In this document: positions 1 to 64,000 of the stretch, one piece after another
How positions within the stretch are numbered: the stretch's first letter is position 1
Layout: the number at the start of each line of letters is the position of its first letter
Source of the DNA: Rosistilla ulvae
Lineage (GTDB): Bacteria; Planctomycetota; Planctomycetia; Pirellulales; Pirellulaceae
NCBI RefSeq assembly: GCF_007741475.1
Contig: NZ_CP036261.1
Span: forward strand, 310,001-374,000
Direction: 5' to 3'
Length of the DNA stretch: 64,000 nt
Program-made: the position numbers and the translations under genes
Notes under the pieces: model-generated
The model's database searches: none
Told to the model about the DNA's origin: nothing
What the model saw: the letters and a program-made list of their open reading frames with translations, nothing else

Positions 1-271
1 GATTCGGATTTCAACTTGTTTGAACTGATTCGATCCCAATCCATTAAACAATTGAACCACAATCGGCTCGAACTTGCGGTCACGGATGTCCCGAGTCATC
101 GATGAAGCAGTTGGTCGCGACGCTCCCTTTTTGTCGTGGCATGCTGTTGAATCAACGGCGAATCGAGCTGTGGACTACCGTCCTGAACTAACGCGATCGT
201 TGTGTACGAGATTGAGCCTGGCTTAGGGTCGTCGCACGATTTTGCAATATAAACGCAGCAAGGAGTCGAGT
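1..271. other. clpX upstream region, no gene seen
   Basis: I see no convincing coding region here. The reading frames are short and lack family features. The only clear signal is the AAGGAG ribosome binding site at 260-265, six bases before the clpX ATG, which decides that start over the in-frame TTG at 242. Confidence 0.5.
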
Positions 272-1561
272 ATGACATCAAAGGATATTACCACCGGACG
301 CCGCAGCGGTGGCACGACGAAGAAGAATGCTTTCTGTTCGTTCTGTCGCAAGAGCTATCGGGATGTCGGCCCGTTGGTTGAAGGTCCTGGCGACGTCTAC
401 ATTTGTTCCGAGTGTATCGAGTTGTGCCAATCGATCTTGGATCAAGAACAACGCCGTCGCGGTCCTTCGAAGAAATTGTTCGACGACATCCCGGCTCCTC
501 GCGAATTGGTTTCTCACTTAGACCAGTACGTGATCGGCCAACAAGCTGCCAAAAAGGTGCTTTCGGTCGCGGTTCATAACCATTACAAACGCCTGACCGC
601 AGAGTGGGAGGGGACCTCGGACGTCGAGATCGAAAAATCGAACGTCTTGATGGTCGGTCCGACCGGTTGCGGCAAGACTCTGCTGGCTCGATCGTTGGCT
701 CGCATGTTGAACGTTCCGTTTGCGATCGGCGACGCCACGACGCTGACCGAAGCGGGCTACGTCGGCGAGGACGTCGAAAACCTGTTGCTGAAGCTATTGC
801 ATGCGGCCGACTTCGATCTCGAATCGGCACAGCGTGGGATTTTGTACATCGATGAAGTCGACAAGATCGGCAAGACCGGCGGCAATGTCTCGATCACTCG
901 CGATGTCTCCGGCGAAGGTGTTCAACAGTCGCTGTTGAAGATGCTCGAAGGAACTGTGGCCAACGTTCCTCCGCAGGGCGGCCGCAAGCATCCCGAGCAA
1001 CAGTACATCCAGATGGACACCAGCAACATCTTGTTCATCTGCGGTGGAACCTTTGTGGGAATCGAAGAGATCATCCGCAAACGCCAGGGACGTCGCACGT
1101 TGGGCTTCGGCAGCGACGCCGGCCACCGCGACGAATCGGATGTCGCATCGCTGTTGGCTCAGGTCACCTCTGACGACATCCTGGAATACGGCCTGATTCC
1201 GGAATTGGTCGGGCGGATGCCCGTCGTCACTCACTTGGCTCCTTTGGATGAAGAAGGCCTGCTGAACGTCTTGCGTGAACCACGCAACGCTCTCACCAAG
1301 CAGTATCAAGCCTTGTTCCAGATGGAACATTGCGAAGTGGAGTTCACCGAAGACGCGTTGCGAGTGATCGCACAACGGGCTCAAGAGAAGGGAACCGGAG
1401 CTCGCGGCCTTCGCAGCATCATCGAAGAAGTGATGCTGGACATCATGTACGAACTGCCCGACCAAGAGCGTGGCAGCGTCTACACGATCGACGAAAGCGT
1501 CGTCACCGGTCGCCGCAAGTTGTTCCAGATGCCTGAGCAACCACAGACTAAAAGCGCTTAA
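272..1561 (+). CDS. clpX: ATP-dependent Clp protease ATP-binding subunit ClpX
   Basis: Hexameric AAA+ unfoldase that feeds tagged or damaged proteins to the ClpP peptidase in the cytoplasm. The 429-residue product is the usual ClpX length. It has the N-terminal C4 zinc domain (Cys22, Cys25, Cys45, Cys48), Walker A GPTGCGKT at about 129-136, pore loop GYVGEDVE, Walker B with Asp194-Glu195 (YIDEVDK), and the sensor-2 region GARGLRS. The ClpP-docking tripeptide that is IGF in Escherichia coli reads LGF here (about 277-279). I chose ATG 272 over TTG 242 because AAGGAG precedes it at ideal spacing. No clpP lies in the window. A strong terminator follows, so clpX ends its transcription unit. Confidence 0.98.
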
Positions 1562-1591
1562 GAATCGAAGCCTTCATAACGCCGATTCTCG

Positions 1592-1636
1592 AAACGGCCA
1601 CGTTCCCCGGCGGGGGAAACGTGGCCGTTTTCTTTT
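1592..1636 (+). terminator. Intrinsic terminator of clpX
   Basis: Long GC-rich hairpin: AAACGGCCACGTTCCCC pairs with GGGGGAAACGTGGCCGTTT, followed by TTCTTTT. It lies 30 bases after the clpX stop. Confidence 0.93.
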
Positions 1637-2026
1637 GCGCTAGTGATGTCCCCCCCCCTCCCGATTGATCTTTCGTGTCGGTATTGCCCCGGCATGGTGT
1701 GCGTGAGGCGAAGACAGTGAGTCATTGTGGGCCGTCGGTGCTGGTCGCCGTTCCCAGGCGTTCAGCCCCGCAGGTCTTTTTTGCTCACATCCGATGGGGA
1801 ATCGCTCAATGATTCCAGCCGGGATTCACGCGAGTCTCTTCGCCTCATAACCGTTGCAAACTGTCGAGGTTCCGGTCCTTGTTGGGGTTGTGTTTTTGGT
1901 TTTCGAGAGTGAAAGGCGGATTCTCCCCGATGAGTTCCGGTTCCGGACGTAGGTAGTTCACGTGTCACGCTGCGACTTGATCGCGTGTGGCATGGGGCAA
2001 TCACAGACCTTTAAGGGGCACTTGGG
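1637..2026. other. Intergenic region, clpX to signalling cluster
   Basis: About 390 bases without a supportable gene; reading frames here show no recognisable domain. It presumably carries the promoter of the signalling cluster. I cannot place one with confidence. Confidence 0.5.
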
Positions 2027-3670
2027 GTGAACAATACGCTAGCGATCGATGTGTTGCTGATCGAAGATGACGACGTCGACGCTGAAATTGTGAAGCGCGC
2101 ATTGGGGAAATCGCAATCGTCGTTTCGTGTCTGCCGAGTGACAACGCTGGCAGAGGCGCTTGCGACAGCCGAATCACGGCACGTCGACGTGATCCTGACC
2201 GACCTGACCTTGCCCGACAGTGGATGTTATGAAACGCCAGCGAAGATCCGGCAGTCGCAACCGTTGGTGCCGCTGATCATCTTGACTGGATTGGCAAGCC
2301 GCGAACTGGCCGAGGAACTACTCGAAGCCGGAGCGCAGGACTATGTCCTCAAAGACGCTCTTTCGAGCGATTGTTTGGAGCGGTCGATTTGGCATGCGAT
2401 CCAGCGACAAAACAACTGTATCCGAATCCGTGAGCTGCTGGACGAATTGGAAGCCAAGCAGGAACTGTTGGAGAGCAACAATCGCAAACTGACGCGTCTG
2501 TATTCGCAAGCTCATGAATTTGTCGACAACGTTTCTCATGAGTTTCGCACGCCGCTGACGGTGATCAAAGAATACACCTCGCTGATGCGCGAGGGACTTG
2601 TCGGCAGCGTCTCCGATGAACAGTCGCGTCTGTTGAGTGTCGTCGAAGACCGCGCCGACGATTTGAACATCATGGTCGACGATATGTTAGACAACAGCAA
2701 GCTCGAGGCGGGGATGTTGTGTGCCTGGCGCAAAGAGTGCAGCGTCGCGGAGGTCATCGACCGAGTGCGGAACGTGCTCCAACGCAAAGCTGTCGTCCGG
2801 CAGGTCTCGCTGGAATGGGATGTTCCCGAACCTGCCACACGCGTCTACTGCGACGCCGAAAAAGCTGGGCGAGTGCTCACCAACCTGGCGATCAACGCAA
2901 TCAAGTTCTGCGGCTCCGACGGGGCGGTGCGGATTGCAGTCGAAGCGGATGCAACGGAACAAGAGGTGTGGATCCGAATCAGCGACAACGGCCATGGGGT
3001 CGACGAAACCGCACTGGCCGAAATCTGCCAGCGTTTCACCCAGGTCTCCACGCTCGATCGGGAGGAGCCCAAAGGGTTTGGGCTGGGCCTAAATATCGCA
3101 CAGCAATTGGTGCAACTGAACTTCGGCGAACTGAGCATCCAGAGCCAGCCCGCGGTTGGCAGCACGTTTTCGTTTAGCATTCCGATGGCGAATCCATTCG
3201 GAATCGTCAAACGGTATCTGAATCAAATCAACCTCCTCCAACGCGCGGAAAACGATTCGGACACCGTTTCGATGATTGCTTGCAGCGTCGATGAAGAGGC
3301 CAATCCTGCAGTCCTATCGGATGTCGACAGATTCCTCAATTGTCGCTTGCGGCGCAATGACATCCTGCTGCGTCGCCAACCCAATCGATGGGTCATCGCA
3401 TTGCCGCTGAATGGCGATCAGCTGGAAGCCTATTTTTCGCGAATCCAATCCGAACGCTTGGCGGCAAATCGCAATCGCCCTCGCGGCCCGCTGCCCGATG
3501 TGAAATTGGAATCGCTCGGTTCGTGGCGCGCCGCAGAACAACGCTCACTGATTCTCGATTGTGTCGCGCGGAAGTTCACCTCCAATCGAGCCGTTGCGAT
3601 CATGGCGAGTGAGCGCGTCGACGGTTCGTTTTTAACCGCGATGCAGCCATCGACGGCGGGAGGGATCTAG
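2027..3670 (+). CDS. Receiver-histidine kinase hybrid with degenerate GGDEF-like tail
   Basis: Cytoplasmic two-component protein of 547 residues with no membrane segment. An N-terminal receiver (about 8-125, acidic patch IEDDD, phosphoacceptor Asp59) is joined by a coiled-coil linker to a HisKA domain (His171 in VSHEFRTPLT) and a HATPase (N box LTNLAINAIKF, G1 SDNGHG, G2 GFGLGLNIA). Residues 395-510 resemble a worn GGDEF fold: a segment ending RRNDILLRR is followed by a strand-rich stretch where the catalytic GGDEF should be. The start is GTG preceded by GGGG. The stop overlaps the next start by one base (TAGTG), so the downstream receiver is co-translated and is the likely phosphotransfer partner. 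Confidence 0.9.
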   Translation: MNNTLAIDVLLIEDDDVDAEIVKRALGKSQSSFRVCRVTTLAEALATAESRHVDVILTDLTLPDSGCYETPAKIRQSQPLVPLIILTGLASRELAEELLEAGAQDYVLKDALSSDCLERSIWHAIQRQNNCIRIRELLDELEAKQELLESNNRKLTRLYSQAHEFVDNVSHEFRTPLTVIKEYTSLMREGLVGSVSDEQSRLLSVVEDRADDLNIMVDDMLDNSKLEAGMLCAWRKECSVAEVIDRVRNVLQRKAVVRQVSLEWDVPEPATRVYCDAEKAGRVLTNLAINAIKFCGSDGAVRIAVEADATEQEVWIRISDNGHGVDETALAEICQRFTQVSTLDREEPKGFGLGLNIAQQLVQLNFGELSIQSQPAVGSTFSFSIPMANPFGIVKRYLNQINLLQRAENDSDTVSMIACSVDEEANPAVLSDVDRFLNCRLRRNDILLRRQPNRWVIALPLNGDQLEAYFSRIQSERLAANRNRPRGPLPDVKLESLGSWRAAEQRSLILDCVARKFTSNRAVAIMASERVDGSFLTAMQPSTAGGI

Positions 3671-4062
3671 TGCCTGGAACAATTCTATTGGTCGATGACA
3701 ACCACGAAATTCTGACGGGAGTCCGGGTGCGTTTAGGAGCTGTCGGCTACCAAACTCGGACTGCGTGCGATGGTCAAAGCGGGATCAATTCGGCGATCCA
3801 ACATCCTCCCGATGCGATCGTGATGGATGTGCGGATGCCAGGCCTCAACGGTTTGCAAGCCGTTGCGGAATTGCAATGCCGCCCCGATACAAAAGACATC
3901 CCGATCATCGTGCTTTCGGCAAGCTTGGCCGATGAAGAGTCGGCGCTCGACGCTGGGGCTCATTTCTTTGTTAAGAAACCGTATGTCGGCACCGAATTGA
4001 TAGCAGCAATTCGCGCCGCTGTCGGTCTCAAATCCGTACCGTCCCAAGGTGGTTTAGAATGA
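3670..4062 (+). CDS. Single-domain response regulator
   Basis: A stand-alone receiver of 130 residues with acidic pocket VDDN (Asp9-Asp10), phosphoacceptor Asp53 (VMDVRMPG), the switch Ser in VLSAS and conserved Lys in KKP. It has no output domain, so it acts by protein contact or as a phosphorelay intermediate. The GTG start overlaps the upstream kinase stop and its own stop overlaps the next ATG (ATGA). Three consecutive genes are therefore translationally coupled, implying fixed stoichiometry in one relay. Confidence 0.92.
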   Translation: MPGTILLVDDNHEILTGVRVRLGAVGYQTRTACDGQSGINSAIQHPPDAIVMDVRMPGLNGLQAVAELQCRPDTKDIPIIVLSASLADEESALDAGAHFFVKKPYVGTELIAAIRAAVGLKSVPSQGGLE

Positions 4063-4649
4063 AACAGCGATTCCTATTCACCGATATCAACAGCGATCCG
4101 ATCGGCGACCAAACGCCTGCGAATCACACGCCCGCCGCGGGGATCTCGCACCAAGAACCTGTCGATCGCGACCCGACGCTCGATGCAGTCTTCAGCGCAT
4201 TGGGGATGGATTTGCGCTACCTCGGCGATTCGCAAATGGTCAGCGACAACTCCGGCGACAAATCGCTCGACGATCGCCCGTGGGTCCTCCACGTCGACGA
4301 CGACGATGCATTTCGCAACATCGTGCGGTTGCGATTGGAAGCTGCCGGGATTTGTGTTGCCAATGCTAGCGACGGGATCGAAGGTATCCAACAGGCGTTC
4401 CGGCAGCGTGTTGGTGCTATCATCCTCGACTTCGAGATGCCCAACGGTCGTGGCGATTATGTCCTGGGGCGATTGAAAGGGAATCCCGTCACCATGGACA
4501 TTCCTGTTATCGTGTTGACCGGGATGCGAGATCCGCTGCTTTCAGAGCGTTTGTTGGAGATGGGAGCGGCGGCATGTTTGCGTAAGCCGCCTCAATTCGA
4601 CGTGCTGATTGCAAAGATCGAACAACTCGCGTGTGCGGCTGCGCGATGA
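4059..4649 (+). CDS. Response regulator with N-terminal extension
   Basis: A 196-residue protein. Residues 1-72 are a polar, probably disordered leader with no family I recognise. Residues 75-195 are a receiver with acidic triad HVDDDD, phosphoacceptor Asp124 (IILDFEMPNG), Thr in VLTGM and Lys in RKPP. There is no DNA-binding domain. It is coupled to the preceding receiver by an ATGA overlap. The extension could mediate docking to the kinase or to the binding protein encoded downstream; that is inference. Confidence 0.9.
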   Translation: MKQRFLFTDINSDPIGDQTPANHTPAAGISHQEPVDRDPTLDAVFSALGMDLRYLGDSQMVSDNSGDKSLDDRPWVLHVDDDDAFRNIVRLRLEAAGICVANASDGIEGIQQAFRQRVGAIILDFEMPNGRGDYVLGRLKGNPVTMDIPVIVLTGMRDPLLSERLLEMGAAACLRKPPQFDVLIAKIEQLACAAAR

Positions 4650-4852
4650 CAAATGCTGAGAAGAGCACGATGTCAGCACGCCGGGACTTTGTGCAAACAA
4701 CGCTTGAAGCATCCCGCCGATCATTGTGGGAAATCTAAACAATGATGGTGATATCGACGATCGGTCGTTGGGGAACTTGACTCCCTGTAATAATCATCTG
4801 AACGCTGCGCTATTTTTGCGCAAACCGATCGTGGGCAGGAACAGGGGAAATC

Positions 4853-6115
4853 ATGAAAGTCAGTCGACGGCAATTGCTTGCCGCTTCCTTGGGGAGCGTA
4901 TTGCCCGCAGGGGCGCTGCGTGCAGCGCCGACGATTCATGTGAAGAAGCGGCGCGTGCTGCGGGTTCTCGGCACGCACGTCACCTTGCAGGAGACGCTGC
5001 GCAAACAGGCCGAAGCCGATCTGGGGATCGAGCTTCAGTTTCAGCCGGGCGGCAGCGGGGCGGTGTTATATCAAGCGTCGACGCGTCCCGAATCATTTGA
5101 TCTCTACGAACAATGGTCCAACAGCATCCGCGTCCTGTGGCGGTCCAATGCGATCCAAGCGATCGATACGCAACGGATTCGACACTGGGACGAGATCAAC
5201 GGGTTGACCAAAGAAGGTCGCGTGACTCCCGCGGCAAAGCTGGGTGCGGGCGATTCGCCCGAGAAACTGTTGTTTGTTCAGCCCAATGACTCGCTCGGCA
5301 GCAACGCAACCAATCGCGTCAGCTTCTTGCCCTACGTGCACAATGTCGACTCGTTTGGTTATGACAGCGCAGCAATACCGCGCGGCAAGCCCTACGAAAC
5401 CGAAAGCTGGTCGTGGCTGCTGGACGATGCGCATGCGGGGAAAGTCGCGATCGTCAACGAACCGACGATTGGGCTGTTCGATCTGGCCTTGGCTGCGCAG
5501 AGCAAGGGCTTGATCCAGTTCGACGACATCGGAAACCTGACGCGGAAAGAACTCGACGCCTTGTTTTCGATCCTGTTGAAGTATCGACAGGCGGGGCATT
5601 TTCGAGGTGTTTGGAACAGCGTGCCTCAGTCGGTCAAGTTGATGTCGTCGGGCGAGTCGAAGATCGAAAGCATGTTCTCACCCGCGGTATTCGATCTGCG
5701 CAGTCGCGGTATCGATTGCGTGTACGCATCGCCCAAAGAAGGCTACCGAGCCTGGCACGGCGTGATGTGCTTGTCGTCCAAAACGGAAGGCGACAGACAA
5801 GACACGGCTTATGAATACATGAACTGGTGGCTGTCGGGATGGCCCGGCGCCTTCATCGCCAAGCAAGGTTATTACATCTCAAATCCTCAACGCTCGCGTC
5901 CTCACCTAACTCAGGCGGAGTGGGATTATTGGTATTTGGGAAAACGCGCATCGGAAGATCTGCAGGGGACTGGCGGTACGACCGTGGTTCGCGAGGGACA
6001 GGTCCGTGACGGTGGATCGTACGAGCGACGATTCAGCAATGTCGCGGTCTGGAACACCGTGATGCCAACCTACGAATACAGCCTTCAACGATGGAACGAG
6101 TTCCTGTCAGGCTAA
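4853..6115 (+). CDS. Periplasmic solute-binding protein (PotD-like), orphan
   Basis: Extracellular solute-binding protein of 420 residues. The N-terminus SRRQLLAASLG followed by a hydrophobic stretch and ALRAAP looks like a Tat-type export signal. The body resembles the spermidine/putrescine-binding (PotD-like) fold, with a late segment of the type YMNWWLSGWPGAFIAKQGYY. No ABC permease or ATPase is nearby. It lies between receivers and a membrane histidine kinase whose start is 5 bases past its stop, suggesting a sensory rather than uptake role. AGGGGA precedes ATG 4853. The ligand is unknown. Confidence 0.85.
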   Translation: MKVSRRQLLAASLGSVLPAGALRAAPTIHVKKRRVLRVLGTHVTLQETLRKQAEADLGIELQFQPGGSGAVLYQASTRPESFDLYEQWSNSIRVLWRSNAIQAIDTQRIRHWDEINGLTKEGRVTPAAKLGAGDSPEKLLFVQPNDSLGSNATNRVSFLPYVHNVDSFGYDSAAIPRGKPYETESWSWLLDDAHAGKVAIVNEPTIGLFDLALAAQSKGLIQFDDIGNLTRKELDALFSILLKYRQAGHFRGVWNSVPQSVKLMSSGESKIESMFSPAVFDLRSRGIDCVYASPKEGYRAWHGVMCLSSKTEGDRQDTAYEYMNWWLSGWPGAFIAKQGYYISNPQRSRPHLTQAEWDYWYLGKRASEDLQGTGGTTVVREGQVRDGGSYERRFSNVAVWNTVMPTYEYSLQRWNEFLSG

Positions 6116-6120
6116 AGATC

Positions 6121-8022
6121 ATGAAGATGCTTCAACGTATAGGAACGCTCCGAACGCAGATCTACACCAGCTGCTGTGTGCTGGTGGCGCTTTGTGTATT
6201 GAACATGGGAATTGGTTGGTGGGGGCAATATCGGCTGCTTCAGAATTTTGATTTGTACGAGCAAACCGAGCGCACGGCTGCTGCCGTGTTGAAGATCGAT
6301 CGCAACGTTCAGGAGCTGAAGTCCCGCTCGGAAAACTATCTCCATACCGGGTCGGAGTCGCAGCATCAGACTGCGGTCCAATTTCAGCTCGATCTGCTCC
6401 AACAGATCGACACGGTGATGCAAGAAGCGAACAGCGAAGAGCTGCGGACGATTCTCGCCGAGATGCGGACTCATGTTCAGACGCTGCAAGAACAGTTGCG
6501 TTTGGCGGCGGAGGAACGCGATCTGCGTAAGAACTTGGTCCAGGAGCAGTTGCCGGACATCGGCGACCAGGTCCAAGCCGCGGTGCGACGTTTCCAGGCG
6601 ACACTAGGCGAGAACGCTTCGGATGCGTCTCACGACCAATTGCTCGACGCGATCCAAGCGTTCTCGTTTGCGCGGATGAACCTGCTGCAATACTTTAACA
6701 ACCCGCGATCCGAAGACTTCGACCGAATGGTGCAGAGCCTTAAGGAAGCCGAACACTTGACGGCGAGCATTGTGAGTACTTCACCCTCGCCTGAATTCAC
6801 GCTCGCTCAAGCCGACTTGGTGGCGAAGCTTGCTCGGTTCCGCCAGATCGGCTCTCACGCCGTCCACGCAACCCGCAGCTATCTGTATTACTCAAATGTC
6901 GTGATGGCGGGTGAGATCTCCGAATTCGTCTATTACTCCAATCGCTTGAAGTCCTTTGTTGTCGACCAGCAAGAACTGAACCGCCAGTCGCGGCGTGCGT
7001 CTGCGCGACAAACGCGGAATCTGGGATTTGCGGCTTCATCACTAGCCATTTTATTGGCGATTTGCCTGGCCGCTCGCTTGTCATATTCGATTGTCTCTCC
7101 GATCTCGCAGATCACCGAAACGTTCCGCCAACTCTCCGGCGGAGCAACGATCGATGCGATTCCGGCGACGCATCGACACGACGAGATTGGCCGGATGGCG
7201 CAAGCGGCAACGGTCTTTAATGAAAAGAACCGCGAGACCCGCAGACTGCTGCAGCACTCTCGGGAACTGTCGGCGGAACTGACGAACAAAGCTCAAGCGT
7301 TGGAAGAATCGAACCAGGAGCTTGATAACTTTGCCTACGTCGCGTCGCACGATTTGAAATCGCCTCTGCGAGGGCTCAACGCGCTGGCGACATGGGTGCA
7401 GGAGGACTGCGACAGCTTATTGCCGGATGGTTCGCGGAAGCACTTGCAACAGATGCAAGATCGCGTAGCAAGAATGGAAGCGTTGCTTGACGATCTGCTG
7501 GAGTACTCGCGAGCGGGAAGGTCGGAGGTATCGATCGAAGATGTCAACGTCGGTGAACTCGTGGAATCGATCCTGCAGATCGTCGACAACCCTGGCGCTG
7601 TGCAAATTCGGGTGCTGGGCAATCTGCCTGAACTCGCCACTTACCGCGCTCCGCTGCAACAAATATTCCTCAACTTGATCACAAATGCTGTAAAGTACAA
7701 CGACAAAGGGGCGGAAGGCGTCGTTGAAATCGAATGCCGCGAGAGCGACCGGGCGTATCGATTTACGATTTCAGACAATGGAATCGGGATCGATCCAAAG
7801 TTTCACGAGCGGATATTCCGCATGTACCAGCGAGTTGCCGTGAAAAAGGCGGATGGCAGTGGAATGGGGCTGGCAATTGTCAAGAAACAAGTCGAGACGT
7901 ATGGTGGAGAGATCAGAGTTTTTTCGTGTGCCGGACAAGGGGCCAAGTTTACGTTCACTTGGCCCAAGGAACTCAGTTGCCCCACCGCGCTTCAACACCG
8001 TTCCCCGGAACTAACCGCATAG
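6121..8022 (+). CDS. Membrane histidine kinase with HAMP domain
   Basis: Sensor kinase of 633 residues. TM1 is at about 14-34, followed by a roughly 260-residue helical, coiled-coil-rich periplasmic region, TM2 at about 300-322, a HAMP linker, a coiled coil, HisKA (His410 in VASHDLKSPLRG) and HATPase (NLITNAVKYN, SDNGIGID, GSGMGLAIVKK). The HisKA/HATPase part is of the type found in phytochrome-like kinases whose partners are Rcp1-like receivers; such a receiver follows directly. ATG 6121 is preferred over ATG 6091, which would overlap the upstream gene by 25 bases. It is the natural transducer for the adjacent binding protein. Confidence 0.9.
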   Translation: MKMLQRIGTLRTQIYTSCCVLVALCVLNMGIGWWGQYRLLQNFDLYEQTERTAAAVLKIDRNVQELKSRSENYLHTGSESQHQTAVQFQLDLLQQIDTVMQEANSEELRTILAEMRTHVQTLQEQLRLAAEERDLRKNLVQEQLPDIGDQVQAAVRRFQATLGENASDASHDQLLDAIQAFSFARMNLLQYFNNPRSEDFDRMVQSLKEAEHLTASIVSTSPSPEFTLAQADLVAKLARFRQIGSHAVHATRSYLYYSNVVMAGEISEFVYYSNRLKSFVVDQQELNRQSRRASARQTRNLGFAASSLAILLAICLAARLSYSIVSPISQITETFRQLSGGATIDAIPATHRHDEIGRMAQAATVFNEKNRETRRLLQHSRELSAELTNKAQALEESNQELDNFAYVASHDLKSPLRGLNALATWVQEDCDSLLPDGSRKHLQQMQDRVARMEALLDDLLEYSRAGRSEVSIEDVNVGELVESILQIVDNPGAVQIRVLGNLPELATYRAPLQQIFLNLITNAVKYNDKGAEGVVEIECRESDRAYRFTISDNGIGIDPKFHERIFRMYQRVAVKKADGSGMGLAIVKKQVETYGGEIRVFSCAGQGAKFTFTWPKELSCPTALQHRSPELTA

Positions 8023-8058
8023 GCGAGCTTGAGCTCCACTATATAAAGAGAATTGCAA

Positions 8059-8460
8059 ATGTTCCTGTTAGTCGAAGACGACGAAGTGGATGTAGAGCTG
8101 TTCCGCCGTGCGATGGATGCCCATCAGGTCGCCGCGGAATTGTTGGTTGCCAACGACGGTGCTGAAGCGATTGAGCTTCTTCGCAACCTAGCTGTCGGAA
8201 CGCAAAAGCTGATTGTCTTTTTGGATCTGAACATGCCTGGGGTCAACGGCTTTGAATTCCTGCAATTACTCCGAGCCGATGCTGGACTTCGCCGCACGCT
8301 TGTCTTTATTTTGACTTCGTCCAGCCACCAGCGGGACAAGCAACAAGCGTACGACAAGAACGTCGCCGGTTACTTCGTCAAATCGAACCTCGACGCACTG
8401 ATGAACACCGTCAAAAGCTACGCTGACAGCGTCGAATACCCACCGACAACCTGCGTCTAG
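8059..8460 (+). CDS. Rcp1-like response regulator
   Basis: Single receiver domain of 133 residues with FLLVEDDEVD at the start, phosphoacceptor Asp56 (FLDLNMPG), SSS switch and conserved Lys (FVKS). The pattern matches the Rcp1/CheY-like partners of phytochrome-type kinases, and it sits 36 bases after such a kinase. ATG 8059 is chosen over TTG 8053 because AGAG precedes it at good spacing. It closes the six-gene signalling cluster; intergenic repeats begin soon afterwards. Confidence 0.9.
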   Translation: MFLLVEDDEVDVELFRRAMDAHQVAAELLVANDGAEAIELLRNLAVGTQKLIVFLDLNMPGVNGFEFLQLLRADAGLRRTLVFILTSSSHQRDKQQAYDKNVAGYFVKSNLDALMNTVKSYADSVEYPPTTCV

Positions 8461-8709
8461 CGTCACGCGTGCAACCTCGATCGCAACTTGCCTGCAGGGT
8501 GGGACGGCGGCAGGGCGGCCCAGGCTCCCACCGAAGTCCAATCACCGCCTGAGAGCGTTTCCGTCGGGCGAGTCGAAAAGTCTGATGCCGGCCTCATCTC
8601 GCCGCCCATCCGAATTGCAGACCGCAAAGCGTCACCCAGTGCAAGTCGTCAATCAACGCCGGCCAGGCGACGGCAGTTCAAGCCTCGCCCCCCACCGGAA
8701 CCCTGAACC
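8461..8709. other. Intergenic, no gene seen
   Basis: About 250 bases between the receiver and a repeat cluster. I see no gene or known RNA. Confidence 0.4.
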
Positions 8710-9000
8710 GGGGACACAGTATATTTTCGGGTGACTCGATCCCCGCCCGGCAAACGCACCAGATCGGGGACGCAGCATATTTTTGGTGCATTCGATAGTA
8801 GCCCGGTAGCACGAGACCGGGGACACAGTTTGCTTCTGGGCGGTTCGATACCTGCCCAGCGAGTACTAAATCGGGGACGCAGTATATTTTTGGTGCATTC
8901 GATAGTAGCCTGGTAGCACGAGACCGGGGACACCGTTTACTTCTGGGCGGTTCAATACCCGCCCAGCGAGCGCGTCGAGCGGGGACGTAGCATTCTTTTG
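8710..9000. repeat. REP-like tandem cluster, 107 bp unit
   Basis: Six REP-like cores beginning GGGGAC (8710, 8766, 8819, 8873, 8926, 8981) are arranged as a tandem array. Units 8766-8872 and 8873-8980 are nearly identical copies of about 107 bp, each holding a core ending GGTGCATTCGATAG and a second core ending CTTCTGGGCGGTTC. Partial units flank both sides. The cores match the family around the REP-associated transposase at 12.2-13.3 kb. Confidence 0.85.
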
Positions 9001-9270
9001 GTACAGCTCAAGCGGCTGATCGTTCATAGCGTTTCGCTCCGCAGGGCTGATCGACTCGGCATCGAGCACGCTGTTTAACGTTCCCTCCGCATTGTCCCCG
9101 AACCAGTTTGCACGGAGATCTGCAGTCAATCTCGATCGCAGATCGAAGCTCTTTGCTGCCTCGGTAATCTGGTACATTCGTCCTGCACAGCTCTTGGCTT
9201 CTGGATTGGGATGATGTGGCGATCGAATAAATACCAGTGCCCACGGATGGCTCTCAAATGCCCCATTCAT
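8993..9270 (-). CDS. Hypothetical small ORF, doubtful
   Basis: An open frame begins at 9270 with MNGAFESHPWALVF and stays open into the REP array, formally to 8866. The part before the repeats is mildly protein-like (acidic and aliphatic balance, NDQPLELYQ), but I recognise no family and see no ribosome binding site. It may be the 5' remnant of a gene whose end was replaced by REP DNA, or no gene at all. The lower boundary given is where repeat sequence begins. Confidence 0.2.
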
Positions 9271-9328
9271 CGTTGAGCCCGCGTTGGAAATTAAGTTGTC
9301 GCCTACCTGGCTGACGCCTGGGAATGTG

Positions 9329-10687
9329 ATGAAGAAGAATCAACGACGGCGCATGGCACGCCCCGGAACCATCGCCGTCACCTTATGGACGCTTGCACTG
9401 ATCACGTCCGCCTTCGGGCAAAAGCTGAACATTGAGAAAGGTCGCGTCATCCAAAGCGGGCGGCCCGACGGACGGCATCTGAGTACACGGGGATTCCAGC
9501 AGTATCTGCTCCGCAACGCTCACCCCGAACTGGCGTTCAACCCGGAATTCACGCCCGAGGAATTCGAACAGTGGCGGTCGCAGGTGCGCGACAAGCTGCT
9601 GGAATTGATGAACTTCCCCGAACCGGTTCCTCAACCTGCGCCGCGCAAGCTTTGGTCTCAGGAGCGTAAAGGTTATGTGCTGGAGAAATGGGAGCTCTAT
9701 CCCGTGCCGGGCAGCGTGGTTCCCTTTCTCGTGCTGATCCCTGAAAACGCTACGCCCGAGCAACCCGCACCCGCGATCATGTGCCTGCCGGGTTCATCAG
9801 GCACCAAAGAGAATCTGGCTGGCGAGCCGCCGCTGGTTCCGGCATTCAAGCCGGACGATCGCAACCATGACGGCTGGCTTCACGCGGAACGTAATCAGCA
9901 GGCAGTGCAATTCGTCCGGGCTGGGTTCGTTGCGGTGCCGGTCGACCATCCAGGAACCGGCGAACTCTCCGACCTGGCCAAGCTTCGCCGCAGCACGATG
10001 GATGACCGCAACACGCTTTCCCGCTACCTCATCGACATGGGCCGCAACTACATTGCGCTGTCGGTCTTCCAAAAGCGTCAGATACTGAATTGGATGCGCG
10101 AGCAGCCGCACGTCGACGCCGAACGCGTTGCCTTGAGTGGTCATTCACTCGGAACGGAGCCTCTGCTGGTGCTGGCCGTACTCGACCCACAGATCCAAGG
10201 CATCGTGTGGAATGATTACCTGGCCGCAACGATGGAACGTCCGAGAGCCAGCACCAAGCCCAACCATCGCGGAATCAGGCCCGCGGCGAACTGGTTGGGC
10301 CACTCCATTCCGGGGCTGTGGGAATGGTTCGACTATCTCGACTTAGTCGCCGCGTTTGCGCCGCGACCACTGATCGTGACCGAAGGCGGGCCGACTCATT
10401 CATTGGACCTCGTACGCAAGGCTTATCAGATCGCGGGGGCTGCGGAAAACGTCTCCATCCACTACTACCCGCAATACCATGATCCGGCCGATCGACGTGA
10501 TGGCAAACCGATCCCGGAGGGGCTCAGCTCAACCGAATGGTTGGACTACGCCAACGTGCATGCCGCTCATCATTACTTCAAGGGTTACCTTGCGATTCCA
10601 TGGCTGACGGGCCAGTTCCAGCTGCCGGATCCCGGTAAAGTCTATCCGCCAGCGCCGCCGGAGGTTGTGCGAAAGCAGCGGAAGTGA
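9329..10687 (+). CDS. Secreted alpha/beta hydrolase (acetylxylan-esterase-like)
   Basis: Exported hydrolase of 452 residues. A signal peptide follows ATG 9329 (MKKNQRRR, then hydrophobic to about residue 30). The nucleophile elbow GHSLG lies in VALSGHSLGTEP, and the region PRPLIVTEGG followed by HYYPQYHDP supplies candidate acid and His residues of the triad. It resembles the dienelactone hydrolase/acetylxylan esterase-like secreted esterases that are abundant in planctomycetes and act on polysaccharide substituents. The start is chosen for the signal peptide and the GGGA just upstream, over the in-frame TTG 9284. It is a single gene between repeat regions; the substrate is not determined. 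Confidence 0.82.
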   Translation: MKKNQRRRMARPGTIAVTLWTLALITSAFGQKLNIEKGRVIQSGRPDGRHLSTRGFQQYLLRNAHPELAFNPEFTPEEFEQWRSQVRDKLLELMNFPEPVPQPAPRKLWSQERKGYVLEKWELYPVPGSVVPFLVLIPENATPEQPAPAIMCLPGSSGTKENLAGEPPLVPAFKPDDRNHDGWLHAERNQQAVQFVRAGFVAVPVDHPGTGELSDLAKLRRSTMDDRNTLSRYLIDMGRNYIALSVFQKRQILNWMREQPHVDAERVALSGHSLGTEPLLVLAVLDPQIQGIVWNDYLAATMERPRASTKPNHRGIRPAANWLGHSIPGLWEWFDYLDLVAAFAPRPLIVTEGGPTHSLDLVRKAYQIAGAAENVSIHYYPQYHDPADRRDGKPIPEGLSSTEWLDYANVHAAHHYFKGYLAIPWLTGQFQLPDPGKVYPPAPPEVVRKQRK

Positions 10688-10764
10688 GAGCCAGAGAGCC
10701 GCATGGTGGCGCAGCATACTTTCGCTTTTTTCAAATGCAGCGGTCCTTGGTGTGCCGCCGATGT

Positions 10765-11715
10765 TTATGTGTCAAACCCAAAGAGCCGTGCGGCGTTTCC
10801 ACCGAGGACCTTGCTCCGGTCCTCATCGCTGAATGCGGGAAGTATCTGGGCGATTTGTTGCCGGTACTGTCGGTAGGACGCGTCCGTTGACTCGGCGTTA
10901 AATCCCCCTCCATAGATCAGTCGCTCGGCGCCCCATAATTCGGCTAACCGACGCACCACCGGCTTAACATCCCGGTGCGGGTATTTGTTCTGGTCTGGGA
11001 TCGCCGCCAACTTCATCACCGTGTTCGGCAACTCCGACCAACGCAGCACCACCGCGTGTTCCTCTGGCGTCCCCTGCATCGGTCGTCCCAGGTGGTCAAT
11101 GATGACTTGAGTCTCTCTGTAGCGACGGATGTAGGGATCCAGCCGTTCTGCATAACGGGGTTCCAGATGGATCTGCATCGCGACACCCGCATCTGTGGCG
11201 ATCGACCACAACCGATCGAGCTCCGGAGTGCCCCACGGAGGCAAGCGACCAGGGGCGTAAGCATGCAGACGCGTCGCAACGATATGCTCCTCATGCTGCC
11301 TCAAGAATTGCGGCAGGCGTTGCAGCGAATCTGGTTGATCTGCAAAGAAGAGACAAGTCCCCTTCAGGCGTCCTTTGCCGACTTCGATGCAGTGTTCCAG
11401 ATAGCGATGGTCATCCTGGTAGGGTTCGGGGTGAACGACAATCGCGTGATCCACCCCCGCACCGTCCATACGCTCGAGCAGGAACTCGGGCGTTGCCGCT
11501 TGGCTAGGCCGATATGGCGCATTTTGGTGGTATGGAAAACGAGCATCATCCGGTCCCGCAAAACAGTGAAGATGGGCGTCGACCACCATCGACGTATCGC
11601 TGGCCGCGTGTGCTACCGACAACGACGTTGAGACGGCAAGCCCTGCGGCGATGACGCCCATCGCCTCTCGACGATTTGGTAGTCGTCGTTTTTCATAACC
11701 CAAACGATCGATCAT
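10765..11715 (-). CDS. Amidohydrolase-family metal-dependent hydrolase, Tat-exported
   Basis: TIM-barrel amidohydrolase of 316 residues, similar in layout to 2-pyrone-4,6-dicarboxylate lactonase-type proteins. The metal-binding HLH motif appears as VVDAHLHCF, later His residues include VIDHLGRP, and the end has LIYGGGFNAES before an aspartate-rich tail. An RREAMGV N-terminus followed by a hydrophobic segment ending AHA suggests Tat export. ATG 11715 starts the protein immediately before that signal; the longer frame to 11778 has no support. It converges with the esterase upstream. The substrate is unknown. Confidence 0.82.
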   Translation of the reverse strand: MIDRLGYEKRRLPNRREAMGVIAAGLAVSTSLSVAHAASDTSMVVDAHLHCFAGPDDARFPYHQNAPYRPSQAATPEFLLERMDGAGVDHAIVVHPEPYQDDHRYLEHCIEVGKGRLKGTCLFFADQPDSLQRLPQFLRQHEEHIVATRLHAYAPGRLPPWGTPELDRLWSIATDAGVAMQIHLEPRYAERLDPYIRRYRETQVIIDHLGRPMQGTPEEHAVVLRWSELPNTVMKLAAIPDQNKYPHRDVKPVVRRLAELWGAERLIYGGGFNAESTDASYRQYRQQIAQILPAFSDEDRSKVLGGNAARLFGFDT

Positions 11716-12203
11716 TAGTTGAAACTCACAAGTTGCAGTAGGAAACTTCGCGCGGAGCGAATGGCTTCTTTTGAGCATCTAGTCTAGTCGATATCGACGC
11801 AAAGCAAGCATCCTGGCCGCGAAGTCTCTCCCTCACGCGAACCCCACTCTCGGCTACTATCGCATTACGGGGTAGCTGTCCGACTGCGTGGGGACGCAGC
11901 ATGTTTTCGGTGCATTCGATAGCGGCCAGGTAGCGGGGTGCACTGAAAATGCGGGAACACTGCTGGTTCTTGGGGGGCCGAGCTTCACCATGCAGCATGG
12001 TATAGGTGGGGGGCGCGATCGCTTCGGCAGGGGCGACTTGAGATCTCAACCGGCAACGCCGCTAGAGCTATCTCAATCCAAACCGGCGGCAAGGAGTCGA
12101 ACTGCTACCGCCAAGAGGGCACAGTAGGCGAGCAATGCCGTGATTCGCCATAAGCCAAGCGAAGGAAATGGAGAACTCGATTCTGACAGAAGTGGCGCGA
12201 CTG
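11716..12203. other. Intergenic with degenerate REP copies
   Basis: This gap of almost 500 bases holds one clear REP core (GGGGACGCAGCATGTTTTCGG-like, 11890-11910) followed by GGTGCATTCGATAGCGGCC, as in the 8.7-9.0 kb array, and a worn copy near 11950. The remainder shows no supportable gene. Confidence 0.6.
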
Positions 12204-13337
12204 CTACTCGCTTGCCATCAACTGACGTCCACGGCGTGGCAGATGGAAGCGGCGATGGCGAATGCGGCTTCGCGCTGCATCGACCACACGGCATTCACCG
12301 GCGACGGTACAAAACAAGCGGCCAAACTCCGACACGAGTTCTCGCCAGGCCGATTTCCCGATGCCGATGCGTTCGAAAACAGGCGGAACCTCCACTGGGG
12401 TCCCGCCGCCCCCGCCGGGCTTAACTTGACGCGCGGTCCAGTCGAGCAACTCGACGTAGTCACAAAGCGACATCGACAAGAACCCCTTATCGCTGCAGCG
12501 CCTTGAAGTTGCGGCAATGCACGGACCGACCTGTGCATTCCGTTCGTCGAGAAACAACGGAGCGAGGAATGAGGCACTGGGCCGGTCGCCCGGAAGGCAT
12601 CTCTCGGTGTCAGCACTGGTTTGCAAAGGATGCCTGTGAGGTCCCGAAGCAGTTTGCTGACTCAAGCATGAACTGCCTTCGGAGGCATAGAGCCCGGCCT
12701 CCTGCATGCGGCGTTGAATCGAAGTGTAGTCGCTGGCTTCGATCGTTTCGGCGATTGCCGCGCGGATGGGATTCAAGTCAACGTAAGCCGCGCACGCAAG
12801 TAAGCTCGCCTCATCGAACAACTTTGTTGCTTTGTAACGCCCTTGGAAAAAGTGCCCTGACTGCTCATCTTCGCGATTGGCTCGCATCGCGATACGTTGG
12901 CACAACAGTCGCATCCACCAACTGAAATTCGATAGTCGACTTCGGATCTCCGCTAGCCGTTCCGCACATCCTGCAATTGAGTTGATTTCCGCCTCGGTCG
13001 GTTCCGCTGGCAAACCATCCCGGTCCTGCCGTTCGGGACACAACAATATCCACCGCCGCGCCACTTCGCGATCACTCCAGCACTCGACAATATCGGATCG
13101 AGACCTCAGGACCAGGTGGAAATGATTTGAGAGAATCGTATAACAGAGCAAATCGATACCGAACAATGCCGCAAATTGCTTTAAGTAGCTCTCGATCCAT
13201 CGTTTGCGATAGTCAAAATTCTTCTCTGAGACAGGATCATACCCCAGCAGAAAACAACGACGCACGGTACGTGCATAAGTGTGCGCGATTTCGATTTCAG
13301 CGGGATCGAAGACTTCTGATCGTGGCAAGCGAGACAT
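12204..13337 (-). CDS. REP-associated tyrosine transposase (IS200-like Y1 family)
   Basis: Y1_Tnp/RAYT protein of 377 residues. The N-terminal domain carries the HUH metal motif as SNHFHLVLRS, and later FFQGRYKATKL and AAYVDLNPIRAA, segments typical of planctomycete REP-associated transposases. A C-terminal region (SLCDYVELLDWTARQ) is also shared by that group. RAYTs are single-copy domesticated relatives of IS200/IS605 transposases thought to mobilise REP palindromes. ATG 13337 is preceded by GGGAGAAT; the longer frame is unsupported. Two REP cores sit 85-140 bases upstream and more lie on both sides, which is the expected context. Confidence 0.92.
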   Translation of the reverse strand: MSRLPRSEVFDPAEIEIAHTYARTVRRCFLLGYDPVSEKNFDYRKRWIESYLKQFAALFGIDLLCYTILSNHFHLVLRSRSDIVECWSDREVARRWILLCPERQDRDGLPAEPTEAEINSIAGCAERLAEIRSRLSNFSWWMRLLCQRIAMRANREDEQSGHFFQGRYKATKLFDEASLLACAAYVDLNPIRAAIAETIEASDYTSIQRRMQEAGLYASEGSSCLSQQTASGPHRHPLQTSADTERCLPGDRPSASFLAPLFLDERNAQVGPCIAATSRRCSDKGFLSMSLCDYVELLDWTARQVKPGGGGGTPVEVPPVFERIGIGKSAWRELVSEFGRLFCTVAGECRVVDAARSRIRHRRFHLPRRGRQLMASE

Positions 13338-13422
13338 GACATTCTCCCAACAAGAAAACGGGAGAAACCAACTTCTATCAATCAGTCTAACAATGACCGG
13401 GCATCGGTCTAGCTTTCCCCCA

Positions 13423-13476
13423 GAAAGATACTCTGTCCCCGCTGCGGTCCCGAAAGATACTCTGTCCCCGCTGCGG
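13423..13476. repeat. Pair of REP cores upstream of the RAYT gene
   Basis: Two identical 25 bp copies (13423-13447 and 13452-13476) each read GAAAGATACTCTGTCCCC plus GCTGCGG. They are the reverse complement of GGGGACAGAGTATCTTTC, so in the transposase orientation both cores point into the gene. Confidence 0.88.
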
Positions 13477-13704
13477 GAACCTCCGCTCGATAGAAGCATA
13501 GTAAGAAACGCTATCGACGATACTGGTTGTCCTGCCCCCGAGAGTCTAAATCCGACGCAGGCGTCTGACTGAACTCCCAGACGGCCTCTAAACCAGCCCA
13601 AACGACTTGCCAGTCCGCGATGGCCGCCTGCAGTCTTCGTGCGGCGCGCACGTAGCAGCACAAACAAACATCAGGCACAGTATCCCTCGCAGGATGGTCG
13701 AAAG

Positions 13705-14411
13705 ATGCAGAACAAAAACTTCGTCATCGTTGGAGGCAGCCACGGGATTGGTGCAGGCATAACCCGCCGCTGCGTCAACCGCGGAGCCAGAGTGACGGTG
13801 GTTTCGCGAAGCATCGGCGAGGTGGCCGATCTGGCTGGCGTTCGCCTGTGCCCTGTGATGTGACGCAGCGGCCACCGTTGGCCGACGACCTCCCCGATTC
13901 CATCGATGCATTGGCTTATTGCCACGGTTTCTTCAACCTTGGCCCACTGAGATCGCTCACCGAGCAGACGATCCGCAATGATTTCGAAATTAACGTCATC
14001 GGCGCCGTCAGGTGCGTGCAATCCTGCCTTGTCGCATTCAAATCGGGGGCCCCCGCCAGAGTCCTTCTCGTCAGCACAGTCGCCGTTCAGCAGGGGCTCA
14101 CCATGCACACCTCCGTGACAGCGGCCAAGGGAGCGATCGAAAGTTTGACCCGCACTTGGGCCGCCGAATTTGCGCCTGAGGTTCGCGTCAACTGCATCGC
14201 TTCTGCCCTGACCGTTACGTAGCTTAGTGAACGATTGCTTGCCACTGATGAGAAGCGTCACGCGATGGCTGACATGTATCCTCAAGGCCGCTACGGCGAA
14301 GTGGACGCCGTCGCCGCAGCGGCCGAATTCTTACTCTCCGATGCCAGCAGTTGGATCACGGGACAAGTGCTGGGAGTTGATGGCGGTCTATCTTCGCTAC
14401 GTAAATCGTGA
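13705..14411 (+). pseudogene. Decayed short-chain dehydrogenase, paralogue of the gene at 40.1-40.8 kb
   Basis: Once a 234-residue SDR oxidoreductase, now broken twice. The N-terminal Rossmann motif GGSHGIGAG is intact. A one-base deletion near 13840-13855 then shifts the frame, so translation stops at TGA about 13860. The sequence resumes in another frame (DVTQRPPLADDLPDSID), keeps the catalytic region TSVTAAKGA, and is cut by TAG at 14220-14222, where the intact copy has CAA. The reading frame resumes to the normal end GVDGGLSSLRK and TGA at 14409. Similarity to the intact paralogue extends about 50 bases upstream of the ATG (TGGTCGAAAG), so a whole gene was duplicated. Confidence 0.93.
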
Positions 14412-15156
14412 ATCCCTTGGGGCGCGACGCACAGCCCCCGCCACCCAACTGCTGCCACAATGCGCGATTCATCGTGGTGTGGAAAACAGGGCGAACATCT
14501 CCTGCGAAACGCCGAAACATATCACGGGTTGGCTACGCGACACTCGGGACGGTATCCGGAAACGGGGACACAGCTTTTTCGCGAGGTATCTGGACCTCAC
14601 CCGCGGGCGTACCACACCAAGGGACGCAGCATGTTTTCGGCATGTTTTCAGGGCGTTCTACCTTCGCCCTCCGGGAGGATTATTAACACACTCGCCCCCA
14701 TTCCTGCCGGCCTCGATTTCCCCCGAAAAGTTACTCTGTCCCCGTTTTTGAAAATCAAATTTGCTCAGGAACTTAACCTGACACCCCCGCCCCCGTCCTG
14801 GCAGAAAAAGACTAGTGCCGGCGCCGCCGTAGACGGATGCTCTCGCCACACTTCGCTTGCAATCTTTCCTGCTGCCCAACTACTCCTCTTCAAGACTTTG
14901 CTTCTAGTCACCAACTCGCAACACCGGGCGCATCACGACGTTCAGCAGCGCGACGCGTGCCATGCCGCGAATCGCTCTGACGCCCTCCAAACGCTTTACG
15001 CTATCCCACAAGCCCGTTGCGAAATGCTGCAGCAACGCAAACTGCGGGCTCGCGAACCGGGAGCCGGGTTTTGCTGATTGATTAGGCACGATGTCTGGGA
15101 GGCACCTGAGGGGCCGTCTTCGCGATTCCTAGCCGCCTCCATCCCTACCGCGCACG
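14412..15156. other. Intergenic repeat region
   Basis: About 750 bases of accessory DNA. REP cores lie at 14564-14580 and 14621-14640 (forward) and 14720-14744 (reverse, GAAAAGTTACTCTGTCCCC). The stretch 14745-15156 has only short frames of unrecognised sequence, including a 61-residue minus-strand frame at 14904-15089 that I cannot assign. Confidence 0.6.
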
Positions 15157-15190
15157 AAAAAAGCCCTGGCTTATTTTAAGCTAGGGCTAT
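15157..15190 (-). terminator. Displaced original terminator of tRNA-Val
   Basis: Read on the minus strand: AGCCCTAGCTTA, loop, TAAGCCAGGGCT followed by TTTTTT. It lies about 50 bases beyond the left attachment core, where the tRNA-Val 3' end would sit in an empty chromosome, so it is best explained as the ancestral tRNA terminator separated from its gene by the 7.7 kb insertion. Confidence 0.8.
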
Positions 15191-15238
15191 TATTTCGATT
15201 CGTAATTTTGGTGTCGCAGTGCGGGAACTGCTAATGAA

Positions 15239-15284
15239 AGTGGGCGATATTGGATTCGAACCAACGACCTCTACGATGTCAACG
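15239..15284. other. attL core (partial tRNA-Val 3' end)
   Basis: 46 bp identical to 22873-22918, starting AGTGGGCGATATTGGATTCG. It holds the acceptor 3' strand, T arm and part of the anticodon arm of tRNA-Val but lacks the 5' half, so it is not a functional tRNA. Confidence 0.95.
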
Positions 15285-15467
15285 CAAGAGCTTGCGGATG
15301 GAAACACTGCAAAACGCTGGGGAAATCACGGCAGCAAAAACGGTTGCCCCAACGGTTGCCCCAGCACCATCGATTTAGCCGATCTGGCGGCGGTGATGGG
15401 AAAGCAATTGAACACCGATGAACTCGGGGCGTTTGTCGCATCGCTGACAGCGGAGGTGGCACAATGA
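15285..15467 (+). CDS. attL-side open frame, detached integrase C-terminus candidate
   Basis: Sixty codons after the left core (QELADGNTAKRWGNHGSK onward, ending SLTAEVAQ) stay open in the same frame as the integrase codons that enter the right core. In an excised circle this segment would be fused to the integrase, making it 592 instead of 532 residues, and its stop would overlap the ATG of the next gene by four bases. In the integrated state the frame is open from about 15219 through the core, but I see no convincing start. The C-terminal part (DLADLAAVMGKQLNTDELGAF) looks helical. Confidence 0.55.
   Translation, partial: QELADGNTAKRWGNHGSKNGCPNGCPSTIDLADLAAVMGKQLNTDELGAFVASLTAEVAQ
15343..15364. 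repeat. Putative integrase arm-type site, left
   Basis: 22 bp with two direct copies of GTTGCCCCA at 12 bp spacing, 58 bp inside the left core. The same 22 bp recurs at 22736-22757 inside the right end. Arm-type integrase binding sites are the simplest reading; that is inference. Confidence 0.55.
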
Positions 15468-15988
15468 CAGAGCCGAAGCAATTAGCATCGTCAAACGTGA
15501 CGAGGGGCGACCGGCGGCGGGAATTGGCAGAGTCTGGCAGCCCGAGCGACGAAAATCAGTTGCAGGGCGATGATCGTTTGTTTCGAGCGTTGGTCTCGGG
15601 GTGCCATGTTGAAAATGCGGCGGTTGCTGCGGGTGTGTCCGAGCGGACAGCCTACCGGCGGTTGGCTGATCCTGAATTCCGGAGACAAATTGACGATGCG
15701 CGTCAATCGCTACGTGAATCCATCTTGGCGAAGTTGGCTGACGCAGGGCATGACGCTATCGGAGTGCTGATGGATTTGATGCACTCGGCAGAGGATGATC
15801 GAACGCGGTTGCTGGCCGCAAAATCGGTTCTTGATTCGTTGACGAAGTTTCAGCAAGACGAGAAACCGAAAGTCGACAGCAAGACGGACGCGGGGCAATC
15901 GCCATCGAGGCAAGTTGTGATTTACATTCCCGATAACGGTCGGGATCGCCATGACGGTTTGCCGGAGGCAAACACGAATATAGAATGA
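15464..15988 (+). CDS. HTH protein resembling phage small terminase subunit
   Basis: A 174-residue protein. Residues about 40-85 form a homeodomain-like helix-turn-helix (AVAAGVSERTAYRRLADPEF) followed by a helical stretch (LAAKSVLDSLTKF), the arrangement seen in small-terminase-like and related phage HTH proteins. A polar C-terminus ends VVIYIPDNGRD. If it is a TerS, it would redirect packaging of a helper phage, since no large terminase is present; it could instead be a regulator. ATG 15464 overlaps the stop of the preceding open frame (ATGA), which in the circular form belongs to the integrase. Confidence 0.65.
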   Translation: MTEPKQLASSNVTRGDRRRELAESGSPSDENQLQGDDRLFRALVSGCHVENAAVAAGVSERTAYRRLADPEFRRQIDDARQSLRESILAKLADAGHDAIGVLMDLMHSAEDDRTRLLAAKSVLDSLTKFQQDEKPKVDSKTDAGQSPSRQVVIYIPDNGRDRHDGLPEANTNIE

Positions 15989-16067
15989 GAGACCGCCGGG
16001 GTAATCTCCCGGCACGCTGGACGCGGCTGATTACCGCTTTCAAGAGGCTTGCGACTGATCCTCGCTT

Positions 16068-16112
16068 AGCACCCCGACCGGCAAGGGTTCCCTTTCCCTG
16101 CCCGTCGGGGTG
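16068..16112 (+). terminator. Strong hairpin, possible terminator
   Basis: ACCCCGACCGGCAAGGG pairs with CCCTGCCCGTCGGGGT around a short pyrimidine loop. It lies 80 bases after the TerS-like gene and just before the ribosome binding site of the next gene. No long T-run follows, so it may terminate weakly or act as an mRNA stabiliser. Confidence 0.6.
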
Positions 16113-16137
16113 GCTTCGTTTCACCAAAGGGAAAAGC

Positions 16138-17040
16138 ATGGAAGGAACCGACGGCAATCGTCGTGCACGATTCGTTTCAGTTACAGAACTTGCAGGTATT
16201 CAACAGGCTGCCATTTTTGATGCGGCAGAGAGGCGACGAAACGAGGCACCGAAGGAGTTGTTACGGTTGCTTCGTCGTCTAATCGACCGACTAAACGATA
16301 CTGCGATAGCTGATCAGCGATGGCAATCCAGCCAGGTCGATGCGTTGACCGAATTGATGATGCCGCTATGGAGGGAGCTCCGAATCGAGCAACCAGGGCT
16401 TTGGGTTGATCGAGGTAGCGACTATGGGCAAGCGACACCTTGCAAACTGTTCCATGTTCGCGACCCTGACCTTGAAGATTATCCCAGCACGATGTTGGAA
16501 CATGAGGAAGGCGAGAAGCGGTACGTCGCCACGGTTGGGGATGTTGCAATCATGCTGCCCGAAATTCTCACTTGGGAGAAATGGTTGGAACAAAAGTTTG
16601 ATCTAAAATCGATTCCGATAGCCCTGGGACGTTCGCTTAATGCGAGACCGATAGCAGAGAACGAAGCATTGGCAAACGCGAAATCGCGACCGAGAAAGGA
16701 CAGCAAGAAGAGGCCAGAAAGCACGGGGGACACGTTCGAGGCGTGGAAGGCATATCTTTTGGTGCATCACAAGTACGGCAGCGATTTGAATCAGACACCA
16801 GCGACACCGACCAGCATTCAAAATGCTGAGATTTGCTCAAAGGCACAGGCAAGCAGGCACTTCAAAACGAAGTGGGGCGGACACAAGCAGTACGTTCGGT
16901 ACTGCGCGGACATCAAGCGGCTAGGAGTCGAACTGAAATTGCTTGCGGGTGATATGTCAGTTGTGGGCATGGGATCGCTGATTCAAGAGTTGAAGGATTC
17001 AACCGCGCAAGACCCGCGGAATTGCATTGAGGACGATTGA
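16138..17040 (+). CDS. Unknown 300-residue protein of the integrated element
   Basis: I do not recognise this family. The N-terminal half (about 1-170) is helical with LRLLRRLIDRLND and WLEQKFDLKS; a basic linker (KSRPRKDSKKRPES) leads to a C-terminal domain (about 205-285, TFEAWKAYLLVHHKYG through HFKTKWGGHKQYVRYC) that could be a helical DNA-binding module. ATG 16138 is chosen because AAAGGGA precedes it; the longer frame to 15985 would run through the hairpin. A hairpin upstream and 190 bases of spacer downstream isolate it from the replication operon, as for cargo. No catalytic motif is evident. Confidence 0.7.
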   Translation: MEGTDGNRRARFVSVTELAGIQQAAIFDAAERRRNEAPKELLRLLRRLIDRLNDTAIADQRWQSSQVDALTELMMPLWRELRIEQPGLWVDRGSDYGQATPCKLFHVRDPDLEDYPSTMLEHEEGEKRYVATVGDVAIMLPEILTWEKWLEQKFDLKSIPIALGRSLNARPIAENEALANAKSRPRKDSKKRPESTGDTFEAWKAYLLVHHKYGSDLNQTPATPTSIQNAEICSKAQASRHFKTKWGGHKQYVRYCADIKRLGVELKLLAGDMSVVGMGSLIQELKDSTAQDPRNCIEDD

Positions 17041-17104
17041 TTCGTTGAAGGCCTGTTTCATCGTTTCATGGCTGCGGTGAAACGGTCAATAATTTCTTTT
17101 GACT

Positions 17105-17160
17105 GACAAGGCCCGTGAATCACGGGCAATTCGCGTCGTTTCGTCGTTTCACGACGATTG
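17105..17160. promoter_or_regulatory. Palindromes upstream of the AlpA-like gene
   Basis: GCCCGTGA and TCACGGGC form a near-perfect palindrome at 17111-17127, followed by CGTCGTTTCACGACG. They lie 70-120 bases before the regulator gene and are plausible operators or a terminator of the upstream gene. No protein can be assigned. Confidence 0.4.
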
Positions 17161-17229
17161 CCCATGAAACGGATTCACAAGAGCGTACCCGCCGACGGTT
17201 GCGGGATTCTTTGCTCTTGAGGATTTGTG

Positions 17230-17463
17230 ATGACAACGCAAATACCGCCGGACGCACCGGCGCGACTGTTGGACGTGGGCGGCGTGGCCGCTCTGCTGGG
17301 CGTTTCGGAACGTCATGTTTACAGGCTCGCCGACGCGGGCAAGATGCCGCGACCGATCAAGCTGGGCGGGGCGAATCGTTGGGACCGGCTGACGCTGGAA
17401 CAATGGGTCGATGACGGTTGCCCATCGATCGCTCGCACTCGCACGGGAGGGCCGCGACGATGA
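17230..17463 (+). CDS. AlpA-like helix-turn-helix regulator/excisionase
   Basis: A 77-residue MerR-type HTH protein of the AlpA/excisionase class. The motif LLDVGGVAALLGVSERHVYR is followed by LADAGKMPRPIKLGG and a wing ending RWDRLTLEQWVDDG. Members control integrase or excision in prophages, P4-like elements and PICIs. ATG 17230 has GAGG upstream. Its stop overlaps the next ATG (ATGA), so it heads the replication operon and is the likely switch gene of the element. Confidence 0.88.
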   Translation: MTTQIPPDAPARLLDVGGVAALLGVSERHVYRLADAGKMPRPIKLGGANRWDRLTLEQWVDDGCPSIARTRTGGPRR

Positions 17464-17930
17464 TCGATCGATCACACATCGCCGAAGGCGAGCGCCGACG
17501 CGACGAAGGCATGAACAGAGCGGCGGCGCGTCGCCCCGATCGGGTCACACTCGGGCGACTGGCAATGCTGCGAGCGTTGCTTGATTCGCCCAGCGGGACC
17601 GCTTCGCTTGACGACGCCACACCGCCAGATGAACTCGCCTCGCATTACGCGGACGGCGGCAAGTGGCGGGGACAGGTTATCCGGTCGCTGATCGCAGATG
17701 ACTTCGCCGAACACATCGGATACGTCAAGACGATCCGACCCGCCGGGCATCGTCGCCCGATTGCACTCTTGCGACTGATCGACCGGCAAGCGGCGGTGTT
17801 ACATCTATCCAGCATGACGGCGGCAATAGCCGTCTATGAGGCGACCCCGACGGCTGGCACCGTCGAGGCCGCAAATTCTGATACATCACAATCCACCGGC
17901 AACGGAGAATCGAGCAATGAATCTATCTGA
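17460..17930 (+). CDS. Hypothetical 156-residue protein of the replication operon
   Basis: No family recognised. The middle (about 25-110) is a predicted winged-helix-like region with LAMLRALLDS, a helix around WRGQVIRSLIADDFAEHIGY and a strand RRPIALLRLID; the tail is Ser/Thr/Asn-rich. ATG 17460 overlaps the AlpA-like stop and its own stop lies inside the DUF669 gene (17917), so translation is coupled on both sides. A DNA-binding accessory role is only inference from position. Confidence 0.7.
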   Translation: MIDRSHIAEGERRRDEGMNRAAARRPDRVTLGRLAMLRALLDSPSGTASLDDATPPDELASHYADGGKWRGQVIRSLIADDFAEHIGYVKTIRPAGHRRPIALLRLIDRQAAVLHLSSMTAAIAVYEATPTAGTVEAANSDTSQSTGNGESSNESI

Positions 17931-18417
17931 CATTTTAGCCGGATCGGGCGGCGGGGATATCCGCGACCTATGGGACAGCACCGAGGCGGCCGGCGAAATG
18001 GGGCCGTTGCCGCCGGGCGAATACATCGCCCATATCATCGCAGGGGAATTGGAAACTTCGCGGACGAATTCGACACCGGGTTACAAGCTGACGTTTTCGG
18101 TTATCGAGGGCGACTACATCGGGCGCAGGTTTTGGCTCGATTGTTGGCTGACACCAGCGGCGTTGCCACAAACGAAACGCGACGTTGCCAAGCTGGGCGT
18201 CAAGTCATTGGAGCAATTGGAACGACCGTTGCCCCGAGGGATTCGATGCAAGTGCAAGCTTGCACTCCGCAAGGATGACAATGGCGACGAACGCAACCGC
18301 GTTAAGTCGTTCGACGTTGTGGGCATCGATCCGCCGGAGGTTGACCCGTTCGCACCGGCGACGCCGAGCGATGACCAGACCGCGACATCGGAGGCAATGC
18401 AAAGTGACCTACTCTAG
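17917..18417 (+). CDS. DUF669 family protein
   Basis: A 166-residue protein of the phage-associated DUF669 family, recognised by LPPGEYIAHIIAGELE, then YKLTFSVIEGDYIGRRFWLDCWL and a C-terminal strand region (RCKCKLALRKDDNG, RVKSFDVVG). Family members occur beside phage primases, helicases and recombination genes and are suspected of single-stranded-DNA handling. The acidic tail ending MQSDLL is reminiscent of SSB tails. ATG 17917 has ACGGAGAA upstream. It overlaps both neighbours. Confidence 0.8.
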   Translation: MNLSDILAGSGGGDIRDLWDSTEAAGEMGPLPPGEYIAHIIAGELETSRTNSTPGYKLTFSVIEGDYIGRRFWLDCWLTPAALPQTKRDVAKLGVKSLEQLERPLPRGIRCKCKLALRKDDNGDERNRVKSFDVVGIDPPEVDPFAPATPSDDQTATSEAMQSDLL

Positions 18418-19381
18418 CATTGCGGATGCCTACGGGTTTCGCATTGTTGGACCATGCACGAACGAACGGCGGCTGATCGATTGGCCGTCGGCGTTCGTGG
18501 CGTATTCGCAATGCGACGACAGAGCCGAAGTAACTAAGGAATCGTATTTGTCAGCCTTCACGTTTGGCGATGCGTTTGCAGGCCACCTGAACGCGACGGG
18601 TTCAACTAAGGGCTACAGCGAAGAATGCGGGGCGGCTTGGGTGTGGTTTGACATCGACAACGACGACATCGACGCGGCGACCACCGACGCTAGAAAACTG
18701 GCGGCGGCGTTGGCCTACAGCTACGGCATTGCCGACGATGCGTTGCTGTGTTTCTTCTCAGGCAGCAAAGGATATCACATCGGCTTGCCGCTTGCGGCTT
18801 GTGGTTCACCTGGGCCGTCGGCGACGTTCCACAAAGTCTGCCGACGGTTGGCGGAGTCGATCGCCTTACAGATCGGAATCGTGATTGATACAGGCGTCTA
18901 TGATCGTGTTCGAGCGTTTCGGGCACCGAATAGTCGACACGGAAAAACGGGGTTATTCAAACGTTGGTTGTCGGTCGATTCGCTGTTGAACCTACAGGCG
19001 TCGCGAATCGTCGAACTTGCAAGGGAGCCGGAGCCGTTCGAGATTCCCGATGCACCGGGGCCGAGCCGGGCGGCGGTCGAAGAATGGGCGGCGGCGGTCG
19101 ATGCCGCCGAAGGCGAACTGTTAGCGTTGATAGAGCGGCGAGAAAGCGAGGTACCGTCGGGGCTGAACCGTGCGACGCTGGCGTTCATTCGTGACGGAGC
19201 TGCAACCGGCGATCGACACCGTTTGCTATTTTCGGCGGCGGCGAATCTTGCCGAGTTTCGTTGCTCGCTGGAGCTGGCAACGGCGTTGCTGCATGAACCG
19301 GCGTTGGACTCGGGATTATCGCCTTCGGAAGTGCGACGGCAAATTGAATGCGGCTTGAATCATCTGGGGGCGGCACAATGA
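18404..19381 (+). CDS. AEP-type DNA primase (PrimPol-like)
   Basis: A 325-residue archaeo-eukaryotic primase superfamily protein. Catalytic Asp83-x-Asp85 lies in VWFDIDND, the nucleotide-binding SGSKGYHIGLP is at 119-129, and the third acidic region IDTGVYDRVRAFRAPNSRHG follows at about 161-180. These are the three AEP signature motifs in order. The C-terminal 110 residues are helical. The GTG start at 18404 has GGAGG upstream and overlaps the DUF669 stop. With the adjacent DnaB-like ATPase it makes a self-sufficient replication module, as in satellites and integrative plasmids. Confidence 0.9.
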   Translation: MTYSSIADAYGFRIVGPCTNERRLIDWPSAFVAYSQCDDRAEVTKESYLSAFTFGDAFAGHLNATGSTKGYSEECGAAWVWFDIDNDDIDAATTDARKLAAALAYSYGIADDALLCFFSGSKGYHIGLPLAACGSPGPSATFHKVCRRLAESIALQIGIVIDTGVYDRVRAFRAPNSRHGKTGLFKRWLSVDSLLNLQASRIVELAREPEPFEIPDAPGPSRAAVEEWAAAVDAAEGELLALIERRESEVPSGLNRATLAFIRDGAATGDRHRLLFSAAANLAEFRCSLELATALLHEPALDSGLSPSEVRRQIECGLNHLGAAQ

Positions 19382-20316
19382 CGAACGCAAAATTTGTAAC
19401 CGCTTCGGATTCGCTGGATTCTTGGCGGGACGAGGTTTTGACCGGCAAGCCGCCGACGTTCTACAAAATTGCGGATTCGGGACCGTTGGCACGAATCGAG
19501 GTAGGGCCGAAGCTGATAACGTTGTTCGGCGGGGCACCTGGAAGCGGCAAGACGGCGTTTGTGATGCAATCGGTTGTCGATGCGTTGCGATTGAATCCGA
19601 CACTGCGGGCTGTTGTCTGCAATATCGAAATGCCGCCGGAAGTTTTGCTAGACCGGCAGCTATCGCGGTTGTCGGGCGTTCCGTTGAACTTCATCCGGTA
19701 TCGGACACTGAACGCGCATCACGCCGACAGGATTGACGTAGCGATGGGGACGATTGAGAGTGTCGCTGATCGGCTTTGCTTTGTTCGTCCACCGTTTGAC
19801 CTAGCGAACGCGGCGGCAGCGGCTACGGCCTTCACAGAGGGGCACAGCGGCGGCGTGTTGTTGGTGTTCGACTACATCCAACGAATTGCACCGCCGGGAG
19901 AACTCGGGGACAAACGCGGCAACGTCGATGCGACTATGAGCTTTCTGCGGATGTTCGCGGACGCGGGCGCGGCGGTGATTGTCGTGTCAGCGGTGGGTCG
20001 TCAGAAAGACAGCAAGGGACGTTCAAGCTATTCAGCTGATTCAATGAACCTTGCATCGTTCAAGGAATCGGGAGAACTCGAATTTGGTGCCGACGATGCG
20101 TTCATTCTCGCACCGTCGGCGGAGGAATCGGGTATCCGCGACTTGAAGCACTTGAAAGCACGGCATACCGAGCCGGTTGATATATCGCTTCGGTTTGAGG
20201 GGGCGATTCAAGCATTTGAAGCAATCGAGCCAGGTACCACCGACCCGCACGGCTTTTCGGCGGCGTTAAACGAACTTTGGGACCGAACCGACGGCGGGGG
20301 CGATTCATGGGATTAG
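19378..20316 (+). CDS. DnaB-like RecA-fold replicative helicase
   Basis: A 312-residue ATPase. Walker A GAPGSGKTA is at about 52-60, Walker B LLVFDYIQRI at about 160-170, with downstream VVSAVGRQKDSKGR and LKHLKARHTEP as in DnaB/RepA-type helicase C-domains. It lacks the DnaB N-terminal primase-binding domain, so it is shorter than chromosomal DnaB. ATG 19378 overlaps the primase stop (ATGA), and the next gene starts 10 bases before its end. Confidence 0.88.
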   Translation: MTNAKFVTASDSLDSWRDEVLTGKPPTFYKIADSGPLARIEVGPKLITLFGGAPGSGKTAFVMQSVVDALRLNPTLRAVVCNIEMPPEVLLDRQLSRLSGVPLNFIRYRTLNAHHADRIDVAMGTIESVADRLCFVRPPFDLANAAAAATAFTEGHSGGVLLVFDYIQRIAPPGELGDKRGNVDATMSFLRMFADAGAAVIVVSAVGRQKDSKGRSSYSADSMNLASFKESGELEFGADDAFILAPSAEESGIRDLKHLKARHTEPVDISLRFEGAIQAFEAIEPGTTDPHGFSAALNELWDRTDGGGDSWD

Positions 20317-20738
20317 ACAAGACCGCCGACGGGCGACCGATTCTAACAGGGGCAAGTCGATTGCCGCCGATGCAACCAACGCACGCACCGAAGGCGCAGC
20401 GGACAAGCACCGCCAAGACTGAGCCGAAGCGAAAGACGCGGGACCGTTTCGCTGTATTGAACTCGTTCGTCGATTGCACGATGCACAAACTGACGCGCCG
20501 CGAAATTGCGGTCTGGATGATTCTGTATCGAGACACCCGCAACGGCACCGCTCGCACGTCGCAGGGAAACATCGCACGGCGGGCGGGAATGTCGGTCAAG
20601 TCGGTGAAGATTGCGACGGGCAAGCTGATCGACGCGGGGTTGATTCGCGTCGTGTTCCAAGGCGGTTTGAATCGCGGGCCGTCACGTTTTCAAGTCGATC
20701 CACTGGGGAACCGTGGGTCCGTCACTGGGGAACCGTAG
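20307..20738 (+). CDS. Winged-helix protein, possible replication initiator
   Basis: A 143-residue protein with a disordered N-terminus (1-45) and a helix-turn-helix/winged-helix domain (KLTRREIAVWMILYRDTRNG, TSQGNIARRAGMSVKSVKIA, then LIDAGLIRVVFQGG). This arrangement is found in plasmid Rep and MarR-like proteins. Its last codons already contain the first iteron-like repeats (20703 and 20725), the usual rep-next-to-ori geometry, so it is the best candidate for the origin-binding protein. That role is inference. Confidence 0.75.
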   Translation: MGLDKTADGRPILTGASRLPPMQPTHAPKAQRTSTAKTEPKRKTRDRFAVLNSFVDCTMHKLTRREIAVWMILYRDTRNGTARTSQGNIARRAGMSVKSVKIATGKLIDAGLIRVVFQGGLNRGPSRFQVDPLGNRGSVTGEP

Positions 20739-20816
20739 TTCCCTAGTGCTGGGGAACTACAGGGGCCACCACTGGGGAACTGTAGTTCCTATTTCCCATA
20801 AGGGAACATAAGCGGC
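20701..20816. repeat. Iteron-like array, candidate origin
   Basis: Four copies of CTGGGGAAC start at 20703, 20725, 20749 and 20772, spaced 22-24 bp (about two helical turns). Two copies extend into small palindromes, GGGAACCGTAGTTCCC and GGAACTGTAGTTCC. A short A-rich stretch follows (CCCATAAGGGAACATAAG). The position after the helicase and winged-helix genes fits a replication origin. Confidence 0.65.
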
Positions 20817-20906
20817 AGTCCGCTTGATGGGCTGCGCCCGCGAACTGCCTTACAGAAAGTCAATCAGTCAGAACGCCGGTTGATCGTCAGCCTAGGAATC
20901 CGACCA

Positions 20907-21200
20907 ATGAACACCGACACACCGCCGAAACTACTCGCCCAATTGCAAGCGGCTTGGGGATCGGTGCCGACGCCCGTAACGACATTTGCGACCGAGGCGA
21001 GGCAAACGATGCCCGCGACAATCCAAAGGGCGGAGCGTTCCGATACGGCGCGGATAGCGTTAGAGCGACCGACCCCGATTTGCCGATCACACTTACCACC
21101 ATTTGAAGCGATAGAACAAACAACCCCGAAGCGACCCGGCTACATACGTTCGACGTGTTGCGTCTGCGGTCGGTTTTTGGGTTATCGCCCACACGAATAA
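20907..21200 (+). CDS. Small CxxC protein of unknown function
   Basis: A 97-residue hypothetical protein. Most is low-complexity and polar; the C-terminus RSTCCVCGRFLGYRPHE carries a Cys-x-x-Cys pair of the kind seen at the ends of phage replication-associated proteins. ATG 20907 follows CCA and lacks an obvious ribosome binding site. Its position between the putative origin and the integrase suggests a regulatory or accessory role, which cannot be tested from sequence. Confidence 0.5.
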   Translation: MNTDTPPKLLAQLQAAWGSVPTPVTTFATEARQTMPATIQRAERSDTARIALERPTPICRSHLPPFEAIEQTTPKRPGYIRSTCCVCGRFLGYRPHE

Positions 21201-21217
21201 ACACTTAGAATTACTGT

Positions 21218-21285
21218 TGCCAAGGCTAGGTGCGGATTAATTACCCGCACTGAATGCCGGACACCCGATCCGGCCCGCCTTGGCA
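21218..21285. promoter_or_regulatory. Three-way-junction fold upstream of integrase
   Basis: A 9 bp perfect outer stem (TGCCAAGGC 21218-21226 with GCCTTGGCA 21277-21285) encloses two hairpins: GTGCGG/CCGCAC (21230-21235, 21245-21250) and GCCGGA/TCCGGC (21256-21261, 21269-21274). It lies 38 bases before the integrase ATG and could be a structured leader, a single-strand origin or an operator cluster. Confidence 0.7.
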
Positions 21286-21322
21286 CTTCGTGCACTCGGG
21301 ACCAACGACGGGAGTTGATACG

Positions 21323-22921
21323 ATGGCTTCAATCAAACGAAAGACGGTAACGCGAAAGCTACCGACGCACGCAACGCTCAATGAACGCCGACGCAAGGCA
21401 ACCGCGAAAGAGCGCCGAGCAAGCCCCGATCAGACAACAATTCTTGAAACCGTCGCGACTTGGAAAGACAAGAGCGGCGACAAACAAACAGGCGTCGTCA
21501 TCGAAGGCGATAACGGTATTCGACGTGTTCGGACCCAATCGAAAACCTACTACGCCAAGTACCGCGACGGCAACGGGATCGTTCAAGAGATCGCGACGGG
21601 ATGCCGGGACAAACAGGCGGCAAAAACAAAGCTTGCCGAGTTGCTGAGCGTCGCTGATAAAGTTCGAGTCGGATCGCTAACCGAATCCGATGTTCAGGTG
21701 GGCCAGCACAACAAGCGACCGCTTGCCGATCACATTGCCGACTACATTGATGATCTGAAATCGCGGGGCGTTGCTTCGGATCGGATCAAGACCAGCGAAA
21801 CGCGATTTGCGGCGGCTTGCGATGGCTGCGGGTTTCGATGGCTGCGCGACTTAAACGCGGTCGCGCTTCGCAAGTGGTTGCGGAGTCAATCAGAAATGTC
21901 GGCGGCAACTTACAACTGGCATTCGGCGTTGTGGGTTGCGTTCGGTTGGTGGTTGACCGGCAGGCGATTGGACGGCAAACGCCCGATGCAAACCGGTGAA
22001 CGTCGGTTGGCATCGAATCCATTCGATGGTTTCGGCAAACGCGATGAAAAGAGCGACCGACGGAGGGTTGCGCGGGCGCTGACGTTGGACGAAATGCGGC
22101 GACTGCTCGACAACACTCAACGCAGGCCGCTAGATGATGCGTTGACCGTTCGACGCGGCAAGAACAAGGGGCAACGCATCGCTAAGGTTTCCGATGCACG
22201 ACGGGCGAAATTAGAGCGGTTGGGGATGGAACGAGCGTTGATCTACAAGTCGCTAATCTTAACGGGACTACGGTCAAACGAGCTGCGAACGCTTCGTAAG
22301 AACGAACTATCGTTTGGCGATGTTCCATTCGTGGTTCTGAACTCATGCAATGAGAAGAATCGCAAGGGTTCAACGATACCGCTTCGGTCGGACCTTGCCG
22401 CCGAGCTGCGCCAGTGGTGCCAGGACAAGCAACCCGGCGATTTGGTGTTCGACGTTCCAACTGGCTTGCTTCGGATTCTTAACCGTGACTTGGAAGCGGC
22501 CGGAATCGAGAAGATCGACGAAAGCGATGGGCGGGTTCACTTGCACGCAATGCGACACTCGACAGGCACCCATTTATCAGCGGCGGGCGTGTCGCCACGA
22601 ACCGCACAGGCAGTCATGCGTCATAGTCGGATCGAATTGACGATGAACACCTATACGGACGAACGCCTGTTGGAAACATCGGCAGCGGTTGAGCATTTGC
22701 CCGACCTCCCAATCACACCCGAAGCGAAATCTTGCGTTGCCCCAACGGTTGCCCCAGATGCGTACAAAACAGGGCAAGCTAGGTCAGGAACTGACAAGTT
22801 TGACGTTCGCAAGCGGAAGGGCCCAGGCAACGAAAAACCCCACAAAACATTGAATCTTGCGGGGTTTTTGAGAGTGGGCGATATTGGATTCGAACCAACG
22901 ACCTCTACGATGTCAACGTAG
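21323..22921 (+). CDS. int: Tyrosine recombinase (integrase) ending in the att core
   Basis: Site-specific recombinase of 532 residues. After an N-terminal AP2-like/arm-binding part (YYAKYRDGNG) and core-binding domain come the catalytic residues Arg317 (TGLRSNEL), His408-x-x-Arg411 (HAMRH), His434 and Tyr444 (NTYTDE). A long tail follows. The last 15 codons (VGDIGFEPTTSTMST) are read from the tRNA-derived core and the stop TAG is in the tRNA anticodon stem. ATG 21323 has GGGAG upstream. The gene lies against the right junction, as expected for the enzyme that inserted the element. Confidence 0.95.
   Translation: MASIKRKTVTRKLPTHATLNERRRKATAKERRASPDQTTILETVATWKDKSGDKQTGVVIEGDNGIRRVRTQSKTYYAKYRDGNGIVQEIATGCRDKQAAKTKLAELLSVADKVRVGSLTESDVQVGQHNKRPLADHIADYIDDLKSRGVASDRIKTSETRFAAACDGCGFRWLRDLNAVALRKWLRSQSEMSAATYNWHSALWVAFGWWLTGRRLDGKRPMQTGERRLASNPFDGFGKRDEKSDRRRVARALTLDEMRRLLDNTQRRPLDDALTVRRGKNKGQRIAKVSDARRAKLERLGMERALIYKSLILTGLRSNELRTLRKNELSFGDVPFVVLNSCNEKNRKGSTIPLRSDLAAELRQWCQDKQPGDLVFDVPTGLLRILNRDLEAAGIEKIDESDGRVHLHAMRHSTGTHLSAAGVSPRTAQAVMRHSRIELTMNTYTDERLLETSAAVEHLPDLPITPEAKSCVAPTVAPDAYKTGQARSGTDKFDVRKRKGPGNEKPHKTLNLAGFLRVGDIGFEPTTSTMST
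22736..22757. repeat. Putative integrase arm-type site, right
   Basis: The same 22 bp as 15343-15364 (two GTTGCCCCA direct repeats), here within the integrase tail and 115 bp before the right core. Matched repeats inside both ends fit P and P' arm sites. Confidence 0.55.
22833..22869 (-). terminator. Element-borne terminator for tRNA-Val, bidirectional
   Basis: AAAAACCCC and GGGGTTTTT form a perfect 9 bp stem with a 19-base loop. On the minus strand it ends in TTTTT six bases past the tRNA 3' end. It lies inside the integrase coding tail and could also act on rightward transcripts. Confidence 0.8.
22873..22918. other. attR core
   Basis: 46 bp identical to the left core; here it is part of the intact tRNA-Val gene. 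Confidence 0.95.
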
Positions 22922-22948
22922 CGCTCTAACCAACTGAGCTAATCGCCC
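22875..22948 (-). tRNA. tRNA-Val (GAC)
   Basis: Full cloverleaf on the minus strand: acceptor GGGCGAT/ATCGCCC, D arm GCTC..GAGC, anticodon stem CTACG/CGTAG with loop TTGACAT (anticodon GAC), T arm GTTGG-TTCGAAT-CCAAT, discriminator A at 22875. CCA is not encoded. It reads GUC. It serves as the insertion target of the element to its 3' side and remains complete after insertion. Confidence 0.95.
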
Positions 22949-23273
22949 TCGACGGGCATCCGATTAGGTGTTTCGGCTTGTCGACGGGCGACACTTAACC
23001 AAAACATTTATCGGCTGGTCCGGTAGTCTTGCTTCAAGATCGTTTCTCGTCAAGGGCGGGGAGAGGGATCAATGGGGGCGATAAGCCGTTAAATCTTATA
23101 AAATCGTTAAAAATGCTGTTGACTGGGCCCTTCCCGAGCACTGATACTTTTGAAAAGCTCTTGCTTCCACTGTTGTAACGATTCGGATGCTAAGGGTTTA
23201 TGTTGGCTGTCGCGATGACGGCGAAGATGTTTTTTTCCCCATGGGCCGAATAAGGTTTGGCCGAGGTTTGTGA
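22949..23273. other. tRNA-Val/infC divergent region
   Basis: About 325 bases with no gene. It is relatively A/T-rich around 23095-23115 and must hold divergent promoters for tRNA-Val and infC. Confidence 0.5.
23119..23148 (+). promoter_or_regulatory. Candidate sigma-70-like promoter for infC
   Basis: TTGACT at 23119-23124 and GATACT at 23143-23148, spaced 18 bases, about 125 bases before the infC start. This is a pattern match only. Confidence 0.4.
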
Positions 23274-23810
23274 ATGGCACTAGCAAGAAGAGGTATGCAA
23301 CCGCAGGTCGAGCGTGATTCGACCCGGATCAATACCCAGATTCGTATTTCTCCGATCCGCGTTGTAGGTCCCGAAGGGGATCAATTGGGGGTAATTTCCA
23401 CCGAAGACGCGCTATCGCGAGCCCGAGATGCCGGTCTCGATCTAGTTGAGGTCGCTCCCAACGAACGGCCGCCGGTTTGCCGAATCATGGATTACGGCAA
23501 GTACAAATACGACAAGAACAAAAAGAAAAACTCACACACTTCGCACCAGACGAAGACTAAAGAGATTCGTTTGCGGCCCAAAACAGGCCAGAACGACATC
23601 GACACCAAGATCCGTCAGGCCGAAAAATTCTTGGGGCACAAGGACAAGGTCCAAGTCTCCGTCCTCTTCCGTGGCCGTGAAAACGCTCACATCGACGAGG
23701 GCGAAAAGGTGATGGAACTGGTCCTGGAACAGCTGGCTGAAGTCGGCAAGGTCGAGTCGGCGCCGCAACGCAACGGTCGCCGAATCATCTGCATGTTGGC
23801 GCCTCGCTAA
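23274..23810 (+). CDS. infC: Translation initiation factor IF-3
   Basis: Binds the 30S subunit and checks start-codon/initiator tRNA pairing. The 178-residue product has the IF3 N domain ([39 protein letters not shown]), the Lys-rich linker ([10 protein letters not shown]) and the C domain ([17 protein letters not shown] through [11 protein letters not shown]). ATG 23274 follows GAGG; it does not use the rare AUU start known from enterobacterial infC. rpmI-rplT, which often follow infC, are absent here. Confidence 0.97.
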
Positions 23811-23825
23811 ACGGTGCCAGCCCGA

Positions 23826-23849
23826 TACCGGTGGCTCGTGTCACCGGTA
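23826..23849 (+). terminator. Hairpin downstream of infC
   Basis: TACCGGTG, eight-base loop, CACCGGTA: a perfect 8 bp stem starting 16 bases after the infC stop, without a T-run. Probably a terminator or mRNA end. Confidence 0.55.
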
Positions 23850-24061
23850 ATGCGTCTGCCCCCTCCAGGCTATCGGACTCTCTGCAGCGGCAGCCCGATA
23901 GCGGAGGAACGCCTCAAACGCTTGCCGGTTCGGAGCACAGCGTTTGCCTCCCGGCCAGCGTTTCGCATCGGCGGCATTCAGACGCGTCTGCAAAGCAAGA
24001 CCAGACACGTTATCCACAAGACACTCGCGCCGCCGTGTCTGGGATTCTCGTCGACTGTCGC

Positions 24062-25147
24062 TTATTTCTGAGCGACCGCTTGCAGCAACTGGACTGCCAG
24101 GGTGTCGATCTTTTCGCTGGCGGTGTTCGATAGCACGACCACCGCGGCCCCCGCCCGACGATTGATCATCAGCATGCTGTGGTAGCCGCCGGTCTGGCCG
24201 TTGTGCCACCGCGTCGAACCGTCACCGGCGACGTGCCAGCCGAGTCCCATCACCGGTCCCTGGTCGCTATCGTCGCGATGGACCTGCCACGCGATTTCGA
24301 TCGCCGGCCCAAGCTTGCTCGATTCTGGCTTCAGGTTCGCCGCTGCAAATCGCAGCATGTCGGCAAGACTGCTGCGGATCCCACCTGCCCCCGGCATGTC
24401 GGCAAAGTCCCAGTTGGCGGTCTCGGTGCCGTCGGCCAGATGTGGTTTCGCCAGCCGATCTCGCATCGAAGCTGTCAGTGCGACTCGCGTGTCAGCCATC
24501 CCCAGCGGTTCGGCGATCCGTTGCTGCAGCAACTGGTCGTAGGAGAGTTGGGCTCGATCGGCGACAACACTTCCCAACAAGGCAAAGCCGAGGTTGGAAT
24601 ATTCGTGAGCCGCGCCGGGCTCGCGTCGCAAACGGTGGGAGTTCAGAAATTCGTAAGCCAGCGTTGTCGTGTAATCGACGTAGGGATTGTCGGTCTGCAG
24701 GCTGGGCATGTTATCGGCCAGTCGCGGCAGGCCGGAGCGATGCGTGGCGAGGTCGACCAATTGAATCGGTCGCGTTTCGCCAGCGGGCATCGTGACACCC
24801 TCGGGCAACAGTTCTTGGGCGGCTTGGTCGAGTTGCAACTGCTTGCGAGCGACGGCATCAGCTAACAGCAAGCCGGTGAAGACTTTGGAGATCGACGCGA
24901 TCTCGTAGATCGTGTCGTCATCGGGCACAGGGCCGCCGGTTCGAGTGTGCCCGAGATGCTGCGTCGTCGCCTGATCGCCTTTCAGGACACCAATCGAAAG
25001 CCCAACCGCTTGTTTGGATTCGATGTATGGCGTGGCCAGCCGCTGAATGATCGCGGCGACATCGTCGTCGGCTTGCGCCGGAGCCGCAACGACGGCTGAC
25101 GCTAAGACCAACAGCATGACAATGCGAAACAGGTTTTGACCGATCAT
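24062..25147 (-). CDS. Serine hydrolase, beta-lactamase class C/DD-peptidase family
   Basis: Secreted penicillin-binding-protein-fold hydrolase of 361 residues. It has a signal peptide (hydrophobic to AQA), the Ser-x-x-Lys motif in IASISKVF, the Tyr-x-Asn motif YSN in HEYSNLGFA, and an HNGQTGG motif in place of KTG. Family members cleave D-amino-acid esters or peptides; true beta-lactamase activity is not implied. ATG 25147 overlaps the stop of the upstream gene (TGATG), making it the last gene of a three-gene operon. Confidence 0.9.
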   Translation of the reverse strand: MIGQNLFRIVMLLVLASAVVAAPAQADDDVAAIIQRLATPYIESKQAVGLSIGVLKGDQATTQHLGHTRTGGPVPDDDTIYEIASISKVFTGLLLADAVARKQLQLDQAAQELLPEGVTMPAGETRPIQLVDLATHRSGLPRLADNMPSLQTDNPYVDYTTTLAYEFLNSHRLRREPGAAHEYSNLGFALLGSVVADRAQLSYDQLLQQRIAEPLGMADTRVALTASMRDRLAKPHLADGTETANWDFADMPGAGGIRSSLADMLRFAAANLKPESSKLGPAIEIAWQVHRDDSDQGPVMGLGWHVAGDGSTRWHNGQTGGYHSMLMINRRAGAAVVVLSNTASEKIDTLAVQLLQAVAQK

Positions 25148-25413
25148 CAGGTGAGTCCTTTGTTCTTGCGATGCTGTTGGCGTCCCGAAGCGTAAGCGTC
25201 GGTATCGGGCAGGCCGTCGTCGGGTTGTTCGATCTGCTGGGCCGATTGCTCCAGCAACCGCTGCAGAAACGGACGGCACCAACCGCAACCGGTCCCCGCG
25301 CCAAAACACTCGCTCAACTGGCTCGCTTTGACAGGCTTGCGGATGCGGATGAAGTTCACGACCTTCCGTTTAGTGACGTGAAAACAGAGGCACAGTTCGT
25401 CGTCGAGTTCCAT
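25147..25413 (-). CDS. BFD-like [2Fe-2S] protein
   Basis: An 88-residue protein resembling bacterioferritin-associated ferredoxin domains: LCLCFHVTK near the start and ECFGAGTGCGWC supply the four Cys ligands (Cys-x-Cys, then Cys and Cys), followed by a basic helix. BFD modules reduce partner enzymes or mobilise iron. Its start lies two bases after the stop of the peptidase gene and its stop overlaps the serine hydrolase start, an unusual context for a ferredoxin. No bacterioferritin is nearby. Confidence 0.85.
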   Translation of the reverse strand: MELDDELCLCFHVTKRKVVNFIRIRKPVKASQLSECFGAGTGCGWCRPFLQRLLEQSAQQIEQPDDGLPDTDAYASGRQQHRKNKGLT

Positions 25414-25415
25414 CG

Positions 25416-26609
25416 TTACACGCCACTCGTCGTGTCGCAGGCCAACGCGATCGCCACGCGGCAGGCGTCCAGATAGTCATCGATTTCGAGCGTTTCATTG
25501 GCGGTGTGAATGTTCCGTTGGCCACAGCCCAAAGTGACCGCGGGGATGCCATGCTTGTAGAGCCAGTTGGCATCAAGACCGCCCCCTGCCAATTCGGTGT
25601 AGGGCTTGCGGCCTAATTGTTCGACAGCCGCCGCCGCCATGCGAACGCTGGGAGCGTCGTCGTCGATGCGGAACGAGTCGTAATCCAGATGCGAGCTGAA
25701 TTCGATCTGGCCGACCGAGCCATCGGCGGCGGTGACCTGCGTCGCAGCCCACTGGAAAGCCGATCGGATCTCGTCGACGATCCGCGTTCGCATCGCCGAA
25801 TCGTGGCTGCGAGCCTCGACGCGAAGATTGACTTCGGGAGTGACGACGTTGGTCGCCTGGCCACCTTGGATCACGCCGACGTTGCTGGTGCCGTGGCCCT
25901 CGGGTTTCTCGATGCGGCCGTGCCAGCCGTCGTTATGCAGGCGAGCGATCGCGAGACTTGCGATGGCGATCGCGCTGATCCCTTGTTCGGGAGCGACTCC
26001 GGCGTGGCTGGGACGTCCGGTGATCTTGATCTCCATCCGCTCGCCGCCGGTCGCACCGACTGTCAACTTGTCGACGGTGCCGCCATCGAAGTTGAAGGCC
26101 AAGCCGACGTCGCCGATCTTGCCGACGTCGAGGTTTCGCGCCCCCTGCAGACCGACTTCTTCTTGGATCAACCAACCGAAGACCAGCGGCGGATGGTCGC
26201 CTTTCAGTTTGAGCGCTTCGAGCGCCGCGGTCAGGATCGCAGCGCAGCCGGCACGATCGTCGGCCCCTAAGCCAGTCGCCGGATCGGTCGAGACGATCTG
26301 GTCCCCTGCGCGAGCCGGTTGAGCGCCTTCGCAGATCGGCACGGTGTCCATGTGTGCGGTCAACAGACGCGCCGGCAGGTCCGACTTGCCGGGCAGATGG
26401 AAGATCAGGTTGCCGACTTCACCCGCCAGCCGAGTTCGCGTGTTGGCATCGTCGTAGCTGAACTGAGCGATCGCGGCGCCGGCGTCGGTCAGTTCGGCGA
26501 TGATCGCTTCGGAGACCGCCGTCTCGCAGCCGCTGATGCCGGGGATCGCCATCAATCGGATCACGCGATCGACAGCTTGCTGGGTGTCCAATGGAATAGA
26601 TCTCGACAT
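25416..26609 (-). CDS. M20 family metallopeptidase (peptidase T-like)
   Basis: Dizinc aminopeptidase-type enzyme of 397 residues. Metal and catalytic motifs are present in order: TAHMDTVP (His and Asp ligands), GLGADDRAG, IQEEVGLQGA (catalytic Glu pair), then the dimerisation domain with GRPSHAG and a terminal region with CGQRNIHTANE supplying the last His. No signal peptide, so it is cytoplasmic and probably trims di/tripeptides. First gene of an operon with the ferredoxin and serine hydrolase. Confidence 0.92.
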   Translation of the reverse strand: MSRSIPLDTQQAVDRVIRLMAIPGISGCETAVSEAIIAELTDAGAAIAQFSYDDANTRTRLAGEVGNLIFHLPGKSDLPARLLTAHMDTVPICEGAQPARAGDQIVSTDPATGLGADDRAGCAAILTAALEALKLKGDHPPLVFGWLIQEEVGLQGARNLDVGKIGDVGLAFNFDGGTVDKLTVGATGGERMEIKITGRPSHAGVAPEQGISAIAIASLAIARLHNDGWHGRIEKPEGHGTSNVGVIQGGQATNVVTPEVNLRVEARSHDSAMRTRIVDEIRSAFQWAATQVTAADGSVGQIEFSSHLDYDSFRIDDDAPSVRMAAAAVEQLGRKPYTELAGGGLDANWLYKHGIPAVTLGCGQRNIHTANETLEIDDYLDACRVAIALACDTTSGV

Positions 26610-26716
26610 GGGATTCGCTTCTCGGTGGTTACGGGGTGATCGGCTATCGTCTGCAAGCTTTATCGATACACTAGGTCAGGTCGGCACGCCATCCCTTGCC
26701 CTTGAATTATGAAGCC

Positions 26717-27583
26717 GTGAACGCATCCGAATCTCCCAACCCGCCCTACTTCGATGTTCTGTTAGACCGGATCGCGGCGGGCGATCGCGAAGCGGTGACC
26801 GCGTTTGGGCGGCACGTTCACTGGGGGCTTTGGGATTCCCCCGGTGCCGCTGACGGAAGTGCCGCTGATTATCTGCAGGCGGCAGAGCGAATGTGTCAGC
26901 GGATCTGCGACGCCGCCAAGATCCAACCGCCCGCCCGGATCGCCGATGTCGGTTGCGGTTTCGGCGGCACGATCGCGAGCCTGAACGAGCGATACCAGTC
27001 GCTGGCGATGACGGGGATCAACATCGATCCGCGGCAATTGCAGCGGGCTGCAGAACAGGTGGTCCCGGCGGCGGACAACCAGATCCAGTGGACTTGTGCC
27101 GACGCGGCGTCGCTGCCACTGGACGATGCAGCGTTTGATGCCGTGCTGGCTGTCGAGTGTATCTTTCACTTCGATCGGCCTCGCTTCTTTGCCGAAGCGT
27201 CGCGAATCCTGCGACCCGGCGGCGTGCTGAGCCTTTCCGATTTTGTCCCTCAGCCGCAGATGGCTGACTTCATGACGGGCGGCGCCGGTGCGATGAGCGA
27301 AGCGATCCGCTGGACCTACGGCGATGTCGACATGTCGTGCAGCCTCGATGGATACGAACAACTCGCCGCCGAAAACGGGATGCGGTTGTTGGCTTGCGAG
27401 GACGTGACCGAGCAGACTCTGCCAACCTACGACTTCTTATGCGAAGGAGCGCAGCGTTGGCACGACCGCCATCACGCCGAGCTGTTCCTGCAAGCGACGG
27501 GTTGGCTGCGCAAAGCGTCTCGCAAGAAATTGATCCGCTATCTGATCTTGAGCTTCGAGAAGCTAGGCGATCGGAGCTGCTGA
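26717..27583 (+). CDS. SAM-dependent methyltransferase
   Basis: Class I methyltransferase of 288 residues. Motif I is IADVGCGFGGT, followed by GINIDPRQLQ (motif post-I), DAASLPLDDAAFDAV and ECIFHF, then LRPGGVLSLSDF: the UbiE/sterol/tocopherol-type layout for small lipophilic substrates. The exact start is uncertain (GTG 26717 or TTG 26696); neither has a clear ribosome binding site. Its last 21 bases overlap the 3' end of the opposing fatty-acid desaturase gene. A lipid or fatty-acid substrate is possible but only by context. Confidence 0.85.
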   Translation: MNASESPNPPYFDVLLDRIAAGDREAVTAFGRHVHWGLWDSPGAADGSAADYLQAAERMCQRICDAAKIQPPARIADVGCGFGGTIASLNERYQSLAMTGINIDPRQLQRAAEQVVPAADNQIQWTCADAASLPLDDAAFDAVLAVECIFHFDRPRFFAEASRILRPGGVLSLSDFVPQPQMADFMTGGAGAMSEAIRWTYGDVDMSCSLDGYEQLAAENGMRLLACEDVTEQTLPTYDFLCEGAQRWHDRHHAELFLQATGWLRKASRKKLIRYLILSFEKLGDRSC

Positions 27584-28618
27584 TTCGTCCGGCGGGTTGG
27601 GCGTCATCAGTTCGCGGATCACGCCGACGTAGGTCTTCGTGACGTGTGCGTGCTCGCAGAACTCATCGTCCTGCATCAGTTCGTCGTGCAATTTGGAGAG
27701 GTTGCATCCGGGGACCGACGGGAACAGATGATGTTCCAGGTGATAGTTGACGCCGTAGGGTGCGATCATGATCCGCTCGAAAAGGCTTGGCAGCACGGTC
27801 CGCGTGGCGTTCAGTTCGTGAGTCTGCCGCGTACCTAGATGCTCCGCCGTCGCGCGGACGCGGTTGATCAGATTCAGCAGCGTGATCCCAGAGAAGAGAT
27901 AAAGCGCCATCAGCGAAAGCGCGATGCGTGGCGAAACTTTGATCGCCACGGCGAATCCGGAATAGACGACGATCATCGACGCCACATACAGCACGCGAGC
28001 TCGCATCGGGAACGCGGCGTCGACAGGCCGATACAAATGGTTCCACGGCGCCCAGTATTTGAAGAGGATCCAACTGCGGTGCGCGTTGATCCCCAGCAGG
28101 CTGCGGAGCATCGTGACAAAACATCCCCAACGGGTCTTGGGCCATTCAAACCATTCCTGTTCTTCGCGCTGAGCCGCGAGATCTTGATCCTCTTCGGTGT
28201 TGGCAAACCGATGGTGACGGAAGTGTGTCCGGCGATATAGCGTGGTGCTCATCCCGATCGGGAAAGCGATAAACAGATCGCTGACGACGTCGTTGACGCT
28301 GCGGTTTTTGTACAGCAGGTAATGGACTCCATCGTGCAGCATCACGCCCAACGCCTGCATCCGGCTGGCGACGACAAACGCCGCGACCAGGTAGACCGCC
28401 CAGTGGCCGCTGTAACCGGCGGCGAACATCGCGGCGATCATCAGCGACCAATGGAGCAATAGATAGCCGGTCGTTCGCCAACCGTTGACGTCCGATAGGG
28501 CTCGCACGCTTTCGATGTGCCGCGTTCGCGAGAAGCGGGGCAGCGGCAGTTCGCTCTCATCGGTCGCGGGCCGATTGCCATCGGCTGCATCGTTCAGGAT
28601 CTGATCAACGGTTCTCAT
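27563..28618 (-). CDS. Fatty acid desaturase, membrane-bound
   Basis: Diiron membrane desaturase of 351 residues. The His boxes appear in order: HDGVH, HFRHH and HLEHH. Hydrophobic pairs of helices lie between them (GYLLLHWSLMIAAMFAAGY; VLYVASMIVVYSGFAVAI). ATG 28618 is the first start fitting the family; the longer upstream frame is unsupported. It introduces double bonds, or hydroxyl groups, into acyl chains, using a ferredoxin or cytochrome as donor. It overlaps the opposing methyltransferase tail to tail. Confidence 0.92.
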   Translation of the reverse strand: MRTVDQILNDAADGNRPATDESELPLPRFSRTRHIESVRALSDVNGWRTTGYLLLHWSLMIAAMFAAGYSGHWAVYLVAAFVVASRMQALGVMLHDGVHYLLYKNRSVNDVVSDLFIAFPIGMSTTLYRRTHFRHHRFANTEEDQDLAAQREEQEWFEWPKTRWGCFVTMLRSLLGINAHRSWILFKYWAPWNHLYRPVDAAFPMRARVLYVASMIVVYSGFAVAIKVSPRIALSLMALYLFSGITLLNLINRVRATAEHLGTRQTHELNATRTVLPSLFERIMIAPYGVNYHLEHHLFPSVPGCNLSKLHDELMQDDEFCEHAHVTKTYVGVIRELMTPNPPDESAAPIA

Positions 28619-29084
28619 CGGCTCCGGTGGGGCGAGCCCCTGCAAATTGGAAGTCCTGTGTCGGAGATGGGGTGGGGAGTTGCTAGCTTCCCACCCTTTT
28701 AGTTTAGCTTGCTCGATCGATCGGCAATTGCAAGCGGCAAACAACGGTGCAGTTAAGTTTTTCAAGCTGGAACGCCATATGAAACGGTAACCCGAAGCGT
28801 AAGCGAGGAATTCCCGGTGCCATTCGCTTACGCGTCGGGTTGCCAATAATCCCTAATCTCGAGCCGCGATTTGCTCTGGCGGCAAACCGTCGAGGGGCTG
28901 GATTTATTCGCTGAGCCCTCTCTCGGTCGCCCAAGCCGAGAGAGGTGACGCGCCCCCGCATTTGCGAATTTGTGTCGGCCGTGGTACCGAAAGGCCGAAA
29001 AATGATGCAACCGGCGAGAAACACCCGTAAAATGGATTCTCCGCCTTCCCGCCCCAATCCATCCACTCAGGAGTTCGCAGTCGC
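28619..29084. other. Intergenic with palindromic repeat
   Basis: About 465 bases between divergent desaturase and DUF3500 genes. Apart from the inverted repeat at 28786-28844 I see no gene; the frames across it look random. Confidence 0.55.
28786..28844. repeat. Inverted repeat, AGCGTAAGCGA family
   Basis: GGTAACCCGAAGCGTAAGCG and its near-complement TTCGCTTACGCGTCGGGTTG form a 21 bp imperfect stem with a 16-base loop. The AGCG(T/C)AAGCGAG core recurs at 45.5-45.7 kb. Confidence 0.8.
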
Positions 29085-30047
29085 ATGACCAGGCAACCCA
29101 ACGCCATCGATCGTCGCTCGTTTGTTCGAATCGCTAGCGCCGCCACCGTTGCGGTCCCCTTGGCTGGCTCGATCGCTCGGTTTGCTCACGGTGCCCCGGC
29201 GGCGCGTCAGCCTGCTGAAAGCGCCGTCGGCGAACTCTACGCTTCACTGTCCGAGGCGCAGCGCGGCGAGATCTGCTTCGACTTCAATCACTCCAAGCGA
29301 AGCGAGATCAGCGCCAACTGGCACGTCACCAAACACAAGATCGGCGACACTTTCTACAGCGACAAGCAACGCGATCTGATCGACCGCGTGATCCGCGGCG
29401 TGACTAGCGAAGATGGCTACGAAAGGTTCCAGCGACAGATGACCTCCGACCACCAAGGGGTCCACAATTATGCGATCGCGATTTTTGGCGATCCATCGAC
29501 CGATCAGTTTCAGTGGGAACTGACAGGTCGCCACCTGACGATGCGAGCCGACGGGAACAGCGTCCCCGGCGCTGCCTTTGGCGGACCGTTGGTCTACGGC
29601 CACGGTGTCGGCAACCCGAAACGCAGTCTATTCGGATACCAGACAGCTGTCGCCAACGAGGTTTTCAAGTCGCTGGATGCCGACCAAGCCAAGGCGGCTC
29701 TGCTGGAAGGCTTCCCCGGTGAGTGGGAGGTCGAGCTGCAGGGGAGCGAAGGGAAATTCGAAGGTGTTGCTGTCGCGGATCTCTCCGGCGAACAAAAGCA
29801 GCTTGTCGAGCAGACACTGCGAACGATCATCGCTCCCTACCGTGAGACCGACGTCGAAGAAGCGATGTCGATCCTGAACACCAACGGTGGCGTCGATCAG
29901 TTGCGAATGGCCTTCTATCAAGACGAGGACCTATTAAACGACAAGGTCTGGGATCTGTGGCGAATCGAAGGCCCGAACTTGGTTTGCCATTTCCGCGGCG
30001 CACCTCATGTTCACGCCTACATCAACATCGGCGTCAAGAAGGCTTAA
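29085..30047 (+). CDS. DUF3500 family secreted protein
   Basis: A 320-residue protein with a Tat signal (DRRSFVRIASAATVAVPL, cleavage near AHGAPA). The body matches the DUF3500 pattern: HNYAIAIFGDPSTDQFQWEL, TGRHLTMRADGN and a terminal RIEGPNLVCHFRGAPHVHAYI. The function of the family is not known; conserved His residues in the last segment suggest metal binding. It is monocistronic, with a hairpin terminator directly downstream. Confidence 0.85.
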   Translation: MTRQPNAIDRRSFVRIASAATVAVPLAGSIARFAHGAPAARQPAESAVGELYASLSEAQRGEICFDFNHSKRSEISANWHVTKHKIGDTFYSDKQRDLIDRVIRGVTSEDGYERFQRQMTSDHQGVHNYAIAIFGDPSTDQFQWELTGRHLTMRADGNSVPGAAFGGPLVYGHGVGNPKRSLFGYQTAVANEVFKSLDADQAKAALLEGFPGEWEVELQGSEGKFEGVAVADLSGEQKQLVEQTLRTIIAPYRETDVEEAMSILNTNGGVDQLRMAFYQDEDLLNDKVWDLWRIEGPNLVCHFRGAPHVHAYINIGVKKA

Positions 30048-30062
30048 GCGATCGACGGGGAA

Positions 30063-30089
30063 CGAAGCCGCTCGGCAAGAGCGGCTTCG
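30063..30089. terminator. Bidirectional hairpin between DUF3500 gene and phoU
   Basis: CGAAGCCGCTC, five-base loop, GAGCGGCTTCG: perfect 11 bp stem. It separates converging genes and can serve both. Confidence 0.75.
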
Positions 30090-30134
30090 CCCGGCAGGCG
30101 TTTTACCTGGCAGGCGCTCTAGCCGGCAGACGTT

Positions 30135-30860
30135 CTAACTGCCGCTGTCAGGGCGCGGCGTGCTGCGGCCGTGCTCTTCCGGCTTGTGGCGAATGATCTC
30201 TCCCTCGACCAGGAAGACAACATCTTCGGAGATATTTTCGGCGAGGTCGGCGATCCGTTCCAGATGGCGGGCGGCGCTGAAGCAGTGCAGGGCCGGTTCG
30301 ACCGAATCGGGATCGCGTTTCATGATCTCGCGCAGTTCCTGGATCAGGCTGCGATTCAATTCGTCGACTCGCTCGTCGGAACGCATCACACTGAAAGCCA
30401 GCGAAGTGTTGGTTTCGACGAACGAATCAAGCGCTCGGCTGACCATCGTCGTCGCTTCGCTGACCATTGTTTCGAAGTCGTCGGGGATCGGGAACAGCGG
30501 GAAATGTGTCAACGCCTTCGCTCGTTCGGCGATATTGCAAGCCAGATCGGCCATCCGCTCCAGGTCGCTGTTGACCTTGATCACCGTCGTGGTCCAGCGC
30601 AAGTCGCTGGCGACCGGTTGGTGCAGGGCCAGCAGATTCAGGCAGTCATCTTCGATCGCCACCTCGCGCTGGTCGACGATCTCGTCGGACTTGATCACTT
30701 CGTCGGCCAAGTTGATGTCGCGTTGGTACAGCGATCGAACCGATTTATTGATCATCTGTTCGACGATCCCAAACAGCGACAGCAGGTCGGATTGCAGGCG
30801 ATCGAGACTGCGTTGCAGGTGCCGAGATCGGCGGAGCTCATTCTTCAGTTCGTCCGACAC
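30135..30860 (-). CDS. phoU: Phosphate transport regulator PhoU
   Basis: A 241-residue, all-helical PhoU protein with two copies of the three-helix repeat. Metal-binding acidic motifs are visible in LERMADLACNIAERA and LERIADLAENISEDV. PhoU restrains Pst uptake and Pho signalling. It is the last gene of the pst operon, 75 bases after pstB; no phoB/phoR is in the window. Confidence 0.95.
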   Translation of the reverse strand: MSDELKNELRRSRHLQRSLDRLQSDLLSLFGIVEQMINKSVRSLYQRDINLADEVIKSDEIVDQREVAIEDDCLNLLALHQPVASDLRWTTTVIKVNSDLERMADLACNIAERAKALTHFPLFPIPDDFETMVSEATTMVSRALDSFVETNTSLAFSVMRSDERVDELNRSLIQELREIMKRDPDSVEPALHCFSAARHLERIADLAENISEDVVFLVEGEIIRHKPEEHGRSTPRPDSGS

Positions 30861-30935
30861 GTTATTAACCTTAGGTTGGCAAGAGGATCGATAGCGTCAG
30901 GAATTGCGTGAGCCGACAGCGATATGGCGTCGGGC

Positions 30936-31769
30936 TTATCCAAATTTGCCGCTGACGTAGTCTTCGGTCTGTTTGTTCGATGGTTTGGTGAAGACCTGCG
31001 TCGTCGACCCCAATTCGATCAGCTTGCCCTCGAAGAAGAAGGCTGTCTGGTCGCTGCACCGCGAGGCTTGCTGCATGTTGTGGGTCACGATCACGATCGT
31101 GTATTGTTCGCGCAGTTCGTAGATCAGATCTTCGATCGCCAGCGTGCTCGCCGGATCCAGCGCCGAACAGGGCTCATCCATCAACAGCACTTCGGGGCCC
31201 GTCGCGATCGCTCGAGCAATGCACAGCCGTTGTTGCTGGCCGCCGGACAAACCGAAGGCGGGCCCATTGAGCCGATCTTTGACTTCGTTCCAAACGGCGG
31301 CTTTGCGGAGCGCCCATTCGACAAGTTCTTCGAGTTCGCTGCGAGAGATCCGCATGTGCAACCGCGGCCCGAAGGCGACGTTTTCAAAGATCGTCTTGGG
31401 GAATGGATTGGGCTTCTGGAACACGATCCCAATCCGCCGGCGAAGGTCGACGACATCGGTGCGATCCGACAGCAGATCCAGGTCGCCCATCTGCAGCGAT
31501 CCGCTGGCGCGAGCGATCGCAACGGTGTCGTTCATGCGATTGATCCATCGCAAAAACGTACTCTTGCCGCAACCGCTGGGGCCGATGAACGCAGTCACTC
31601 GATTTCGGGGGATCTGCAGCGAGAGATCGTGCAACGCCTGAAAATCGCCGTACCAGGCGTTGAAGTTATGGGTGCTGATCGCGGCTTCGGCGCTTTCGTC
31701 AGGCGACTGGTTTGCGTCATTGGCCATCGCAGGTGTCACTCGATTGGTTTTAATTGCGGCTTCAGACAT
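30936..31769 (-). CDS. pstB: Phosphate ABC transporter ATP-binding protein PstB
   Basis: ATPase subunit of the high-affinity phosphate importer, about 277 residues. Walker [11 protein letters not shown]-loop FQKPNPFP (typical of PstB), signature LSGGQQQR, Walker [13 protein letters not shown] and switch His THNMQQ are all present. ATG 31769 and an internal ATG 31727 are both possible; neither has a strong ribosome binding site. Confidence 0.96.
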
Positions 31770-31831
31770 TAAAAATGCAGTGTAGGTTGGGGCCCTGTTC
31801 GTCGACTGTTCGCAACGATCGCCGATCGTGA

Positions 31832-33049
31832 TCAACGCGACGCGAACTTCTTTTCTGCCCAGTAGCGAAGCAAGATAGCGATCGAATTCATCGTCAACAG
31901 CAGGCACAGCAGGACGATAATCGCCGTCGCCGAAAGCTCCCAGAATCCAGGGTTATCGTCGCGGGCCCAATTATAAATTGTGATCGGCATCGCGGCGGCA
32001 TTGTCCATCAAATTTTCGGGTGCATTTCGCTTGCCGACCACGCCCCCCATCACCGCCAGCAGCGGCGCAGCTTCCCCCACAGCGCGGCTCATCGCCAATA
32101 TCGCCCCGGTCATGATTCCCGGAATCGAAGCGGGCAACACAATCGTGCGGACCATCTGCCAACGGGTGCACCCCAGCCCAAGGCCGGCGTCGCGCATCGT
32201 ATCGGGAACCGCGCGGATCGATTCCTGCGAGGAGATGATAACGATCGGCAGCACGACCAGCGCTAGCGTAAGACCAGCCGACAGGACGCTCTTGTGGAAC
32301 GGCAGTCGCAGGTAATGCCAAGGGTGTTTGGCAAAGATGCTGGCTTTGGATCCGCGGTAAACAGTCTGTCCCAATACCGTCGGGTCGGTTGGTTTAGTTG
32401 CCCCGCGATCGATCACGTTGAGTGTGAAATCACCGCCGTCGGGATAACGCGCAGCGATCGGTTCTTCGATCTTCAGCACGCGAAGTGTTTTGTCGGTGAC
32501 GGGAATCCAGACGAACGTCTTGGCGGCAGTTCGCACCTGGTAATAACGCTGTGCACCAAACTCCAAGTCGGCCGCCTTGTTGGCTTCGTAGGTTCCAAAC
32601 AGGCCAAACATGTAGACAAACGCGGTTAGCCCAAGGATGCCGTAGACGATCGATGGCACGCCGGCGAGGTTGGTGATGTTCAATTGCACCAGGTTGTGCA
32701 GGACCGCCAGGGCCTTGTTGCGCGGCTTGAACTCTTCTAAGAAGATCGCCGTGCCGATCCCGATCGGCAGCGCCGCGGCGCCACAGATCAAACAGATCAC
32801 GATCGATCCGATGATCGCTGGCCAGAGCCCCGAGCCGTCGGGGTTGTCGTCGCGATGGACGCCCGTCAGGAAGTCCCAGGAGAGTTGGTCGACACCGCGA
32901 ACGAAGACCGTCGTCAACAAGACGATCAGGATCACGACAGCCTGAACGGCGACCAACATGCAAACGACGCGAAAGATGGCACTGATCGTGTGCCGGTTCT
33001 TGGCGCGTCGTGGGTCGACCGCGGGAACTTGGTAATCGCCTTGGCTCAT
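31832..33049 (-). CDS. pstA: Phosphate ABC transporter permease PstA, long form
   Basis: Inner-membrane permease of 405 residues, about 110 longer than the usual PstA. TM helices follow a Lys/Arg-rich N-terminus, and the EAA-like loop ([16 protein letters not shown]) and [20 protein letters not shown] are typical. An extra hydrophilic segment of roughly 100 residues (about 155-265, rich in charged residues and containing VWIPVTDK) sits between two membrane helices. Its start overlaps the pstC stop by four bases. Confidence 0.94.
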
Positions 33050-34002
33050 TCGTAGGCCTCACGGTATCGGCGGCGGACGAACTGACCAATCAATGTCGTG
33101 ATGAACGTCAACAAGAAGAGGGTCAGGGCGACGGCGTAGATCGAATAGTAAGCGATCGTGCCGGGGATCACGTCTTCGCTCTGGAAGACCTCGACGATAA
33201 ATCCGGTCATCGTTTGCGAGGGACCACGAGGGTCCACCGTAAACGTGGGAATCGAACCGGCGGCGAGAGCGACGATCATCGTTTCGCCGATCGCGCGGGC
33301 AAAGGCCAACAGGAAAGCGGACACGATTCCCGACATCGCCGCGGGGATCACCACCTTCACGACGCTATCGAATCGCGTGCCGCCAAGCCCATAAGCTGCC
33401 TCGCGAAGACCGCGGGGGACGGCTTGCAGAGCGTCTTCGGCTAGCGAGCTGACCAGCGGCAAGCAGAGGATGCCGACAGCGATCCCCGCCGCCATGGCGT
33501 TGTAGGGCTTGAAGCCGAGCGGTTCGAGCAGCGACGGCGTGATCACGACGACGGCAAAATATCCCAACACGACGGTTGGCATACCGGCCAATATTTCAAG
33601 CACCGGTTTCAGGATCGCGCGGACCCAACGCGGTGCGTATTCACTTAAATAGACAGCCGTTGTCAGCCCCAACGGGATCGCGATCGCCATCGCGATCAAC
33701 GTGATCCGAAGAGTCCCCAGCAACAGCGGCCAGATTCCATATTTGTAATCGGCTTCGTTTTTCGACCGGCCGATCGTCCATTCGGTCCCCAGCAGGAAAT
33801 CGCCGAGGTCGATCCGCGAAAAGAATCCAAACGATTCGGTTAGCAAAATCGTGACGATGCCGACGGTGGTTGCGATCGAAAGCGTAGCGCACAGAGTCAG
33901 CAGAGAGACGACAAACGTTTGGTTTCGCTTGCTCGTTGCACTGGGCCGCATGCGTCGCTTCCGCAACGCACTGGGCAGTTCGACGGGTGTTCCACTCGAC
34001 AC
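33046..34002 (-). CDS. pstC: Phosphate ABC transporter permease PstC
   Basis: Permease subunit of 318 residues, normal length. TM1 follows a basic N-terminus (SKRNQTFVVSLL). Typical PstC segments are present: EWTIGRSKNEADYKYGIWPL, ILAGMPTVVLGYFAV, and the EAA loop GLREAAYGLGGTRFDS followed by FARAIGETMIVA. It starts two bases after the pstS stop and overlaps pstA. Confidence 0.95.
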   Translation of the reverse strand: MSSGTPVELPSALRKRRMRPSATSKRNQTFVVSLLTLCATLSIATTVGIVTILLTESFGFFSRIDLGDFLLGTEWTIGRSKNEADYKYGIWPLLLGTLRITLIAMAIAIPLGLTTAVYLSEYAPRWVRAILKPVLEILAGMPTVVLGYFAVVVITPSLLEPLGFKPYNAMAAGIAVGILCLPLVSSLAEDALQAVPRGLREAAYGLGGTRFDSVVKVVIPAAMSGIVSAFLLAFARAIGETMIVALAAGSIPTFTVDPRGPSQTMTGFIVEVFQSEDVIPGTIAYYSIYAVALTLFLLTFITTLIGQFVRRRYREAYE

Positions 34003-34004
34003 AA

Positions 34005-35090
34005 TTACTTTTTCAAATTCTCAGGCTTAAAGACGTTGATAATCGAACCCTCGCGTTTTTCACCTTCAGCCGTCAGGTAATGGGTTCCTGCAACGCGGTT
34101 TTCTATGTTCTGCGTGGCGGCAGTATAGACGCTTTCGGGAAGCGGTACATAGTTCGCAGCGGCGACAATTTCGCGAATGTTCGTCATGTACGATTCAACG
34201 AAGGTTTCCACCTCGACCTTGTCCAACGATTCGGCGTTCAAGTAGATGAACAGCGGACGGCTGAAAGGGGCATACTCCCCCGATTCGATAGTTTCCGCTG
34301 TCGGCAAAACAGCATCCCCGGTTGGGTTGACGATTGGCACCGCCTGCAGGTCGTTCTTGTTGCGTTCGTAATACGAATAACCGAAGTAGCCGATCGCAAA
34401 TTCATCGCCAGCGACGCCGCGAACCAGGATGTTGTCGTCTTCGTTTAAGTTGATCTGATTGTCATCGCGAAGCGAACCCTCTTTGCCGATCACAACTTCG
34501 CTGAAATAGTCGTACGTGCCGGAACCTGTTCCTGGCGAGAAGATCGAGATCTTCTTGTCGGGCCATTGTGGGTCGATCTCTTTCCAAGTCTTGGCCGCAT
34601 CCCCCGAGCGGAAAATCTTCTTCAGCTGGTCGACGGTCAGCGATTTGACAAACGTGTTTTTAGGATGCACGGCGATCGTCAAACCATCGTACGCGACGGG
34701 AACTTCGATGAATTCCAGGCCGCTTTCTTTGCAACCGTCGAGTTCCTTCTGCTTGATCGGACGCGACGCGTCTTGAATGTCGGTCTCCTTCTTGACGAAC
34801 GACTTGAATCCGTTGCTGGTCCCTTCCCCAGTGATCGAGATCGTAACGTCGGGGTGTTGTTCGTTGAAGCGTTCTTTGGCTTGCGTGGAGATCGGCGAGA
34901 CAGTGCTCGATCCCTCGACGGCGATCTTGCCGGTCAACTGCGAAACGGCCGCGACGGGCTCGCCATCGGAAACGTCGGGACCACCTGTGCCGGAGTCCCC
35001 GCCCGACTTACTGGAACCGCATCCCGCCAGAGACAGGAAGCCAATGCACAACATTGTCGGGATGATCGTTCTGCCAAATGTCTGTTTCAT
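34005..35090 (-). CDS. pstS: Phosphate-binding lipoprotein PstS
   Basis: Periplasmic phosphate-binding component of 361 residues. The lipobox LAGC (Cys near residue 25) is followed by a Gly/Ser linker, so it is lipid-anchored. Ligand-loop motifs include VEGSSTVSPIS and SITGEGTSNGF, then SPGTGSGTYDYF. It heads the operon pstS-pstC-pstA-pstB-phoU. I found no convincing Pho box upstream, though the planctomycete consensus is not known to me. Confidence 0.96.
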   Translation of the reverse strand: MKQTFGRTIIPTMLCIGFLSLAGCGSSKSGGDSGTGGPDVSDGEPVAAVSQLTGKIAVEGSSTVSPISTQAKERFNEQHPDVTISITGEGTSNGFKSFVKKETDIQDASRPIKQKELDGCKESGLEFIEVPVAYDGLTIAVHPKNTFVKSLTVDQLKKIFRSGDAAKTWKEIDPQWPDKKISIFSPGTGSGTYDYFSEVVIGKEGSLRDDNQINLNEDDNILVRGVAGDEFAIGYFGYSYYERNKNDLQAVPIVNPTGDAVLPTAETIESGEYAPFSRPLFIYLNAESLDKVEVETFVESYMTNIREIVAAANYVPLPESVYTAATQNIENRVAGTHYLTAEGEKREGSIINVFKPENLKK

Positions 35091-35283
35091 CGTTTGTTCT
35101 TTCAGCTTTCTGGGAGGTTGTGGAGGTGACGTTTTTCAGGTTTTCGTCGAGGCAAATCGCATTGAACTTTACACCCTTCGCCCCCTGGAAAGCACCCGTC
35201 GCTGCGCTAATTTTGCATGAAGGGGAGCCGCCGTTAGTGGTGGCGCCCACGCCATTAGGGCTGCGGCGGGGCCGGCGACCTCG

Positions 35284-36561
35284 TTATGTCGTCGCTCCCG
35301 ATTCCAGAGCGCTCTGCTTGTCCAAGCATCGCGAGATCTGGCGAACCGCCTGACGCAATCGCTGCTCGTTTTCGACGAGCGACATCCGCAGATACCCTTC
35401 GCCCGCGGGGCCAAATCCGCTGCCCGGGCTGACGGCAACGTCCCCCTTCTCCAGCAGCATCATGGCGAAATCCATCGTGCTCATATGACGCCACTGTTCG
35501 GGAACCTTCGCCCAAACGAACATCCCCGCCTTGGGTGGGTCGATCTCCCATCCGATCCGGCGCAGGCCATCGACCAACGCGTCGCGGCGGCTTTGATAGA
35601 CGAGCGCCTGCTCGGCTACTGCGTCCTCGGTGTCGCGCATCGCCACGATCGCGGCGATCTGCACCGCTTGGAACATGCCGTAATCGTAGTAGCCTTTGAT
35701 CGTTCCCAGGGCGCGGATCATGTCGGCGTTGCCGGCACAGAAGCCGACTCGCCAGCCAGCCATGTTGTAACCCTTGCTCATCGTCGTGAACTCGACGCCA
35801 ACATCCTTGGCTCCGGGAGCGGACAGGAAGCTGGGCGGTTGGTAGCCGTCGAAGCCGATGTCGGCGTAGGCAAAGTCGTGGATCACCATGAAGCCGTACT
35901 TCTTGGCCAGACGCACCACCTCAACGAAGAAATCGGGCTCGATCGTCGCCGCCGACGGATTGTGCGGGTAGTTGATGATCAACAACTTCGGCCGCGGCGT
36001 GAAGGTCTGGCAGGTGTATTCGACGTTGCGAAGAAATTTCTCGGGGTCGAAGACGTCCAGCGTGACGACGTTTCCCGACGCCAGGATGACCGCGTACATG
36101 TGGATCGGGAAATAGGGTGACGGGATGATTGCGGTGTCGCCAGGCCCCATTAGAGCCAGGCACATGTGCGAAAATCCCTCCTTGCTTCCCAGGCAAGCGA
36201 TGACTTCGTGATCGGCTTCCAGTTGCACATCGTATTTACGTTCGTACTTATTGCAGACCTCGCGGCGGAGATTCAGCAAACCGTTCGATTTGCTGTAGCC
36301 GTGGTTGCGTTCATCGTGAGCCGCTTCGGTCAGTTTCTCGACGACGTCGGTCTGCGGCGGATCGGAGGGATTGCCCATCCCCATATCGATCACGTCGCTA
36401 CCGTCGCGACGCTTTTGATAAAGCATCGCGTTGATCCGCCCAAACATGTACGGCGGCAGCCGATCGACCCGATTGGCAACACGAATTTGAAACGGCTCGG
36501 GTTGCGGATCTTCGGTCGATTGGTCGATTGCAGGTCCGTCGAGATTGATCTGATCGCTCAT
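35284..36561 (-). CDS. alaC: Aminotransferase, AlaC-like (glutamate-pyruvate)
   Basis: PLP-dependent class I aminotransferase of 425 residues. The internal-aldimine Lys lies in [16 protein letters not shown]; other class I signatures are [19 protein letters not shown] and DFAYADI, and the ending [14 protein letters not shown]. Overall pattern and [16 protein letters not shown] closely resemble AlaC rather than LL-diaminopimelate aminotransferase, though the latter cannot be excluded. ATG 36561 is preferred over the in-frame TTG 36576. It transfers amino groups between alanine/pyruvate and glutamate/2-oxoglutarate. Confidence 0.85.
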
Positions 36562-36623
36562 GGGCGTGGGTTCCAAATGTAGAGGAAAGTCGCGCCCATT
36601 CTCTCAAGATGTTTCCCGTTTCG

Positions 36624-39600
36624 CTAGGGCTGGCTCGTCTTTACAAACGAAATCACATCGGCCAAGTCCTGGCGTTTGAGATCGGTTTCCAGTCCCTCGG
36701 GCATCAACGACACGCCCGTCGCTTGCATCAGGTCGATGTTGCTGCGAAGGATCACGTCCTCTTTCCCTTCAGCCCGTTTGAGCGTGATGCTGCTGGACGA
36801 TTCCGCCCCGATCATCCCGGTGATCACGCGACCGTCGATCGTTTGCACGATGTAGGTGTTGAAGTTCGGTTGCGCTTCGCGGTTGGGATCGAGGATCGCG
36901 ATCAGCAGATCGGCTGTCGATTTGTTTTTCACCGATTCCAGGCTCGGAGCAACTTGGTGCCCCAGCTTGCCAACCTGGTGGCAGACCGCACATTTCTGCT
37001 TGAAGATCGCCAGCCCACGGGTCGCATCGCCTTCGAGATTCAGCACGTCCTGATACTGGTCGACAACCTTGGCTCGGTCGCTGTTGACCGCTCCGGCGAA
37101 CAGTGCTTTGCCGCGTGCTTGCAGTTGCTTGTTCGGATGCGCCATCACCAATTGCTTCGTCTCCGCAGGCAGTTCGCCCGGCTTGATCGCCTTGGCTTCC
37201 ACACTGTCCAGCAATTTTCCGAGCCACGCTGGCTTGTCCGACAGCGCGACTAGAACCGCTTGGCGGATCTGTGGGCTGTGTCCACGCCAGCCTTCCAGCA
37301 TCTCGCTGGCCAGCAGGTCGGAATTCAATTGAGCCATCGATTGAACAGCCGCCAGTTGCAGGCTCTGCGGGTACTGCGGATCGAGCATCGCCGGCAGAGT
37401 TTCCGTCGCGGTTTCCAGATCGGCAAAGGCGAGCAACTGGACCGCAGTGGTGCGGTCGGCCATCGATTCATCTTCGTCGGTCGCGCGATCGTTTGCTTGT
37501 TGCATCATCGCGGCAAACGCTTGCACACGAGCATCGTCAGCCGATGCGGTTGGGATCAGCTTGGCAAACGAGCTGCCGCGTCGCTTCAGCCCTTCGCCCA
37601 GCGAAGCCATCACGGTTCGCTGGACCGACGCGGGAACGCCTGGCTTGGAGCATTCGCCGATCAAGTTCAGCGTGCCATCGGCCTCGGGAGTTGCACCGAC
37701 GATCAGGGCCAGTTGCGAGATGATCGAAGCGGCCTGCTTCTGTTTTGCAAAGTCGGCGTCGCTGATCAGCGAGGCGGCCAATTGGTCGGCGGTGCCGCCG
37801 ACCGACGACATCAACGCCGCGACGACCTCAGCCGAATTGTTTGGGTTGCGAGCCAAGCGGGCCAAGCCGTCGATCGCTTTAGGATCTTTCGATTCGCCCA
37901 GCGAGAAGGCCAGCTGGAAACGGACGTGATCGTTGGTGTCGTCGCACAGCGACAGCAGGTCGTTCAGAACCGCAGGCGATGTCGCCAGCATCGGTTCGGA
38001 CAATCGAATCGCATGCGCTCGCACGCGTCCTTCGGAATCTTTCAGCCCGCCGCGAACGTCGGCTTCGGTCAAAGAATCGAGTCCGGCCAAGCAGTACATT
38101 GCGTGCAGACGAGCCAGTGGCTTGTCCGATGTTTTCAGCAGTTCTCGCAATTGCGGAACCAGCGTTTTGTCTTGGCGTTCCCAGATCAAACGCTGCGCCG
38201 TTTCGCGGTTCCAGCTGTTGTCGGAGGCCAATTGTTGAACCAGTTCGGCTGGCGGCAGGTCGCCGATTTTGACAACCGGATTGCGTTTCATATCGGGGCT
38301 GACCAAACGATAGATCCGGCCGCGATCATTGCCGCTGGTCAGATGCAAAAACTGCTTGATCTCCTGTGGGATCGAATACGGATGCTCGATCGTTTCGCGG
38401 TACATGTCCAGCACGTACAGGCTGCCATCGGGAGCGTTGACGAAGTTCACCGGACGGAACCAGTTGTCCGACGACGCCAGGATTTCAACTCCTTCATCGG
38501 CACGCTTGGCACGGTAGACAACCGACGACGTGTCGACCGTCTTGCGGTGAACCAGGTTGCCGCCGACATCGCCGACAAAGGCGTTACCGCGATATCGTTC
38601 GGGGTAGGCGTTGCCGCGATAGATGGTGATGCCGGTTGCCGAGGTGAAATATCCGATCGGGTGTTCGGTGGGAACGGCATTCTTTGGCTTCGACGGATCC
38701 AGCGGAATGAACTCCCACTCGCCGTCTTCTTTGACAACCAGCTTGTAGCCCTTGTCGGCAGCTCGCCATTTCTGGCGAATGATTCGCCATGGTTCGGGCG
38801 GACTGCGGCGGAAGACGCGGGCGCTCGCTCCATCTTGGGCGATGCTGCGGATCATCCCCGAGGCGACAAAATAAGGATTCCGTTCTAGGTAATCGCGTGG
38901 ATAGACAACTTGTTGGATGTGGTTGCTGTTGCTGCAGACGAACCGTGTACCCCAGTCGTCGATACTGTGGCCAAACTGCGAACCGCCGGTGACCGGTTCA
39001 AATTTTTCGGTCTTCGGATTCAGCCGCAGATCGGCACCGCTGATCGGAAACAATGGTTCGCCGCGATGCGTCAACGACATCGGATTGCGACCGGCCGCAA
39101 AATAGATTTGATTGTCCAGGTCCCACTTCAATCCGTTGGTGACCGCTTGCACGTTGCCGCGGCCAAACCCGGCCAAGATCTCTTCGCGCACATCGGCTTT
39201 GCCGTCACCGTCGGTGTCTTTTAGATACAGCAGGTATTTAGGGGCCAGAACGAAGATGCCGCCGTTGTAGCAGCACAGCGATGTCGGCCAACTGAGCCCA
39301 TCGGCAAAGACGACACTCTTGTCCATCGCGCCGTCGCCATCGGTATCCTCCAACATCCGGATGATCCCGGCGTCGACCAATCCGCCTCCTTCAGGGTTCA
39401 GTTTGGTCGGCTCCTGCGAGAACGGATAACCGTGCATTTCGGCGACAAACATCCGCCCGTATTCATCGAAGCAGGCATCGACGGGGTCGCCCACCATCGG
39501 TTCGGACGCAACCATCTCCAGCTTGAAGTCGTCAGCAAGTCGGAATCCCGCCAACGCGTCAGCCGGTTCGGTGTGAGGGATCCGCGGCATGTCGGCCTTT

Positions 39601-39707
39601 GTGACCTTGCGTGTTTCCGCGATATCGTCGGCACAGGCGAGCGGAGAAAGGGGGAGCAGCAAGCTTGCGAGACAAGCAGAGCGCAGGGCGCGGCGTGAAA
39701 AACGCAT
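36624..39707 (-). CDS. PVC-type haem-binding dehydrogenase with cytochrome c domain
   Basis: Secreted 1027-residue protein typical of planctomycetes. A signal peptide (SRRALRSACLASLLLPL) is followed by a beta-propeller membrane-bound-dehydrogenase domain (TIGR02604 type; EDTDGDGAMDKS, NGLKWDLDN, SSDNWFRPVN), HEAT-like helical repeats (about 540-860), a haem c site Cys-x-x-Cys-His (KCAVCHQVG, about residue 907) and a C-terminal domain ending ISFVKTSQP. Such proteins probably oxidise sugars or other alcohols in the periplasm. The start is set by the signal peptide; the frame is open much further upstream but without support. Confidence 0.92.
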   Translation of the reverse strand: MRFSRRALRSACLASLLLPLSPLACADDIAETRKVTKADMPRIPHTEPADALAGFRLADDFKLEMVASEPMVGDPVDACFDEYGRMFVAEMHGYPFSQEPTKLNPEGGGLVDAGIIRMLEDTDGDGAMDKSVVFADGLSWPTSLCCYNGGIFVLAPKYLLYLKDTDGDGKADVREEILAGFGRGNVQAVTNGLKWDLDNQIYFAAGRNPMSLTHRGEPLFPISGADLRLNPKTEKFEPVTGGSQFGHSIDDWGTRFVCSNSNHIQQVVYPRDYLERNPYFVASGMIRSIAQDGASARVFRRSPPEPWRIIRQKWRAADKGYKLVVKEDGEWEFIPLDPSKPKNAVPTEHPIGYFTSATGITIYRGNAYPERYRGNAFVGDVGGNLVHRKTVDTSSVVYRAKRADEGVEILASSDNWFRPVNFVNAPDGSLYVLDMYRETIEHPYSIPQEIKQFLHLTSGNDRGRIYRLVSPDMKRNPVVKIGDLPPAELVQQLASDNSWNRETAQRLIWERQDKTLVPQLRELLKTSDKPLARLHAMYCLAGLDSLTEADVRGGLKDSEGRVRAHAIRLSEPMLATSPAVLNDLLSLCDDTNDHVRFQLAFSLGESKDPKAIDGLARLARNPNNSAEVVAALMSSVGGTADQLAASLISDADFAKQKQAASIISQLALIVGATPEADGTLNLIGECSKPGVPASVQRTVMASLGEGLKRRGSSFAKLIPTASADDARVQAFAAMMQQANDRATDEDESMADRTTAVQLLAFADLETATETLPAMLDPQYPQSLQLAAVQSMAQLNSDLLASEMLEGWRGHSPQIRQAVLVALSDKPAWLGKLLDSVEAKAIKPGELPAETKQLVMAHPNKQLQARGKALFAGAVNSDRAKVVDQYQDVLNLEGDATRGLAIFKQKCAVCHQVGKLGHQVAPSLESVKNKSTADLLIAILDPNREAQPNFNTYIVQTIDGRVITGMIGAESSSSITLKRAEGKEDVILRSNIDLMQATGVSLMPEGLETDLKRQDLADVISFVKTSQP

Positions 39708-40096
39708 TCTGGAGACATCCAAAAGGTGGGAGAGTGTCGAATGAACTTTAGGCGAGGAGCACTGCGAGAGTGCTGCAGCCATTGTAGCAACGGGTGCAGC
39801 AAGGGGTAACTTTTTGTAGCCCTCGATCGACAAAAAACGCCCGCACGACTCCATCGATCCGCTCAGCCAGCTAGGCCACCAGCAGTTCATTCTTACATAA
39901 CTAAGCGACTTAATCGTCAACTCCCTTCCCGTACCGTTGGCCTTGTGGACGATACGGTCACGTAATCGATTCCCCTCCCGATTTCCACCGACCGGCAATT
40001 TTGCCACGGCACAAAATTTGAGCCGCCCGCCCCCATCGAGTGCCGGGTGCCACTGGCTCGCCAGTGCTTTTTTAAGCCGAAACACCGAGGGGCGTG
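39708..40096. other. Intergenic, upstream of the PVC-type dehydrogenase
   Basis: About 390 bases with no supportable gene, holding the promoter region of the dehydrogenase and the hairpin listed at 40051-40073. Confidence 0.5.
40051..40073 (+). terminator. Terminator-like hairpin
   Basis: CACTGG, CTCG loop, CCAGTG, then CTTTTTT. Both neighbouring genes run the other way, so this forward terminator shape has no obvious client and may be a mobile palindrome. Confidence 0.5.
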
Positions 40097-40801
40097 CTAT
40101 TTACGTAGCGACGATAGCCCGCCGTCGACTCCTAGAACTTGGCCGGTGATCCAGCTGCTGGCGTCGGAGAGCAAGAATTCGGCTGCCGCAGCGATGTCGT
40201 CGACTTCGCCGTGGCGGCCTAGAGGATACATGGCCGCCATCGCCTGACGTTTCTCGTCGGTGGCCAGCAGACGTTCGCTCAGTTGAGTTGCGGTCAGGGC
40301 CGGGGCGATGCAGTTGACGCGAACCTTGGGGGCGAGTTCCGCAGCCCAGGTGCGAGTTAAACCTTCGATCGCTCCTTTGGCTGCCGCCACGGAGGTGTGC
40401 ATGGCGAGTCCCTGTTGAACGGCGACGGTGCTGAACAGGACGACGCTGGCGGAAGCTCCCGATTTCAGTCCGGCCAAGCAGGCTTGCATGCACCTAACGG
40501 CGCCGACCACGTTGAGCTCAAAATCATCTCGCAGCGTCTGTTCGGTGACCGATCGCAGCGGTCCCAGGTTGATCGATCCCGGGCAGTAGGCCAAAGCGTC
40601 GATGGAATCGGGCAGCTCATCCGCCGTCGGCCCCCGCTGCGTCACGTCGAGCGGAACGTGCCGAACGCCGGGCAGATCGGCCAGTTCGCCGATGCCACGC
40701 GAAAGCACCGTCACCTTGGCTCCTCTTTCCACGCAGCGGCGGACGATCCCTGCGCCGATCCCATGACTGCCACCAACGATGACGAAATTTTTGTCTTGCA
40801 T
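40097..40801 (-). CDS. Short-chain dehydrogenase/reductase, intact paralogue
   Basis: SDR oxidoreductase of 234 residues using NAD(P). The cofactor motif is GGSHGIGAG (Gly-x3-Gly-x-Gly type) near the N-terminus. At the usual YxxxK position the sequence is SVAAAKGA, so the catalytic Tyr is replaced while the Lys is retained. The end GVDGGLSSLRK is standard. ATG 40801 is chosen because the same start and upstream sequence are conserved in the dead copy at 13.7 kb. Substrate unknown. Confidence 0.9.
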   Translation of the reverse strand: MQDKNFVIVGGSHGIGAGIVRRCVERGAKVTVLSRGIGELADLPGVRHVPLDVTQRGPTADELPDSIDALAYCPGSINLGPLRSVTEQTLRDDFELNVVGAVRCMQACLAGLKSGASASVVLFSTVAVQQGLAMHTSVAAAKGAIEGLTRTWAAELAPKVRVNCIAPALTATQLSERLLATDEKRQAMAAMYPLGRHGEVDDIAAAAEFLLSDASSWITGQVLGVDGGLSSLRK

Positions 40802-40918
40802 CTTTCGACCAGTCCAAGAAGGGTGCCGCGTCTGTGCCTTGCGCAAGCGATGGTGTCTCGCACCGCCAACAATTGACTGTAGGCAGCGGGTTGGGACTGG
40901 CAAGTCGTTTCGCTCTTA

Positions 40919-42985
40919 TTAGTTCTTGGAGCCCAACGCGTCGAGAATCGCTGCGGTGCCGGTGGCCGGTTCCTTGCAGGTGAAGCTTTCACCTTGGTAG
41001 AGCGTCGGACCGCCATCGACTGCGGTTTTGCCACGGAACAGATTTTCGATGGTCAGGTCGCGGCTCGGTTCGCTTCCGATGGCGACTTCCGCGGCCAAGA
41101 CGGCTCGCGGGCGATAGGCCTGGAAGTAGGCCGATTTCAGCTTCGTCAGCGATTCCGCCGACGGGTCGACTAACACAAACTGCTGCGTCGGGTTCAGGCA
41201 GATATCCAACGCTATCAGCAATCGGCTGGCCGCCATCGCTTGTTCGGTCATCACGGTCACGGCCGATCGCAGCGTCAGATTCGCCGCCGCTTCAAAGCGT
41301 TCGTTGCCGGTCAGACGCGCCAAGCGGATCAACGCATATGCCGCTTCGCCATTGCCGCTGGGAACGCTGCTGTCGTGATAGTCTTTGGTCCGCAGGATCA
41401 GCGATTCGTGATCGTCCGCGGTATAGAAGAAGCCGCCGGCGGTGGTGTCGCTGAAATGGTCGAGCATCTGGTCGGCCAATTCGCTGGCGCGGGCGAGCCA
41501 CTTGCTGTCGCCATCGGCTTCGAACAGCGAAACCAGCGCCGTGATCAGCGTCGCGTAATCATCGACGTACGCATCGAGATGCGACGTGCCTTGCCGATAG
41601 GCGTGCAGCAGTCGCCCTTGGTCGGTCCGCATCTGAGTCCAGATGAACTCGGCCGCTCCCTGAGCGACCTCCAGCATCCGCGCGTCTCCCAGCACGCCGC
41701 TGGCCAGCGCCAACGCGTCGATCGCAAGCGCGTTCCAGCTGACAAGCACCTTATCGTCGCGGCCTGGTCGGACGCGCGACTCGCGAACCTCCAGCAGCCG
41801 CTGGCGATCTTCGGCCAGCTTGCTGCGGAGCGTTTCGTAATCGAGCCCCTGGCTGCTGGCGATCAATTCCAGCGGACGCCGCAGGTTGAGGATGTTTTTG
41901 CCTTCGAAATTTCCCTCTTGAGTGATGTCGTAGATTTGGCAGAACCGCTCGCCTCGGGCTTCGCCCAAAACCTTCACGACCTCGTCGGGTGTCCAGACAT
42001 AATATTTGCCTTCCTCTCCCTCGCTGTCGGCATCTTCGGTGCAGTGGATCGCGCCGCAGGGATCCAACATGTCGCGGATCAGGTATTCGAGCGACTCGCG
42101 AGCGACTTGAGCAAACCGCTGGTTGCCGGTCGCTTGATAGCCACGTAGATAGATGCCGGCCAGCAGCGCGTTGTCGTAGAGCATCTTTTCAAAGTGCGGG
42201 ACCAACCATCGCTCATCGACGCTGTACCGCGCGAATCCGCCGCCCAGATGATCGTAGATCCCGCCATCGGCCATCTTCGAAAGCGTGACGGTGACGATGT
42301 TCAGCCAGCGATCCTCGCCGGTCGCATGCCAGTGACGCAGCATCAGTTCCAGATCCATCGGATGCGGGAATTTGGGCCGCGATCCGAAGCCGCCGTTTTG
42401 AGCGTCGAAGGTTTCCGCTTTCGCTTTGCACGCCGCCGCGATCCAGCGGGAAAACAGTTCGGGCTTGCCATCGGGCTGCGGCTGCAGCGACTCTTGCAAG
42501 TGATTCGTCATCTGATCGGCTTGGCACAAAACATCGGACTGCTTGTTTTCCCAAGCGTCGGCGACTGCGTTGACGATCGTATCGAAGCCGGGCATGCCCG
42601 ATCGACTGGTCGGCGGGAAATAGGTTCCGCCGTAGAACGGTTTCCCCTCGGGAGTCAGGAACATGCTCATCGGCCAGCCACCTTGGCCGGTCATCGCTTG
42701 GACCGCGTGCATGTAGATCTGATCGATGTCGGGCCGTTCCTCGCGATCAACTTTGATGCAGACGAAGCGATCGTTCAACAGTTCGGCGATCCGTGGCTGT
42801 TCAAAGCTCTCGTGCTCCATCACGTGGCACCAATGGCACGCCGCATATCCGATCGACAGGAAGATCGGCTTGTGTTCGTCTTTGGCCCGCTGCAGCGCTT
42901 CCTCACCCCACGGATACCAATCGACGGGATTGTCTTGATGCTGCAACAGATAAGGACTGTTGGATTGAGCGAGTCGATTGGTCAT
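40919..42985 (-). CDS. Thioredoxin-domain protein, YyaL/DUF255 family
   Basis: A 688-residue protein. The N-terminal DUF255 thioredoxin-like domain (1-165) starts [14 protein letters not shown] and carries Cys-x-x-Cys-His in [13 protein letters not shown]; the rest is an (alpha/alpha)6-barrel with glycosidase-like repeats ([15 protein letters not shown]). This matches the YyaL/SPATA20 family, whose biochemical role is unclear. Full length and no signal peptide, so cytoplasmic. Divergent from the symporter gene. Confidence 0.93.
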
Positions 42986-43335
42986 GGCAGCAGGCTTTCT
43001 TGAGAGGGCAGAGTTCGGCGTTGGGGAGGTGAGGCGGATCGGACCCCGTCCATTAACTCAAGTCTTCAGCAAGTCGGCTCGACTGGCAAGTCCCCGCGAA
43101 AAGGAGACACAGTGTTTTTGCTGCGACGAATCGGCGGCAACGCGATCGCATCCGGATCGGCTATGAGAACCCGATGCGATCGCGCGGCGGATGGTGCCCT
43201 AGATTGAAACCGAAATTTGCCCTGGTCTCCGCGAAGTGAACGCCTGCACTCGCGTGATCGGTACGCTATACTCGTCCCCCAAGTGTCCCGCCTCTTCTCA
43301 CAGCAAACATCTTCCCGCCTGTACGAGTTCGCCGC
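42986..43335. other. Divergent intergenic region
   Basis: 350 bases between YyaL-like and symporter genes. A worn REP-like core (GGAGACACAGTGTTTTT) lies at about 43102-43118. No gene seen; the divergent promoters must be here. Confidence 0.5.
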
Positions 43336-45498
43336 ATGACTGTTATCGATATCATTGTTTTGATCGTCTACTTTGGCACCATGATCGGCATCGGCTTGTG
43401 GGCCATGCGACGTGTCAAAGGGCAAGAAGATTATTTCATGGGGGGCCGCGGGTTTGGCAAATTGCTGCAAACCTTCGCCGCCTTTGGTGCCGGAACCGGA
43501 GCTCATGAACCGGTGCAAGTCGGCCGGACCGGTTGGACCAGCGGCCTGTCGGGCGTTTGGTCGGCGCTGATGTGGTTGTTCGTGACGCCGATCTATTGGT
43601 TCACCGCCGTCTGGTATCGCCGGATGCGGCACCTGACCCTCGGCGATTGGTTTGTCGAACGCTACAACTCCAAAGCCCTCGGCGCCGCGTACACGCTGTT
43701 CGCGATCGTCTTCTATATGTTCTACCTGTCGACGATGCTCTCGGCGATCGCCAAGTTTTCGGTGCCGTTGATGGGTGTCGAGACGCTGTGGGGATACGAA
43801 CTGAAGTACATTCTGATCCCGACGATCGCGGCGATCGTGATCGTCTACGGCGTGTTGGGCGGATTGACCGCCGCCTATTGGACCGATCTGATTCAAGGCA
43901 TCTTCATCATCCTGTTGTCGATCCTGTTGATCCCCTTTGGCCTGCTGGCACTAGTGAAACAGTTCGGCGATCCGGCGACGATGGGGATCATGGACGGATT
44001 TACGATCCTGCATCAACGCGTTGCCGCCGATAATTTCAGTCTGTTCGCCGGCCCGAGTGCTGGTGAGTTCCCGCCGCAGTACATCTTCGCGTTGACATTG
44101 CTCGCCCTGGTCGGGATCGTTGTCCAGCCGCACTTCATCGCGACCGGTGGTGGTTCGGCGAAGAGCGAAGATGAGGCTCGGATCGGTCTGGTCGTCGGTA
44201 ACTTGCTGAAACGCTTGTGCACCGCCGGTTGGGCGTTGACGGCGTTGATCGCCTTGGCGCTGCTGGCAGGCAATGCGGAGATCGCCGCCGATCCGGATCG
44301 GGTCTGGGGCGTCGCGGCTCGCGAGATCCTGGGGCCGCTGAACCTTGGGCTGGTCGGACTGATGCTGGCCTGCTTGTTGGCAGCGATGATGAGTTCCGCT
44401 GACGCGTACATGATCGTCACCTCGGGCCTTGTCGTCCGCAACGTTTACGCGGCGTATATCGAACCCGACGCAACCGAAGCGAAATGTGTCGGCGTCGCTC
44501 GGATGACTGGCTTGATCATCATCGTGGGAGCGTCGATCGTGGCGATCTACTTCTCGAACGTCTTTGGTCAGTTCAAGATGGCGATCGAGCTGCCGCTGCT
44601 GTTTGCCGCTCCGTTCTGGATCGGAATGGTCTGGCGAAGAGCGAACCGAACGGCGGTTTGGATGACGATCAGTTTTGTCGCTGTCGTCTTCTTCATCCTG
44701 CCGATCGCCCTGCCGATCGTGAACCCTGCGATGCGCGAAGATCCTTCGCTGACAACGACAACTCAGATCGTGACCACAACCCGCGTTCGCGAAGCCACGC
44801 CGGTTGACGTCGCCAAACATGAAGCTTGGGAGACAGCGGTCGCTCAAGCCGAAGAGCGTCACGCAGACGATCCCGAGCGATTGGCCGCGGTTCTGAAATC
44901 GATCGGTGCAGCGCCACCCAAAGCGGTGATCGGCGAACCGATCACGCTAGTCAACAAGACCGGCGGCGCATCGATCTTCTGGACCGAAGGGGTCGTGCCG
45001 ATCGGCGATTCGGAACTGGAAACCGTCTCCGAAACCGAAGTCGACGGCGTCAAGACGCTCGTGCAAAAACAGACCGGAGCGATGCAGGGGAAGGGCAACT
45101 TCAACATCGATTTCATGCTCTACCATCTGCTGGGGATCGACCTTGGCAGCGTTTCCAAAGCGACCCTCGCCTCGCTGCGTCTGCCGCCGCGAGTCGTGAT
45201 GCCGTTTGTGTTCCTGATCGTCGTCAGCTACCTGACCCCGCGCGATGACAAAGAGAAGTTGGACCGCTATTACGCCAAGATGAAAACCGAGGTCGATCCC
45301 GATCCGGAGAAGGATCGAGCGAAGCTGGAAGCATCGTACGCCGACCCGACACGGTTCGACGATCGTCGGTTGGTGCCTGGCGGCGACATCGAGATCATGC
45401 GTCCCGGCCGCAAAGACATCGGCGGGTTCGTGCTCTCGATCGCGGTTTGCGCCGCGATCATCGGCCTGTTGGTCTGGGTAGCCCAAATCGGCTCCTAA
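43336..45498 (+). CDS. Sodium:solute symporter (SSS family)
   Basis: Sodium-coupled transporter of 720 residues with about 13-14 membrane helices. Family features include TMIGIGLWAMRRVKGQEDYFMGGR in the first loop, GAGTGAHEP near TM2, and WALTALIALALLAG. Two hydrophilic insertions are unusual: about 150 residues (roughly 475-620, VREATPVDVAKHEAWE onward) between late helices and about 75 residues before the last helix. The substrate cannot be assigned. ATG 43336 begins the first helix directly; it is monocistronic. Confidence 0.88.
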   Translation: MTVIDIIVLIVYFGTMIGIGLWAMRRVKGQEDYFMGGRGFGKLLQTFAAFGAGTGAHEPVQVGRTGWTSGLSGVWSALMWLFVTPIYWFTAVWYRRMRHLTLGDWFVERYNSKALGAAYTLFAIVFYMFYLSTMLSAIAKFSVPLMGVETLWGYELKYILIPTIAAIVIVYGVLGGLTAAYWTDLIQGIFIILLSILLIPFGLLALVKQFGDPATMGIMDGFTILHQRVAADNFSLFAGPSAGEFPPQYIFALTLLALVGIVVQPHFIATGGGSAKSEDEARIGLVVGNLLKRLCTAGWALTALIALALLAGNAEIAADPDRVWGVAAREILGPLNLGLVGLMLACLLAAMMSSADAYMIVTSGLVVRNVYAAYIEPDATEAKCVGVARMTGLIIIVGASIVAIYFSNVFGQFKMAIELPLLFAAPFWIGMVWRRANRTAVWMTISFVAVVFFILPIALPIVNPAMREDPSLTTTTQIVTTTRVREATPVDVAKHEAWETAVAQAEERHADDPERLAAVLKSIGAAPPKAVIGEPITLVNKTGGASIFWTEGVVPIGDSELETVSETEVDGVKTLVQKQTGAMQGKGNFNIDFMLYHLLGIDLGSVSKATLASLRLPPRVVMPFVFLIVVSYLTPRDDKEKLDRYYAKMKTEVDPDPEKDRAKLEASYADPTRFDDRRLVPGGDIEIMRPGRKDIGGFVLSIAVCAAIIGLLVWVAQIGS

Positions 45499-45514
45499 GC
45501 CAACCGCCGCACGT

Positions 45515-45729
45515 TGCAAATACTAGCACGAAGCGCAAGCGAGTGGTCCTTGGTCACTTTCTTGCGCTGCAAATACTAGCGCGAAACGCAAGCGAGTGGT
45601 CCTGCATTCACTTGCGTTAAAAAAGGCGCAAGCGAGTGGTTCTGCATTCGATTACGCTGGAAATACGAGCCGAGCGCGAAACGCGACCGAGCTGGATCTC
45701 GACCACTCGCTTGCGCTTCGTGCTGGTAT
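45515..45729. repeat. Cluster of AGCGCAAGCGAGTGGT repeats
   Basis: Two near-identical 36-base copies (45515-45550 and 45568-45603, period 53), a third shorter copy near 45625-45642, a worn copy near 45655-45690 and an inverted copy at 45702-45729. Core: CGAAGCGCAAGCGAGTGGTC. Confidence 0.85.
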
Positions 45730-45748
45730 GTCACGGGCCATGAACGAT

Positions 45749-45813
45749 GGTCGCCTTTCGCTCCGCGAAAGTGCGAGGTGCTGGAACGCACTTTCGCGGA
45801 GCGAAAGGCGACC
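45749..45813. repeat. 27 bp inverted-repeat element
   Basis: Perfect arms GGTCGCCTTTCGCTCCGCGA plus AAGTGCG (45749-45775) and the exact complement (45787-45813) with an 11-base loop. The same arms occur in each unit of the tandem array at 47.3-47.8 kb. Confidence 0.95.
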
Positions 45814-45945
45814 AACGCCCACCCTTACCGCGTGCCCAGCGGGCCGCGCGTCGCACAACATGGCGCGCGGGGCGTTGCCACCGCGGTTAAACAACCTGCC
45901 TTTTCCTTCCTCCCTTCCCCTTCCCTGCCTGGAGTGTGTGCTGCG

Positions 45946-47313
45946 ATGAAACGGATCCCTAGCCCTGCGTGGCTGATGTTACTGAGTCTCTTTTTGTGTG
46001 GTCCTGTTTCGGCCGATGAGCCATCGCTGCGCGTCGGCCGGTTCAGCGTCGATGCTTCGCCGCCGGTCGGCAGCCCGTTGGCCTACGATCCGACCATCGG
46101 CGTGCAGACGCCTCTTTCGTGCAGCGGCATCGTGCTGCTGGGATCGGGGGAACCGATCGTGTTGTGCGCGATCGACTGGATCGGCGTGGGGAACGATGGG
46201 AATCGCGAATTTAGACGCGCACTGGCCAAAGCTGCCGGGACGACTCCCAATCGCGTGGCGGTACATTCCTTGCACCAACACGACGCCCCCGCCTGCGATT
46301 TCACAGCGGCTCAATTGCTCGCTCAGCACGGCGTTACCAAGGTTCGGTACGATTCGCACTTCTCGCGGCAGGTGATCGAGCGGGCAGCCGAAGCAGTAGC
46401 CCAAGCGACGGCCGATACGACTCCGGTCACTCACGTCGGCGTGGGAGAGGGAGAGATCGAAAAGGTCGCCTCGAACCGCCGCGTGATGGGAGAGGATGGC
46501 AAAGTCAAATACGTTCGCTATTCCGCTACGCGCAACCCCGTGATCCGAGATGCCCCGGTCGGGACGATCGATCCGATGTTGAAAATGATCAGTTTCTGGA
46601 ACGGTGAATCGGCCGTGGCAGTGCTGACCTACTACGCCACGCACCCGCAAAGCTACTATCGCACCGGGCTGGCGAATCCCGACTTCCCGGGCATGGCTCG
46701 GAACGCTCGCCAGGCGGAGACCGGTGTGCCGCACACCCACTTCAACGGCGCCGGCGGCAACATCGGAGCGGGGAAATGGAACGATGGATCGAAGGAAAAC
46801 CGACAGGTACTGGCCGACCGCGTCGCGGCGGGAATGAAGAAGGCTTGGGAAGCGACCAAGCGAACGCCGATTGCTGCCGCCGACATCGGATGGGAGACGG
46901 AATCGGTGCAACTGCCCGTCGGCAAACACCTGCAAGCCGAACCGTTGCAGAAGATCTTGGAGGACACAACGGCCGCAGGCCCGGTACGGCAAGCGGCCGC
47001 TAGGAACCTGGTTTGGCTGCGTCGCTGCGAAGCGGGGGATTGGCCGATCGAGATCGCTTGCTTGCGGATCGGCAAGGCGCGAGTGCTGCACATGCCGGGT
47101 GAATTGTTTGTCGAATACCAACTGGCAGCTCAAAAACAACGCCCCGACCTGTTCGTCGCGATGGCCGCTTACGGCGATTACGCGCCGGGCTATATCGGCA
47201 CCGAGATCGCTTATGGCCAAGGAGGCTACGAGACCAGCGAGCGCGCCTCGCGAGTCGCTCCGCAAGTCGAAGGCGTCCTGAGCGGCGCCGTCAACCGCTT
47301 GCTAGCCGATTAG
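45946..47313 (+). CDS. Secreted ceramidase-like hydrolase
   Basis: A 455-residue protein of the neutral/alkaline ceramidase-like group. Signal peptide MKRIPSPAWLMLLSLFLCG with cleavage near VSADEP. The mature N-terminus has the family strand LRVGRFSVDASPPVG; zinc-site candidates are HSLHQHDAPA and YYATHPQSYY, then HFNGAGGNIGAG. Planctomycete genomes encode many such proteins, and true ceramidase activity is unproven. ATG 45946 has GGAG upstream and is chosen for the signal peptide. A second relative lies at 59.2-60.7 kb. Confidence 0.83.
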   Translation: MKRIPSPAWLMLLSLFLCGPVSADEPSLRVGRFSVDASPPVGSPLAYDPTIGVQTPLSCSGIVLLGSGEPIVLCAIDWIGVGNDGNREFRRALAKAAGTTPNRVAVHSLHQHDAPACDFTAAQLLAQHGVTKVRYDSHFSRQVIERAAEAVAQATADTTPVTHVGVGEGEIEKVASNRRVMGEDGKVKYVRYSATRNPVIRDAPVGTIDPMLKMISFWNGESAVAVLTYYATHPQSYYRTGLANPDFPGMARNARQAETGVPHTHFNGAGGNIGAGKWNDGSKENRQVLADRVAAGMKKAWEATKRTPIAAADIGWETESVQLPVGKHLQAEPLQKILEDTTAAGPVRQAAARNLVWLRRCEAGDWPIEIACLRIGKARVLHMPGELFVEYQLAAQKQRPDLFVAMAAYGDYAPGYIGTEIAYGQGGYETSERASRVAPQVEGVLSGAVNRLLAD

Positions 47314-47316
47314 GCC

Positions 47317-47840
47317 GATTGTCGCCTTTCGCTCCGCGAAAGTGCGTGCACGTCAAGAACCGGTTTAAGAAGAACGTCTGTCACTCGTCGCACTTTCGCG
47401 GAGCGAAAGGCGACCAGCGGTGCGTTCGTAATCGCCAGACGGTTCCTTGCTCGGGGCCCCATGGGACGCCTTGAGGTGCGATCGTCTGCAGGATTGTCGC
47501 CTTTCGCTCCGCGAAAGTGCGTGCACGTCAAGAACTGGTTTAAGAAGAACGCTTATCACTCGCCGCACTTTCGCGGAGCGAAAGGCGACCAACGGGGCGC
47601 CGGTTATCGCCAGACGGTTCCTTGCTCGGGTCCCCATGGGACGCCTTGAGGTGCGATCGTCTGCAGGATTGTCGCCTTTCGCTCCGCGAAAGTGCGTACG
47701 CGTCAAGAACTGGTTTAAGGAGAACGCCTGTCACTCGTCGCACTTTCGCGGAGCGAAAGGCGACCAACGGTGCGTTCGTTATCGCCAGACGGTTCCTTGC
47801 TCGGGGCCCCATGGGACGCCTTGAGGTGCAATCGTCTGCA
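47317..47840. repeat. 175 bp tandem repeat, three copies
   Basis: Units begin GATTGTCGCC at 47317, 47492 and 47667, an exact 175-base period with few differences. Each has the 26-27 bp inverted-repeat arms (e.g. 47321-47346 and 47389-47415) around about 42 bases, followed by about 75 bases identical to the 3' end of the adjacent protease gene including its stop. The last copy is continuous with the real gene, so the first two are extra gene tails. Confidence 0.95.
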
Positions 47841-48873
47841 TCGCTTGCGGTCGGGCGAGGCCGTGATCGCGGATCGATTTCTTGTTGAAGCTTTGCGACG
47901 GTTCGGGATCCGCCACTTCGCCGGCGGCAACTTCTTGGCGTCGTCGCATGTACCATCCGCTGCCGTCAGCTGATGCCAACGTCGCCTGCATCCCTTGGCG
48001 TTGCGGGCTTGGTGTGGCGGCGGCGATCTGCGTGACATCGCCCGACTGCGACATGTTGCCAGTCGGAGCGACGGCGGCAACTTGTGCCACATCGGCTGCG
48101 GCGGGGCCACGGTTCTTCACATACGCGTCGACGGGGCCGCTGCCGCTGGCGACCCAGGCGAGCCAGGTGTCTTGCAGTTCGGACAGGCTCTCGTATCCGT
48201 AGTGGCGGCGGACTGCATGAGTCCATTGGCTGCCCTGCAGCGTCTCGCCGACGAAGTCGACAAACTTGCGGCGGCCGCCTTGTTCGATCAGGAATCGCGA
48301 AACCGAAAATCCTTGAGCGTAAAGCGGCAGGATATCGCTGGGGTATTCCCGCATCATGAACATCTGGTTCATCGGGATCCCGCGGTTGTTGCTCAAGAAC
48401 TCGCGAAGCATCTCTTCGTGTCGCTGCCGTTCGCTGTGGTGTTCCACGGTTGTGCTGGCCCCTTCATCGGCCCAGCGTGGCAGCGGTTGACCGAAGTGTG
48501 TCGCCAGGACGGTGTGGGTGACTTCGTGCGGCAACACGCTGTCCATGATTCGGATTTGCGATCCTTGGATCGACATCCGGAAATCGCGGACGCCGCGGCG
48601 AGTGGGGGTGTATTCGGTCGCTCCGCCAGCGCCCAGATGCGGTGCGTCTTGCACGCGGATCGGACAGGGAGCGGGCCACGGTGGCAATTCGCTGCCCAGC
48701 CAATCGATCGCCAATTGGGATCGAAACTGCTCCGCCGCGTCGCCAACCTGCTGGGCAAACTGCGGTGTGCTGGCTTGTACGATGAAGTTCTGCGTTCGGT
48801 AGCCGGCGCCGAAAGCGGGCACGGCTAGGAGAGTTGCGACAACGAAGAGACTGCGTAGAAAGCGAGCTTCCAT
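47779..48873 (-). CDS. Secreted gluzincin-type metalloprotease (peptidase MA-like)
   Basis: A 364-residue exported protein. Signal peptide (FLRSLFVVATLLAVPAFGAG), then a zinc metalloprotease domain with HEVTH (HExxH) in VLPHEVTHTVLATHF, followed by PRWADEGAST, where Glu is the third ligand candidate. The C-terminal 120 residues are low-complexity. ATG 48873 is preferred to TTG 48879. Its last 60 or so bases, including the stop, lie in the 175 bp tandem repeat, so the tail has been copied twice downstream. Confidence 0.85.
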   Translation of the reverse strand: MEARFLRSLFVVATLLAVPAFGAGYRTQNFIVQASTPQFAQQVGDAAEQFRSQLAIDWLGSELPPWPAPCPIRVQDAPHLGAGGATEYTPTRRGVRDFRMSIQGSQIRIMDSVLPHEVTHTVLATHFGQPLPRWADEGASTTVEHHSERQRHEEMLREFLSNNRGIPMNQMFMMREYPSDILPLYAQGFSVSRFLIEQGGRRKFVDFVGETLQGSQWTHAVRRHYGYESLSELQDTWLAWVASGSGPVDAYVKNRGPAAADVAQVAAVAPTGNMSQSGDVTQIAAATPSPQRQGMQATLASADGSGWYMRRRQEVAAGEVADPEPSQSFNKKSIRDHGLARPQAMQTIAPQGVPWGPEQGTVWR

Positions 48874-49152
48874 GCTCAAAGACCTCGATCCATCGGGGTT
48901 CGGTTTTGGAGAGCGGGGAGTCTACGCGGAGACGCGACCGCGTCCAACGTCATTGTCGGCGAGAATCGTGGCGGCAGCGCTCGTAGTTGCCGCAAGCAAA
49001 TCGCTCAAACCGTGAAGTTTCCAAGACTTGCGAGTCGGCAAAAAAGATTGAGATTCCCATCAAGAAACCTTCAAGTTGCCGGTGCAAGCATTGCTATCAA
49101 TTTGCTAGCACGTCACCTATCTGGTGTGGGAAGGGGCGTGCGACGCGCAGCT

Positions 49153-51963
49153 TTAACTGCTGGAAGGCTGCGTTTGCCGGCGGATCGTTTCAAACAGTTC
49201 CGCCGAAACGATCGGCTTGGTGACGTAGTCGTCCATGCCGGCGGCGAGGCACCGCTCGCGATCCCCCTTCATCGCGCTGGCGGTCATCGCGATGATCGGG
49301 ATGTGCCCGCCGCTGCCTTGTTCTTTCTCGCGAATCATTTCGGCGGCTTGCAGCCCGTCGATCTCGGGCATCTGCACATCCATCAGGATCAAATCAAAGT
49401 CTCCCCGCTCCCACGCCTGGATCGCTTCGCGGCCATCGGCGGCGACGACCACTTCGTGACCTTGCCGCTTCAACAAACCAATCGCCACGCGTTGGTTGAC
49501 CAGCCCATCTTCGGCCAGCAGGATTTTCAGCGGAGCGCCGTTGGTTTCACCGTCGGTCGCGTCATCGGTCTCGGGCGATGTGGATGTCGCACCGGCCCCG
49601 CATTGATCGGCGAAGATGTCGACCAGAGTCTGCAGCAGTTCGGACTGGATCACCGGTTTGGTCATGTAGCGAATCACATCCAACTGTTCGCATCGCTTGG
49701 CGTGTCCCGCTTGCGCGGCCGACGAGATCATCACGATCTTTGTGTCGCGGAGCGCGTTGTCGCTGCGGCAGCGTTCGATGAAAGCAAACCCATCCATCTC
49801 GGGCATCATGTAATCGAGCAGCAACAAATCGAACGGCGGCCCTGCCTGAACCGACTGTTGCAGTGCCTCGAGCCCAGCCAGCGGCGAAGCCAACGCGACC
49901 GATTCGATCCCCCAACTCTTGAGCATCTCGATAAAGACGCGGCGGTTCGTCGCGTTGTCGTCGACGACGAGAACGCGCAGCGGGCGATCGGGCAGCGAAT
50001 CGAAGCGTGCCACCGGTTGGCGATCCGGCAGCACTTCAAACTCGGCGGTGAAATGGAACGTCGTCCCGGTACCCACTTTGCTTTCGACCCAGATCTTGCC
50101 TCCGGCCAGTTCGACCAATTGCGACGAGATCGTCAGTCCAAGTCCAGTCCCGCCAAATCGCCGCGTGGTCGACGCATCGGCTTGGCTGAACGCTTCGAAG
50201 ATGTGAGCCAGTTTGTCGTTGGGGATTCCGACCCCCGAATCGATCACACGGGCATGGATCCGCACGCGGTCGTCGGATCGCGATTCCAAGCCGACATCGA
50301 TGATCACCTCGCCAGCGTTTGTGAACTTGATCGCGTTGCCAACGAGATTCACGAGGATCTGCCGCAAGCGTCCGGGATCACCTCTCAGCGTATCGGGGAT
50401 CTCCGGTGCGACCCGGCAAGCAAGCTCCAGATCTTTTTCAGCCGCTCGGATCGCCAGTGCCTGGCCAGTCAGCCCGACGCAATCGCGGAGACTGAACTCG
50501 ATCTCTTCCAGCTCCAACCGGCCGGCTTCGATCTTGGAAAAATCGAGGATATCGTTCAGCAGACGCAGCAGGGCATCGGCGGAATGTTGGATCATCTTCA
50601 AGTATTCCCGCTGTTCGCCGTTGAGCTTCGATCCGGCCATCAGATCGCTCATCCCCATGATCCCATTCATCGGCGTGCGGATCTCGTGGCTCATGTTCGC
50701 CAGAAACGAACTTTTCGCTTTGTTTGCGTCGCGAGCTTCATCGCGCGCGACGACGAGTTCGCGGTTCGTCTCCGCCAACTCACCACTCATCGCATTAAAT
50801 TGAGCCGCCAACCCCGCTACTTCGTCTTTGCCGGTGATCGCAACGGTAGTCTGCAGCTCGCCACGTCCGATCGCCTCCGCTGCATCGGACAGTTGATGCA
50901 AACGCCGCGACATCGAAATCGCGGTCAGTGTGCCGATCAACATCGCAACGAACGTTGCCACCAGCGACAGCCATACGATCCGTTGACGCAACGTGTCGAC
51001 GGGGGCGAAGACTATCGATTCGGCTCGCTCGTCCAACACTATCCAGCCGAGCCCGGCGTAATCGGCGAAGCCGCGGGAGATCGCAAAAGCAGAAAGGTAG
51101 CGTTCGTCGCTGAACGGGTCGCGTCGATAGAAGACGCTGCTGTTCGATTCGTCCGCGACAACCAGATGCTCCAGAAAGGCGGTGCCGTCGGCCAGCGGCT
51201 CCAGATCCATATCGCTGGCGCGAATGATCTTCCCGTTGGCGGTGAACAACACCAATCGCTCGTCGGGACTATGCCGCTGAACGCGTGCGTCGAAGACATC
51301 CAAGACGGTTTGGATGTTCATGACGATCTTGATCACGCCCAACAATTCGCCCTGTTCATCGTCGATCCGCTGGCAGATGTCGACCGAATAGATCCCCGCG
51401 CTGTCGTCAAACCGCACGTCGTCGATAAAGACGCCTTCGCGAACCGCATGTTTCCACCAGGCTTCATCGTCCTGGCGATAGTCGGACGTGCGACTGGTTA
51501 GCGCGGCGTTGACGCCCCAGCGATTGGTGATGAAGACCTCGCCGAAGATCGGATAACCACTTCCTTCATTCAGCTTCTCCAGTCGCAGGCGGAGATCGCG
51601 CGACAGGGCGTTGAGCATCAGCGTCTGCATCAGCTCGGTTTCGATACTCTCGGGAGCGTCGGTCCATTGGCGATCGCGCCGGGCGATCGTTTGCTCCGGC
51701 ACGTCGAGCTCGGAAAATTCGCGATTGGAAGCTTGCAACGTCTGCTGAACCAAGCCGCTTTGCGAATAGGCTTTCCAATCGGCCGACCGCGATTGAACGA
51801 CGCGATCGATCTCATCGATCACCGCGCTGGCCCGCATCAGCGATGTTGTTTCGATCGCCTGCCGCAGGCTCCGCTCGCTGACATTGGTTGCGTAGCTGCC
51901 GACGATCCAAATCAGCAGGGCTGGGATCAGTGACGCAAGCAGCAGCTTATGAACGATTCGCAT
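49153..51963 (-). CDS. Hybrid sensor histidine kinase with two receivers
   Basis: Membrane sensor of 936 residues: TM1 (about 8-25), a large periplasmic double-Cache-like sensor (about 30-330; [35 protein letters not shown]), TM2, HAMP, HisKA ([12 protein letters not shown]), HATPase ([24 protein letters not shown]), receiver 1 ([19 protein letters not shown]) and receiver 2 ([22 protein letters not shown]). No HPt domain is fused, so an external one is needed. ATG 51963 directly precedes TM1. A single-gene unit; the input ligand is unknown. Confidence 0.94.
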
Positions 51964-52455
51964 ATTCGTGCACGAGGAGTTAGCCGAAGAGCAGACGGGC
52001 CTCGCGTTTCCGATAACCGCGAACCCGCCAAAATCCGTAGGCAATCACTGTTTCTAGTGTAACCATTCGGTGGGGGTCGGTGCGAATCGAATGCCAATTC
52101 GGCGCGGAGCCGCCCGGCAGGCGAACCTTTGTTGCGATACGGCGTCGCCCGGGAAACGCGGAAACGCCGCCCGGGCCACCGCTCAGCATTGCCCCCCGCG
52201 ACAACAGGACCTCCTTTACCATGTGCGATCGACTCAGCAAACTCGATCCTCGTGGCGAATCGGTTTGATGGGAAACAGTTGCACGGCGCGGAACGTAACC
52301 CTGATCCTGGCCGCCCTGGAAACGATCCTGTGACCGTCGGGCGGCTCGCTCGAGCCCGGCGCAGCCCTAGCCGCCGCAGCTCAAGCAAGCGATCCGGCGA
52401 ACGTCTAACCTGCGCAGCGGCAACTGCGTCGTAGCGTCATTCTTCAGCTCTCCCT
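51964..52455. other. Intergenic, no gene seen
   Basis: About 490 bases between the kinase start and the glycosyltransferase stop. Open frames on both strands are of random composition. A GC-rich CCCGGG..CCCGGG inverted pair at about 52148-52180 is the only structure noticed. Confidence 0.5.
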
Positions 52456-54204
52456 TTAACCTACGTTCAGCGATGGAGATGCTGGCCGCTTCGGACGTCG
52501 CCAGGCGTCGATTGCTAGGAAGGCCATCCAGGGCGCGAACTCGAGCCAGGTGATGACAAAGTCGTAGAATGCGACTCCGGCGTATCGGGTGCCGAGAACG
52601 GTGGTGTCGGCGTGGTGATAGTCCAGCCAGAATCGCAGGTAGTAGACCAGCACCAGCCCGCTGGTCGCCAACCAAGCTCTCCCGCGGGCAAACGGCAGGA
52701 AGGGCAACGCCCAGCTCCAGTACCACGGATTCTGCGTGGGGCACAGCAGCCAGAACCAGGCCAGCGTCAGGAAGACGGCTTCGCAAAACAATGCCCCGTC
52801 GGCAGCGGAGGAAGCGCGCCACGCCAGCCCGATTGCGACCAGCAAAAACGCGGCCGCTGTGATCGCTCGCGCGACAAAAAACGGAGCCTCTGCCGCTTCG
52901 ATGCCCATCGATTGCTGAGCCGTTTCGCGGACGCTCTCGCGGACCGCGTTGGGAACGATCGAAAACCAGGCGACGCGATCGGTCGGTAGCTCGCTGGTCG
53001 GCTTCAGGTTTTCGATCAGGATCAAGAAGAGGAAGTCGTTCATTTCCCAGCGTTTCAAAAACGTCGTCACGCCCAGACTGGGATCGGTCGCCGGCAGGCT
53101 GGGAGATGCGATCGAGATCACCTCGATCGATTCAGGCAACAAACCATCGGAGTTCTCCGCGACGGGTGCCAAGACCGGTTCAGCAACTTCCGCATCGCGT
53201 GGCATCATCGGCCACAACAGCAGCAGCGTCCCAAGAGCCAAGACCGCCCCAGGCATCAACAAATGTCGCCAGCCGAATCGGCGAGCGACAACCAACACCA
53301 TCAGCGGTGCCAGCACGACAGGGTACAACTTGGCTCCGATGGCCAGAGCGAGCGTGATCGCGACGCCTGCCAAACCAAGATCGCTGGGCTTCACCGTCGC
53401 GACGTCTCGTTTCAGCAGTCGCACGGCCAGGTAGATCGCGAGCGCTGTGAAGAAGACGGCGATCGCATCCAAGTGGCCACTCCCGGCAACCTCTTTCATC
53501 AACAGCGGACACCAAGCGTAGATCACGCATAGATCGGCGGATCGCCCGCACGCCCGCAGCAATCCGATCACCACCAGCAGCGTCGCGATGTCGAATCCGA
53601 TCAGCCATGCCTTCATGATGAAGAGGCGGGCCAGCAGCGACGCACCGGCGGGCGTCGTGATTTCGCTGGCCGCAAAGACAACTTGGCTGGTCGGCGGATA
53701 GATCGTTGGCAATTCGGGAAAGTGAACGCGAGCCAAGATCTCCGCCAACGGAGGCTCTCGATCCAATACCGCTATCAATCGCTGCAATTCGGGATCGTCG
53801 GTCGTTGAAAACGCAGCATCCTGAACCTGTTGTGGACTGTATTGATAGGGGCTCACTCCCGCCACCGAGACCGCCCCGTCCCACAGGTACCGATAGATAT
53901 CGACCTCTTGAATCGGCAGCGAGAAGAGCATCACGATCCGAAACCCAATCGCCGCCACAACAACTAACTTCAGGTTGCCCGATCCGGCAGCCGCGATTCG
54001 GATCGCGATCAGATAGAGAGCAAACGCGGCGGCGAACAGTCCTAAGACAGTAAGGATCGGTCGGTCGACGCCTGCCGCGTGGTAATCGAACTGCCAGCTG
54101 AGCCAGGCGATCGCCGCATACAGCCCGATTGAAACGATCGCCAAAACGGCCAGCGATCGCGTTGCAAAAGCTGTTCGATCGTGCGGTCGGTCGGAACCAT
54201 CCAT
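52456..54204 (-). CDS. Polytopic membrane glycosyltransferase (GT-C/GT87-like)
   Basis: A 582-residue integral membrane protein with about 11-13 helices. The loop after the second or third helix carries EVDIYRYLWDG, the acidic motif expected of GT-C enzymes that use polyprenyl-phosphate sugars; NPWYWSWALPFLP is typical of GT87-like mannosyltransferases. ATG 54204 overlaps the stop of the upstream GT2 gene (TGATG), so the pair is co-translated: GT2 makes the lipid-linked sugar, and this protein would transfer it outside the membrane. The acceptor is unknown. Confidence 0.82.
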   Translation of the reverse strand: MDGSDRPHDRTAFATRSLAVLAIVSIGLYAAIAWLSWQFDYHAAGVDRPILTVLGLFAAAFALYLIAIRIAAAGSGNLKLVVVAAIGFRIVMLFSLPIQEVDIYRYLWDGAVSVAGVSPYQYSPQQVQDAAFSTTDDPELQRLIAVLDREPPLAEILARVHFPELPTIYPPTSQVVFAASEITTPAGASLLARLFIMKAWLIGFDIATLLVVIGLLRACGRSADLCVIYAWCPLLMKEVAGSGHLDAIAVFFTALAIYLAVRLLKRDVATVKPSDLGLAGVAITLALAIGAKLYPVVLAPLMVLVVARRFGWRHLLMPGAVLALGTLLLLWPMMPRDAEVAEPVLAPVAENSDGLLPESIEVISIASPSLPATDPSLGVTTFLKRWEMNDFLFLILIENLKPTSELPTDRVAWFSIVPNAVRESVRETAQQSMGIEAAEAPFFVARAITAAAFLLVAIGLAWRASSAADGALFCEAVFLTLAWFWLLCPTQNPWYWSWALPFLPFARGRAWLATSGLVLVYYLRFWLDYHHADTTVLGTRYAGVAFYDFVITWLEFAPWMAFLAIDAWRRPKRPASPSLNVG

Positions 54205-55007
54205 CACATCGATCCCCGTCGCAAACCATAGCGAGCGACCGTGTAGAGGATCTTTGAGCCGGCTTTGATCGTTCCGCTGACCGTTCCGCTGATCTTGCTG
54301 GTCCCGACGCGGTTGCGGTAGGGAACTGGAATCTCCAGATAACGCAGATGGGCAAAAATCGCTTTGATCTGCATCTCGATCGTCCAGCCGAAGTTTTCGT
54401 CGGCCATCTTTAAATCGCACAGCTTGCCGTAGTCGATCGCGCGGAACGGTCCCAGATCGGTGTAGCGGGCACCAAACAGCAGCCGCATCAAGAAGCAAGC
54501 GAGTCGATTGCCGTAGACGCTTTGCGGCGGCATCGCTCCCTTTTCGCGTTCCCCCAGCAGCCGCGACCCGAGTACAAAATCGGCTTGCCCCATGAAGATC
54601 GGCGCCACCAACCGCGGCAAAAGATCGGGGTGATCGCTGTAGTCGGCATCCAGAAAGACGACGATCTCGGGAGCCGCATGCCCTTCATCTATATACTGGG
54701 CAATCGTCGCCAGGCCACGCAAGCAAGCCGCTCCATAACCTCGCTGCGACTCGCTGACAACAACCGCTCCGCCCGCTCTGGCGACGTCGGCGGTCCGGTC
54801 GGTCGATCCGTTATCGATCACGACCACTTGGCCGACATCGGGCAGATCGGCCAGCACCAACGGCAGCGATCGCTCTTCGTTCAACGCGGGGATCACGACG
54901 ACAACGGATTGCAGGTGCGACGAGACGGTATTCGCCGCAGCGCTCACGGCTGCGGATTCGGCTTGATTGATAGCGGTCACCTGGGACATCGTATTGGGGC
55001 GACGCAT
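54204..55007 (-). CDS. GT2 family glycosyltransferase, polyprenol-phosphate type
   Basis: Cytoplasmic GT-A glycosyltransferase of 267 residues similar to dolichol-phosphate mannosyl/glucosyl transferases. Motifs: VVVIPALNEERSLP, VIDNGSTDRTADVA, FLDADYSDHPD (the DxD) and PVPYRNRVGTSKISG. No C-terminal membrane helices, so it is the soluble form. Start at ATG 55007 or ATG 54989. It is coupled to the membrane glycosyltransferase by a one-base stop/start overlap. Confidence 0.9.
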   Translation of the reverse strand: MRRPNTMSQVTAINQAESAAVSAAANTVSSHLQSVVVVIPALNEERSLPLVLADLPDVGQVVVIDNGSTDRTADVARAGGAVVVSESQRGYGAACLRGLATIAQYIDEGHAAPEIVVFLDADYSDHPDLLPRLVAPIFMGQADFVLGSRLLGEREKGAMPPQSVYGNRLACFLMRLLFGARYTDLGPFRAIDYGKLCDLKMADENFGWTIEMQIKAIFAHLRYLEIPVPYRNRVGTSKISGTVSGTIKAGSKILYTVARYGLRRGSM

Positions 55008-55286
55008 CGAGATCGCGATGCAGATGCTGCAATTTAGTACCGTCTTGCATCGGGATCTGTGAATTCGCTCACAGGTCCGCCAAATGTCCGTTCTTGCCGA
55101 GCTTCAACCGCTTGGCCCAACGATCGTGTTCCCCCGTCCACTTTTACAGCTGCCGAATGCCATTCCCGAGAAAAAAACGAATAGAATTCGTAAGGACTGG
55201 CAACCGAGACCGTCTACCTTGACGAAACCATACGCATCGACCTGCGTGCTGCCAGCCAATCCTTGTCACCTGGAAGGAAACCGCGA

Positions 55287-56465
55287 ATGAAGACCACGAC
55301 GACCGCCGAGGCCCCTTCTTCTGAATCCTCTGTTTACGATCGTTATGCCGCCGCAGCGCATGCCGTCGAACCCGCACTCTGCTGCCCCGTCGAATACAAC
55401 ACCGACCTGCTGGCGGCGATCCCCGACGAGATCATCGAGCGCGACTACGGCTGTGGCGACCCAACTCCCTACGTTCGTCCCGGCGAGACGGTGCTCGATC
55501 TAGGTAGCGGCGGCGGCAAGCTCTGCTACATCGCGTCGCAGGTCGTCGGTCGCGAGGGACAAGTGATAGGCGTCGATTGCAATCGCGAGATGCTCGACTT
55601 GGCTCGCAAACACCGATCGACAGTCGCCGAGACGATCGGATACGCCAACGTCGATTTCCGTTACGGATTGATCCAAGATCTGGGACTCGACCTCGACCTG
55701 CTGGCTAGCGAACTGGCCGATAGCCCGGTCCACGATCCGGCGGGCTACCTTGCGCTGCGTCAGACCGAAGAGCGATTGCGCCGCCAGCATCCGCTGGTCG
55801 CCGACGATTCGGTCGATTGTGTTCTGTCGAACTGCGTGCTGAATCTGGTCCGCCAACAGGATCGTCGGCCGCTGTTTTCGGAGATCTTCCGCGTCTTGCG
55901 TCGCGGCGGACGGGCGGCGATCAGCGATATCGTCAGCGATGAAGATGTCCCCGATCGCTTGCAGCAGGATCCCGAACTCTGGTCGGGATGTATCACCGGA
56001 GCGTTTCGCGAGGACAAGTTCTTGCAGGCGTTTGAGGAAGCCGGTTTCCACGGCATCGAAATCGTCAAGCGACAGAGCGAACCGTGGCGGACTGTCGAGG
56101 GGATCGAATTCCGATCGGTCACCGTCGTCGCTCACAAGGGCAAGCAGGGCCCATGCCTGGAACGCAACCAAGCTGTCGTTTATCGTGGACCATTCAAAAA
56201 GGTCGTCGATGACGACGGCCACACCTACCACCGCGGCCAGCGGATGGCGGTCTGCGACAAGACGTTCAACCTGCTCCAGAGGGCTCCGTACGCCAAGATG
56301 TTCGACGCGATCGAGCCGCGGGAATCGATCGCCTTGGAAGACGCTAAATCGTTCGACTGTCGACGCAACGTTTGCCGCGATCCTCGCGAATCGAAAGGGC
56401 TCGATTACGATGCGACCAGCCAAGGGAACGCCAGTAGTTGCAGCGACGAAGAGCCCTGCTGCTAG
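55287..56465 (+). CDS. arsM: Arsenite methyltransferase-like protein ArsM
   Basis: SAM-dependent methyltransferase of 392 residues. N-terminal EPALCCPVEYN provides a Cys pair, motif I is VLDLGSGGGKLCYI, with GVDCNREMLDLAR and VLSNCVLNL following; LRRGGRAAISDI and LWSGCITGAF give further conserved Cys. Cys residues in these positions are the arsenic ligands of ArsM enzymes. The C-terminal extension ends in a Cys-rich tail (SSCSDEEPCC). It is followed by arsS, so methylated arsenicals are probably routed to arsenosugars. ATG 55287 follows GCGA. Confidence 0.88.
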   Translation: MKTTTTAEAPSSESSVYDRYAAAAHAVEPALCCPVEYNTDLLAAIPDEIIERDYGCGDPTPYVRPGETVLDLGSGGGKLCYIASQVVGREGQVIGVDCNREMLDLARKHRSTVAETIGYANVDFRYGLIQDLGLDLDLLASELADSPVHDPAGYLALRQTEERLRRQHPLVADDSVDCVLSNCVLNLVRQQDRRPLFSEIFRVLRRGGRAAISDIVSDEDVPDRLQQDPELWSGCITGAFREDKFLQAFEEAGFHGIEIVKRQSEPWRTVEGIEFRSVTVVAHKGKQGPCLERNQAVVYRGPFKKVVDDDGHTYHRGQRMAVCDKTFNLLQRAPYAKMFDAIEPRESIALEDAKSFDCRRNVCRDPRESKGLDYDATSQGNASSCSDEEPCC

Positions 56466-56485
56466 TGCCCCGTCGCATTGAAGTT

Positions 56486-56560
56486 TTCGTTTAAACCGCG
56501 AGCCTATCGAGGCTGACAACGCAGCAGAAACGCGGGGCGATGCCCACGCGGTTAAACGAA
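56486..56560. repeat. Inverted repeat between arsM and arsS
   Basis: TTCGTTTAAACCGCG (56486-56500) pairs with CGCGGTTAAACGAA (56547-56560); inside is AGCCT/AGGCT. The right half (GCGGGGCG..CCGCGGTTAAAC-like) recurs upstream of the gene at 45.9 kb. Confidence 0.7.
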
Positions 56561-56603
56561 GTCTCCGTTCATCAACCGTCCGATCCGCCAAAGAATCCAC
56601 ACG

Positions 56604-57671
56604 ATGCAATTATCTCTTCTGCGACAACAGAGTGAACTCGCCAACACCGCTCGGCAACGCGAGGTGCTCGAAGACGAATTCACTCCACCGCTCCCCTACT
56701 TCACCGAAGCGCTGTCGGATAACGGATTGCCGCGGCTGACCGCCACCGGGATCGAGGTGCTGCAGATCAACGTCGGCAAACTGTGCAACCAAACCTGCAC
56801 CCATTGCCACGTCGATGCTGGCCCCGACCGCCGCGAGAGTATGTCGCGAGCGACCGCCGAGGCGATCATCGACGTCTTGGCTCGCCACGATATTCCGACG
56901 CTCGACATCACCGGCGGTGCGCCGGAGATGAACCCGAACTTTCGTTGGCTCGTCGAACAGGCGACGTTGCTGGGCCGCCGCGTGATCGATCGCTGCAACC
57001 TGACGATCCTGATGGCCAACGGCTATCGTGACCTCCCCGAATTCCTGGCCCAGCACGAGGTGGAAGTCGTCGCGTCGCTTCCCTGTTATCTGGAAGAGAA
57101 CTGCGACAGCCAGCGGGGCGATGGCGTCTTCAAGCGATCGATCGATGGGCTCCGCCGACTCAACGCCCTCGGCTATGGCCAACCCGATTCGCCGCGGACG
57201 TTGAACCTTGTCTACAACCCCGTCGGCCCATCGCTTCCGCCATCGCAAGCCGCTCTCGAAGCGACCTACCGCAGCGAATTGAAGTCGCGATACGACATCG
57301 TCTTCACGAATCTGCACACGATCACCAACCTGCCGATCAGCCGCTTTCTGGACGATCTGTTGCGGTCGGACCAATTCGACAACTACATGCAAAAGTTGAT
57401 CGAATCGTTTAATCCGGCGACTGTCGAAGGAGTGATGTGCCGCACGATGGTCTCGGTCGACTGGGAGGGCCATCTGTTCGATTGCGACTTCAATCAGATG
57501 CTCAACATCGGCCTGTCGCCGGAGCAACCGCGGCATATCTCCGATTTCGATTTTGAATCGCTGGCCAGTCGCGGCATCCAGACCGGCCGGCATTGCTTCG
57601 GCTGCACCGCCGGCAACGGTTCCAGCTGCCAAGGAGCGGTCGTCAAGATCGGTACCGAAAAGCCTGCCTAG
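56604..57671 (+). CDS. arsS: Arsenosugar biosynthesis radical SAM protein ArsS
   Basis: Radical SAM enzyme of 355 residues. The 4Fe-4S motif is Cys-x3-Cys-x2-Cys in LCNQTCTHCHVDAGPD; DITGGAPEMNP is the radical SAM GGE-like strand. The C-terminal domain (DUF3641 type) has further Cys (HCFGCTAGNGSSC). ArsS acts after ArsM and adds a SAM-derived 5'-deoxyadenosyl group on the way to arsenosugars. ATG 56604 is 138 bases after arsM, with an inverted repeat between. Confidence 0.9.
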   Translation: MQLSLLRQQSELANTARQREVLEDEFTPPLPYFTEALSDNGLPRLTATGIEVLQINVGKLCNQTCTHCHVDAGPDRRESMSRATAEAIIDVLARHDIPTLDITGGAPEMNPNFRWLVEQATLLGRRVIDRCNLTILMANGYRDLPEFLAQHEVEVVASLPCYLEENCDSQRGDGVFKRSIDGLRRLNALGYGQPDSPRTLNLVYNPVGPSLPPSQAALEATYRSELKSRYDIVFTNLHTITNLPISRFLDDLLRSDQFDNYMQKLIESFNPATVEGVMCRTMVSVDWEGHLFDCDFNQMLNIGLSPEQPRHISDFDFESLASRGIQTGRHCFGCTAGNGSSCQGAVVKIGTEKPA

Positions 57672-57796
57672 ATCTGTGCCAGTCAGCTTGTGCGGATGTT
57701 GTGCGTTGGCTCACAGACATCCGCCTCGGGGCGGGACAAAATTGTCGATTCGTTTCCCCGTCACGCCAACAATATTCGTCCGAGGCCAAACCAACG

Positions 57797-57958
57797 ATGT
57801 TCTCCGCAATTCGATTCGCTCTTCTGACCGCCGCGCTCTGCATCCCAATGATCGGATGTGCTCCCAGCACTCCCACGGAAGAACCCACAACCGCTCCCGC
57901 GACCGAGACAGCCGACGAGCCTGCGAGCAAGCCCCAAGGTTCCGGCACGTCGTATTAA
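57797..57958 (+). CDS. Small lipoprotein
   Basis: A 53-residue predicted lipoprotein. Signal segment FSAIRFALLTAALCIPM, lipobox IGC (Cys at about residue 21), then a Pro/Thr/Glu/Ala-rich tail with no fold. Small lipoproteins of this kind are common in planctomycetes and of unknown role. ATG 57797 directly precedes the signal. It follows arsS by 125 bases and need not be related. Confidence 0.65.
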   Translation: MFSAIRFALLTAALCIPMIGCAPSTPTEEPTTAPATETADEPASKPQGSGTSY

Positions 57959-58567
57959 CAAGTCGACCTCGACAGCGATCGCCGCAACCGGCCCGCGTCC
58001 CAGTCGCGATTCAGATTCAGTCGCAAAGCGACGGCATCCAAGAGCCTGGGACGCAAGTCCTGTCAGTTATACGTAAGTCGCAGATAACGGCGAAAGCAAG
58101 GGGCAAAAGGGGACACGCACATTCCTGGCACGCCTGGCGCGGGCCGAAGGTCCAGCAATTTGCATAGCCCAGCCTGCAGGGCTGGGTATCAGCCGACGGC
58201 GCCCGGTTTCATTTCACAACAGGCGAAGGGGCAACGCCCCGGGGAGTGGTGGTGACAATCGACCGGGCCTTCAGCCCAACCATGTCAATCAACGCCCCTA
58301 GAACCCAGGCCGATGGCCTGGGCTATGCAAATGGTCGAGCCTGCGGCCCTAACATGGATGATTGCGATGTGGAACGGTCTGCGACGAACGAAAGACTTCT
58401 CACTGGCCGGGCAAGCGTTCGGTCGCGACAACTCATCATGCCTTACGTATAACTGACAGGACGCAAGTCCCAGGAATCCCAGCCCCAACATGCTGCGTCA
58501 GTCGCGAAGCGACGGCATGTGTTTGCCCCACAAACGTCGATGGCCATCTCGTCGCGGCCCGCGCAGC
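57959..58567. other. Intergenic region occupied by a MITE-like insertion
   Basis: About 610 bases with no gene. The element at 58061-58460 fills most of it. Flanking DNA carries CAGTCGC(A/G)AAGCGACGGC on both sides (about 58019 and 58498), another short palindromic repeat. Confidence 0.7.
58061..58460. mobile_element. MITE-like element with perfect terminal inverted repeats
   Basis: CTGTCAGTTATACGTAAG at the left end is matched by its exact complement at the right end. GACGCAAGTC lies immediately outside both ends, a direct target duplication (10 bases, up to 12 depending on where the ends are set). The inside has no transposase. It holds palindromic segments (AGCCTGCAGGGCTGG, GGGGCAACGCCCC, CCAGGCCGATGGCCTGG) and a GGGGACACGC core near 58109, so it is non-autonomous. 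Confidence 0.85.
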
Positions 58568-58975
58568 TCACATCAGTTGAGACAGGCCGTAGAAAAACGC
58601 GCCGACCAGGCACAGGTTCAGCACCACCGTCATCCAAAACACGATCACAAACGATCGCTTGCTCGTCTTGTGGCGGAACGTCCGCCGGCCGATCCAGCCA
58701 CCCGGCCAGCCGCCCAGCAGATCGATCGTGTGCAATCTTCGCTCGCTGATCCGCTGGCGATCCACCCGCGCCTGCCGCTTGTCCCAGCCGTAGCTTGCGA
58801 AACTCAGCAGCGACAGAATCAACATCACCACGGCGTAGATCATCGCCAGCGGACCGATCCCCACTCCGCCGGTCGAATCGTTTTGGGCCAACAGCAGCGA
58901 AGTCGTGGTGATTGCGAACCGAGAACCGGTCCCGTCGAGAACGGCGATCGAAAGCAGCGGTATATGAAAAAACAT
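58568..58975 (-). CDS. DUF1294 family membrane protein
   Basis: A 135-residue membrane protein. Three hydrophobic segments are visible: near the N-terminus, IYAVVMLILSLLSFASYG and FVIVFWMTVVLNLCLVGAFFY. The DUF1294 core YGWDKRQARVDRQRISE, then LHTIDLLGGWPGGWIG and RHKTSKRSF, is well conserved. The family function is unknown. ATG 58975 is preferred over the longer frame. Divergent from the ceramidase-like gene. Confidence 0.85.
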   Translation of the reverse strand: MFFHIPLLSIAVLDGTGSRFAITTTSLLLAQNDSTGGVGIGPLAMIYAVVMLILSLLSFASYGWDKRQARVDRQRISERRLHTIDLLGGWPGGWIGRRTFRHKTSKRSFVIVFWMTVVLNLCLVGAFFYGLSQLM

Positions 58976-59235
58976 CGGTTCATCCTTGGTCGAAGGTAAC
59001 GTGCGCGGAGCGTCGGTCGAGCGCTGCGGCACGTAGTGTAGCCGCCAACCGAAACGAACATCTACCGCGTTTCGGCGGATCAGCAGTCGGCGGATCCGCC
59101 GATTTGGCGAATGGCAACGATCGCTCTCCGATCGACTACAATAGGCCCACCTCCCCCTGCCCGCCAATCGCACGACAACACTCCCCGCGATCGCAGCTTT
59201 GCTTTCCCTCCTTAGCCCTCCAGGAAAAACAAGCC

Positions 59236-60654
59236 ATGCCAAAATCCCAACCCCCTTTGCTGCCGCCCCACGATCGCCGCCGGTTTTTGGCGAGTCTCGG
59301 TGCCGCAACAACCGCCGCCGCTTGGCCCTGCCACGGGATCGCTGCGGAAGCGACATCGAAAAGCGGTTCGCTTTCGATCGGCCACGCCGTCGTCGACACC
59401 ACGCCGCCGCTGGGGATCGAGCTAGCCGGGTTCCACAAGCCGGTTGGGCAAGAGCGTCGAATCACGGGGATTCGCCAAAAGACAGCAGCTCGAGCGCTGG
59501 TGCTGCAAGTGGCCGATCAATCCGTCGCAATCGTGTCGTTAGATATCCTGAGCGTCTCGCCTGGCTTCACACAACAAGTTCAACGACAGGTCGCCAAGCA
59601 GACGGGCATCCCGGCCGCCAACGTCCGTGTCTGCGCGACGCACACCCATTCGATGCCCGCGTTTTCTTACCTGCGGCAATGGGGAGCGATCCCCGAAGAG
59701 TATCTGCAAGAGACGCTGGGGCACGTCGTCGATGCCGTCGTCCAGGCGCATCGCGATCTCTCGGCGGCGGAACTGTACGTCGGCAAGAGTTCGGTCGACG
59801 GAGGCAACTTCAATCGCACAAGCCCAACCTGGAAGACCGACCAGGAATTCACTACCGATGCAACCGACGCGGATCGCTGGCTCGATACGATCCTGCATGT
59901 GTTGCGTTTCGAACGAGCCAACAAGCCCGACGTGTTGTGGTATCACTTTGCCTGCCATCCGGTCTGTTATCGCGATGGCGAGGCCGGCCCCGATTGGCTC
60001 GGGTTAGTCGCCGATCAAGTGCAAGCCAAACATGGCGTCGTCCCCGGCTTCCTGCAAGGACACGCCGGCGACGTGAACCCCGGGAACGGAAAGATCTGGA
60101 TTGGCGAAGCCGAACCGACCGCCGCGGCGATCGTGCAGGGGATCGACCGCGCGTTGGATGCCAGCGAACGGGTCGACGCCAATGAACTGCGACTGGTTAG
60201 CGAACCGTTTGCATTGCCACTGAACATCGATCTGTTGCAGCAGCAACTGGAACTCTATCGCGAGCATCCCGAACAATGTGCGTCGGGCCAGTGGGTCGAT
60301 GCGGGCTTTGCCAAAGCCTGGTACGAATCGGCGAAGGATTGGGATTTGCAGCGGACAACGCATGCCACGCCCACGACGGCACTGCGGCTGGGAGACCTCG
60401 GCATCCTGTTCCATTCCAGCGAACTGTACAGTTATTACGGGCTGCAGATCCAACGCGATTCACCGCTGAAAAACACGATCGTTGTCGGCTACACCGATGA
60501 TCTGATCGGGTATCTCGTCGACCCGCGAGCCTACGAGGCGGGCGAATACGCCGCTGTAACGGTCCCGCGAATCCTCGACCTGCCGCCGTTTAAAACCGCC
60601 GCGGCCAGTCAGTTGGCCGACTTTGCCAATCAATTGCTCACGCGAACCACTTAA
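59236..60654 (+). CDS. Tat-exported ceramidase-like hydrolase
   Basis: A 472-residue relative of neutral/alkaline ceramidases. Twin-arginine signal DRRRFLASLGAATTAA, then SIGHAVVDTTPPLGIELAG. Metal-site candidates are CATHTHSMPAF and HFACHPVCYRDG, followed by FLQGHAGDVNPGNG. It is distinct from the gene at 45.9 kb in signal type (Tat against Sec). ATG 59236 begins the signal. The next gene starts 11 bases after its stop, so both secreted proteins are probably made from one mRNA. Confidence 0.83.
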   Translation: MPKSQPPLLPPHDRRRFLASLGAATTAAAWPCHGIAAEATSKSGSLSIGHAVVDTTPPLGIELAGFHKPVGQERRITGIRQKTAARALVLQVADQSVAIVSLDILSVSPGFTQQVQRQVAKQTGIPAANVRVCATHTHSMPAFSYLRQWGAIPEEYLQETLGHVVDAVVQAHRDLSAAELYVGKSSVDGGNFNRTSPTWKTDQEFTTDATDADRWLDTILHVLRFERANKPDVLWYHFACHPVCYRDGEAGPDWLGLVADQVQAKHGVVPGFLQGHAGDVNPGNGKIWIGEAEPTAAAIVQGIDRALDASERVDANELRLVSEPFALPLNIDLLQQQLELYREHPEQCASGQWVDAGFAKAWYESAKDWDLQRTTHATPTTALRLGDLGILFHSSELYSYYGLQIQRDSPLKNTIVVGYTDDLIGYLVDPRAYEAGEYAAVTVPRILDLPPFKTAAASQLADFANQLLTRTT

Positions 60655-60665
60655 GGACAACACCC

Positions 60666-63600
60666 ATGCTGCGGATCTATTTTGGCTGGCTCGCGGCGTT
60701 CTGGTGCGGAACGCTGCTCGCCCAATCGACGACGAATCAAGGCGATGCAACACAAGGCAATCCCGTTGCCTATCTCGACGCCTATTCCGATTCCTATTAT
60801 CCCCACGCCGACTTTGCCAAGCTGACGACGCCGCAATGGGTTGGCGAACCGGGCGTCGAAGCGGTGGTGACGCTGGGGATCGACGACATGCGCGACACCG
60901 CGAAATACGAGACCTATCTGCGGCCGATCCTAAACCGGTTGAAACAGATCGACGGCCGCGCGCCGGTCAGCATCATGTCCTGCCAGGTCGACCCCGCCGA
61001 TCCTCAGCTGCAAGCTTGGCTGGAGGAAGGACTGTCGATCGAAACGCACACCATCGACCATCCCTGTCCGTGCCTGCAAGCGGGCGACTTTGCCAAAGCC
61101 AAATCGACCTACGACCGCTGTGTCGACCTGATGTCATCGATTCCGAACAGCCGTCCCGTCGCGTTCCGCTTTCCCTGCATGGATTCCCAAAACACACCCA
61201 GCCCGCGCGGGTTTGCCGAAATCATTAACAAGACGACGCCTGGTGGCAATTTCCTGCAGGCGAGCACGTCGGTCGTCTGCGTCTTCACGTCGCGCGATCC
61301 GCAACTGCCACGCTCGCTTACGCTGACCGACAAGGGTGAGGAACGCTTTGAGCGCTACATCCCCTTCCCTTCGTTTGTCAACAAGATCGAGAACTACCCC
61401 TACCCGTATGTGATCGGGAAGCTGTGTTGGGAATTCCCCTGCACGATCCCCGACGACTGGCAGGCGCAGAACATTCAACAACCGAAGAATCCGCGAACCG
61501 TCGACGACATAGTCGCCGCGATCGATGCGACGGTGATCAAGCAGGGAATCGCCAACATCGTCTTTCATCCGTACGAATGGATTCGCAGCGAACAGATCGC
61601 CGAAGTCGTCGACCGGGTGAACACGAAGTATGGTAAGCGAGTCAAATTCCTGACCTTCAAGGAATGCATCGACCGGATCAATAAGAACCTGCTGGCCGAC
61701 CAACCGATTCGCCGCCCCGACGGTGGTGGCGACAATGGAGTCCGGATCGTCGACCTCAACCGCGACGGTTTCGTCGATGTGATGATCGGCAACGAAGATC
61801 GCAAGCTGGCCCGGATTTGGCAGCCGAAAACTCGGCAGTGGCGCGAGCAGGAAAGCCCCGTCCAGTTCACAGCCGCTGGCGACGCAAACCAGCGCGTCGA
61901 CCTGGGCGTTCGGTTTGGCCAGCTGTCGCGCGACGCTAGCGTTTCGCTGCTGGTGAACAATGCGAAGGACCAATCGATCTATCGTGTCAGTGACGATGGA
62001 ATCGAGCGAAGTCCGTTGCCCGAGCCGCTTGCCGCCGTGAAGACTAGCGTCGACGGTGTCGATCAAGGCGTGCGGATGCGCGATCTCGATCGCGATGGGA
62101 TCTCCGAAGTCTTGGTCGCCAATGCACAGACGCGGCAGGTCTACTCGTTGGACAGCGACGGCAACTGGAAATCGGATCCGGAGCCGCTGCCGTTTGCCAT
62201 CGTCGATGAAACGGGCAGCGACAACGGCTTGCGATTTGTCGACCTCGACAAAGATGGCTACGACGACATGATTGTCTCCAACACCCGCCAGTCGGCGATT
62301 CAGTTGTACGACAGCGCGACTGGCAACTTCACACGCGACGTGCAACCAACGACCGAGATACCTTTGATCGTCCGAGCCGGCACGAACAACGGAGCTTGGT
62401 TTGCCGCCGATCACATGTGGCTGCAGAACGAAGATACGCACCGCTTGCCCGATGGCGTCGACCGCCGCACCTTTGCCGAATTGATCGGCAACGCCGATCC
62501 GGGACCGCGGAGTCCCGATTTGTCATGGCGCTCGATTCAAGTTCGCCCCGGCTTTACGGTGGAATTGGTTGCCGCCGAACCTTTAGTGATGGATCCCGTT
62601 GCCTTGGACTGGGGCCCCGACGGCAAGCTGTGGGTCGCGGAGATGGCCGATTATCCGCTGGGGTTGGACGACAAGGGGAAGCCGGGAGGCCGCGTCCGTT
62701 ACCTCGAGGATACCGATGGCGACGGGACTTACGATAAATCGACGTTGTTCTTGGACAACATCCCGTATCCGACCGGCGTGATCGCCTACCGCGACGGCGT
62801 GATCGTCAGCGCCGCGCCGACGATTTTCTACGCCGGCGACAGCGATGGCGATGGCACCGCGGACGTTCGCACCGAACTCTACCACGGCTTCACTCAAGGC
62901 AACCAGCAGCATTTGGTCAACGGATTCGAACGCGGTTTGGACAACTGGCTGTATCTGGCCAATGGGGACAGCGGCGGCACGGTCGAATCGAAACAGACCG
63001 GCAAGACGATCGATATCCGCGGCCAGGATCTGCGGATCCGCCCCGAGGATGGTTCGCTGGACGTGCAAGCTGGGCAGACGCAATTTGGCCGCCACCGCGA
63101 TGATCACGGCAATTGGTTCGGATGCAACAATTCGGTCCCCGTTCGGCATTACGTGTTTGCTGATCATTATCTGCGACGCAATCCGTTGGTCGCTCCTCCC
63201 GCCTCGGGGCGGAACATCGCTCGGCTCGATAACACTCAATTGTTTCCGATCTCGCGCGTGCTGAGTCATTGGTCGGGGTACAAGCCGCCGGTCGCCGGCA
63301 GCGGGCATCAGTTCACGTCAGCCTGCAGCACGATGGTCTATCGCGACGACCTGTTGGGACCGGAGTTCCAACAAAATACATTCACTTGCGAACCGGTTCA
63401 CAATGCAGTCCACCGGCGCCAGTTGGTCCCTCAAGGCGTGACGTTTGAGAGCGTTCGACCGGCGGACGAAGCGGGGATCGAGTTCATGGCTTCCAGCGAC
63501 AGTTGGTTCCGGCCGTCGACAGTCACCACCGGCCCCGACGGTGCGCTCTGGGTTGCCGACATGTATCGCCTTGTCATCGAACATCCCGAATGGATCGACG

Positions 63601-64000
63601 ACCAACGCGAAAAGGAACTCTTCCTCCGCGCTGGCCACGATCGCGGCAGGATCTATCGGATCTATCCAAGCGACAAGAAACCACGACCGATTACCAAATT
63701 GGGATCGATGAGCAACGACAAGCTCGTCGACCAACTCGCCTCGCCCAACGGCCGCACCCGCGATCTCGCGCAAGCGATCCTGATCGATCGCGCCGATGCC
63801 AGCGTCGTTCCGATGTTGCAAGCGACCGCCAAAACGTCTGAAGCTCCGCTGGCTCGGCTGCATGCGATCTGCACACTCGACGGCCTTGCTGCCTTAGACG
63901 TTGCAACCTTGCAAACCGCAATCGCCGATCCCCATCCAACCGTCCGCCGCCATGCGATTCGATTGTCCGAATCCTTCCTGGCCAATGGCGATACCGCCAG
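60666..64000 (+). CDS. Giant multidomain secreted protein, 3' end beyond window
   Basis: An open frame of 1111 codons running off the right edge. A signal peptide (LRIYFGWLAAFWCGTLLAQ) leads to a polysaccharide-deacetylase-like NodB domain (about 35-330; TLGIDDMRD, the metal His pair region THTIDHPCPC, VFHPYEW), FG-GAP/VCBS-type repeats (about 355-560; DLNRDGFVDVMIG, DLDRDGISEVLV, DLDKDGYDDMIV), a PVC-type dehydrogenase propeller (about 625-1000; LEDTDGDGTYDKS, ASSDSWFRPS) and the beginning of HEAT repeats. A haem c domain is expected past the edge. It follows the ceramidase-like gene by 11 bases. Confidence 0.9.
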   Translation, partial: MLRIYFGWLAAFWCGTLLAQSTTNQGDATQGNPVAYLDAYSDSYYPHADFAKLTTPQWVGEPGVEAVVTLGIDDMRDTAKYETYLRPILNRLKQIDGRAPVSIMSCQVDPADPQLQAWLEEGLSIETHTIDHPCPCLQAGDFAKAKSTYDRCVDLMSSIPNSRPVAFRFPCMDSQNTPSPRGFAEIINKTTPGGNFLQASTSVVCVFTSRDPQLPRSLTLTDKGEERFERYIPFPSFVNKIENYPYPYVIGKLCWEFPCTIPDDWQAQNIQQPKNPRTVDDIVAAIDATVIKQGIANIVFHPYEWIRSEQIAEVVDRVNTKYGKRVKFLTFKECIDRINKNLLADQPIRRPDGGGDNGVRIVDLNRDGFVDVMIGNEDRKLARIWQPKTRQWREQESPVQFTAAGDANQRVDLGVRFGQLSRDASVSLLVNNAKDQSIYRVSDDGIERSPLPEPLAAVKTSVDGVDQGVRMRDLDRDGISEVLVANAQTRQVYSLDSDGNWKSDPEPLPFAIVDETGSDNGLRFVDLDKDGYDDMIVSNTRQSAIQLYDSATGNFTRDVQPTTEIPLIVRAGTNNGAWFAADHMWLQNEDTHRLPDGVDRRTFAELIGNADPGPRSPDLSWRSIQVRPGFTVELVAAEPLVMDPVALDWGPDGKLWVAEMADYPLGLDDKGKPGGRVRYLEDTDGDGTYDKSTLFLDNIPYPTGVIAYRDGVIVSAAPTIFYAGDSDGDGTADVRTELYHGFTQGNQQHLVNGFERGLDNWLYLANGDSGGTVESKQTGKTIDIRGQDLRIRPEDGSLDVQAGQTQFGRHRDDHGNWFGCNNSVPVRHYVFADHYLRRNPLVAPPASGRNIARLDNTQLFPISRVLSHWSGYKPPVAGSGHQFTSACSTMVYRDDLLGPEFQQNTFTCEPVHNAVHRRQLVPQGVTFESVRPADEAGIEFMASSDSWFRPSTVTTGPDGALWVADMYRLVIEHPEWIDDQREKELFLRAGHDRGRIYRIYPSDKKPRPITKLGSMSNDKLVDQLASPNGRTRDLAQAILIDRADASVVPMLQATAKTSEAPLARLHAICTLDGLAALDVATLQTAIADPHPTVRRHAIRLSESFLANGDTA

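Follow-up and report, generated by a model that had tools for sequence, protein, structure and literature searches.

In the planctomycete Rosistilla ulvae, the integrase gene of a small mobile element appears to be encoded across the element's own attachment site, attP. The reading preferred here, at a probability of about 0.6, is that of a state-dependent integrase, which carries a C-terminal tail in the excised circle and is trimmed when the element is integrated, its most likely use being the control of recombination. The element covers positions 15285-22918 of the window, which is the whole 64,000-nucleotide stretch of DNA that was analysed, and its cores are 7634 bp apart. Its parts and the neighbouring chromosomal features are, in window coordinates:

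15162..15188, no strand given, terminator-like hairpin of the chromosome, moved away from the tRNA by the insertion
15239..15284, no strand given, attL core of 46 nt, identical to the attR core
15285..15467, + strand, predicted circle-only C-terminal integrase tail, 60 codons plus TGA, in frame across the core
15464..15988, + strand, terminase-small-subunit-like HTH gene (phrog_2538, E 1.5e-6; Pfam match below the cut-off)
17227..17463, + strand, AlpA/HTH_17 protein, excisionase-like (domain and PHROGs matches)
17836..18417, + strand, DUF669 protein, start uncertain
18311..19381, + strand, primase-like protein, start uncertain, one match below the cut-off
19348..20316, + strand, DnaB-like helicase
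20307..20738, + strand, winged-HTH replication-initiation-like protein, start uncertain, one match below the cut-off
21323..22921, + strand, tyrosine integrase (int), integrated form of 532 aa, TAG at 22919-22921
22873..22918, no strand given, attR core, inside the tRNA gene
22874..22948, - strand, tRNA-Val(GAC), restored by the element

That the 7634-bp unit is an insertion is seen from the uninterrupted site present in both of the other congeners searched (G167 and G168), where the tRNA and right flank match and are joined directly to the equivalent of the left flank, a sequence 79-80% identical to window 15154-15284. The terminase-small-like gene lies towards the left end of the element and the integrase at its right end, and in make-up the whole resembles the PICI-like phage satellites. 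The gene set of that class is present, the likeness consisting of small size together with int and the AlpA-like, primase/helicase-like and terminase-small-like genes, with the TerS-like match found in PHROGs only. Scans of the window gave no excess of promoter-like sites (3, against 3.5 in shuffles) and, under a stricter rule, 13 terminator-like sites, hardly above the 10.3 of the shuffles. Repeats also lie within the element: three direct repeats of 21 nt (CCACTGGGGAACCGTGGGTCC-like) at window 20700-20789, where the replication-initiation-like gene ends, are possible origin iterons, and a 19-nt repeat, GACAGAGCCGAAGCAATTA (89%), occurs at 15466-15484, where the terminase-like gene begins, and at 18518-18536 in the primase region.

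The integrase matches PF00589 (E 5e-18), and R317, K345, H408, R411, H434 and Y444, all of them in columns without variation across 21 aligned integrases, are presumably its catalytic R-K-H-R-H-Y residues; the integrated form keeps every one of them, as well as the N-terminal region. The preliminary description had stated that the frame enters the tRNA-derived core and stops at a TAG belonging to the tRNA, which is the case (22919-22921, 532 aa), and recomputation returned the same numbers for its account of the joined circle. Were the right core joined to the left end, as we infer for the excised element, the integrase would gain 60 new codons and reach 592 aa, and its TGA, ending at 15467, would overlap the ATG at 15464 of the terminase-small-like gene (ATGA). 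A single opening of 60 codons is expected by composition with a P of about 0.08, so the window by itself says little and the decision was left to relatives.

At an E-value cut-off of 1e-20, 54 of 241 family genomes (the window's genome counted) had an integrase match. With the cut-off at 1e-30, the count was 81 of 397 class genomes, a set that includes the window's genome and repeats some family genomes, and alignment A2 at 1e-60 gave a match in 24 of 392 phylum genomes (the window's genome again counted). Forty places each from the family and class lists were taken by score and contig size, some of them sharing one genome, and the loci examined, window included, numbered 81. The integrase reading frame runs into an antisense tRNA in 58 of these. 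Both cores were found in 27 loci and no core pair in 54, for which contig ends, distant ends or loss may account. A left core was not found in 36 loci where int enters the tRNA, five of which were searched over more than 30 kb upstream; of those five, G155 (two loci) and G109 gave no tail-profile match, and only G006 was later resolved. Integrase relatives also occur at tRNA-Leu (L053, L057 and L062), the L053 integrase ending 19 nt before the tRNA. A circle form was sought in viral contigs: a first scan found no relative and a second found five loci (L132-L136), none with a tail in the stretch read. One of them, L132, a 40-kb IMG/VR record, has a related integrase at the record end that stops inside a tRNA-like core, no piece of which was found in the far 2,080 bases. 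Partial, distant integrase matches were present in 8 phage and 5 plasmid records.

The integrase frame enters the core in 24 of the 27 loci with two cores, and in all 24, window included, it stays open for 55-91 codons beyond. The remaining three (L111, L121 and L122) were set aside, as int there ends before the core and has no extension. As a control, the two alternative frames were followed past each of these cores, and just 3 of 48 reached 55 codons or more (Fisher p 4e-16, close relatives not being independent), and the integrase frame was the longest of the three in 23 of 24. The open frames in relatives are thus more than chance. They are found at several tRNA targets (Val, Pro, Ala, Gly, Asn and Arg among them), and among the 21 elements assigned the reading phase of the core is 0 in 11, 1 in 3 and 2 in 7. 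A quick integrase tree of 27 rows, with 7 of 24 inner branches poorly supported, implies at least 8 phase changes and at least 8 changes of tRNA isotype, and the open frame follows the integrase throughout the phase changes. That the frame is open in many elements, at several tRNA targets and while the phase changes argues that the circle form of int is selected. The earlier proposal that integration trims the integrase and that excision would restore the longer frame is borne out to this extent, and the broken or early-stopped frames that would have spoken against it were seen in none of the 24 elements whose integrase enters the core.

An undivided form of the gene is found at L054, where int, core and tail make up one 582-aa reading frame with no tRNA call and a tail-profile match at E 2.6e-4; this may be a tandem junction or an effect of assembly. 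In 7 of 9 left flanks examined by eye, a terminator and core remnants of another element stand in frame with the tail, and on this reading they are what tandem insertion would leave.

When each family-level tail was sought with a profile of the other 17, among 35,430 six-frame peptides, 14 of 18 were recovered at E <0.01, those not recovered being L066 (E 0.75), L076 (E 7), L042 (not listed) and the window's own. A family profile found none of the six class-level tails at a significant level (L116 E 5.8, L103 E 6.3, four not listed). With four family-level and six class-level tails unmatched, a common tail sequence is established for 14 of the 24, and the argument for the ten others is drawn from position, open frame and arm layout. 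The idea that relatives would share an extension like the window's QELADGNTAKRW tail therefore stands in part: the frame is open in every element and most family-level tails are alike, but the window's own tail, at E 0.94, is not significantly recognised by the rest, and profile A4 found no tail in the window's own genome.

The profiles also found tails outside their building set, at L075, L072, L092 and G006; L092 is a left end matched by the tail profile, with no integrase assigned to it. Matches were obtained in 8 of 11 genomes, and weak ones in G170 and G152 were, on reading, put down to chance or antisense. The G006 match is some 92 kb away from the integrase, on its upstream side. A 48-nt sequence identical to the core of that integrase precedes it, and with the frame kept this is the 25th in-frame case. 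The 24 elements measure 3.4-18.4 kb and that of G006 (L043 with L152) about 92 kb. At L150 (G190:C1), a left end was seen that has an in-frame tail and a core of 47 nt, the integrase with the matching right core being on another contig.

Both sides of the predicted junction carry a repeat that scores 22, against a shuffle maximum of 9:

15343..15364, + strand, left arm-type site GTTGCCCCAACGGTTGCCCCAG, predicted role
22736..22757, + strand, right arm-type site, the same 22 nt, inside int, predicted role

Paired repeats of this kind, one in the end of int and one in the tail, exceeded every shuffle in 23 of the 24 elements, L105 having no arm pair above the shuffles, and they are probably integrase arm sites. 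All 8 pairs compared across the full tail have a dN lower than dS (the pairs share sequences). With the comparison restricted to the part beyond the arm site, 5 of 6 pairs do so, and pooled differences by codon position are 82/63/127. A model of the L049 tail has two helices (mean pLDDT 77, pTM 0.47, from a 9-row alignment), and in a full-length model of L054, which matches tyrosine recombinases (e.g., Brujita Int, XerH and lambda Int), residues 449-525 are of low confidence and are followed by helices at 523-572 in a block with a pLDDT of about 52-73. For 14 tails compared with Pfam and PHROGs there was no convincing match, and the tail model had no fold match in the PDB.

Such a tail might be translated in the circle and yet have no specific role, being an old integrase C-terminus loosely kept open as attP lies in the gene. 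This would suit a tail that in most pairs changes more quickly than the remainder of int, that varies in length and ending from element to element, that in one pair (L052/L056) has a dN of 0.12 and a dS of 0.10 past the arm site, and that goes unrecognised by the others in 4 of 18 family-level cases. It is nevertheless an unlikely account of a register kept over at least 8 phase changes, of the low dN past the arm sites in the other five pairs and of the 14 tails recovered in leave-one-out searches, all of which sit more easily with a state-dependent integrase.

What happens to transcription at the core depends in part on one further feature:

22833..22869, no strand given, hairpin with a T-run inside int, just before the core, folding better in the tRNA direction

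In the window, this hairpin has -21.2 kcal/mol (z -5.5) in the tRNA direction and -13.8 kcal/mol (z -1.4) in the integrase direction, and it is absent from the list of the stricter terminator scan. By a simple rule, and as raw counts with the window included, a hairpin with a T-run precedes the core in 21 of 24 elements in the tRNA direction and in 14 of 24 in the integrase direction, while for the stretch before the tRNA the fold in the tRNA direction is the more stable one at 44 of 58 loci. The element thus likely supplies the tRNA with a new terminator, replacing the one that was displaced, and this would be milder in its effect on int. Since the window hairpin folds less well in the integrase direction, read-through into the tail would be possible; the hairpin could also stop the int mRNA ahead of the tail.

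These folds bear on a second explanation, that of a switch in which excision joins the transcription and translation of int to the left-end genes. The ATGA overlap with the terminase-like gene in the window suggests as much, as do the close starts in L110 and L116 and the weaker folding in the integrase direction at those 44 loci. Among next reading frames, which outside the window are mechanical and only predicted, one of at least 70 aa begins no more than 10 nt from the tail stop in three of the 24 elements (the window at -4, L110 at -8 and L116 at +2), with deeper overlaps in L042 (-26) and L066 (-49). The coupling to the next operon that had been proposed from the window is not borne out as a general rule, and with an integrase-direction hairpin and T-run in 14 elements, the window's among them, a switch of this kind is quite improbable.

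A third possibility is that the conservation belongs to the DNA, arm-type sites and attP geometry keeping the region similar and the open frame being incidental. The prevalence of the arm-type repeats, which are read in different frames in different elements, is what such an explanation would predict, but it is the integrase frame that stays open (24 of 24, with 3 of 48 in the control) and the excess of third-position differences continues past the arm sites, which makes it very unlikely. That the tail is a separate small protein with its own start, made in the integrated state, is scarcely credible. An in-frame start codon does occur in some left copies, within the core or near the beginning of the tail, but 10 of the 24 elements lack one over tail codons 1-20 and, among the tail starts, only that of L066 has a Shine-Dalgarno-like match.

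Counted in favour of the state-dependent integrase were the 24 open frames, the phase changes, the 14 of 18 tails, the independent finds, the arm pairs and the low dN; counted against it were the unmatched tails (the window's too), fast evolution, missing left cores, L105, the hairpin and the lack of a family or fold match. We infer the circle, the translation of the tail and its role from the sequences, and the mechanism would run as follows. With int encoded across attP, the excised circle would give an integrase with a short C-terminal piece, helical where modelled, and upon integration the same gene would stop inside the tRNA, yielding a shorter enzyme that keeps the N-terminal region and the catalytic residues. 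The gene would thereby report whether its own element is free or integrated. The tailed form may favour or stabilise the integrative complex, the trimmed form being less active or biased to excision, and integration would in this way be self-limiting. A bolder version, in which a widespread integrase family has a circle-only C-terminal domain that is removed by integration, sets the direction of recombination and replaces a separate regulator, is put forward tentatively, as less likely than not; if it were true, the tailed form would arise again wherever insertions in tandem share an internal junction.

The nearest precedent is the integrase of myxophage Mx8 (IntP), for which PMC6070905 describes an attP within the int coding sequence, a new 3' end upon integration and, reportedly, a change of specificity without inactivation. 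The deposited Mx8 Int contains the stretch RSTGLEP, read as tRNA-antisense, and then a tail. The likeness is that of an attP inside int and a C-terminus exchanged by integration, the circle here being predicted, and by this analogy the most probable task of the tail is to modulate activity or direction. The two proteins resemble each other weakly and in the catalytic region only (hhalign probability 5.6%, E 0.0068), and Mx8 is a 49.5-kb phage record as opposed to the 7.6-kb element here. In mycobacteriophage BPs, according to PMC4557955, attP lies inside a gene whose product becomes C-terminally shorter upon integration, and the integrase also has a C-terminal proteolysis signal. In that integration-dependent immunity, attP is in the repressor gene, and the repressor is trimmed and loses an ssrA-like tag, whereas here attP is in int, it is the integrase that is trimmed, and the tail endings vary, with no common LAA-like end among the 24 when read by eye. 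Archaeal SSV-type integrases have the recombination site within the integrase gene, which integration alters (PMC8371274). In their case the gene is broken into Int(N) and Int(C), while here all the catalytic residues stay with the integrated gene, and the separation of the catalytic domain from the N-terminal part that marks the suicidal type is not seen.

Mx8 and SSV are both named by Islander as integrases that extend across attP (PMC4383910), and attP-crossing integrases have so far been known from such particular cases. No description of planctomycete elements of this sort was found among the matches listed from the open-access literature, most subscription papers lying outside that search. 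With Mx8 as the precedent, the planctomycete case looks like a widespread bacterial variant. In practical terms, the tail profile helps to locate element ends, one of them about 92 kb from its integrase. The finding also puts a limit on the claim, made in a review, that only archaea have recombinases which disrupt their own gene, although the gene here is trimmed and not destroyed, and whether integration reprograms an integrase becomes directly testable in these planctomycete elements.
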